A stretch of DNA of 33,392 bases from Chloroflexota bacterium. Its GTDB lineage: Bacteria; Chloroflexota; Dormibacteria; Dormibacterales; Dormibacteraceae. This document shows positions 1-33,392 of the stretch, one piece after another. The stretch spans positions 1 through 33,392 of the forward strand of contig VBEK01000156.1 of the NCBI GenBank assembly GCA_005889135.1, given 5' to 3'. The position numbers were made by a program, and so were the translations under genes. A model generated the notes under the pieces. That model saw only the letters and a program-made list of their open reading frames with translations. It made no database searches and had not been told where the DNA came from. The number at the start of each line of letters is the position of its first letter. Position 1 is the stretch's first letter.

Positions 1-353
1 GCGTCTACCGGACGTATGACCCGCGGGCCAAGATCCTTCGCGAGATGGCGAAAACCGCCGCTCCGGAGCTGCACCGCACCGCCGCACGCACGGAGGAGGT
101 TGCGCTCAAGATCCTGCACGACGCGCATCCCGACCGCCCGAACGCGACCAACGTCGACTTCTGGGCCTCGGTGGTGCTCACCGGCGCAGGTATCCCGAAG
201 GAGCTCTTCACCACCATCTTCGCCACCTCGCGCGTCGCCGGCTGGACGGCGCACGTCCTCGAGTCGCTGTCCGACCTGAGGCTCATCCGGCCAGCGTCGA
301 GGTGGATCGGTCCAGAGCCGGGGCGTAAGCCCCTGCAGCTCGCGAAGCGGTGA
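1..353 (+). CDS. Citrate synthase family protein, C-terminal fragment (cut by window edge)
   Basis: The reading frame is open from the window edge (first whole codon at base 3) to TGA at 351-353. It encodes the last ~116 residues of a citrate synthase: the VYRTYDPRAK segment that follows the second catalytic His, then NVDFWA with the catalytic Asp, then RVAGWTAHVLE and a WIGPEP tail. It aligns along its whole length with the complete paralogue immediately downstream, so the two are a tandem pair. Its last bases overlap the next start as GTGA, implying co-translation. This copy keeps the catalytic Asp that the downstream copy replaces by Glu. The 5' part is outside the window. Citrate and 2-methylcitrate synthase cannot be told apart from this fragment. 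Confidence 0.9.
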   Translation, partial: VYRTYDPRAKILREMAKTAAPELHRTAARTEEVALKILHDAHPDRPNATNVDFWASVVLTGAGIPKELFTTIFATSRVAGWTAHVLESLSDLRLIRPASRWIGPEPGRKPLQLAKR

Positions 354-1480
354 GCTCCAACAACACGCCCGTCTACGTCCCCGGCCTCGAGGGCATAATC
401 GGCGCCCAGACCGCGATCTCCCACGTCGACGGCGCCAACGGACGCCTCATCTACCAGGGCTACGTGATCGCGGACCTTGCCCAGGAGATGTCGTTCGAGG
501 AGGTCGCGTTCCTCCTGTGGAAGGGCCACCTCCCCAACCGCGACGAGCTCGACGCCCTGACGATGGAGCTCGCAGCCAACCGCGAGCTGACCGGGGCGGC
601 CACCATCGCCCTCGACGCCCTGCCGAAGGACACCGACCCGATGGACGTCCTGCGCAGCGTCGTCTCGGTGCAGGGCGTCGAACACCGCCTGGCCGGGCCC
701 ACGCCGCCGCTCGCCATCCACGCGACGGCGTCGTTCCCGACGATCCTCGCCATGTTCCACCGCCACCAGCTCGGCCTCAACCGGGTACAGCCGCGGCGCG
801 AGCTTGGCCACGCGGCCAACTACCTCTACATGATGAATGGCAAGGAGTCGAGCCCGGAGATGGTGCGGGCGCTCAACACTTACCTCGTTCTCCTCGCCGA
901 CCACGGCATGAACGCGTCGACCTTCACCGCGCGGGTCATCGCCTCGACCGAGTCGGACCTGACCTCGGCGCTGGTCGGCGCGATCGGGGCTCTGAAAGGG
1001 CCGGCCCACGGCGGCGCCCCGTCAGCCGTCCTCGAGCAGCACGAGCAGATCCGCGAGGCCGGCGACGCGGAGGCGTACATGCGCGACATGCGCAAGCGCA
1101 AAGAGAGGTTCATGGGCTTCGGCCACCGCGTGTACCGCGTCTACGACCCGCGGGCCAGGATCCTGAAAGAGATGTGCCAGAAGATGAACCCGAAGTTCTA
1201 CGAGCTGGCCGTGCGCATCGAAGAGATCGCGCTCCGCATACTCCACGAGGAGCACCCGGAGCGGCCCCAGTCGGTCAACGTTGAGTTCTACTCGGCCGGC
1301 GTGCTGGAGGCGATCGGCCTGCCCAAGGAGTACTTCACGCCTACGTTCGCCAGCGCCCGCGTCGCCGGTTGGAGCGCTCACGTGCTCGAACAGGCCGCCC
1401 ACAACCGCATAATCCGGCCGCAATCGGAATACATCGGACCGGAGCCGCGGAAGCCAGTGCCCCTAGCCGAACGCGGCTGA
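350..1480 (+). CDS. Citrate synthase (second of a tandem pair)
   Basis: A 376-residue protein of normal length for a short-form citrate/2-methylcitrate synthase, which condenses an acyl-CoA with oxaloacetate. Visible landmarks are the N-terminal GLEGIIGAQTAIS and GANGRLIYQGY segments, GPAHGG with catalytic His220, GFGHRVY with His259, and NVEFYS where the catalytic Asp of the family is Glu312. The other copy has NVDFWA at that place. From memory some actinobacterial CitA-type enzymes also carry NVEFW, so loss of function need not follow. The GTG start at 350 overlaps the upstream stop by four bases, indicating translational coupling. Which of the two copies is the main TCA enzyme cannot be decided from sequence alone. 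Confidence 0.92.
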   Translation: MSSNNTPVYVPGLEGIIGAQTAISHVDGANGRLIYQGYVIADLAQEMSFEEVAFLLWKGHLPNRDELDALTMELAANRELTGAATIALDALPKDTDPMDVLRSVVSVQGVEHRLAGPTPPLAIHATASFPTILAMFHRHQLGLNRVQPRRELGHAANYLYMMNGKESSPEMVRALNTYLVLLADHGMNASTFTARVIASTESDLTSALVGAIGALKGPAHGGAPSAVLEQHEQIREAGDAEAYMRDMRKRKERFMGFGHRVYRVYDPRARILKEMCQKMNPKFYELAVRIEEIALRILHEEHPERPQSVNVEFYSAGVLEAIGLPKEYFTPTFASARVAGWSAHVLEQAAHNRIIRPQSEYIGPEPRKPVPLAERG

Positions 1481-2625
1481 TCGGGGCGCGGCCGCGGGAT
1501 CCCGCCTTCTGGCGGAATCTCGGCGGCGCCGGCCTCGCCTGGTTCCTGCTCATCGCGATCGCCCTCACCGGCTACCTCGTCGTGGTCGTGCCACTCCGCG
1601 CCGAGATCCTCAACACCGACTTCACCCAGGCGTACGTCGCGGCGACCATCGGGCGGACGCATGGTTGGAGCCACATCTATTCGCTCGACCTGCAGCGGCA
1701 GCTTCTGAGCGAGCTCAGGCCTCAACTCGTCTTCAACGACGGGGCTTGGTTCACGCCGGCGCCCCCCTACGCATGGCTCGTCCTCCCGTTGACGGCGCTC
1801 AGCCCGGCGGCAGGCGTCTACATCTGGCTCGCGCTGTCGGCCGCCGGCCTGGTCGCCGCATGGTGGCTCGCTGCCCCGGGGGCCGGACGTTTCCGGCTCC
1901 TGTGGCTGCTCGGCGCCTTGGCCTGGTATCCGGTGCTCTACGGCCTGAGCCTTGCCCAGCCGGCCCTGATCGTGCTGGTCGTGGTGGCCGCGGCTTGGCG
2001 GCTGTCAGAAGCCGGACGGCCATATCTCGCGGGGGTTGTCCTCGGCCTCACCGTGATCAAGCCCCAGCTAATCCTCGCGCTGCCGCTCGTTCTCCTCGCC
2101 TCCGGGAAATGGCGCGCTCTCGCCCCCTGGGCCGCGATCGGCGTGGTGCTGGCACTGCTTTCGCTGCTCGCCATCGGACCTGGCGGCCTGTCCGACTACC
2201 GGGCCATCCTCGCCCACGAGAGCGAGATGCCGAACAACCGTTACTTCACGCTCGCCTACCTGCTCGGTCCCGGACCGCTGAGCTACGTCGGTCCAGCGTT
2301 GGTCGTGGCGCTGGCTGCGGCCGGCGCTTACTTCAACCGCGAAGCTGGGTACGCGCGCCTCTACGCGCTTGGCATCGTGGCGAGCGCGCTGGCGGCCACG
2401 TACTGGCACTTGCAGGACTTCACAATCCTCGTCCTGGCGGCGTGGCTCTTCTGGCGGGAACAGCCACCTCTGTGGCAGCGGCTGTGGCTTCTCGTCGTCA
2501 TCGTCGGCGGCGAGTTCGCGTGGGGCATCACGCCCCTGCCAATGCTGATCGGCCTCGGCGTGTGGTTTTCGTTTCTGATCGCCAGGCCGGCGCCAAACCG
2601 CAGAGCGGTCCCGGTTCGAGCCTGA
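1369..2625 (+). CDS. Polytopic membrane protein, GT87/DUF2029-like glycosyltransferase
   Basis: A hydrophobic protein of up to 418 residues with about nine or ten predicted membrane segments. After the first segment comes a polar loop with NTDFTQAYVAA, followed by FTPAPPYAWLVLPL and a VIKPQ motif between helices. This layout matches the GT87/DUF2029 family of GT-C membrane mannosyltransferases that use polyprenyl-phosphate sugars; the assignment is from overall pattern. The start is uncertain. The first membrane segment begins near base 1535, and the only ATG/GTG/TTG upstream of it in frame is TTG at 1369, inside the citrate synthase gene. CTG at 1477, overlapping the citrate synthase stop, would also serve. 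It sits just upstream of another membrane glycosyltransferase-like gene. Confidence 0.7.
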   Translation: MERSRARTGRPQPHNPAAIGIHRTGAAEASAPSRTRLIGARPRDPAFWRNLGGAGLAWFLLIAIALTGYLVVVVPLRAEILNTDFTQAYVAATIGRTHGWSHIYSLDLQRQLLSELRPQLVFNDGAWFTPAPPYAWLVLPLTALSPAAGVYIWLALSAAGLVAAWWLAAPGAGRFRLLWLLGALAWYPVLYGLSLAQPALIVLVVVAAAWRLSEAGRPYLAGVVLGLTVIKPQLILALPLVLLASGKWRALAPWAAIGVVLALLSLLAIGPGGLSDYRAILAHESEMPNNRYFTLAYLLGPGPLSYVGPALVVALAAAGAYFNREAGYARLYALGIVASALAATYWHLQDFTILVLAAWLFWREQPPLWQRLWLLVVIVGGEFAWGITPLPMLIGLGVWFSFLIARPAPNRRAVPVRA

Positions 2626-2630
2626 CCCGA

Positions 2631-3938
2631 GTGGCGGCCGCGGACGTCCGGGTGCCGCATGCGCGGTGGGCGATTGCACTCGCCGCCCTGATCGTATGCG
2701 CCGCGCTCCTCTACCTGACACGCACCTACACCTTCTATTTCGACGAGTGGACGTTCATCACGTCCGCTCCGGACTGGGCGCTGCGCACCTACTTCGAACC
2801 GCACAACGAGCACCCTGTGATGCTCCTCAGGCTCGTGTACTCGATCCTCCTCGAGACGGCCGGCCTGCGCACCTACCTGCCGTACATGGCCGCCCTGCTC
2901 CTCGCCCACGCCGCCAACGTCCTCCTGCTCTTCGAGCTTGTTCGCCGGCGCGCGGGCGACCTCGTAGCCATGGCCGCCGCCCTGGTCATGCTGGTGCTCG
3001 GAGCGGGCTGGGAGGACCTGCTGTGGGCGTTCCAGGTCGGCTGGCTCTCGTCGATGGCCTTCGGCCTCGGCGCCGTGCTCGCGCTGGAGCGCCGGCCGGC
3101 GCTCGCGGCGGCCCTGATGACGGTCTCGCTGTCCTTCGCCGGCACCGGCGTCGTCTTCGCGGTCGCGATCGCGGTCCAGCTGCTGCTCACGCCCGGCCGG
3201 CGCCGCGACCTGCTCTGGTTCGCCGCGCCCGCCCTCGCGCTCGGGGCCTGGTACCTGGCTTTCGGCCGGTTTGGCGAGCACCCGAACCCGCAGCCCACGG
3301 CCGCCAACATCCTCATCGATCCCCTGTACGCGTTGTGGGGCCTGAGCCAGGGCGTGGCTGGGATCGTCGGCGCCGCCGGCTGGATCGGCTACCCGCTCCT
3401 GGCGGTGGCGGCGGTGGTCGTGACCTGGCACTGGCGGCGGGGTGGCCTCGACCCTTTCAGCGCCGGCATCGCGGCCGGCCTGCTCGGCTTCTTCCTGGTC
3501 GCCGGCCTCACCCGCGCCCAGCTGGGCTGGCAGCAGTCGGGAGCATCGCGCTACGTGTACGTGGCCGCGTTGATGTGGCTCGTCCTGCTCGGGGACGCCG
3601 CCCGCCTGCTGCCCTGGCGCGGCACCTGGCGCCCCGCCATCGCCGCCTGCATCTTCCTGGTCTGCTTCAACGGGGCCGTGCTCCTCTTCGTGTATGCGAG
3701 CGCCAAGACTCTCCAGATGCAGCGCGCCACCGCCGACCTCCAGGCCCTGGCCGCGATGCGGGACGACCCCTGCCTCGACCCGGCCGGCCATGCAGACGTC
3801 CTGATCATGCCCGGGATCACGCCCCCGGCCTACTACCGGGCGGTCGACCGCTACGGCGACCCGGTCGCCGGCAAGCCGGTCCGCGACCAGGCCGACTTCG
3901 AGGCGGCGAGGAGCCGTTTGCGGAGGACGAACTGCTAA
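2631..3938 (+). CDS. Polytopic membrane protein, GT-C-type glycosyltransferase-like
   Basis: A 435-residue protein with about ten hydrophobic segments. The first periplasmic loop contains FYFDEW followed by EPHNEHPVMLLRL, resembling the acidic catalytic loop of GT39/PMT-like and related GT-C glycosyltransferases. A soluble tail of about 70 residues follows the last helix (MRDDPCLDP...ITPPAYYRAVDRYGDP). GTG at 2631 was chosen because it is five bases after the previous stop and precedes the first helix; GTG 2652 is an alternative. It probably forms an operon with the GT87-like gene. Substrate and product are unknown; lipid-linked sugar transfer at the outer membrane face is the family expectation. 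Confidence 0.72.
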   Translation: MAAADVRVPHARWAIALAALIVCAALLYLTRTYTFYFDEWTFITSAPDWALRTYFEPHNEHPVMLLRLVYSILLETAGLRTYLPYMAALLLAHAANVLLLFELVRRRAGDLVAMAAALVMLVLGAGWEDLLWAFQVGWLSSMAFGLGAVLALERRPALAAALMTVSLSFAGTGVVFAVAIAVQLLLTPGRRRDLLWFAAPALALGAWYLAFGRFGEHPNPQPTAANILIDPLYALWGLSQGVAGIVGAAGWIGYPLLAVAAVVVTWHWRRGGLDPFSAGIAAGLLGFFLVAGLTRAQLGWQQSGASRYVYVAALMWLVLLGDAARLLPWRGTWRPAIAACIFLVCFNGAVLLFVYASAKTLQMQRATADLQALAAMRDDPCLDPAGHADVLIMPGITPPAYYRAVDRYGDPVAGKPVRDQADFEAARSRLRRTNC

Positions 3939-4125
3939 CGAGACGCGCCCCGAACCCTCGACGGATCTTCGGCGCCGATGCGGCCCATCTCCGGCCTCAG
4001 CTCCTGTGCTGCTCGTTCACGCTCGTCAGATGCGCTCACTGCGCTGCTCGCAGCTTTGGCCGGATCTGGGCCACCTGGATCGCCGAATCTCTCGCCGAGT
4101 GTTCGGGCGCGTCTCGAGCTATCCC

Positions 4126-4131
4126 TACACT
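4126..4131 (+). promoter_or_regulatory. Putative -10 element of lpdA (leaderless promoter)
   Basis: TACACT lies eight bases before the GTG at 4140, so transcription would begin at or just before the start codon. No clear -35 hexamer or Shine-Dalgarno sequence is visible. The same TANNNT-N8-start layout recurs at 10978, 13059 and 30795. The rest of the 201-base gap 3939-4139 shows no gene or convincing terminator. Confidence 0.45.
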
Positions 4132-4139
4132 TGAATCCA

Positions 4140-5516
4140 GTGCCCGAGCTCGATTTCGACGTCGCGATCCTGGGCGGTGGGATGGGCGGTTACCCGGCGG
4201 CGATCCGCGCCTCCCAGCTCGGTCTGAGGGTCGCCCTGGTCGAGGGTGGCAAGCTCGGCGGGACATGCCTCCACATCGGCTGCATCCCCACCAAGGCGCT
4301 GCTCGAGTCGTCTGAGCTCTACCACCGCGTCGCGGCCCGGGGCGCCGAGTTCGGCCTCAAGGCGGAGGTCGTCGGCTACGACTACCCGGCCATCGCCGCC
4401 CGGCGTGACGCCGTCGTCGGCCAGCTCTACAAGGGCGTCCAGTACCTGATGAAGAAGAACAAGATCGAGGTCGTCCAGGCCAGGGGCCGGATCCGCGACC
4501 GCAACACGATCGAGGCCGACGGCAAGCTCGTGAAGGCGAAAAACCTCATCGTCGCCACCGGCTCGACCGTCAAGACGCTTCCGGGGATCGCGCTCGATGG
4601 CGAGTACATCGTCTCGTCCGACAACGCCGTCCTCGCCACGAGCGTGCCCGAGTCCATCTGCATCATCGGCGCAGGCGCGGTGGGCGTCGAATTCGCCACC
4701 TTTTACAACCAGCTGGGCGTCAAGGTGACGCTGCTCGAGGCCCTGGACCGGGTGGTCCCACTCGAGGACGAGGACGTCTCCAAGGAGCTCCTGGCCGCCT
4801 TCAAGAAGGCGGGCATCGACTGCCGCCTCGGCGTCAAGGTCAGCGGCGCGAAGAAGGCGCGCGACGGCGTCAGCGTCGAGACCGACCAGGGCGAGGTCTG
4901 GGCGAAGCAGCTTCTGGTCGCGGTGGGCCGCGCGGCGGTCTCCGAGGACCTCGGCCTCGAGCAGGCCGGCGTGCAGACACACCCCAACGGCTTCATCAAG
5001 GTCGACGAGTGGATGCGCACCTCGGCCGATGGCATCCACGCCATCGGCGACGTCATCGGCGGCTTTCTCCTCGCCCACGCCGCCTCACACGAAGGCATAG
5101 TCGCCGCGGAGGACATCGCCGGCCAGCGTCTGGCCCCGATGGACCAGAACCTCATCACTCGCTGCACCTACTCGCACCCGCAGATCGCGTCGGTCGGGTT
5201 GACCGAGAAGCAGGCGCGCGAGAAGGGGCTCGAGGTGAAGGTCGGCAAGTTCCCCTTCTCGGCCATCGGCCGGGCGCAGATCCACGGCGAGACCGGCGGC
5301 TTCGTCAAGATCGTCGCCGACGCCAAGACCGGGCAGCTGCTGGGCACGCACATCATCGGCGACAGCGCGACCGAGCTCATCGCTGAGCCCGCGCTGACGC
5401 AGCTCTTCCAGGGCGACGCCTGGGAGCTCGGCCGCAACATCCACCCGCACCCGACGCTCAGCGAGGCGGTGATGGAGGCGGCGATGGCCGTGGACGGCCA
5501 CGCCATCCACTTCTAG
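4140..5516 (+). CDS. lpdA: Dihydrolipoyl dehydrogenase (E3)
   Basis: A 458-residue flavoprotein disulfide oxidoreductase that reoxidises the lipoyl arms of 2-oxoacid dehydrogenase complexes with NAD+. The FAD-binding loop is near residue 11 (GGGMGGYPAA), the redox-active disulfide is Cys43/Cys48 in GGTCLHIGC, the NAD-binding loop is IIGAGAVGVEFA, and the FAD motif HAIGDVIGG follows. The C-terminal catalytic His437-Glu442 pair lies in HPHPTLSE. Length is normal. GTG at 4140 was chosen because it lies just before the FAD-binding strand and eight bases after a TACACT -10; TTG 4131 is also in frame. E1 follows after four bases and then E2, so this is the E3 of that complex. Confidence in function is very high. 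Confidence 0.95.
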   Translation: MPELDFDVAILGGGMGGYPAAIRASQLGLRVALVEGGKLGGTCLHIGCIPTKALLESSELYHRVAARGAEFGLKAEVVGYDYPAIAARRDAVVGQLYKGVQYLMKKNKIEVVQARGRIRDRNTIEADGKLVKAKNLIVATGSTVKTLPGIALDGEYIVSSDNAVLATSVPESICIIGAGAVGVEFATFYNQLGVKVTLLEALDRVVPLEDEDVSKELLAAFKKAGIDCRLGVKVSGAKKARDGVSVETDQGEVWAKQLLVAVGRAAVSEDLGLEQAGVQTHPNGFIKVDEWMRTSADGIHAIGDVIGGFLLAHAASHEGIVAAEDIAGQRLAPMDQNLITRCTYSHPQIASVGLTEKQAREKGLEVKVGKFPFSAIGRAQIHGETGGFVKIVADAKTGQLLGTHIIGDSATELIAEPALTQLFQGDAWELGRNIHPHPTLSEAVMEAAMAVDGHAIHF

Positions 5517-5520
5517 GCCG

Positions 5521-7584
5521 ATGGCGCAGACCACAAAGACGCGCGAGCCGTCCTTCACGCCCGAGTGGCGGTTCCAGCAGCCCGTCGCGTGGCGTGACAC
5601 CGACCTGGACGAGAACATCCTGACCGAGTGGTTCCACTACATCCTCCTCGGCCGCCAGATCGACTACCGCTTCCAGGTCCTCAACCGTCAGGGCCGCGCG
5701 CCTTTCATCATCTCGTGCGCCGGGCACGAGGCCGCGCAGATCGGGGTCGCTTGGCCCCTGAAGCCCAAGTACGACTGGCTCGCCCCGTACTACCGCGACG
5801 TCGTGCTCTGCATGCGCGTGGGGATGACGCCGCTCGACCTGATGCTCTCCGTGCTCGCCAAGGCAACCGACCCGGCGTCGGGCGGCAAGCAGACGCCCGG
5901 CCACTTCTCCGACTCGCGGCTGAACATCACCTCGGGTGGCTCACCGGTCGCGACTCAGATGGTCCGCGGCGCGGGTATCGCCTACACGCTGAAGATGAGC
6001 AAGACCGACAAGGTCCTGCTCACCTGCTACGGCGAGGGCGCCGGCGCCGAAGGCGACGCGCACGAAGCGTTCAACTTCGCCGCCATCTACAAGCTGCCCG
6101 AGGTCTTCGTCTGTGAGAACAACGGCTTCGCCATCTCGACGCCGTTCCGCAAGGAGTACGCGATCGAGCACGTCGCCCAGCGGGCCGCGGGCTACGGCTT
6201 CCCGGGCGTCACGGTCGACGGCCGCGACCCGGTCACCTGCTACGTCGTCTCCAAGGAGGCCGTGGCCCGGGCGCGCGCGGGCGACGGCCCGACGCTGATC
6301 GAGTGCCTGGTCGACCGTCTCGGCGCGCACTCCTCGGAGGACGACCAGCGCCGCTACCGGACGCAGGAGGAGATCGAGCTTCTCAGCCAGAGCGACTGCC
6401 TCGAGCGCTTCAAGAAGCAGCTCATCGAGGAGGGAGTGCTCAGCGCCAAGCAGGTCGCCGAGTTCGAGGAGCAGGTCAAGGAAGAGGTCACGGCCGCGAC
6501 CAAGAAGGGCATGGAGGCGGACGACCCGCTGCCCGAGGACGCGCTGAAAAACGTCTACGCGGTCGAGTTTCCCAAAGCGATCGAGCCGGCGGCGGGTGTC
6601 GAGACCGAGGGGATGAACATGGTCGCGGCGCTGCGCTCCGCGCTCACCGAAGAGATGGAGCGGGACGAGCGCGTGATGGTGATGGGCGAGGACGTCGGCA
6701 TGAAGGGCGGCGTGTTTCTCGTCACCGACGGCCTGCGCGCAAAGTACGGCGAGGAGCGCGTCATCGACACGCCGCTGGCCGAGTCGTCGATCGTCGGCGT
6801 CGCCCTGGGACTGGCGATCGCGGGCAAGCGACCGGTGGCGGAGATCCAGTTCACCGACTTCGTCCACATGGCGTTCAACTCCATCGTCAACGAGGCGGCG
6901 AAGTACCGCTACCGCAGCGATGGTGACTGGAGCGTGCCCATGGTCGTGCGCGCGCCGATGGGCGGGCACGCGCACGGCGCCCTGTACCACTCGCAGTCCA
7001 TCGAGGCGCGATTCGCCACTCCCGGGCTCAAGATCGTCATTCCGTCTACGCCCTACGAGGCCAAGGGCCTGCTCCTCGCCGCGATTCGCGACCCGGACCC
7101 GGTGCTCTTCTTCGAGCACAAGCGGCTCTACCGCATGTTCAAGGAGCCCGTTCCCAAGGGCGAGTACCTGATCCCACTGCAGACCGCGCGCACCGCGCGC
7201 GAGGGCAGCGACATCTCGGTGTTCTGCTACGGGCTGATGGTCCACTACGCGATCGAGGCGGCGAAGAACCTCGAGGCCGACGGGGTCAGCGTCGAGATCG
7301 TCGACCTGCGCACCGTCTACCCGCTGGACCGGGAGGCGATCATCGCCTCGGCGAAGAAGACGGGCAAGTGCCTGGTCCTCTACGAGGACAACTTCAGCGT
7401 CTCCATCGGCTCGGAGGTCGCAGCTCTGATCGCCGACGAAGCGTGGCGCTGGCTCGACGCGCCCGTCAGGCGGTTCGGCGGGCTGGACGTTCCCTCGATG
7501 CCCTACGCGGTGCCGATGGAGGAGTACTTCATGCCGACGCCGGACAAGATCACGAAGGTCTTGAAGGACCTGGCCGCGTACTGA
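5521..7584 (+). CDS. 2-oxoacid dehydrogenase E1, fused alpha-beta (branched-chain type)
   Basis: A 687-residue thiamine-diphosphate enzyme in which the E1 alpha and beta chains are one polypeptide. The alpha part (about 1-345) carries the ThDP/Mg motif starting at Gly171-Glu172-Gly173 and ending at Asn200-Asn201 (CENNGFAIST). The GEG form, rather than GDG, and GDAHEAFNFAA resemble branched-chain 2-oxoacid dehydrogenase E1 alpha. The beta part starts near Met365 (MNMVAALRSAL), with GEDVGMKGGVF, the RYRSDGDWSVPMVVRAPMGGHAHGA-type core and a transketolase C-terminal domain (VEIVDLRTVYPLD). It decarboxylates the 2-oxoacid and acylates the E2 lipoyl arm. E3 lies four bases upstream and E2 overlaps downstream. 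Branched-chain 2-oxoacids are the likeliest substrates; pyruvate cannot be excluded. Confidence 0.93.
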   Translation: MAQTTKTREPSFTPEWRFQQPVAWRDTDLDENILTEWFHYILLGRQIDYRFQVLNRQGRAPFIISCAGHEAAQIGVAWPLKPKYDWLAPYYRDVVLCMRVGMTPLDLMLSVLAKATDPASGGKQTPGHFSDSRLNITSGGSPVATQMVRGAGIAYTLKMSKTDKVLLTCYGEGAGAEGDAHEAFNFAAIYKLPEVFVCENNGFAISTPFRKEYAIEHVAQRAAGYGFPGVTVDGRDPVTCYVVSKEAVARARAGDGPTLIECLVDRLGAHSSEDDQRRYRTQEEIELLSQSDCLERFKKQLIEEGVLSAKQVAEFEEQVKEEVTAATKKGMEADDPLPEDALKNVYAVEFPKAIEPAAGVETEGMNMVAALRSALTEEMERDERVMVMGEDVGMKGGVFLVTDGLRAKYGEERVIDTPLAESSIVGVALGLAIAGKRPVAEIQFTDFVHMAFNSIVNEAAKYRYRSDGDWSVPMVVRAPMGGHAHGALYHSQSIEARFATPGLKIVIPSTPYEAKGLLLAAIRDPDPVLFFEHKRLYRMFKEPVPKGEYLIPLQTARTAREGSDISVFCYGLMVHYAIEAAKNLEADGVSVEIVDLRTVYPLDREAIIASAKKTGKCLVLYEDNFSVSIGSEVAALIADEAWRWLDAPVRRFGGLDVPSMPYAVPMEEYFMPTPDKITKVLKDLAAY

Positions 7585-8969
7585 TGGCGGGCAAGACCAC
7601 GCGCGTCGTGATGCCGCAGCTGGGCGAGTCGGTGCACGAGGGCACGATCTCGCGCTGGCTGGTCAAGCCGGGGGACAAGATCGTCGAGTTCGAGCCCATG
7701 CTCGAGGTCGACACCGACAAGGTCAACGCCGAGGTGCCGGCGCCCGTGTCCGGGATCCTGCGCGAGATCCTGGCCAAGGAGGGTGAGACGGTGCAGGCCG
7801 GGGCCGAGATCGCGGTGGTCGAGACGGGAGACGGCCAAACTCCCCCTCCCGCGCCAGCGGACGCTGCTCCCTCTCCCGCGCCAGCCAGAGAGGGTCGGGG
7901 TGAGGGGCGTCAAACTCCCTCTCCCGCGCCAGCGGCCGCTGCCCCCTCTCCCGCGCCAGCCAAAGAGGGTCGGGGTGAGGGGCGTCAAACTCCCTCTCCC
8001 GCGCCTGCGGCCGCAACTCCCTCTCCCGCGCCAGCGGGAGAGGGTCGGGGTGAGGGGCGTGGGCCAGAGCAGCCTGCCGAGCCTCATCGGTACTCGCCCG
8101 GCGTGCAGATGGCCGCCTCCGAGCTCAAAGTCGACCTCTCCAGAGTCACCGGCACCGGGATCGGCGGGCGGGTGACGAAGAAAGACGTCCAGGACTTCGC
8201 CGCCAAGGCCAAGGCCGCCCCCTCACCCCCAGCACCCGCCACCGCCCCGCCCGCGGCCGTGACCCGCGGCGATGCCGACGAGGTGGTTCAGCTCACGCGC
8301 GTCCGCCGCCTGATCGCCGAGAACATGACGCGCGCCAAGCAGACGATCCCGCACGCGTGGCAGACCCAGGAGGCGGACATGTCCGGGGTCGTGGCCAACC
8401 GCAACGCCAGCAAGGCCGCGTTCCAGAAGCAGGAGGGCTTCTCCCTCACCTATCTCCCCTACGTGATGGCGGCGGCGCTCTCCGCACTGCGTGAGAACCC
8501 GCACGTCAACGCGACCTTCAACGAGACCGAGCTGATCGTCCACCGCGACATCAACCTCGGCATCTCGGTCGGCATGGAGGACACGCTGCTGGTGCCCGTG
8601 ATCCGGAGGGCCGACGGCCTCTCCATCGCTGGCCTCGCCCGGGCGGTCAACGACCTCGCCACCCGCGCTCGCAGCAAGCAGCTGAAGGCCGATGAGCTTG
8701 CGGGCGCGACGTTCACCGTCAACAACTCGGGCACCTTCGGCACCCTGTTCAGCTACTCGGTCATCAACCCCGGCCAGGCCGGCATCCTGACCATGGAGGC
8801 GATCGTCGAGCGGCCAGTCGCCGTCAACGGCCTGATCGGGATCAAGCCGATGATGTACCTGTGCTTCTCGTTCGACCACAGGGTGCTCGACGGCCTGCAG
8901 GCCGCCCGCTTCCTGACCGCCTGCCGGAAGTGGCTCGAGGCGGTCTCCCTTGAGACACCGGTCTACTAA
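7584..8969 (+). CDS. 2-oxoacid dehydrogenase E2 (dihydrolipoyl acyltransferase)
   Basis: A 461-residue acyltransferase core of the complex. The order is a lipoyl domain (1-80, lipoylated Lys46 in DTDKVNAEV), a long Pro/Ala-rich linker (about 84-165) of three 25-residue repeats, a peripheral subunit-binding domain (SPGVQMAAS...GTGIGGRVTKKDV), a second Ala/Pro linker, and the catalytic domain ending with His432 and Asp436 in FDHRVLDG. The ATG at 7584 overlaps the E1 stop (TGATG), so E1 and E2 are translationally coupled. The linker DNA is a tandem 75-bp repeat containing a palindromic element, unlike the rest of the gene. All catalytic residues are present, so the protein should be functional. 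Confidence 0.93.
   Translation: MAGKTTRVVMPQLGESVHEGTISRWLVKPGDKIVEFEPMLEVDTDKVNAEVPAPVSGILREILAKEGETVQAGAEIAVVETGDGQTPPPAPADAAPSPAPAREGRGEGRQTPSPAPAAAAPSPAPAKEGRGEGRQTPSPAPAAATPSPAPAGEGRGEGRGPEQPAEPHRYSPGVQMAASELKVDLSRVTGTGIGGRVTKKDVQDFAAKAKAAPSPPAPATAPPAAVTRGDADEVVQLTRVRRLIAENMTRAKQTIPHAWQTQEADMSGVVANRNASKAAFQKQEGFSLTYLPYVMAAALSALRENPHVNATFNETELIVHRDINLGISVGMEDTLLVPVIRRADGLSIAGLARAVNDLATRARSKQLKADELAGATFTVNNSGTFGTLFSYSVINPGQAGILTMEAIVERPVAVNGLIGIKPMMYLCFSFDHRVLDGLQAARFLTACRKWLEAVSLETPVY
7836..8060 (+). repeat. Three in-frame 75-bp tandem repeats in the E2 linker
   Basis: Units lie at 7836-7910, 7911-7985 and 7986-8060, each exactly 75 bp (25 codons) and differing at only a few positions. 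Each begins CAAACTCC and ends GGTCGGGGTGAGGGGCGT. Each encodes a 25-residue block that starts QTP, contains PSPAPA and ends EGRGEGR. Each unit contains two copies of a CCCTCTCCCGCGCC core. The 75-bp length keeps the frame open, and the Pro/Ala-rich product is acceptable in a flexible lipoyl-arm linker. Confidence 0.95.
8019..8044. repeat. Perfect 11-bp-stem palindrome within the third E2 repeat
   Basis: CCCTCTCCCGC (8019-8029), loop GCCA, then GCGGGAGAGGG (8034-8044) form a perfect inverted repeat, followed by GTCGGGGTGAGGGG. On the reverse strand this reads as CCCTCACCCC-spacer-CCCTCTCCCGC-hairpin, which resembles from memory a widespread interspersed palindromic repeat of many GC-rich bacterial genomes. 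Units 1 and 2 have the same layout with a degraded right arm (CCAGAGAGGG or CCAAAGAGGG). Confidence 0.75.
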
Positions 8970-9017
8970 ACGGGGAAGAATCGGCGGAGGCCGGCGTTAA
9001 GGTTGTCGCCACCGCCT

Positions 9018-9725
9018 ATGTCCGCGCCCCACAAACGGCTCGCCATCGCCCACAAGTTGCCCCCGATCGTGCTCAAGGAGATCTACGACCTCCGCTTCGA
9101 CGAGAAGGACCGTGCGGCCAAGGACGCGATCTGGAGGGAGCTGGGGCGATTCTTCCAGCGCTACATCAAGCCGGACGCAAGGGTCATCGACATCGCCTGC
9201 GACGCCGGCTACTTCATCCGCAACATCAAGGCGCGAGAGCGATGGGCGACCGACATCCGCTCGGTCGAGGACCATCTGCCGAGGGACGTGCGATTCGTCC
9301 ACGCGAGCGGCCTCGAGCTGGCAAACGTGCTCACCCACGACTACTTCGACCTGGCCTTCTTCAGCAACTACCTGGAGCACCTGCCCTCGACCGAGGCCGT
9401 CCTCGAGCAGCTGCGCGTGGCCCACACGCTCCTCAGGCCAGGCGGTCAGGTCCTGATCCTGCAGCCCAACATCCGCCTGGTCGGCGGCGCGTACTGGGAC
9501 TTCATCGACCACCAGACCGCCCTGACCGAGAAAAGCCTCGCCGAGGCCGCTCACATGGCGGGCTTCCGGACGAAGCAGATCATCGCCCGCTTCCTTCCGT
9601 ACACCACCAAGAGCCGCCTGCCGCAGGGCCCGGCGTTTGTGCGCGCGTACCTCGCTTTTCCGCCGGCGTGGCTCCTGTTCGGCAAGCAGACGCTCTACGT
9701 TGGCGAGAAACCCAGCGTCGAGTAG
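9018..9725 (+). CDS. Class I SAM-dependent methyltransferase
   Basis: A 235-residue protein with a class I methyltransferase fold. Motif I is VIDIACDAGYF (near residues 54-64), the acidic end of strand 2 is ATDIRSVED, motif IV is YFDLAFFSNYLEHL, and LLRPGGQVLILQPN is the post-motif strand typical of methyltransferase-11/UbiE-like enzymes. The last 60 residues include a hydrophobic stretch (AYLAFPPAWLLFG). ATG 9018 is preferred to TTG 9003. The convergent neighbour is a GT2 glycosyltransferase, so a role in modifying a glycan or lipid-linked sugar is plausible, but substrate is not visible. The gap 8970-9017 holds only a possible -10 (TAAGGT at 8998). Confidence 0.82.
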   Translation: MSAPHKRLAIAHKLPPIVLKEIYDLRFDEKDRAAKDAIWRELGRFFQRYIKPDARVIDIACDAGYFIRNIKARERWATDIRSVEDHLPRDVRFVHASGLELANVLTHDYFDLAFFSNYLEHLPSTEAVLEQLRVAHTLLRPGGQVLILQPNIRLVGGAYWDFIDHQTALTEKSLAEAAHMAGFRTKQIIARFLPYTTKSRLPQGPAFVRAYLAFPPAWLLFGKQTLYVGEKPSVE

Positions 9726-9766
9726 ACCCACCGCTCCCGCTGGCCGCCGCCCTCCACGTGGTCTGG

Positions 9767-10969
9767 CTAGCGATCCTCGGACTCGAGACCCAGGATGCTC
9801 AGGAAAAAGCTCGCGAACACGGTCTGCACGCCGAGAGTCAGCAGCACCGCAGCCGGTATGACCTCGCGCATGGTCAGGCGAGGGTCTAGGGACCCGAAGT
9901 CGACCGCGCTCCACGACACCACCGCCGCGACCAGTCCCACAAGTCCGGCCAGCACCGTCAGCGCGCCGAGCAGCAGACCGGTCTCGAGCTTGACGTAGCG
10001 AAACATCGCGCGGTAAGCCGGGTTGGGCGGATGGAATCCCTGCTCCATCGCGAAAACCTTCGTGAAGACCGCGAAGACTATCAACTGGTAGCCGATGAGG
10101 CAGGCGAAGCTCGCGAGAAGCAAGGTGTGGATGTCGAGCTGCACGGCGCCAACCTGCTTCGGCCCGGTCTCGAGGATCGCGCCGACCACGAGCCCGAGCC
10201 CGAACAACGCAATGCCGGGGTAGAGGAAAAGCCAGCGTGGGCTGAACAGGAGCATGAAGCGGAGATGCCGCCAGCCGTCGCGCCATGTACGCAGGTGCGG
10301 GGGTCGCGACCGCCCGTCCGGGTGGAGGGTGATCGGCACCTCGGCGATCTTCATGCGCTGCAAGGAGGCCTTGACGACCATCTCACTCGCGAACTCCATG
10401 CCGCTCGCGCGCAGACGCAGCCGCTCATATGCGTCCTTGCGAAATCCGCGCAGCCCGCAGTGCATGTCGCCGACCGGTGTGTGGAAGAAGACGCGGCTGA
10501 TGAAGGTGAGAGCCGGATTGCCGACCCACCGATGCGACCAGACCATCGCGCCCGACTCGATGCCACCCGCAAACCTGTTGCCCATGACGAGGTCGAAACC
10601 CTCGCGGAGCTTGCCGACCAGCGGACCGATGGCGGTGAAGTCGTAGCTGTCGTCGGCGTCGCCCATGATCACGTAGCGGCCACGTGCCTGGGCGATACCG
10701 CCGATCAGGGCGCTTCCGTAGCCCTTGCGCGCCACGGGGACGACGCGGGCGCCGAGCTCCCGCGCTATGGCCTGCGATCCGTCGGTGCTTCCGTTGTCGG
10801 CGACGATGATCTCCGCCGCGACATCGAGCTGCTTGGTCGCTCGCTGCGCCTTGTGAATGCACGTCGCGAGCGTCTCGGCCTCGTTGAGGCAGGGCATCAC
10901 GATGGAGAGCTCGACCGGCGTCGCGGTCGCGGCCGATGCCTGCTTGCGAGGGCGCTGGGCGACGCTCAT
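9767..10969 (-). CDS. GT2 family glycosyltransferase with C-terminal membrane domain
   Basis: A 400-residue protein. The N-terminal GT-A domain shows SIVMPCLNEAETL, ADNGSTDGSQ and the DADDSYDF metal-binding motif, as in dolichol-phosphate mannose synthase-like enzymes. A MHCGLRGFRKDAY acceptor region and ASEMVVKASLQRMKIAEVPI follow. After about residue 230 there are four hydrophobic segments, so the enzyme is membrane-anchored and probably glycosylates polyprenyl phosphate or a lipid carrier. ATG at 10969 lies eight bases after a TACGCT -10 on the minus strand. The nearby GT-C-type proteins at 1369-3938 could use such a lipid-linked sugar; this link is inference. Confidence 0.88.
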   Translation of the reverse strand: MSVAQRPRKQASAATATPVELSIVMPCLNEAETLATCIHKAQRATKQLDVAAEIIVADNGSTDGSQAIARELGARVVPVARKGYGSALIGGIAQARGRYVIMGDADDSYDFTAIGPLVGKLREGFDLVMGNRFAGGIESGAMVWSHRWVGNPALTFISRVFFHTPVGDMHCGLRGFRKDAYERLRLRASGMEFASEMVVKASLQRMKIAEVPITLHPDGRSRPPHLRTWRDGWRHLRFMLLFSPRWLFLYPGIALFGLGLVVGAILETGPKQVGAVQLDIHTLLLASFACLIGYQLIVFAVFTKVFAMEQGFHPPNPAYRAMFRYVKLETGLLLGALTVLAGLVGLVAAVVSWSAVDFGSLDPRLTMREVIPAAVLLTLGVQTVFASFFLSILGLESEDR

Positions 10970-10977
10970 GGCCGGTC

Positions 10978-10983
10978 AGCGTA
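10978..10983 (-). promoter_or_regulatory. Putative -10 of the GT2 gene (leaderless promoter)
   Basis: On the minus strand TACGCT is followed by eight bases and the ATG of the glycosyltransferase. There is no Shine-Dalgarno sequence. The divergent gene at 11167 starts 198 bases away; the gap 10970-11166 otherwise holds only the dyad at 10990-11008. Confidence 0.45.
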
Positions 10984-10989
10984 ACGCGA

Positions 10990-11008
10990 GGGCAGGAATT
11001 CCTTGCCC
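10990..11008. promoter_or_regulatory. Near-perfect dyad in a divergent intergenic region
   Basis: GGGCAGGAATTCCTTGCCC is almost its own reverse complement, with GGGCA and TGCCC arms around GGAATTCC and one extra base on the right side. It lies immediately upstream of the putative -10 of the GT2 gene, where a repressor or activator could bind. It could equally be a chance hairpin; no regulator is known. Confidence 0.3.
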
Positions 11009-11166
11009 AGAAAAAGAAGTGACCCCGACGGATCGCCTCTCGGGAGCCGGTACACGGCCTTGCGGCCCTGTTCCCGCCCCCTCGAACGTTTCCCTCGGGG
11101 CCGTCGAGAAAGGTAAGGTACCGCCGGTCGAAAGCGCAAGGCCAAAAGTCAGTTCGCCGCCAACTT

Positions 11167-11601
11167 ATGACAAGTAGCCACCGCGGGTCCGAAACTTCGC
11201 TTGCCGTGGAGCTCCAGGCCGCGCAGGAAATCGTTGGCCGCGCCCACACCAGGGCGCGCGAGCTGGGCATCAAAGTCACCGTGGCGGTGGTCGACTCCGG
11301 GGGCTTGCTCGTGGCCCTCGCCCGCATGGACGGCGCCCCGCCCCTCTCGCCGCAGATCGCCGAGGCGAAGGCAGTCGGGGCGGCGATGCTGTTTCGCGAC
11401 GGAGCAAGCCTTGCCGAGCTGGCGAAGGACCGGCCCGGCTTCTTCAGCGTTGTCGACAGGCTGGTGCGCGTGCCGATCGTCCCCGGACTCGGCTCGGTGC
11501 TGATCCGGCGCGACGACCAGGTCATCGGAGCGGTCGGCGTGAGCGGGGGCAAGCCCGAGCAGGACCTGGATTGCGCGCAGGCCGGGGTCAGCTCAGGCTG
11601 A
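11167..11601 (+). CDS. GlcG/HbpS (DUF336) family protein
   Basis: A 144-residue protein matching the GlcG/HbpS fold: an N-terminal helix (ELQAAQEIVGRAHTRARELG), a strand VTVAVVDSGGLLVALARMDGA, then PLSPQIAEAKAVGAAMLF and a C-terminal VIGAVGVSGGKPEQD. Members include the Streptomyces heme-binding HbpS and GlcG of glycolate loci; many have no known activity. There is no signal peptide, so a cytoplasmic location is likely. ATG 11167 is the start; no clear Shine-Dalgarno or -10 is seen. Its 3' end overlaps the end of the convergent ThpR-like gene by 14 bases. Function here is not predictable from neighbours. Confidence 0.8.
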   Translation: MTSSHRGSETSLAVELQAAQEIVGRAHTRARELGIKVTVAVVDSGGLLVALARMDGAPPLSPQIAEAKAVGAAMLFRDGASLAELAKDRPGFFSVVDRLVRVPIVPGLGSVLIRRDDQVIGAVGVSGGKPEQDLDCAQAGVSSG

Positions 11602-12187
11602 GCCGGCGGAGGGGCTCGTAGACCGACCCTGACCGGCCGAGGCGGCTCTGGTACAGGATCAGCTCGCTCGCCCGCCACGGCTCCAGGTCGGGCGGCCCGG
11701 GCAGAGACGGCAGCGCGGCCCCGTCGCGCGGCCGTGCGCGTGCCAGGGTGAGGTGGCCATGGAAGGGGCGGCTCTCGCCCTCCAGCCCGGCCCGGACGCA
11801 CTCGGCCTCGACGATGGTGGCGAGCTCGCCCAGCTCGCGCTCGCCCGCGGCCAGGCCCAGCCACACCACCCGCGCGAGCCTGCCCCGCTTGAACGAGCCG
11901 GGGTTGCCAAGCCGCAGGTCGAGAGCGCCAGGGTTCGTGGCCGCCACACGCTCCGCGATGCCCTCCGCGAGCGCTAGCTCGACGTGACCGAGGAAGCGCA
12001 CCGTCAGGTGCAGGTTGTCGGCCGGGGTCCAGCGAAAGTCCGGGCCGATGCGCTCGCAGTCCGCCAGGTAATCGGCGAGGGCGGCGCGATGCCGCTCCGG
12101 CAGCGGCACGCCGAAGAACGCTCTGACCTTCAGCGGCCGAGGCCCGCCCTTATCCCCTGCCTCTTGGCCCAGTTGTTCGGTGCCCAC
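11588..12187 (-). CDS. thpR: RNA 2',3'-cyclic phosphodiesterase (ThpR/LigT-like)
   Basis: A protein of up to 199 residues in the 2H phosphoesterase superfamily. Both HxTx motifs are present: NLHLTVRFLGH and FHGHLTLARAR. The N-terminal core starts VRAFFGVPLPE, as in ThpR/LigT proteins, which hydrolyse 2',3'-cyclic phosphate ends of RNA. The start is uncertain: GTG at 12187 would overlap the upstream gene by 58 bases, while a CTG at 12133 overlaps its stop as CTGA and begins right at the conserved core. It is transcribed after the NAD(P)-binding protein, probably in one operon. Confidence 0.85.
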   Translation of the reverse strand: MGTEQLGQEAGDKGGPRPLKVRAFFGVPLPERHRAALADYLADCERIGPDFRWTPADNLHLTVRFLGHVELALAEGIAERVAATNPGALDLRLGNPGSFKRGRLARVVWLGLAAGERELGELATIVEAECVRAGLEGESRPFHGHLTLARARPRDGAALPSLPGPPDLEPWRASELILYQSRLGRSGSVYEPLRRLSLS

Positions 12188-13050
12188 GAGCTTGGCGCGG
12201 TGGGGCGCCAGCCGAACTGCGAGCTGACGGAGTCGATTCCGGCGGCGAGGTTGTCGCTCTGGAGCATGCTCACCTCATCCGGGGTGATGGGCGGATTCGT
12301 CATCACCGCCTCCATCGCGATCGCCGGGATGGACACCAGGGGGGCCGGGAGCTTCAGCTTCGCCTTCTTGATGCCTCGGGCCTGCAAGAACCAGTCGAAG
12401 ATCGACTCGTAGGTCACCACCTCCGGCCCGCCGAGCTCGATGATGTGGCCGAGGAGCTCCGGGCGCGAGACCGTCTCGACGATGCAGCGCGCCGCATCCT
12501 CGCGCAGGATCGGCTGGATCTTGGACTGGCCGCTGCCGGGGATGATCGCGAACGGCCCCCGAAGCGCGCGCTGGAAGTCGTCGAGGATCCCGCCCTCCTC
12601 GGCAAGGATGAAGGAGAACCGGAGGATGGTGCCCGACACGCCGGTCTTGGCGAGCTCCTGCTCGCCCATCCAGCGCGAGGTCCAGTACTTGTAGTGGGGG
12701 TCGAGCTTGGCGCCGATCGCGCTCACCAGGACGACCGAGCGCACGCCGGCGGCCATCGCCGCCTGGCCCATGATCCGCGGCCCGTCGACGTTGACCGCGA
12801 GGTAGGACTGGGGCCTGTTCCGCCGCACCGCGACCAGGCTGATGATGTGCTCCGTTCCCTGGGCCGCCTGCACGACCGTCTCGGGGTTGAGGGCGTCGCC
12901 GACCACGACCTGCGCGCCGCGGACCTTGAACGCGGCCGCCTTCATCGGGTCGCGGACGAGCACCCGGAGCTGGTGGCCGAGGTCGAGGATCTTGTGGGCC
13001 ACGCCGCGCCCGACGAAGCCGGTGGAGCCGAGAAGAAGGATTCGTGCCAC
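12130..13050 (-). CDS. NAD(P)-binding protein, NDUFA9/atypical SDR-like
   Basis: A 306-residue Rossmann protein of the atypical short-chain dehydrogenase group. It opens with ARILLLGSTGFVGRGVAHKIL, containing the GxxGxxG nucleotide loop, and continues with RVLVRDPMKAAAF, VVVGDALNPETV and SVVLVSAIGA. The later IIELGGPEVVTYESIFDWFL is typical of complex I NDUFA9-like and NmrA-like proteins. GTG at 13050 was chosen because it directly precedes the first strand and lies eight bases after TACGAT on the minus strand. Role unknown; quinone/ubiquinone-related or regulatory functions occur in the family. It is divergent from the small membrane gene at 13158. Confidence 0.8.
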   Translation of the reverse strand: MARILLLGSTGFVGRGVAHKILDLGHQLRVLVRDPMKAAAFKVRGAQVVVGDALNPETVVQAAQGTEHIISLVAVRRNRPQSYLAVNVDGPRIMGQAAMAAGVRSVVLVSAIGAKLDPHYKYWTSRWMGEQELAKTGVSGTILRFSFILAEEGGILDDFQRALRGPFAIIPGSGQSKIQPILREDAARCIVETVSRPELLGHIIELGGPEVVTYESIFDWFLQARGIKKAKLKLPAPLVSIPAIAMEAVMTNPPITPDEVSMLQSDNLAAGIDSVSSQFGWRPTAPSSWAPNNWAKRQGIRAGLGR

Positions 13051-13058
13051 GGCAGAGA

Positions 13059-13064
13059 ATCGTA
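13059..13064 (-). promoter_or_regulatory. Putative -10 of the NAD(P)-binding protein gene (leaderless)
   Basis: TACGAT on the minus strand is followed by eight bases and the GTG start at 13050, the same geometry as at lpdA. No ribosome-binding site is visible. Confidence 0.45.
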
Positions 13065-13143
13065 GTGTCCGGGCTCCCGGGCCCGCTGCGGATTCGCCCC
13101 CAAAGACGCGAAGACGCAGGGGCTCCCGGCAGAACCGGACACG

Positions 13144-13149
13144 CATACT
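13144..13149 (+). promoter_or_regulatory. Putative -10 of the small membrane protein gene (leaderless)
   Basis: CATACT is followed by exactly eight bases and ATG at 13158. It differs from TANNNT at the first position, so support is weaker, but the spacing matches the other leaderless candidates. Confidence 0.3.
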
Positions 13150-13157
13150 GGAGACCA

Positions 13158-13385
13158 ATGGCAGGGGCGACATCGAGCGGGTTTCTCCTGGGGGTATTCG
13201 CCTTTCTGCTCGGAATCGCCGGCATCGCCGCCGCCATTCGGCGCCGCCGCGGCCGCGAACGCTACGCGGAGACCTACGCCGCCAGCGGGGGAATCATGTA
13301 CACGGTCGCGTCGGCGGGCTGTGGCGTCGTCCTGCTGCTGGGCGGCCTGGGCCTCATGATCCTGGCCCTGGCGTTCAAGAGGTAG
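13158..13385 (+). CDS. Small two-helix membrane protein, unknown function
   Basis: A 75-residue protein with two hydrophobic segments (about 7-27 and 49-72) separated by a short strongly basic loop (IRRRRGRERY). This charge pattern suggests both ends lie outside with a cytoplasmic loop. No family is recognised. Support for it being real: an ATG with a plausible -10, codon usage like its neighbours, and placement in an otherwise empty gap divergent from a well-supported gene. The first 42-bp-period palindromic array begins 29 bases after its stop. Confidence 0.6.
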   Translation: MAGATSSGFLLGVFAFLLGIAGIAAAIRRRRGRERYAETYAASGGIMYTVASAGCGVVLLLGGLGLMILALAFKR

Positions 13386-13413
13386 GTCTTCGCCTCAGGC
13401 GGCCGAGACGCCG

Positions 13414-13513
13414 GATAGTCGCGACTAACCCCGGTGTTGGCCCGCGAAAAGCGCGGATAGTCGCGACTAACGCCGGTGTTGGCCCGCGACAGGCGCGGAT
13501 AGTCGCGACTATC
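13414..13513. repeat. Palindromic 42-bp-period array 1 (3 units)
   Basis: GATAGTCGCGACTA occurs at 13414, 13456 and 13498, spaced exactly 42 bp. Its core TAGTCGCGACTA is a perfect 12-bp palindrome, extended in the last unit to 16 bp by a following TC. The first two 28-bp spacers begin ACCCCGG and ACGCCGG and end in GCG; the last unit is followed by unrelated sequence (TCGAGGGTT). The array fills the 157-base gap between two convergent genes. Confidence 0.95.
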
Positions 13514-13542
13514 GAGGGTTTCGAACGTAGGCGAGGACTCTG

Positions 13543-14451
13543 TCAGCGCTTTCCACGCAACTCCGAGAGGTGTGCTTCGCGCGAGGCCTTCACCATCCCC
13601 CAGACCTCGAAGATGAGCTTGAGCGCCGCGAGGGTCGTGATGTCGCCGTTGTCATAGGGGGGCGAGACCTCCACGACGTCGAAACCGACCAGACGCGCCT
13701 GGGCAGTCGCGCCGCGCAGCAGCTCCAGGGCCTGCCGGGTGCTCAGCCCACCGCCCGAGGGTATCTCCGTGCCTGGAGCGAACGCGGGGTCGAGCACGTC
13801 GATGTCGAACGAGACGTGGACCTTCTGGCCCGCCAGCCGCTCGGAGATCTTCCGCGCCGCGGCCGGCAGGTCGCGAGCGATCTCGGCGGAGGAAACGAGC
13901 AGGATGCCGTTCTTGGCGATGTACTCGAGCTCTTCCGGGTCGTAGTCGCGGCCGCCGGCGATCACCACCCGCGACGCCTCGATCCCCGAGGCTTCCAGCG
14001 CCCTTCGCAGCGCACAGCCGCAGGTCCAACTGCCTCCGCGCGAGAAGTCGCACAGGTCCGGGTGGGCGTCTACCCACAGCACCGACAGACCGGGATGCCT
14101 GCGGACCTGGGCAGACAGCGTCGAGATCGCCGTGCAGTGGTCGCCGCCGAGCACGGTCACGAACGCCTCGGACGGAACCTGCGCGAGGCGTTGCATCGGT
14201 CCCATCCACCCCGTCTCGATCTCATCGCCAGGGTCGAGGTCGCCCAGATCCTGAACATGGAGGCCGGTGAGCAGGTGCCCCTCCTCGGTGACCGGAGGCA
14301 TGACGGCAGACAGCTGGCGGATGCGCTGCGGCGCCTTGGCCGCGCCCTTGCGATAGACCGCGGACCCGTCGTACACGATGCCGGCGACGACGACGTCGGG
14401 CGGGTCGCCTCCGACCAGCCCGGCCCATGGGCGCAGACCTTCGAGGTTCAC
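13543..14451 (-). CDS. Ureohydrolase (agmatinase/arginase family)
   Basis: A 302-residue Mn2+ hydrolase. The metal-binding motifs are all visible: LGGDHCTA, WVDAHPDLCD and SFDIDVLDP, and the GGGLSTRQAL segment after the last motif is typical of the agmatinase branch. Family members release urea (or guanidine-type products) from agmatine, arginine, guanidinobutyrate or formiminoglutamate; the exact substrate is not fixed by these motifs. GTG at 14451 overlaps the stop of the upstream MFS gene as GTGA, so the two are coupled, and the transporter may carry the substrate or product. Its 3' side faces palindromic array 1. Confidence 0.88.
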   Translation of the reverse strand: MNLEGLRPWAGLVGGDPPDVVVAGIVYDGSAVYRKGAAKAPQRIRQLSAVMPPVTEEGHLLTGLHVQDLGDLDPGDEIETGWMGPMQRLAQVPSEAFVTVLGGDHCTAISTLSAQVRRHPGLSVLWVDAHPDLCDFSRGGSWTCGCALRRALEASGIEASRVVIAGGRDYDPEELEYIAKNGILLVSSAEIARDLPAAARKISERLAGQKVHVSFDIDVLDPAFAPGTEIPSGGGLSTRQALELLRGATAQARLVGFDVVEVSPPYDNGDITTLAALKLIFEVWGMVKASREAHLSELRGKR

Positions 14452-15755
14452 CTCACGACCCTCCGTTCCGGCACCTTGAGGATGCTAAGCGACCCAACCA
14501 CGAACCACACCACGAAGATGCCGAAGACGACAGGGAACCCGCCAGGCAGGCCAAGGATGGCCGGCCCGCGGTTGAAGATGTCGAGGAGCGGGCCGCCGAA
14601 GGCCACGGCCATGATCCCCGCACCGGCGGTGGCGATGTTCGAGAAGCCCATGTAAAGCCCGCCCTCGCGCGCCGGGATGACGTCCTGGATGAATGCCCAG
14701 TCGACCGAGAAGAACACGCCGAGGCCGACCCCGATGACCAGGCCAGCGAGCGTCGCCTGCGCGGCCAGCTCCGGCACGTGCAGCGCCGCCGCCAGCGGCG
14801 TCACGAGCGCGGCGGGGACCCACGCGTAGTGGCTGAACACGAGAACGAGGCTGCCCGCCGCGCCGCAGAGCCCGCCCGCGATGATCAGCGGCCGGCGGCC
14901 GATGCGGTCGGACAGCCACGAGGCGGGCCAGCTCACCAGGGCCGCCACCGCGATGGCGATGCCAAGCAGGGTCGAGGCGGCGATCGCCGTCGCCTTTCGG
15001 TCGTGGTGGAAGAAGACGTTGTCGAAGTAGAAGAACGCGTAGTTCTGGAGCCCCCCGAAGCCCATGAAGATGAGCAGGCGCGAGACCATCAGCCAGACGA
15101 ACGGCACGTTGCGGAGCGGCACGCCGAACGTCTTGCGCAGCATCTCGCGGAGGTCCTGAAAGTGCCCCTCCACGGGCCGGACCCGGTCGGGCACGAGCAG
15201 CACCGTCGCCAGCATCGTCGCCACGAGCAGCGCGCCGATGGAGAAGATCGCGGCCTCGCGACCGAAGTGCGCCAGCAGCAGGCCGGCGGCGACCGTGCCC
15301 CCGGCGATGCCGACGAGGTTGGCCACCCCGTAGTAGCCGGAGGCTTCGCCGCGCTGCGTCTCGGGCACCACGTCCGGCAGCAGTCCCTGGTACGGCGCCT
15401 GCGCAGTGTTCGACGCGAACTGGAGCAGGAAGTAGAAGAGGACGATCCACCAGTAGCTGCCGGCGAGCGCGATGCCGGTCAGAAAGAGCAGGTCGCCGGC
15501 GGTGCCCGCGGCGATGTAGGGGCGGCGGCGTCCCCACGGCGTGACCGTCCGGTCGGAGATGCCGCCGACGATCGGCTGCCAGACGATGGCGACCACCGTG
15601 CCGATCGACTTGAGCACGCTGGACGCCGTGCCTTCGTTGGCGCGGCCGACGAACTGGATGATCATGTCGGGCAGGATCAGCGCGGTGAGGCTGTTCCACA
15701 TGAAGCCGATCGCGATCCAGTACAGCGAGAGGACGACGAAATCGAGCGTGCGCAG
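14448..15755 (-). CDS. MFS transporter
   Basis: A 12-helix major facilitator of about 435 residues. The signature loop after helix 2 is GGISDRTVTPWGRRRPYI, and the second-half equivalent is WLSDRIGRRPLII. The pattern resembles sugar/sucrose-type (GPH-like) MFS proteins, and the substrate is unknown. The start is uncertain: no ATG, GTG or TTG lies between the upstream stop and helix 1. CTG at 15755 gives a complete first helix, whereas ATG at 15701 would begin in the middle of it. The gene follows acyl-CoA dehydrogenase directly and overlaps the ureohydrolase by four bases, forming a three-gene minus-strand operon. Confidence 0.85.
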   Translation of the reverse strand: MRTLDFVVLSLYWIAIGFMWNSLTALILPDMIIQFVGRANEGTASSVLKSIGTVVAIVWQPIVGGISDRTVTPWGRRRPYIAAGTAGDLLFLTGIALAGSYWWIVLFYFLLQFASNTAQAPYQGLLPDVVPETQRGEASGYYGVANLVGIAGGTVAAGLLLAHFGREAAIFSIGALLVATMLATVLLVPDRVRPVEGHFQDLREMLRKTFGVPLRNVPFVWLMVSRLLIFMGFGGLQNYAFFYFDNVFFHHDRKATAIAASTLLGIAIAVAALVSWPASWLSDRIGRRPLIIAGGLCGAAGSLVLVFSHYAWVPAALVTPLAAALHVPELAAQATLAGLVIGVGLGVFFSVDWAFIQDVIPAREGGLYMGFSNIATAGAGIMAVAFGGPLLDIFNRGPAILGLPGGFPVVFGIFVVWFVVGSLSILKVPERRVVR

Positions 15756-15778
15756 GCGCCCGGACGCCGCCGCCTGAT

Positions 15779-16978
15779 CTAGTCGGGCTGGTACGGAGGC
15801 AGCGATCTCTTGACCGGCCGGTCCTCGCGGTAGCCGAGCGCGTACTCGCCCTGGAGGATCGTGTGCACCTCGCGCGTGCCTTCGTAGATGATCGGCGCGC
15901 GCGCGTTGCGGAGGAAACGCTCGACCGGGTACTCGGCGGAGTAGCCGTATGCCCCGTGCACCTCGACCGCGTCGTGGGCGGCGTTGAAGGCCGCGTCCGT
16001 CGCGTACTGCTTGGCCATCGAGACCTGGCGCGTGTGCCGCTTGCCCGTGTTCTTCATCCAGCCGACCTTGAAGTAAAGGAGGCGGCAGATCTCGTAGTCC
16101 CGCGACATGCGCGCGATCATCTGCTGCACCAGCTGGTAGCGGCCGATCTCCTGGCCGAACGTCTTGCGGTCGCGCGCGTACTTGACCGAGGCGTCCAGGC
16201 ATGCCCGCACCGTCCCCGTCGCGCCGGCGGCGACGGTGTAGCGGCCGTTGTCGAGGCAGCTCATCGCGATCTTGAAACCGTCGCCCTCGTCGCCGATGCG
16301 GTTGGCCTCGGGGACCTCGACGTCGCTCATGAAGATCGAGCCGACGTCGCCGGCGCGGATGCCGAGGCGGTCTTCGATCGGCTCGGTGCGCAGCGCCTTG
16401 CCGCACGCCTCGCGATCGAGCATGAAGGCGGAGACGCCGCGGTGTCCGGCTTTGGGGTCGGTCTTGGCGAACACGAGCAGGAAGTCGGCGGTGTCCGCGT
16501 CGGAGACCCAGACCTTCTGGCCGTTCAGCAGGTAGGCGTCGCCGCGGCGCCGCGCCGTCGACTGCATCGAGGCCACATCGGAGCCGGCGTTCGGCTCGGT
16601 CAGGCCGTAGCACGCAAGCTTCTTCCCCGCGGCCATCGGCACGAGCCACTGCTGCTTCTGCTCCTCGGTCGCCCACGTGTAGAGGCCCATGCCCACGAGT
16701 CCGACGTGGACCGAGAGCACCGTGCGGTAGACGGTGTCGACGTACTCGAGCTCCTCGCACACGAGTCCCAGCGCGAGGTAGTCCATCCCGTGCCCGCCGT
16801 AGCGCTGCGGAAAGCAGACGCCGGGAAGGCCGAGGGACGCGAGCTTGGCGAAGATCTCGGGGTCGTGGCGGCCGGCGCGATCGTTGGCCGCGATGTGCGG
16901 CGCGAACTCCTTCGCGCAGAAGTCGCGGACGGCGTCGACCAGCTGCTCCTGGTCAGGAGTGAGCCCCAACTCCAACAC
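15779..16978 (-). CDS. Acyl-CoA dehydrogenase
   Basis: A 399-residue FAD flavoprotein of normal length. Visible signatures are CYGLTEPNAGSDVASM (FAD/substrate loop), NGQKVWVSDADTADF, the ARDRKTFGQEIGRYQLVQ helix and the C-terminal IYEGTREVHTILQGEYALG, in which the Glu of YEGT is the expected catalytic base. It oxidises acyl-CoA to trans-2-enoyl-CoA, passing electrons to ETF. With the branched-chain-type 2-oxoacid dehydrogenase upstream, branched short-chain acyl-CoA substrates are possible, but this is inference. GTG at 16978 has a TAACCT -10 six bases upstream. Palindromic array 2 begins 18 bases before the start codon and occupies its whole upstream region. Confidence 0.93.
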   Translation of the reverse strand: MLELGLTPDQEQLVDAVRDFCAKEFAPHIAANDRAGRHDPEIFAKLASLGLPGVCFPQRYGGHGMDYLALGLVCEELEYVDTVYRTVLSVHVGLVGMGLYTWATEEQKQQWLVPMAAGKKLACYGLTEPNAGSDVASMQSTARRRGDAYLLNGQKVWVSDADTADFLLVFAKTDPKAGHRGVSAFMLDREACGKALRTEPIEDRLGIRAGDVGSIFMSDVEVPEANRIGDEGDGFKIAMSCLDNGRYTVAAGATGTVRACLDASVKYARDRKTFGQEIGRYQLVQQMIARMSRDYEICRLLYFKVGWMKNTGKRHTRQVSMAKQYATDAAFNAAHDAVEVHGAYGYSAEYPVERFLRNARAPIIYEGTREVHTILQGEYALGYREDRPVKRSLPPYQPD

Positions 16979-16984
16979 GCGACT

Positions 16985-16990
16985 AGGTTA
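16985..16990 (-). promoter_or_regulatory. Putative -10 of the acyl-CoA dehydrogenase gene
   Basis: TAACCT on the minus strand is six bases before the GTG at 16978. The first, imperfect palindrome of array 2 (16998-17009) starts only seven bases further upstream and overlaps the position expected for a -35 element. Confidence 0.35.
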
Positions 16991-16995
16991 GTTCG

Positions 16996-17264
16996 TTTAG
17001 TCGCGACTCACGGTGGTTCGGGAGGTCGCGAAGGGCTGATAGTCGCGACTATCCACCCATTCCGCGCTCGAGAATGCGCGATAGTCGCGACTAACGTCGG
17101 ATCTTGGGGACCCAAGGGGCTGATAGTCGCGACTAACGTCGCTTCTTCGGGACCCAAGGGGCTGATAGTCGCGACTATCCACCCATTCCGCGCTCGAGAA
17201 TGCGCGATAGTCGCGACTAACGGCGGTTGCGGAGGTCGCGAAGCGCGGATAAGTCGCGACTATC
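16996..17264. repeat. Palindromic 42-bp-period array 2 (7 units)
   Basis: Units start at 16996, 17038, 17080, 17122, 17164, 17206 and 17248, an unbroken 42-bp period. Five units carry GATAGTCGCGACTA exactly. The first has TTTAGTCGCGACTC, and the last has one inserted A (GATAAGTCGCGACTA). Units 2 and 5 are identical over all 42 bp, with spacer start TCCACCCATTCC. Units 3 and 4 share ACGTCG...GACCCAAGGGGCT, and units 1 and 6 share ACGG...GGAGGTCGCGAAG. The array fills the 299-base gap between acyl-CoA dehydrogenase and the CvpA-like gene. Confidence 0.95.
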
Positions 17265-17277
17265 GGGATTTAGGTTG

Positions 17278-18093
17278 CTACTTCGTCGGGCTCGGGGTCG
17301 GGCATGCCGCCGGCGTGGGCGACGTCTTGGGCGAAGCAGTCGGCTTTGGCGACGGCGAGGCGGTGGGCTTGGGCGTGGCCGTGGGGCACGCCGTCGGGGT
17401 CGGCACGGGCTTCAGGTCGTTCGGGCCGACGTGGCCGATGAAAGGCAGGCGGCTGCCGAAGCTCAGGATGAACGGCACGGCGCGCGAGCCGTGCAGCTGG
17501 GGCTGCAAGAAGTCCGTGTAGATCTGCTCCAGCTGGTGGAGGCCGCCGACGGAATCGAGATGGGCGGCGTTGTTCTTGGCCGCGTTGGCCTTGAGTGTGT
17601 CGAGGTCCGACTTGGAAACGAGCACGGCGGTGATCGGGTTGGAGAGCATCTGGCTCTGGAGCTGGTTCACCTGGGCCAGCGTGAGGTTGGCGCTCGCTAC
17701 CACGGGTTTGAAGGCGTTGTCCAGCGTCACCAGGGCGGATACCGCCAGGTAGACGACGACCAAAGTTACGAGCCCGTGGACGAAGACCCCGAGGAGGCCG
17801 TCGATGCCGCGGATCGCCTCCAGGCGGTGGAACATCCCGCCGATGGCCCCGCCGATGGCGCCGAGAACCACGGCGAGGATGAGCGCCACGAACACGGCCA
17901 GCACAGGCGTGAGGTGGAGCAGCTTCTGCATCTGGGTGGTGTATTGATCGTGGAAGCGGAAGACCAGCAACAGCGTGCCGAAGAAGAAGATCTCGGCCAT
18001 CAAGGGCTGAATCACCCCGCGCTGGAAACCCGTGATGAGCGCGATCACCAGCACGATGACAACCACGATGTCGATGATCAAAGCGGGCGCCAT
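17278..18093 (-). CDS. CvpA-like membrane protein with Pro/Thr/Ser-rich tail
   Basis: A 271-residue protein. Residues 1-130 hold four hydrophobic segments, beginning with a DIVVVIVLVIALITGFQRG stretch like CvpA (the colicin V production family), whose members include membrane scaffolds of redox-regulated serine proteases. A soluble region of about 100 residues follows, then a tail of about 50 residues made of PTP/PKPTASP-type repeats, which resembles an extracytoplasmic linker or wall-spanning stalk. The tail contains three Cys in CPT contexts. ATG at 18091-18093 is close to the divergent ParA gene. Function is not known. Confidence 0.7.
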   Translation of the reverse strand: MAPALIIDIVVVIVLVIALITGFQRGVIQPLMAEIFFFGTLLLVFRFHDQYTTQMQKLLHLTPVLAVFVALILAVVLGAIGGAIGGMFHRLEAIRGIDGLLGVFVHGLVTLVVVYLAVSALVTLDNAFKPVVASANLTLAQVNQLQSQMLSNPITAVLVSKSDLDTLKANAAKNNAAHLDSVGGLHQLEQIYTDFLQPQLHGSRAVPFILSFGSRLPFIGHVGPNDLKPVPTPTACPTATPKPTASPSPKPTASPKTSPTPAACPTPSPTK

Positions 18094-18157
18094 TCTAGTG
18101 GTTAGACCCCAGGATCCAAGTCAGAACGGCCGTGTTCAGTTAGACTCGCATCGACTT

Positions 18158-18931
18158 TTGGCCCGAACGATCGCCGTCGCGATGCAGAAGGGCGGGGTTG
18201 GCAAGACCACCACCGCCGTCAACCTGGGCGCCGCTCTCGCCGAGATAGGTCAGCGCGTGCTTTTGATCGACCTCGACGCCCAGGGCCACCTCACGCTCTA
18301 TATGAAGCCGGCGCACGAGCTGGACAAGACCATCTACCACCTCCTCGTCGACCCGGAGACCACCGTCACCGACATCGTCCAGGAGGCGCCGCAGATGGGC
18401 GTCCACTACATCCCCGCGGACATCGAGCTGGCGGGCGCGGAGAACCAGCTGATCAACGAGATCGGCCGGGAAAGCATCCTGCGCGACAAGCTCGAGCCGG
18501 CCCAGCGCCGCTACGACTTCATCATCATCGACTGCCCACCATCGCTGGACCTGATCGTCATCAACGCCCTCGTCGCCGCCGACGAGGTGCTGGTCCCTCT
18601 GCAGGCGGAGTTCCTCGCGCTGAAAGGAATGCAGGAGCTGCTGGTCACCATGGAGCGCGTGAAGCGCCGGCTCAATCCACGTCTCGAGCTCATCGGCATC
18701 CTGCCCACCCTGTACAAGCACCGCGCGCTGCACTCGCAGGAGGTGCTGTCTGCGGTGCGCGAGAAGTACGGCGACAAGGTCTACGACTTCTGGATCACCG
18801 ACTCGATCCGGTTCGCGGAGACGCCCCTCGCCGGTCAATCCATCCTCACGTACGCGCGCGACTCCGACGGCGCGAAGTCTTATCGCGCGCTCGCCGCCAA
18901 GGTCATCGAGAATCACCGGGTGCAGGACTGA
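18158..18931 (+). CDS. ParA/Soj-family partition ATPase
   Basis: A 257-residue P-loop ATPase with the deviant Walker A motif of the ParA/MinD class, KGGVGKTT at Lys11-Thr18. It is followed by VLLIDLDAQGHLTLY (the A' motif), FIIIDCPPSLDLIVINAL (Walker B) and VLVPLQAEFLALKGM. The protein lacks an N-terminal HTH extension, so it is a short Soj-like ParA. TTG at 18158 was chosen as the nearest start before the first strand; TAGACT at 18141 is a plausible -10. No ParB homologue is adjacent; instead a 98-residue protein starts 14 bases downstream. The substrate could be a chromosome region, a membrane complex or another cargo. Confidence 0.88.
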   Translation: MARTIAVAMQKGGVGKTTTAVNLGAALAEIGQRVLLIDLDAQGHLTLYMKPAHELDKTIYHLLVDPETTVTDIVQEAPQMGVHYIPADIELAGAENQLINEIGRESILRDKLEPAQRRYDFIIIDCPPSLDLIVINALVAADEVLVPLQAEFLALKGMQELLVTMERVKRRLNPRLELIGILPTLYKHRALHSQEVLSAVREKYGDKVYDFWITDSIRFAETPLAGQSILTYARDSDGAKSYRALAAKVIENHRVQD

Positions 18932-18945
18932 GGGGTTTGTGATTC

Positions 18946-19242
18946 ATGCCTAACTTCAAGCGCGTGCAACTCGTCGGGTCGGAGGAGCTGTTCCGGCAGA
19001 CGCGGCCCCAGGCCGTCGAGGACACGGACGACGTGATCAAGGAGACGGTCGACCGTCCCGGCCGGGCAACCAAGGAGGTCGTCTACAAGACGATGAACTT
19101 CACGTCCGAGGAGCTCGAACTGCTGCTCGAGGCGGTGCAGGTCGCGAAGTACCCGGACCGCGTGCGCGCCAAGCCGGCGCTGGACAAGTTCGACTCGCTG
19201 GACGCGCTGCGACTGAAGCTCCAGGCCGCCGCCGAGAGCTAG
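18946..19242 (+). CDS. Small protein downstream of ParA, unknown family
   Basis: A 98-residue charged, soluble protein. It has a helix-prone acidic middle (FTSEELELLLEAVQVAKYPD) and a C-terminal helix (LDALRLKLQAAAES); residues 20-45 are rich in Asp, Lys and Thr. I do not recognise a family or a clear HTH or ribbon-helix-helix motif. It starts 14 bases after the ParA stop, with AGGGG about 13 bases before its ATG, so the two are probably co-transcribed. By analogy with small cargo adaptors that accompany ParA-type ATPases it could be the partner protein; that is inference from position only. Confidence 0.75.
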   Translation: MPNFKRVQLVGSEELFRQTRPQAVEDTDDVIKETVDRPGRATKEVVYKTMNFTSEELELLLEAVQVAKYPDRVRAKPALDKFDSLDALRLKLQAAAES

Positions 19243-19340
19243 TAGCGCTTGCGCGACCTGCGCCTGATGTAGCCGTACGTCCAGAAAAGGCAGATAAGCA
19301 GAAGCACCACCGCGAACCCCACCGCCGCTATCTGCTCCAT
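19239..19340 (-). CDS. Candidate 33-residue single-helix membrane peptide
   Basis: On the minus strand an ATG at 19340 opens a 33-codon frame ending in TAG at 19241-19239. It encodes a short polar start (MEQIAAVG), a hydrophobic segment (about residues 7-24) and a strongly basic end (IRRRSRKRY), the classic layout of a small N-out/C-in membrane protein. It fills the 118-base gap between the ParA partner and the MBL gene, on the opposite strand, and overlaps the former by four bases. No good ribosome-binding site is seen. It may be chance, but the match to membrane topology is striking for so short a frame. Confidence 0.4.
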   Translation of the reverse strand: MEQIAAVGFAVVLLLICLFWTYGYIRRRSRKRY

Positions 19341-19360
19341 TGCGGTAAAAGTGTGAGGCA

Positions 19361-19948
19361 GTGGGCAAGCTCGCCATCGTCAAGCTGAAGCTCGACCGCG
19401 AGGTGAACTGCTACCTCGTGTCCGACGCCGGCTCAAAAGAGGCCGTCGTCATCGACCCGGGCATGCCCGCGGAGAAGATCGTGGAGCAGGCGGCGGGCGT
19501 GACGGTCAAGCACATCCTTGCCACCCACGGCCACCCCGGCCACGTCGGCGGCAAAGACGACGTCAAGGAGGCCACCGGCGGCCAGACCGGCATCCACTCC
19601 CTCGACGCCAAGCAGTTCCTCCGCTCCGCCGACCACTACCTCCTCGACGGCGACGAGCTCGAGTTCGGCGAGTTCAAGATCCAGGTGCTGCACACGCCCG
19701 GGCACACGCCGGGCAGCGTCTGCTACGTGATCGCCAACCACGCGTTCGTCGGCGACACGATCCTGGCGGGCGGCATCGGCCGGCAGATGCCAGAGACCGA
19801 CCTGCGCCGGCAGATGATGAGCATCAGCACCAAGCTGCTGCGCCTGCCACCGAGCACAGCCCTGTATCCAGGCCACGGTCCGGCCACCAGCCTGGAGCGG
19901 GAGCTCATGCAGAACCCGATCTTTCGCGGAGCCGGCACCAGGGCCTGA
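19361..19948 (+). CDS. MBL-fold (glyoxalase II-like) protein with altered metal motif
   Basis: A 195-residue metallo-beta-lactamase-fold protein resembling short glyoxalase II-like hydrolases. It has NCYLVSD, VVIDPG, HTPGHTPGSVCYV, VGDTILAGGIGR and YPGHGPAT, so most metal ligands are present. The usual HxHxDH reads HGHPGH (ACC CAC GGC CAC CCC GGC CAC), with Gly in place of the Asp that normally binds the second metal and orients water. It may therefore bind one metal, or have altered activity. GTG at 19361 is preceded by GAGG. Its 3' end shares a hairpin with the convergent lipoprotein gene. Confidence 0.85.
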   Translation: MGKLAIVKLKLDREVNCYLVSDAGSKEAVVIDPGMPAEKIVEQAAGVTVKHILATHGHPGHVGGKDDVKEATGGQTGIHSLDAKQFLRSADHYLLDGDELEFGEFKIQVLHTPGHTPGSVCYVIANHAFVGDTILAGGIGRQMPETDLRRQMMSISTKLLRLPPSTALYPGHGPATSLERELMQNPIFRGAGTRA

Positions 19949-19967
19949 GCCCGCGGACGCTCAGGCC
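19942..19967. terminator. Hairpin across both convergent stop codons (bidirectional terminator candidate)
   Basis: GGCCTGAGC (19942-19950) and GCTCAGGCC (19959-19967) are a perfect 9-bp inverted repeat with an 8-base loop. The left arm contains the TGA of the MBL gene and the right arm contains the TGA (minus strand) of the lipoprotein gene. No U-run follows, as often in GC-rich bacteria. Confidence 0.55.
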
Positions 19968-20416
19968 GACGGGCTTACCAGGCTCATCAGGATCTTGGTC
20001 ACGCCGGACGCGGAGTTCGACTCCAGCGTCCCCCCGACGCGGTTGTCGCTCCTGCGCATGAACTTCGCCGTGAACCGCTCGGGGGTGTTGCTCGTGAAGT
20101 TGATCGTCCAGTCGGTCTTGTTCATCTGGTCGGCGTAGTAGGCCTGGACCTTGCTCACGGAGTCGAGCGTCTGCCACTCCATGCCCCAGGCGGTGGGAGC
20201 ATTGTTCGGGAAGGCGGCGGCCGCGGTGAGGCGCGCCTTGGGGTAGATCGGGACGTCGGTCGGGAACCCCGGGGGCATCGCCACCTGGGCGCCCAGCTGC
20301 CCCGACGGTCCGGCCAGCCTCGGCGAGGACGCTGCCGGCGACGGCGACTCTGCACCGCCGATCGAGCAGGCGACCAGCATCAGGGCGGCCGCCACCGGGA
20401 CGGCGATCGACCTCAT
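19961..20416 (-). CDS. Predicted lipoprotein, unknown function
   Basis: A 151-residue secreted protein. The first 17 residues form a signal peptide ending in a lipobox (LMLVAC), so Cys17 would be lipidated. A Ser/Pro/Ala-rich linker (18-45) follows, then a globular domain with PGFPTDVPIYPKARLTAA and a QAYYADQMNKTDW segment. The pattern of a net-charge-poor PxDVPxYPxA start and a YYxxxMxxxGW-type helix is common in small actinobacterial/Chloroflexota lipoproteins of unknown role. Its ATG overlaps the dihydroorotase stop by four bases, so it is translated from the same message as the pyrimidine genes. Confidence 0.8.
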   Translation of the reverse strand: MRSIAVPVAAALMLVACSIGGAESPSPAASSPRLAGPSGQLGAQVAMPPGFPTDVPIYPKARLTAAAAFPNNAPTAWGMEWQTLDSVSKVQAYYADQMNKTDWTINFTSNTPERFTAKFMRRSDNRVGGTLESNSASGVTKILMSLVSPSA

Positions 20417-21768
20417 CCGAACACGAGGGCCGGGCGCACCATCCGACCATGGGTCGCGCCGACCAGCTCGCCACGTAGGAACACTTCCCTGATCGCGAAG
20501 TCGAACCGCCTTCCCGCCATCACGCTGTGCCGCTGCCGCGAGCGCATCTCGTGTGCGGCGACGGTCGTGGTGCCCTTCGGGTCGACCAGCGCGATGTCGG
20601 CGTCATAGCCGGGGGCGATCGCGCCCTTGCTCTGCTCGAGGCCGACGAGGCGCGCCGGCGCCTCGCTCACCCACCGCGGCGCGAGCCACACGTCGCCCAT
20701 GTCCTTGGCCAGCTGCAGGCAGCTCAGGTAAAGGGTCTGCACGCCCGGGCTGCCCGCCGGGGCTTCCGCGAATGAGCGGGACTTCTCCTCGTCGGTGTGC
20801 GGCGCGTGGTCGGTGCTGACGATGGAGATGACGCCGCGCCTGAGCCCGTCGACCAACGCCGCGCGATCGGCCGCCGTACGAATCGGCGGCAGCATCTTCA
20901 TCGCCGAGCCGACGCGGTCGAAGTCGTCGGCGCTGAGCAGCAGGAACTGCGGACAGGTCTCCAGCGTGAGCTCGGTGCCGACGCGCATCGCATCCTCCGC
21001 GGTTTGAAGGCCGAGCGCGCTGGAGAGGTGCGCGACGTGGAGGTGCACGCCCGCTTCCCTCGCCACCGCCGCCGCGGCGGAAAGCGCGACCGCCTCCGCC
21101 TCCGGCGGGCGCGACTCGAGCAGGTCGCCGTACGTCAGCAGCGGTCGCTGGAACGCGGCGAGCACGGTCGGGTCCTCGGCGTGGATCGCCAGCGGCAGTC
21201 CAAGTCGCGCCACCGCCGGCGCGAGTCGAGCCAGCGTGCCGTAGTCGGCAGGCGCCTCGAGGTCGGGATCGTCTACGCCCGGCGAGTACAGGACCTGCTT
21301 CCGGCTCAGGCTGAACGAGTAGGCGAGGTAGGCCTTGAACCCCACCGCTCCGGCCGCGGCCATCTCCTCGAGGTCTTGTGCCGTGCTGCTGGAGCGGATC
21401 AGGCCCCACAGGCCGAAGTCGACGCGCGCCTTGCTCCGGGCCAGGGCCGCCTTGGCCTCGAGCACGCCGGCGCTGTCCACGGCCGGAACCGTGTTCGGCA
21501 TGTCCACGACGACGGTCACACCGCCGGCTGCGGCAGCCTCGGTCAAGGAGGCGAAGTCCTCCTTCTCGGGGAACCCCGGGTCGCGGCTGTGGACGTGGAC
21601 GTCGACGCCGCCCGGCAGCACGTAGAGACCACGAGCGTCGACGACACGCCCACTCGGTTCCAGCCCGGGCTCCACGCGCGTGATCACCCCGTCGGCGACG
21701 AGCACGTCGGCGTGCCGTGCGCCCTCGGGCGTATACACGGTGCCCCCCTTGAACAGCACCTCAGTCAA
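20413..21768 (-). CDS. pyrC: Dihydroorotase (cyclic amidohydrolase family)
   Basis: A 451-residue amidohydrolase. Metal ligands are visible in [11 protein letters not shown] (HxH), GFKAYLAYS (the Lys that is carboxylated in class I enzymes), AIHAED, HVAHLSS and STDHAPH. It interconverts N-carbamoyl-aspartate and dihydroorotate in pyrimidine synthesis. Allantoinase and dihydropyrimidinase share these motifs, but the directly preceding orotate phosphoribosyltransferase domain favours dihydroorotase. TTG at 21768 overlaps the PyrE stop by eight bases; GTG at 21759 is the alternative. The gene is the second-last of the minus-strand operon that begins with the peptide transporter. Confidence 0.85.
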
Positions 21769-23185
21769 GGGGCAGGTCTTGGATCCTGAACAACGGCGAG
21801 TAAGGAATCCGCGCCTCGCGGATGTTCTCCTCGCCACCTTCGCCCCGGTCGAGCACGACGACGAGATGGATGACGTCAAGCTCGGCCGCCCTCAGCGCCT
21901 CGATCGATCGCAGAGAGTCACCGCCCGTCGTGACCACGTCCTCGATCACGGTGACGCGCTCGCCGGCATGGAACCGTCCTTCGAGCTGCTTGGCGGTGCC
22001 GTAGCCCTTCGGCTCCTTGCGCACGAGCACGAGCGGCAGGCCAGTCTCGAGCGACACCGCGCCGCCGAGGAGCACGGCGCCGAGCTCGGGCGCCGCGAGC
22101 CGCTGCGTCTCCGCGGGCACGAGCCTGGCCAGCTCCGCGCCGATCCGCTTCAGGAGCGCGGGATCGGTCTCGAAGAGGAACTTGTCGAAGTATCGGTTCG
22201 AGCGCCGGCCCGAACGGAGGACGAAGTCGCCCTTCAGGTACGAGGCCGCGCGCGGGCAGCGCGTCCGAAACCGGCACCCCGATGGGGGGTTCACGGGCGA
22301 CGCCACGTCGCCCTGGAGGATCAGCCGCTTCCGCTGCAGCTCCACCTTGGGGTCGGGGATCGGGATCGCCGAGAGCAGCGAGCCCGTGTACGGGTGCCGT
22401 GGCCGCCGGTACAGCTGCTGCCCCGGCGCCACCTCCATGATCTTGCCCAGGTACATCACCGCCACGCGGTTGGAGATGTGCTTCACGACCGAGAGGTCGT
22501 GGGCGATGAAGAGGTAGGTCAGCTTGAACTTGGACTGCAGGTTCTCGAGCAGGTTGATGATCTGCGCCTGGATCGAGACGTCGAGGGCGGAGATGGGCTC
22601 GTCGCAGACGATGAACGTCGGCTCGACCGCGAGCGCGCGCGCGATGCCGATGCGCTGGCGCTGGCCGCCGGAGAACTCGTGTGGGTAGCGGTCCGCGAAT
22701 CGCGGGTTCATGCCCACCACGCGCAGCAGCTCGCGGATGCGGTCCTGCCGCTCCTTGCCCTTGGCCAGCCCGTGCACGTCGATGGGCTCGCCGATGATGT
22801 CGCCGACCGTCTGCCTGGGGTCGAGGGACGCGTACGGGTCCTGGAAGATCATCGCCATCTCCCGCCGCAGCGCGCGCAGGTGCTCGCCCCGGATGCTGGT
22901 GATGTCCTCGCCCTTGAAATGGACCGTCCCGCCCGTCGGCTTGAGCAATCTGATGGCGGCCCGCCCCAACGTCGACTTGCCGCAGCCCGACTCGCCGACG
23001 AGCCCGAGGGTCTCCCCGGCCCGGATCTCGAGGTCGACGCCGTCGACCGCGTGGACGTGGCCGACCGTCCGCTGCATCACCCCCGACGCCACCGGGAACC
23101 AGACCTTTAGGTCGCTGACCGTGAGGAGCGGGTCGTTTGCCGTCCAGGCCATGGTCAGGTGTTTGGCGGTCGCCGCCTCAGGCAC
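21761..23185 (-). CDS. OppF-like peptide ABC ATPase fused in frame to orotate phosphoribosyltransferase
   Basis: One uninterrupted 474-residue frame with two unrelated parts. Residues 1 to about 307 are an OppF/DppF ATPase: Walker [11 protein letters not shown]-loop [12 protein letters not shown], signature [15 protein letters not shown], Walker [13 protein letters not shown], and the C-terminal [10 protein letters not shown]. There it passes directly into [20 protein letters not shown], the N-terminal part of PyrE, ending with the PRPP motif [12 protein letters not shown] and LPLD. About 15 residues of a normal PyrE start and the last ~25-40 residues of a normal OppF are missing. GTG at 23185 overlaps the OppD stop; ATG 23152 is an alternative. 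It may be a genuine fusion, a recent deletion or an assembly chimera. Dihydroorotase downstream supports the PyrE identity. Confidence 0.88.
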
Positions 23186-24167
23186 CCTTGAGCTCCGTCC
23201 CCGACTGCGTCACCCAGCACGCGGACCGCTGCGTGTCCCCGACCTGGAGGAGCGCGGGCGTGTCGCGGGAGCATCGGTCCACCTTGAACACGCACCGCGG
23301 GTGGAATGAGCAGCCTGCGGGCAGATCGACGAGGTTCGGGGGCAGCCCCTCGATCGGCTTCAACGGCTCGTGGCGCTCGGCGTCGAGTCGCGGGATGGAG
23401 CGCAGCAGTGACCATGTGTACGGGTGCTTGGGGTTGGCGAAGACGTCGGTCGTCGGGCCGGCCTCGACGATCTTGCCTGCGTACATCACGATCAGCCGCT
23501 GGCACATGCCTGCGACCACGCCGAGGTTGTGCGTGATCAGGATCGTCGCGGTGCCGAACTCGCGATTGACGTCACGCAGCAGGTCCAGGATCTGCGCCTG
23601 GATCGTGACGTCGAGCGCGGTGGTCGGCTCGTCCGCGATCAAGACCTCGGGCGTCGTGGTCAGGCCCATGGCGATCATGGCGCGCTGGCGCATGCCGCCT
23701 GAGAACTGGTGCGGATAGTCTTTCGCCCGCGCGGCCGCGGACGGGATGCCGACGCGGGCCAGCATGGTGACGGCGCTGGACAGCGCCTTCTTCGCATCCC
23801 AGCCGCCGTGCAGGCGCGTCGGCTCGCCGACCTGCCACCCTACCCGGTAGACCGGGTTCAGCGAAGTCATCGGGTCCTGGAAGATCATCGCGATCTCCTT
23901 GCCCCGGACCTCGCGCATCTCGTACTCGCTGACGCGCGTGAGGTCCTGGCCTTTGAACATCACCTTGCCCCCGACGATGCGGCCCGGTCGCTGCAGCCGC
24001 ATGATGCTCAGCGCCGTCACCGACTTGCCGCAGCCGGACTCGCCGACGATGCCCAGCGTCTCCCCGGCATGGAGCTCGAACGACACGCCGTCGACGGCCT
24101 TGACCATCCCTTCCTTGGTCGAGAAGACCGTGTGCAGGTCACTGACCTCGAGCAGCGGCTGGGTCAA
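23178..24167 (-). CDS. Peptide/oligopeptide ABC transporter ATP-binding protein (OppD/DppD)
   Basis: A 329-residue ATPase with Walker [11 protein letters not shown]-loop [14 protein letters not shown], signature [15 protein letters not shown], Walker [15 protein letters not shown] and the His-loop [10 protein letters not shown]. The C-terminal oligopeptide-transporter domain keeps four cysteines ([14 protein letters not shown]), the pattern known to bind an Fe-S cluster in some OppD/DppD proteins. TTG at 24167 is the start, 11 bases after the OppC stop. It would pair with the OppF part of the next gene to power import by the two permeases upstream. Confidence 0.92.
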
Positions 24168-24177
24168 CGCAGAAGGC

Positions 24178-25107
24178 CTAGGACTTCAGTCTCGGGTCGA
24201 AGGCGTCGCGGACTGCGTTGCCGAAGATGTTCGAGGCGAGCACCGTGATGAAGATCGTGATGCCGGGGAACGCGACCAGGGATCCGGAGCGGAAGAAGTA
24301 GCTCTGAGCGTTGGTCAGCATGTTGCCCCAGCTCGGCGTCGGCGGCTGGATGCCGAGGCCCAGGAAGTCCAGTGCGGCCTCCACGAGGATGATCTGCCCG
24401 ACTCCGAGGCTGGCGGCGACGATGAGCACCGGCAGCACGTTGGGCAGCAGGTGGCGGAGCATCAGTCGCGAGTCCCGCGCGCCGATCGACCTGGTGGCGA
24501 GGATGAAGTCCCGCTGCTTCACCGACAACACCTCGCCGCGCACCAGACGGGCGACGCTGCCCCACCCCACCGAGGCCACGATCGCGGCCAGGGTGATGGC
24601 GTTGGGCCGGATCAGGATCGACATCAGGATGAACAGGAAGATCGCGGGGATGGCGAGCACCATGTCGACAAAGCGCATCAGCACGTCGTCGAGCCAGCCG
24701 CCGTAGTAGCCCGCCATCATGCCGACCGCGGTGCCGACGGTCAGCGACATGGCCACGGTGAGGAACGCGACGCCCAGCGACACCCGCGCGCCCCAGATCA
24801 GCCGGGTCAGGGTGTCGCGGCCGAGCTCGTCCGCGCCCAGCAGATGCCCGCCGGCCCCGGGGCGCGCGAACGTCGAGTCGAGGTCGATCGTCTGCGGCTG
24901 GGCGTGGGTGAGCACCGCGGAGAGGAGCGGCGCCATGACGGCGACGAGGGCGAGGACCACGATCAGAAGGCCCGCAGCGACGCCGAGCCGGTTGCCGCGC
25001 AGCCGCTCCCAGGACTCGTTCCAGTAGCTCTGAGCGGGACGCGCGGCGCCGGTCTCGATCCCGGCGGCCGGCATCTCCAGCTCGGCGACGCGGCTCGGCC
25101 CGATCAT
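24178..25107 (-). CDS. Peptide ABC transporter permease (OppC/DppC)
   Basis: A 309-residue permease. An N-terminal cytoplasmic stretch (YWNESWERLRGNRLG) precedes the first membrane helix, as in OppC. Then come the HLLGADELGRDTLTRLIWGARVSL loop region, about five more helices and a cytoplasmic EAA-type coupling loop (IGARDSRLMLRHLLPNVLPVLI). The ATG at 25107 overlaps the OppB stop as ATGA, so the permeases are co-translated. Works as a heterodimer with OppB. Peptide specificity cannot be read from sequence. Confidence 0.92.
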   Translation of the reverse strand: MIGPSRVAELEMPAAGIETGAARPAQSYWNESWERLRGNRLGVAAGLLIVVLALVAVMAPLLSAVLTHAQPQTIDLDSTFARPGAGGHLLGADELGRDTLTRLIWGARVSLGVAFLTVAMSLTVGTAVGMMAGYYGGWLDDVLMRFVDMVLAIPAIFLFILMSILIRPNAITLAAIVASVGWGSVARLVRGEVLSVKQRDFILATRSIGARDSRLMLRHLLPNVLPVLIVAASLGVGQIILVEAALDFLGLGIQPPTPSWGNMLTNAQSYFFRSGSLVAFPGITIFITVLASNIFGNAVRDAFDPRLKS

Positions 25108-26075
25108 CCGTACCTGATCCGTGGGTCGAGCACCCCATACAGGAGGTCGGCGAGGAGGTTGCCGGCGATGACGAGCAAGGTGGCGAAGAAGGTGACCCCC
25201 ATGACCGTCGTGTAGTCGTACTGCAGCGCCCGTTCGAAGGCGAGCTTGCCGATGCCCGGCCAGCCGAACACGACCTCGACGACCAGGCCGCCGCTGACCA
25301 GGCCGGGCAACTCGAGACCGATCAGTGTGATCAGCGGGATGAGGGCGTTGCGCAGGCCGTGGAGATAGACGACGCGGCGCTCGCTCATACCCTTGGCGCG
25401 CGCCGTGCGTATGTAATCCTGGGACAGGACCTCGAGCATGCTCGAGCGGATGAACCTCGACCAGGTCGACGTGTAGAAGAAGGAGAGCACGGTCGCGGGC
25501 AGGATGAGGTGCTGGACGCGGTCGAGGAGGTCGCCGCCCTGGAAGGCGCTGAAGGCGCCGCTCGAGGGCAGCCATGGCAATCCGTGCTGCTCGAGCGTGA
25601 CCGAGAAGATGAGGATGAGCATCAGGCCCATCCAGAACTGGGGCACAGCAAACCCAGCGACCGAGACCACGGTCAGCCCGTGGTCGGCCTTGCTGCCGCG
25701 CCGCAGGGCGCCGATCACGCCCAGCGGGACGGCCACGAGCACGCCGATCACGATCGCCGTGGCGGTGAGCTCGAGGGTGTTTGGAAGGCGCTCGAAGATG
25801 TGGTCCGTGACCCGGCTGCCGTCGATCATGGAGCGGCCGAAGTCGCCGTGGATGACGTTCCAGAGCCATGTCGCGTACCAGACCTGCGGCGGCTCATCCA
25901 GGCCGAGCTGGGTCCTCAGCCGGGCGATGTCCTCAGGCCGCAGCGCCGGATTGAGGTCGATGCCCGGCACGTAGCTGCCGCTGGTGGTCTTCATGAGGGC
26001 GAGCGTGATCGCGGTCACGCCCAGGACCACGATCAGAGAGGCCAGGAACCGCCGGGCGACGTACTTGGCGAGCAT
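25104..26075 (-). CDS. Peptide ABC transporter permease (OppB/DppB)
   Basis: A 323-residue permease beginning MLAKYVARRFLASLIVVLGV, the typical OppB opening helix, with FGRSMIDGSRVTDHIFERLPNTLEL before the core and a coupling loop (ARAKGMSERRVVYLHGLRNALIPLI). The C-terminal GVLDPRIRYG is the family end motif. It starts 54 bases after the stop of the binding-protein gene; that short gap contains no clear terminator, so all transporter genes are probably on one message. Confidence 0.93.
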   Translation of the reverse strand: MLAKYVARRFLASLIVVLGVTAITLALMKTTSGSYVPGIDLNPALRPEDIARLRTQLGLDEPPQVWYATWLWNVIHGDFGRSMIDGSRVTDHIFERLPNTLELTATAIVIGVLVAVPLGVIGALRRGSKADHGLTVVSVAGFAVPQFWMGLMLILIFSVTLEQHGLPWLPSSGAFSAFQGGDLLDRVQHLILPATVLSFFYTSTWSRFIRSSMLEVLSQDYIRTARAKGMSERRVVYLHGLRNALIPLITLIGLELPGLVSGGLVVEVVFGWPGIGKLAFERALQYDYTTVMGVTFFATLLVIAGNLLADLLYGVLDPRIRYG

Positions 26076-26129
26076 CTGCCCTTACGTATTTAAACCCGGC
26101 GGTCCTTGGTATTCCTCTCCGTCTTCAAA

Positions 26130-27860
26130 TCACTTGCCGTCGGTGACCCAGACAGTGTGGGCCCAGGGGCGGTTGCCGAACTGGTTGAACGATCCGAAGT
26201 CGGTGCCCTGGACGCGCTTGTTCCAGCCGTAGATGCCGGTGTTGAACAGCACGACCGGCGACGGCACCTCCTCGGACATGATGTCCTGGAACTGCTCATA
26301 CAGCTGCTTGCGCTTGGCCTTGTCGAGCGTGCCCAGAGCCTGGTCGAGGATGGAGTCGACCTGGTCGTTCTTGAAGTCGGCGCCGTTGAAGCCGCCAGGC
26401 ACGGCGTTCCGCGAGTGGTAGAGCGGGGCCTCGTCGGGGTCGTTGGACCAGTTGAAGCCCACCAGGAACACGTCGAACGTGCGGATGTTGACGATCTGGC
26501 TCACGAGCTGCGGGAACTGGATCAGGGACGGCGTCGCTTCGACGCCGATGTCCTTCCACGACTGCTGCATGACCTGGAGCATCGACTCGCGCTGCTTGTT
26601 GCCCGCGTTGGTGATCATGTCGAACTTGAGCTTGAGGCCGCCCTTGGCCCGGATCCCGTCCGCTCCCTTGGCCCAGCCGGCGCCGTCGAGCAGCGACTCG
26701 GCCTTCGCCTTGTCGAAGGTGTAGAGGATCTTCGGCTTGTCCTTGTACGCCCACGAGGTCGGCGGCTCGACAGAGTTGGCGACCTTGCCGTGACCGAAGA
26801 ACACAGCGTCGACGATCTGCTTGCGGTTCAACGCGAACAGCAGCGCCTGGCGCACGGCTTTGTCGCCGAACAGCTTGCCCGCCTTGGTGTCGGGGTTCAG
26901 GTTGTACGCGTAGAAGGTGAACGTAGGCACCGGGAACTCGGTCGTCGTCACCGACTCGGTGGTCTTCAGGTTGTCGAACTGCCCTGGGTCGACGGGACCG
27001 ATGTCCAGTTCGCCGGTCTTGAGCTGGTTGGTGAGGGCGACCGAGTCTGGCAGCACCTTCACGATCCACTGGTCGAGATAGGGCGCTCCGCCCCAGTAGC
27101 TGTCGTTGCGCTCCAGCGTGACCTGCTGCCCCTTGTCCCAGCTCTTGAACTTGAAGGGGCCGTTGACCACCGTCGGGCCGCTGTTGAATTCGGCCGAGTT
27201 CAAGGCTTTGCCGTCGAGGTTGCCGAGTACGTGCTTGGGCAGGATGCCGTACAGACCGTGGCTCGCCAGGAACGGAGCGTAGACCTGCGTCGTTTTGACG
27301 ACCACGGTCTTCGGGTCGGGGGTATCGATGCTGGCGATGTACTTGGAGAGGTCGCCGCGCCGCGGCGAGGCGAAGTCCTTGTACTGAGGGTCATAGGCCA
27401 ACGCGTAGGTGAACTTGACGTCGTCGGCGGTGATCGCCTGACCGTCCGACCACTTCAGGTTGTCGCGCAGCTTGAACGTGTATGTCAGGCCGTCGCTCGA
27501 AGGCTTGGGCACATCCTGGGCAATGGCGCCGATCAGGTCGCCGTTCTTCTTCTGGTTCAAGAGGCCATCGAACATGAGCCCGATGACCTGGTTAGACGCG
27601 GTGTCGCTGCTTAACATCGAGTTGAGGGTTCGGATGTCCGTGATGTTGCCTTCGACCACGTGGCCGCCCTTCTTCGGGGTGGCGCTCTGGGTCCCTCCAC
27701 CGCCAGCGCAAGCCTCGAGGAACTCGACGCCGCCGGCCAGGAAGGCCACGTAGGCGGCCGCCCCACCGGTTCGCTTCAGGAAGTCGCGGCGGGACCACTG
27801 CTCCAGGAAATGTTCGAAACGTTCGAACCCCGAGTCACCGGCATCCTCGTCTCGGCTCAT
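26130..27860 (-). CDS. Peptide-binding protein (SBP family 5), Tat-type lipoprotein
   Basis: A 576-residue extracytoplasmic solute-binding protein. The N-terminus has a twin-arginine motif (WSRRDFLKR), a hydrophobic stretch and a lipobox-like FLEAC, so it is probably exported folded by Tat and lipid-anchored. Family 5 signatures include LKWSDGQAITADDVKFTY, GPFKFKSWDKGQQVTLERNDSYWGG and AVRQALLFALNRKQIVD. It delivers peptides (possibly nickel or sugars, as in some relatives) to the OppBC permease. The gene is the first of the operon, with a strong promoter and a GGAGGT ribosome-binding site, one of the few clear ones in the window. Confidence 0.93.
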   Translation of the reverse strand: MSRDEDAGDSGFERFEHFLEQWSRRDFLKRTGGAAAYVAFLAGGVEFLEACAGGGGTQSATPKKGGHVVEGNITDIRTLNSMLSSDTASNQVIGLMFDGLLNQKKNGDLIGAIAQDVPKPSSDGLTYTFKLRDNLKWSDGQAITADDVKFTYALAYDPQYKDFASPRRGDLSKYIASIDTPDPKTVVVKTTQVYAPFLASHGLYGILPKHVLGNLDGKALNSAEFNSGPTVVNGPFKFKSWDKGQQVTLERNDSYWGGAPYLDQWIVKVLPDSVALTNQLKTGELDIGPVDPGQFDNLKTTESVTTTEFPVPTFTFYAYNLNPDTKAGKLFGDKAVRQALLFALNRKQIVDAVFFGHGKVANSVEPPTSWAYKDKPKILYTFDKAKAESLLDGAGWAKGADGIRAKGGLKLKFDMITNAGNKQRESMLQVMQQSWKDIGVEATPSLIQFPQLVSQIVNIRTFDVFLVGFNWSNDPDEAPLYHSRNAVPGGFNGADFKNDQVDSILDQALGTLDKAKRKQLYEQFQDIMSEEVPSPVVLFNTGIYGWNKRVQGTDFGSFNQFGNRPWAHTVWVTDGK

Positions 27861-27865
27861 CTTTG

Positions 27866-27871
27866 ACCTCC
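27866..27871 (-). promoter_or_regulatory. Strong ribosome-binding site of the SBP gene
   Basis: On the minus strand GGAGGT lies five bases before the ATG at 27860. It is notable because most other genes in the window start without a visible Shine-Dalgarno sequence. Confidence 0.75.
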
Positions 27872-27916
27872 AAAGGCGCGCCCTTGTGCAGCCGGGCGCC
27901 GCAAATCCCCAGGATG

Positions 27917-27944
27917 ATTATGAAGAGTTGTGTCAATTGGTCAA
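27917..27944 (-). promoter_or_regulatory. Sigma70-type promoter of the peptide transporter operon
   Basis: On the minus strand TTGACC (27944-27939), a 16-bp spacer and CATAAT (27922-27917) form a near-consensus promoter in a locally AT-rich stretch. Transcription would start near 27910, giving a leader of about 50 bases before the SBP start codon. TTGACA also occurs four bases after TTGACC begins its spacer, an alternative -35. Confidence 0.55.
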
Positions 27945-27946
27945 AA

Positions 27947-28261
27947 ATGAACTCGTTTTTGGCAGCGAAAGTTGTGATAGGCGTCGCCCGCATCGTCCTT
28001 CACGTCCCTGAGTCCGGATCGCTGAAATCCAAGCGCCAGGTGGTCAGCGGGCTGCTCCGCAGGCTTCGCCAGGAGCTCAAGGTCGCGGCGGCCGAGGTCG
28101 GGGAGCTCGACCGGTGGCAGCTGGCCGAGATCGCGATCGTGACCGTCAGCGGCGACGGCCGGCAGGCGGACCGCGTCCTGGCGGCGGCCCTGGCGTTCGT
28201 CGAGGCGCACGCGGACGGCGCCCAGGTCACCGACGTGTCCACTGAGCTGCTACCCCTGTGA
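27947..28261 (+). CDS. DUF503 (YlxP-like) family protein
   Basis: A protein of up to 104 residues. Its core, VVIGVARIVLHVPESGSLKSKRQVVSGLLRRLRQEL followed by AEVGELDRWQLAEIAIVTVSGD, matches the DUF503/YlxP family, a small protein often encoded near ribosome-maturation and nucleotide-processing genes. Its biochemical role is not established. ATG at 27947 is the listed start; GTG at 27974 gives 95 residues, closer to the family's usual length and first residues. The stop overlaps the helicase GTG by four bases, so the two proteins are coupled, which suggests a shared role in RNA metabolism. Confidence 0.82.
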   Translation: MNSFLAAKVVIGVARIVLHVPESGSLKSKRQVVSGLLRRLRQELKVAAAEVGELDRWQLAEIAIVTVSGDGRQADRVLAAALAFVEAHADGAQVTDVSTELLPL

Positions 28262-30663
28262 AGACGGCCGAAACCCTCCTGGATGAGTTTCAAGCCACTC
28301 TGCCCTTCCCGCTTGACGCCTTTCAGCGCGAGGCGATCGAGAAGCTCGACCACGGACGCGGCGGCGTGCTGGTCAGCGCGCCCACGTCGAGCGGCAAGAC
28401 TGTCGTCGCCGAGTACGCCATCTTCCGTGCCCTGCGCGAGGGCGCGAAGGTCCTCTACACCACGCCGCTCAAGGCCCTGAGCAACCAGAAGTACCACGAC
28501 TTCGTCCGCGAGCACGGCGAGCGCGCGGTCGGGCTCGTCACGGGGGAGAACACCATCAACGACGGCGCCCCCATCGTGGTCATGACGACCGAGATCCTGC
28601 GCAACCTCATCTACGAGGACCCGGGCCGGCTCGACCTGGTGCGCTACGTCGTCCTGGACGAGGTGCACTACATCGACGACTTCCCCCGCGGCTCGGTCTG
28701 GGAGGAGATCGTCATCCAGGCGCCGTCGACCATCAAGCTGGTCGGCCTCTCCGCCACCATCGGCAACTACCGCGAGATCGCGGACTGGATGGCGGAGAAC
28801 CGCGGCGGCATGGAGACCGTCTTCCACGACGTCCGCCCGGTCGAGCTGAAGATGTGGCTCGCCGTCAACAACCGCCTCTACCCGCTGTTCAAGGACGACG
28901 GCGGCATCGACCAGCGCACCTGGGCACGGGCGGCGCAGGAGGAGGAGGCCTCGTACCGCATCGGCGGCTACCGCGGCCTGCCGTCGAACGACCTCCTGCA
29001 CGTGATCGAGCAGCTGCGCGCGCTGGAGATGCTGCCCGCGATCTACTTCATCTTCTCCCGCCGCGGCTGTCGCGAGGCGCTGCAGCGGTGCGCGTACCAC
29101 GAGATCGACCTGACCACCTCCACCGAGAAGCAGGAGATCGATCGGGTCGCCGCCGAAAGGCTCCAGGGTCTGAAGGACCAGGACGAGGAGGCCCTGTTCC
29201 GGCGCATGGTCGACTCGCGCCTGCTGCGCCGCGGCCTGGCCGAGCACCACGCCGGCCTGCTGCCCTACCACAAGGAGATGGTCGAGGAGCTGTTCCAGCG
29301 CGGCCTCATCAAGGTCGTGTTTGCGACCGAGACCCTGTCCCTGGGCATCAACATGCCCGCGCGTGGCGTGGTGGTCTCCTCCTTCACCAAGTTCGACGGC
29401 GTCAACTTCTCGACCCTGACCACCGGCGAGCTGACGCAGCTGATGGGTCGCGCCGGCAGGCGCGGCATCGACGTCATCGGTCATGGGGTGATCCTCAAGG
29501 AGGCCGACGTCGAGGTCGGGACGATCTACGAGGTGGCGATGGGGCCGACGCTCGTCGTCGAGTCGAAGTTCCTGCCCAGCTACAACATGGCCCTCAACCT
29601 GCTGCGCGTCTACACGCCGGCGGAGGCTGAGGCCCTGATGCAGCGCTCGTTCGGGCAGTTCCAGAAGCGGCTCGCGGCGGGCGAGGTGGAGACGCGCTTT
29701 GCCAACGTCCGCGACCAGCTGGACGACCGACGCCGGATGTGGGATGGCGGCGAGGTCGCGATGGAGGACGTGGCCCAGTACTTCAAGCTCGAGGAGCGGC
29801 GGCGAGCGATCCGGATCGAGCTCAAGCGCCTGCGCCGCGAGGCCGGGGCCGAGAGGAGACATCGGAGAGGCCGGCAGTCGCGGGCGATGGGACACGCGGG
29901 CCGCCTCGCGCAGCGCCTGGAGGTGGAGGCCAAGGGCTTGCTCGAGCGCCAGCGCAAGCTCAAGGTCGTGCGCTCGCCGCGCTTCGGCGAGCTGCTGCAG
30001 AAGTACGGCGAGATCCGCGGCCTGCAGCAGGAGCTCGACCGCGGCCGGCACGAGGCCACGGGGCAGATGGACGAGTACCCGCGCAAGCTCCGGCGCCTGG
30101 AGAAGATCCTGGAGGAGACCGGCTTCCTCAAGAGCGACAAGCCGACCGACAAAGGCCTGTTCGCCGCGCGCGTGTACGGGGAGAACACGATCCTGGTCGC
30201 CGAGGCCGTCTCCCTGGGCTGGCTCGAGGGCCTGACCCCCGAGGAGCTCTGCGCCGTGATTGTGATGCTCGCCGCCGAGGACCGCGAGCGGCGCGGTGAC
30301 CGGGGCCAGCCGCGGACCGCGAGGCGCTACCCGACGCCCGCCATCGCGCAGACGGCGCGTCTTGTCCGCTCGCTCTACTTCCGGTTCGCCGACATGGAGC
30401 GGGATCTCGACGAGCCAAACCTGCGCACGCCTTCGCACGACTTCATCGACTTCGCCTACCGATGGTCGTCGGGCGAGCCGCTCGACAAGATCCCGCTGCC
30501 GCCGAACGTCGACATCGGCGACGCGATCAAGGCCATGAAGGCGCTGTACTCGCTGCTGCGCCAGCTGGAGTTCGCGCTGCGCCAGGCCAGGCTGCCGCTG
30601 CTCGAGGTGGTTTCGCGCGCGGTCGCGCTCGTGGAGCGGGACGTCATCAAGCGCACCTACTAG
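28258..30663 (+). CDS. DEAD/DEAH-box RNA helicase with DSHCT domain (HelY/Mtr4/Ski2-like)
   Basis: An 801-residue superfamily 2 helicase. Motifs in order: Q-type start FPLDAFQREAI, Walker A APTSSGKT, TTPLKALSNQK, DEVH box (LDEVHYIDD), motif III GLSATIGN, FATETLSLGINMPAR and motif VI QLMGRAGRRG. A coiled-coil-rich, basic region (about 500-620) follows, then a C-terminal DSHCT domain with VAEAVSLGWLEGLTPEELCAVI. This matches mycobacterial HelY and eukaryotic Mtr4/Ski2, which unwind structured RNA for decay. The GTG start overlaps the DUF503 stop. Palindromic array 3 begins 13 bases after its stop. Confidence 0.92.
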   Translation: MKTAETLLDEFQATLPFPLDAFQREAIEKLDHGRGGVLVSAPTSSGKTVVAEYAIFRALREGAKVLYTTPLKALSNQKYHDFVREHGERAVGLVTGENTINDGAPIVVMTTEILRNLIYEDPGRLDLVRYVVLDEVHYIDDFPRGSVWEEIVIQAPSTIKLVGLSATIGNYREIADWMAENRGGMETVFHDVRPVELKMWLAVNNRLYPLFKDDGGIDQRTWARAAQEEEASYRIGGYRGLPSNDLLHVIEQLRALEMLPAIYFIFSRRGCREALQRCAYHEIDLTTSTEKQEIDRVAAERLQGLKDQDEEALFRRMVDSRLLRRGLAEHHAGLLPYHKEMVEELFQRGLIKVVFATETLSLGINMPARGVVVSSFTKFDGVNFSTLTTGELTQLMGRAGRRGIDVIGHGVILKEADVEVGTIYEVAMGPTLVVESKFLPSYNMALNLLRVYTPAEAEALMQRSFGQFQKRLAAGEVETRFANVRDQLDDRRRMWDGGEVAMEDVAQYFKLEERRRAIRIELKRLRREAGAERRHRRGRQSRAMGHAGRLAQRLEVEAKGLLERQRKLKVVRSPRFGELLQKYGEIRGLQQELDRGRHEATGQMDEYPRKLRRLEKILEETGFLKSDKPTDKGLFAARVYGENTILVAEAVSLGWLEGLTPEELCAVIVMLAAEDRERRGDRGQPRTARRYPTPAIAQTARLVRSLYFRFADMERDLDEPNLRTPSHDFIDFAYRWSSGEPLDKIPLPPNVDIGDAIKAMKALYSLLRQLEFALRQARLPLLEVVSRAVALVERDVIKRTY

Positions 30664-30675
30664 GCCACAGGCGCC

Positions 30676-30775
30676 GATAGTCGCGACTAACGGCGCTTCT
30701 CAGGCACCAAACGCGTGGATAGTCGCGACTAACGGCCGTTCTCAGGCGCCAAACGCGCGGATAGTCGCGACTATC
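30676..30775. repeat. Palindromic 42-bp-period array 3 (3 units)
   Basis: GATAGTCGCGACTA occurs at 30676, 30718 and 30760, exactly 42 bp apart. The two internal spacers are close relatives (ACGGCGCTTCTCAGGCACC... and ACGGCCGTTCTCAGGCGCC..., both ending in AAACGCG plus two bases). The last unit continues TCGAAGG, matching the TCGAGGG and TCGGGAT after the last units of arrays 1 and 2. The array lies between the helicase and the epimerase, with its last palindrome ending 21 bases before the epimerase -10. Confidence 0.95.
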
Positions 30776-30794
30776 GAAGGTCGTGAGGGCCTCT

Positions 30795-30800
30795 TAGACT
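30795..30800 (+). promoter_or_regulatory. Putative -10 of the epimerase locus (leaderless)
   Basis: TAGACT is followed by eight bases and the GTG at 30809, the same geometry as at lpdA. The expected -35 position (about 30772-30777) overlaps the edge of the last palindrome of array 3. Confidence 0.45.
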
Positions 30801-30808
30801 GGGTCTTC

Positions 30809-31824
30809 GTGGCCCGCAAACGACGAATCCTCGTCACGGGTGTGGCGCGCTGGTGGGGCGCGCTGCTGGTGCAGCGCCTGGTCGAGGACCCCGACGTCGC
30901 CGACGTCATCGGCATCGACATCCGCGAGCCTCGCTACGACCTCGGCCGCGCCGACTACCTGAAGCTGGACATCCGCCACTCCCTGATCGGCAAGCTCGTG
31001 CGGGCGGTGGGCATCGACACGGTGGTGCACACGCTGACGCGAATCGACTCCTTCGACATGGACCCGGCGCGGGCGCACGAGATGAACGTCATCGGCACGC
31101 TCAATCTTCTGGCCGGATGCGCGGGCGAGGGCAGCCCCGTGCGCAGGTTCGTCCTCAAGTCCTCGGGGCACGTCTACGGGTCGCGCTTCGACGCATCACG
31201 ATCCTCACCCTGCGCTTCAGCAACAGCCTCAACCCGCAGGAGCCGCAGCCCCTCGCGCGCTACCTCGACCTCGAGGTCGTGCCGACGGTCATCGGCTACG
31301 ACCCGCCGATCCAGCTGATCCACGTCGAGGACTGCATCGAGGCCATGGTGCTGGCGACGCGCCGAGGTGCGGGCGGCGCCTACAACATCGCCGCGCCCGG
31401 CAACGAGCCGCTCTCAACGCTGCTCGACTCGGCCGGCAAGCTGCACGCGCCGCTCCTGCCGCCGCTCGGGCTGGGCCTGGCGGCGTTCGCGATCCGCCGG
31501 GCGGGGATCGCCTTCCTCTCCCCGCAGCTCCTCGACCTCCTGCGGTGGGGCCGCACGCTGACCACGACCAAAGCGGCGCGCGAGCTCGGGTTCCGGGCCG
31601 CGCGCGACACCCGCGCCGCGTTCGAGGACTTCATTCAGCAGCGGCGAGTTCTCCGCTACGAGCCCGACCGGCACGCCTACCAGTACGAGAAGGAGCTCGA
31701 GGACTTCATCCACAGCCGCCAGGTCGCGTCCGAGAACGGCGAGGCAGCGGAGCAGGTTGAGGAGGTTACGGCTCCCCCCCGCCGCCCCCGTCGACAACCA
31801 GCACTTCGCCGTTCACGTAGCTAG
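30809..31824 (+). pseudogene. NAD-dependent epimerase/dehydratase, broken by internal deletion and frameshift
   Basis: The N-terminal part (30809 to about 31190) encodes an extended SDR: RRILVTGVARWWGALLVQRL nucleotide loop, VIGIDIREP, VVHTLTRIDSF and RRFVLKSSGHVYGS. The frame then shifts. From about 31192 a different frame continues the family sequence: ITILTLRFSNSL, VVPTVIGYDPPIQLIHVEDC and AYNIAAPGNEPLS. Relatives have roughly 45 more residues between YGS and the TxLRFxN strand, including the catalytic YxxxK. So a segment is missing and its length is not a multiple of three. In the first frame translation would end at 31318. The second part overlaps the convergent SDR gene by 59 bases. Real pseudogene or assembly error cannot be separated here. 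Confidence 0.75.
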
Positions 31825-32539
31825 CGGCGTCGGAGGCCAGGAACAGGACCGCGGCCGCGATCTCGTCCGGGACGCCGATCCGGCCCATCGGATTCTGCGC
31901 CAGGACCCGGTCCAGGATCTCCTGGTTGCCCCACAGCGCCTCCGCGAAGCGGGTCTTGACAAGCCCGGGGGCGACGGCGTTGACGCGCACCTTGCCGCCG
32001 ATCTCGCGCGCGAGCTGGCGGGTGAGCATGATCACCCCGGCCTTGGTGATGTTGTAGACGCCCAGGCCTATGCCGGGCCGCAGCCCGCCGATGCTCGAGA
32101 TGTTCACGATCGCGCCGCCGTGAGCCTCCATCCAGGCCTCGTAGACGAGCTTGGTGAGGATGAAGTACCCCCGGAGGTTGACCTCGAAGGTCTTGTCCCA
32201 CGCGGACAGCTCAGCCCCCAGCACCGGGCCGAAGTAGGGGTTGGTGCCGGCGTTGTTGACGAGGATGTCGATGCGCGAGAAGCGGGACATGACGTCCTGG
32301 ACCAGGCGCTCCATGTCCTCCTGGCGCCCGGCGTGAGCGGCGATCGGCGTCGCCTTCTCCGCGTGCCGGGCGTTGATGCGCTCGGCCTCGGCGTCCAGGT
32401 CAGCCTGCTTGCGGCTGCTCAGGACGACGTTGGCGCCGTGCTCGGCGAGGGTCTCGGCGATGGCGCTTCCGATGCCGCGGCTGGCCCCGGTGACCAGCGC
32501 GACCCTTCCGGACAGGTCGAAAAGGGAGGTCGCGGGCAC
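31766..32539 (-). CDS. SDR family oxidoreductase (classical)
   Basis: A 257-residue classical short-chain dehydrogenase of usual length. It shows the TGASRGIG nucleotide loop, LVNNAGTNP, the catalytic Ser in NISSIGG, and YNITK (the YxxxK pair). The C-terminal GRIGVPDEIAAAVLFLASDAASYVNGEVLVVDGG is as in FabG-like and glucose-dehydrogenase-like members. It reduces or oxidises a carbonyl/hydroxyl substrate with NAD(P); the substrate is unknown. GTG at 32539 lies seven bases after TATCGT on the minus strand, another leaderless candidate. It is convergent with the broken epimerase. Confidence 0.92.
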   Translation of the reverse strand: MPATSLFDLSGRVALVTGASRGIGSAIAETLAEHGANVVLSSRKQADLDAEAERINARHAEKATPIAAHAGRQEDMERLVQDVMSRFSRIDILVNNAGTNPYFGPVLGAELSAWDKTFEVNLRGYFILTKLVYEAWMEAHGGAIVNISSIGGLRPGIGLGVYNITKAGVIMLTRQLAREIGGKVRVNAVAPGLVKTRFAEALWGNQEILDRVLAQNPMGRIGVPDEIAAAVLFLASDAASYVNGEVLVVDGGGGGEP

Positions 32540-32546
32540 GACTGTT

Positions 32547-32552
32547 ACGATA
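32547..32552 (-). promoter_or_regulatory. Putative -10 of the SDR gene (leaderless)
   Basis: TATCGT on the minus strand, seven bases before the GTG at 32539. No Shine-Dalgarno sequence is visible. Confidence 0.4.
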
Positions 32553-32601
32553 ACCGCCGCTTAAATCGGAATCGGGTGGAAGGGGTAGCAGGGCGCAGTA
32601 G

Positions 32602-33051
32602 ATGGCGATCACCGGCAAGGCGGCCGAGGACATCCTCGAGCGGATCTTCGCGCCAACCACCAAACCGAGTGCCCGCGACCAGGCCGAGGAGACCCTCCGT
32701 CACCCCAAAAAGATCGTGTACGTCGCCATGTCGAACAAATCTTTCTACTGGCGCGCTCACATCCAGAAGTTCGTCCTCGACTCCGGAATGGTGCCGGTCA
32801 GCCCCTTCATGCTCTTCGACTACTACCTCATGCACACCGTGGACAAGGACGTCGTGCGTGAGGCCATGAACAACCTGCTCTCCCGCTCGGACGAGGTGTG
32901 GGTTTTCGGGCGGCTGTCGCTCGGCGTGAAGGTCCAGGTGGGGATCGCGAAGCGGCTCAGCAAGCCGGTCCGCTACTTCGACATCGCCGACCTGCCGGTG
33001 GCGGTGATGCCGATCAGCGAAGAAACCGCGCAAGAAGAGCTTCGGGACTAA
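32602..33051 (+). CDS. Small Rossmann-like protein, nucleoside 2-deoxyribosyltransferase-like
   Basis: A 149-residue protein. Its core KKIVYVAMSNKSFYWRAHIQKFVLDSGMVPVSPF..., followed by LLSRSDEVWVFGRLSLGVKVQVGIAKRLSKPVRYF, has the layout of nucleoside 2-deoxyribosyltransferase-like proteins (DUF4406-type): a first strand, a G-x-P-x-x-P loop and a DEVWVFG strand with a following Ser-x-Gly. The Glu normally found in the following helix (GM-x-x-E) is replaced here (GVKVQV), so catalytic function is doubtful. ATG 32602 is the start; AGGGG lies about 16 bases upstream, too far for a normal ribosome-binding site. Function unknown. Confidence 0.65.
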   Translation: MAITGKAAEDILERIFAPTTKPSARDQAEETLRHPKKIVYVAMSNKSFYWRAHIQKFVLDSGMVPVSPFMLFDYYLMHTVDKDVVREAMNNLLSRSDEVWVFGRLSLGVKVQVGIAKRLSKPVRYFDIADLPVAVMPISEETAQEELRD

Positions 33052-33063
33052 GACCGCGCGGTC
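33052..33063. terminator. 12-bp palindrome between convergent genes
   Basis: GACCGCGCGGTC directly follows the stop of the plus-strand gene and is three bases from the stop of the minus-strand gene. It could fold into a short GC-rich hairpin acting in both directions. No U-run is present, so evidence is weak. Confidence 0.3.
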
Positions 33064-33065
33064 GC

Positions 33066-33392
33066 CTAGCGCGCACCGCCACTGCGCCTCAGGGCCGGCC
33101 CCGCGCTCACGCGCCGGTGCCACTGCACGGGGTTGCCCAGCTCCCGCAGCGTGGGCATTGACCCCGGGCCGTCCCAGACGCGGTTCAGCACCGCCATCCC
33201 GTAGGCGTCGTAGACCGCCCTGCAGAACGCCTCGCCGCGCTGGTACTGCTGCAGCTTGAGGTCAAGCCCCGTCAGCTTCCAGATCAGCACCTCGAGCGCG
33301 CTCTTGCCGGAGGTGCGCTCCCGGTACGCCTTCTCCAGCAGGTCAAAACCAGGCAGGAGCTTGGAGCCGAGCTGGTTCATCACCAGGTTGCT
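33066..33392 (-). CDS. DUF2342-type zinc metalloprotease-like protein, C-terminal fragment
   Basis: The frame is open from the stop at 33066 to the window edge, so the 5' part lies outside. The visible 108 residues include SNLVMNQLGSKLLPGFDLLE, KLTGLDLKLQQYQRGEAFC and LNRVWDGPGSMPTLRELGNPVQWHRRV. These match the C-terminal end of the DUF2342 family (annotated as zinc-dependent metalloprotease or coenzyme F420-associated protein), common in Actinomycetota and Chloroflexota. The zinc-binding part is not in the window. It is convergent with the preceding gene. Confidence 0.7.
   Translation of the reverse strand, partial: SNLVMNQLGSKLLPGFDLLEKAYRERTSGKSALEVLIWKLTGLDLKLQQYQRGEAFCRAVYDAYGMAVLNRVWDGPGSMPTLRELGNPVQWHRRVSAGPALRRSGGAR

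Follow-up and report, generated by a model that had tools for sequence, protein, structure and literature searches.

In a genome of the Dormibacterota, the gene for the E2 acyltransferase of a 2-oxoacid dehydrogenase complex contains three head-to-tail copies of a 75-bp sequence. Does this array represent an ordinary coding repeat, or is it a non-coding DNA repeat that has come to be read as protein? The original prediction favored the second answer: a dispersed palindromic element, recruited as an in-frame linker and then amplified, recalling the palindromic elements that lie inside genes of Rickettsia. Here, we describe the array, its counterparts in the genome that carries it, and the equivalent linkers of related species. 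"The window" refers to the whole stretch of DNA that was analysed (33,392 nucleotides); it belongs to a metagenome assembly (2.95 Mb, 221 contigs, 94.7% complete), referred to as G000.

The E2 linker is encoded by an array of 75-bp units

The features of the locus are listed below. "Element A" is the short repeat that makes up the array.

5521-7584, plus strand: fused E1 alpha-beta subunit, 687 aa, directly 5' of E2 (PF00676, PF02779 and PF02780).
7584-8969, plus strand: E2 acyltransferase of the 2-oxoacid dehydrogenase complex, an intact ORF of 461 aa with Pfam domains Biotin_lipoyl, E3_binding and 2-oxoacid_dh; aligned with 19 relatives.
7605-7817, plus strand: lipoyl domain, E2 residues 8-78 (PF00364, E = 1.5e-21).
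7836-8060, plus strand: E2 linker array, three tandem 75-bp (25-codon) units derived from element A, reading QTPSPAPAAAxPSPAPAxEGRGEGR (Tandem Repeats Finder, translation, unit comparison, codon-shuffle test).
7842-7860, plus strand: truncated left arm of element A, unit 1 (CCCCCTCCCGCGCCAGCGG), from sequence; half-plus-whole layout as in the non-coding array of contig C198.
7869-7906, plus strand: element A core, unit 1, with eroded stem CAGAGAGGG, from sequence; hairpin non-significant.
7917-7935, plus strand: truncated left arm of element A, unit 2, from sequence.
7944-7981, plus strand: element A core, unit 2, with eroded stem CAAAGAGGG, from sequence; hairpin non-significant.
7992-8010, plus strand: truncated left arm of element A, unit 3 (CCCTCTCCCGCGCCTGCGG), from sequence.
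8019-8056, plus strand: element A core, unit 3, intact CCCTCTCCCGCGCCAGCGGGAGAGGGTCGGGGTGAGGG (hairpin and third-strand tract); hairpin z = -3.2, perfect pattern match at G000:C221:8036-8056.
8091-8192, plus strand: E3-binding (peripheral subunit-binding) domain, E2 residues 170-203 (PF02817, E = 1.1e-10).
8274-8945, plus strand: E2 catalytic acyltransferase domain, residues 231-454 (PF00198, E = 4.3e-72).

Tandem Repeats Finder delimits the array at 7836-8060 with a period of 75, 3.0 copies, 92% matches and 0% indels, in agreement with the three predicted units, each exactly 75 bp long. Its reading phase matches that of the ORF at 7584-8969 (phase 0), and it codes for residues 85-159. Because the Pfam domains at residues 8-78 and 170-203 flank these residues, the array is the linker between the lipoyl and subunit-binding domains, as had been proposed. 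An example of the peptide predicted from the sequence is EGRGEGRQTPSPAPAAAAPSPAPAK. An AlphaFold2 model of E2 (20 sequences) had a mean pLDDT of 44, too low to inform on the linker.

Each unit consists of a truncated left arm of element A (CCCTCTCCCGCGCCAGCGG) followed by one whole element. Unit 3 has the predicted perfect 11-bp stem, CCCTCTCCCGC/GCGGGAGAGGG, with loop GCCA and then TCGGGGTGAGGGG; folded as DNA, this hairpin reaches -15.3 kcal/mol (z = -3.2), a value equalled by none of 200 shuffles. In units 1 and 2, where the stem is lost, folding was equalled by 44/200 and 18/200 shuffles, respectively. The units differ from one another by 4-7 positions each, and the frame is kept throughout. 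The linker DNA is a dispersed element read in frame; loss of the stem in two of the units has left the frame untouched. Scored against the element consensus, the linker reaches 58; 200 codon shuffles averaged 21, and none scored as high. The linker uses the serine codon TCT, which makes up 4% of Ser codons in the group.

Element A is dispersed in its own genome and matches a known motif

If the array derives from a dispersed repeat, copies should lie outside genes. A search of G000 found ~30 good ones, nearly all outside same-frame coding ORFs. With the array as query, there were 28 matching places. The core pattern, CCCTCTCCC..GGGAGAGGG-TCG-GGGTGAGGG (34-40 bp), occurs 27 times on the forward and 30 times on the reverse strand with ≤3 mismatches, 29 matches being exact, and is spread over many contigs. 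Non-coding copies also form arrays, with units of 70, 46 and 41 bp, none a multiple of three; among the four element A arrays compared, only that in E2 has a multiple-of-three unit. On contig C198, a non-coding array likewise joins a half element to a whole one, as the E2 unit does.

By its core sequence, element A is the intrastrand-triplex motif known as BoxC/PIT/TM_ECO, a G+C-rich hairpin with a G-rich tract behind it that could return as the third strand of a putative triplex. Comparison with Table 1 of PMC4666352 shows the core to equal that of TM_ECO from E. coli, an example being CCCTCTCCCTGTGGGAGAGGGTCGGGGTGAGGGC. The hairpin, 3-nt spacer and G-rich third tract of this motif are present in the 29 exact matches in G000, one of which is in unit 3, and the copies are dispersed, numerous and on both strands. 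No Rfam family matched within the window. The RAYT tyrosine transposase (PF01797) is absent from G000, in a search that detects the E. coli control, and the element A copies examined, which terminate in GGGTGAGGG, have no GTAG or CGTC tag. Neither a transposase nor a target-site duplication was found for the elements; therefore, we infer insertion from presence and absence.

Linkers of relatives carry different elements

We compared the E2 genes of relatives, which identify the group as Candidatus Dormibacterota; the genes were taken from two sets of loci. Their linkers vary, containing element A, a second element (element B), B on the opposite strand, both, or neither. Element B, CTCCTCCCC..GGGGAGG-TG-hairpin-GGAGGGG, is built like A: a hairpin is followed by a G-rich tract that mirrors the purine strand, with a small second hairpin between. 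Judging from this architecture, B could form a triplex. With presence defined as a score of ≥40 and no codon shuffle as high, A and/or B are present in 17 of 31 Dormibacterota E2 linkers, always in frame, as against 0 of 19 linkers of paralogous E2 proteins, which are equally Pro/Ala-rich. Element-free linkers of a plain Ala-Pro type occur in G017, G019 and G031, and linker blocks are clearly common to G007, G008 and G016. Comparison across relatives revealed no single conserved linker; the element differs or is missing by species.

Two observations concern individual linkers. In L014, L023 and L033, element A seems to have additional bases between the hairpin and the third tract, perhaps a longer variant or a nested insertion. 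The E2 of L037 (JAJPKS010000070.1, titled Bacillota) and that of G036, which belongs to the family of the window, group as one and the same sequence; the Bacillota title of the public record is therefore probably mistaken.

The linker element is one in which its own genome is rich. We counted A and B across 43 genomes. Element A occurs in linkers only of genomes with ≥7 A copies (10/0 versus 5/10, Fisher p = 0.00096; within the genus alone, 8/0 versus 1/5, p = 0.003), and B only where there are ≥5 B copies (10/0 versus 7/8, Fisher p = 0.0077); these values ignore kinship, the cut-offs of 7 and 5 were chosen after the counts were seen, and the counts include the E2 copies themselves. Rank tests, which need no cut-off and also ignore kinship, gave p = 0.0012 and 0.0067. 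An independent-pairs test corrected for kinship (5-6 pairs) was one-directional and not significant. G000 fits the trend: a loose pattern finds element B at background level only, i.e., the genome is essentially without B, and likewise its E2 linker. For 10 genic copies, the third-strand letter, T or A, was compared by eye with the majority letter of the genome, and the two agreed in 9.

In-frame copies occur in other conserved genes

A codon model trained on GC3-rich ORFs, applied to ~140 element copies from five genomes, yielded 12 in-frame candidates; a model built from unselected long ORFs gave no discrimination and was replaced. The automatic call is conservative: the E2 of the window itself escaped it, since the repeat scores poorly as coding. 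B-type calls in G006 (L214, L223, L237) involved doubtful genes or positions near a start and were left out. The solid cases are the O-antigen ligase (Wzy_C) in G000 and G010, DnaE in G010 and G008, and CarB in G011. DnaE, CarB and a PaaK-like CoA ligase were identified by sequence, not by family search.

In-frame copies recur at the same loop in several species, and close relatives have clean empty sites. In DnaE, one loop contains element A in frame in seven members of the genus (G000, G003, G007, G008, G010, G013, G016); eight further members lack it there, as do the genomes read outside the genus. G010 (filled) and its sister species G002 (empty) differ by a clean 51-bp in-frame segment, and the exact empty site, e.g., DFSMTDGRILFG, is found in many species. 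Some species share the 3' flank GAGGGGCGTGG of their DnaE copies, as would be expected if a single old insertion had later been lost or transferred. The DnaE insertion of G013 (L267/L269) is internally expanded, PSPPRGEGQGEGRGDGQREGRGEGHGEGRG, indicating that amplification after capture extends beyond E2. In CarB, element B occupies an interdomain linker in five species, on the opposite strand in G005. The linker of G000 CarB (L271) reads GHLPVNGEV and looks like an eroded relic of B, in a genome now almost without this element. A loop of the PaaK-like ligase contains element A in three genomes: G000, and G002 and G010, where its position is shifted.

When the tree is built with the element-bearing loops left out, E2 requires a minimum of 6 changes for each of A and B, DnaE 4 for A, CarB 4 for B and the PaaK-like ligase 2 for A; these minima do not distinguish gain from loss. 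At any one locus, a gain cannot be told from a loss or from interspecies recombination.

Comparison with known repeat families

The 23 BoxC/PIT/TM_ECO copies of E. coli MG1655 are all intergenic (Holder et al. 2015, PMC4666352). Element A shares with them the core CCCTCTCCC..GGGAGAGGG-NNR-GGGTGAGGG, dispersal on both strands in tens of copies, and the lack of a linked transposase. By contrast, Dormibacterota copies form arrays, coexist with the triplex-like element B, and are read in frame in conserved genes (for A, those for E2, the PaaK-like ligase, DnaE and the O-antigen ligase), so that an exclusively intergenic location, reported for E. coli K-12 and not a defining property, does not apply.

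Rickettsia palindromic elements (RPEs), described by Ogata, Claverie and colleagues, are 105-146 bp long and lie both between genes and in frame within proteins (reviewed in PMC2229807). The likeness to RPEs that had been suggested holds as an analogy, given the in-frame copies in DnaE, CarB, the PaaK-like ligase and the O-antigen ligase: in both systems, a palindrome occurs intergenically and within conserved proteins, and the carrier genes are still plausibly functional. The elements themselves differ. Those described here are unrelated in sequence, lack the 105-146-bp Rickettsia-specific palindrome, measure 35-45 bp (core 34-40 bp), come from G+C-rich soil bacteria, have been captured by the same linker in many species, and are amplified in tandem.

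Intragenic REPs tagged with GTAG/CGTC are short palindromes within ORFs, including that for DnaE of Rickettsia conorii, and their insertion sites mostly differ (Di Nocera et al. 2013, PMC3733652). As with our elements, such palindromes are found within ORFs of several bacteria, and grouped repeats code for dozens of residues. The Dormibacterota elements differ in having neither the GTAG/CGTC tag nor a RAYT in their own genome, and in recurring at the same loops. With regard to mobility, the clean 51-bp presence/absence in DnaE of sister species could reflect either gain or loss. The enterobacterial ERIC/YPAL ORFs are likewise small dispersed repeats with open frames that are fused to genes. 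They are, however, MITE-like units of 103-168 bp, with many of the fusions in hypothetical proteins (Delihas 2007, PMC2759123; reviewed in PMC2229807). Overall, element A works like RPEs and intragenic REPs, but by sequence, tag and transposase it belongs to neither. We found no prior report of coding BoxC or of Dormibacter repeats in the open-access literature searched; as far as these papers show, novelty lies in BoxC being used as coding sequence, in there being a second element family, in the phylum, and in elements converging on a single linker.

How a non-coding repeat may have become a linker

We propose, with a probability of roughly 0.85, that the repeat in the E2 linker derives from a dispersed element of non-coding DNA, one copy of which has come to encode protein. 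Elements A and B are scattered between genes in this Dormibacterota family and would occasionally land within genes. Most such landings would presumably be lost; the survivors would have a length that is a multiple of three, lack stop codons, and lie where the protein is flexible. Of the regions of this kind seen here, the E2 lipoyl arm is the most permissive, since its length, its flexibility and a Pro/Ala/charged composition would be all that counts, and a typical frame of A, PSPxxGEGxGEG, would make a serviceable linker. In the window, a single landing of a half plus a whole element may have been amplified to three head-to-tail 75-bp units, as in the non-coding copies of G000 but restricted to multiples of three. 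After capture, the hairpin would decay at the DNA level while the frame is retained. Insertion would draw on resident copies, and selection would act on frame and flexibility only. That a non-coding repeat was recruited as protein, the core of the original prediction, could have failed on two counts, i.e., a genome without non-coding copies or a linker uniform among relatives; both turned out otherwise, and this interpretation is supported. In the sense of functional selection, the term "domesticated" is unsupported; "tolerated" as a linker suffices.

Linkers of E2 are Pro/Ala-rich in most bacteria, and the plain Ala-Pro linkers of G017, G019 and G031 invite the view that the array is an ordinary low-complexity Pro/Ala/Gly/Glu repeat that arose by slippage and resembles a palindrome by chance or G+C bias. 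Codon shuffles never attained the element match, the equally Pro/Ala-rich paralog linkers scored 0/19, a second element family occurs in either orientation, rare codons are used, and the same sequence is present in non-coding DNA of G000. The non-coding copies and the controls refute this view, to which we attach hardly any credence. An artefact is similarly far-fetched. All genomes compared are metagenome assemblies, so the copy number of three, itself read from such an assembly, could be wrong, and short reads could have been collapsed or misjoined at an element repeated across the 221 contigs of G000; yet the frame is intact through three units that have diverged at 4-7 positions each, and elements lie within the E2 genes of many independently assembled genomes. 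It is also quite improbable, if less so, that the element is kept for a role in DNA or RNA (triplex-mediated replication pausing, a transcript hairpin, or a recombination hot spot), with coding as a by-product. BoxC/TM motifs are conserved in many bacteria, form triplexes in vitro and are tied to local instability (PMC4666352), and unit 3 has kept its perfect stem, but the other two units have lost theirs while keeping the frame, copies in relatives are degenerate, and the element sits at loops or linkers of unrelated genes.

A more serious alternative, though still an unlikely one, is that E2, DnaE, CarB and other genes acquired their elements in old, ancestral insertions, followed by loss, replacement or interspecies recombination rather than by many insertions. 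The parsimony counts are blind to this distinction, and the flank GAGGGGCGTGG of the DnaE copies and the linker blocks of G007, G008 and G016 are what shared ancestry would produce. Against it, the same E2 linker has, across species, two unrelated elements, in both orientations and at differing positions; the element type tracks the stock of the genome; and exact empty sites such as DFSMTDGRILFG are present in many species. On balance, we lean slightly toward the reading that A and B are active protein-invading elements in Dormibacterota, which have repeatedly and independently inserted in frame into the same flexible loops of core enzymes (the E2 lipoyl arm, DnaE, CarB, the PaaK-like ligase and the O-antigen ligase). 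BoxC would thus be coding, RPE-like, and a recurrent source of linkers. In Dormibacterota, the replicative polymerase, CarB and E2 present both empty and filled sites, a natural series that lets one read insertion, direction and tolerance directly. The case also illustrates a route by which non-coding repeats turn into protein linkers in bacteria that are not obligately intracellular, and two unrelated elements converge on the same linker.

A third palindrome in the window

A third dispersed palindrome, GGATAGTCGCGACTAAC, lies at 13412-13511, 17031-17221 and 30671-30773 of the window; no copy was found in E2. G000 contains 263 copies with ≤1 mismatch, compared with 0 for a reversed-pattern control, often in 42-bp tandem arrays.
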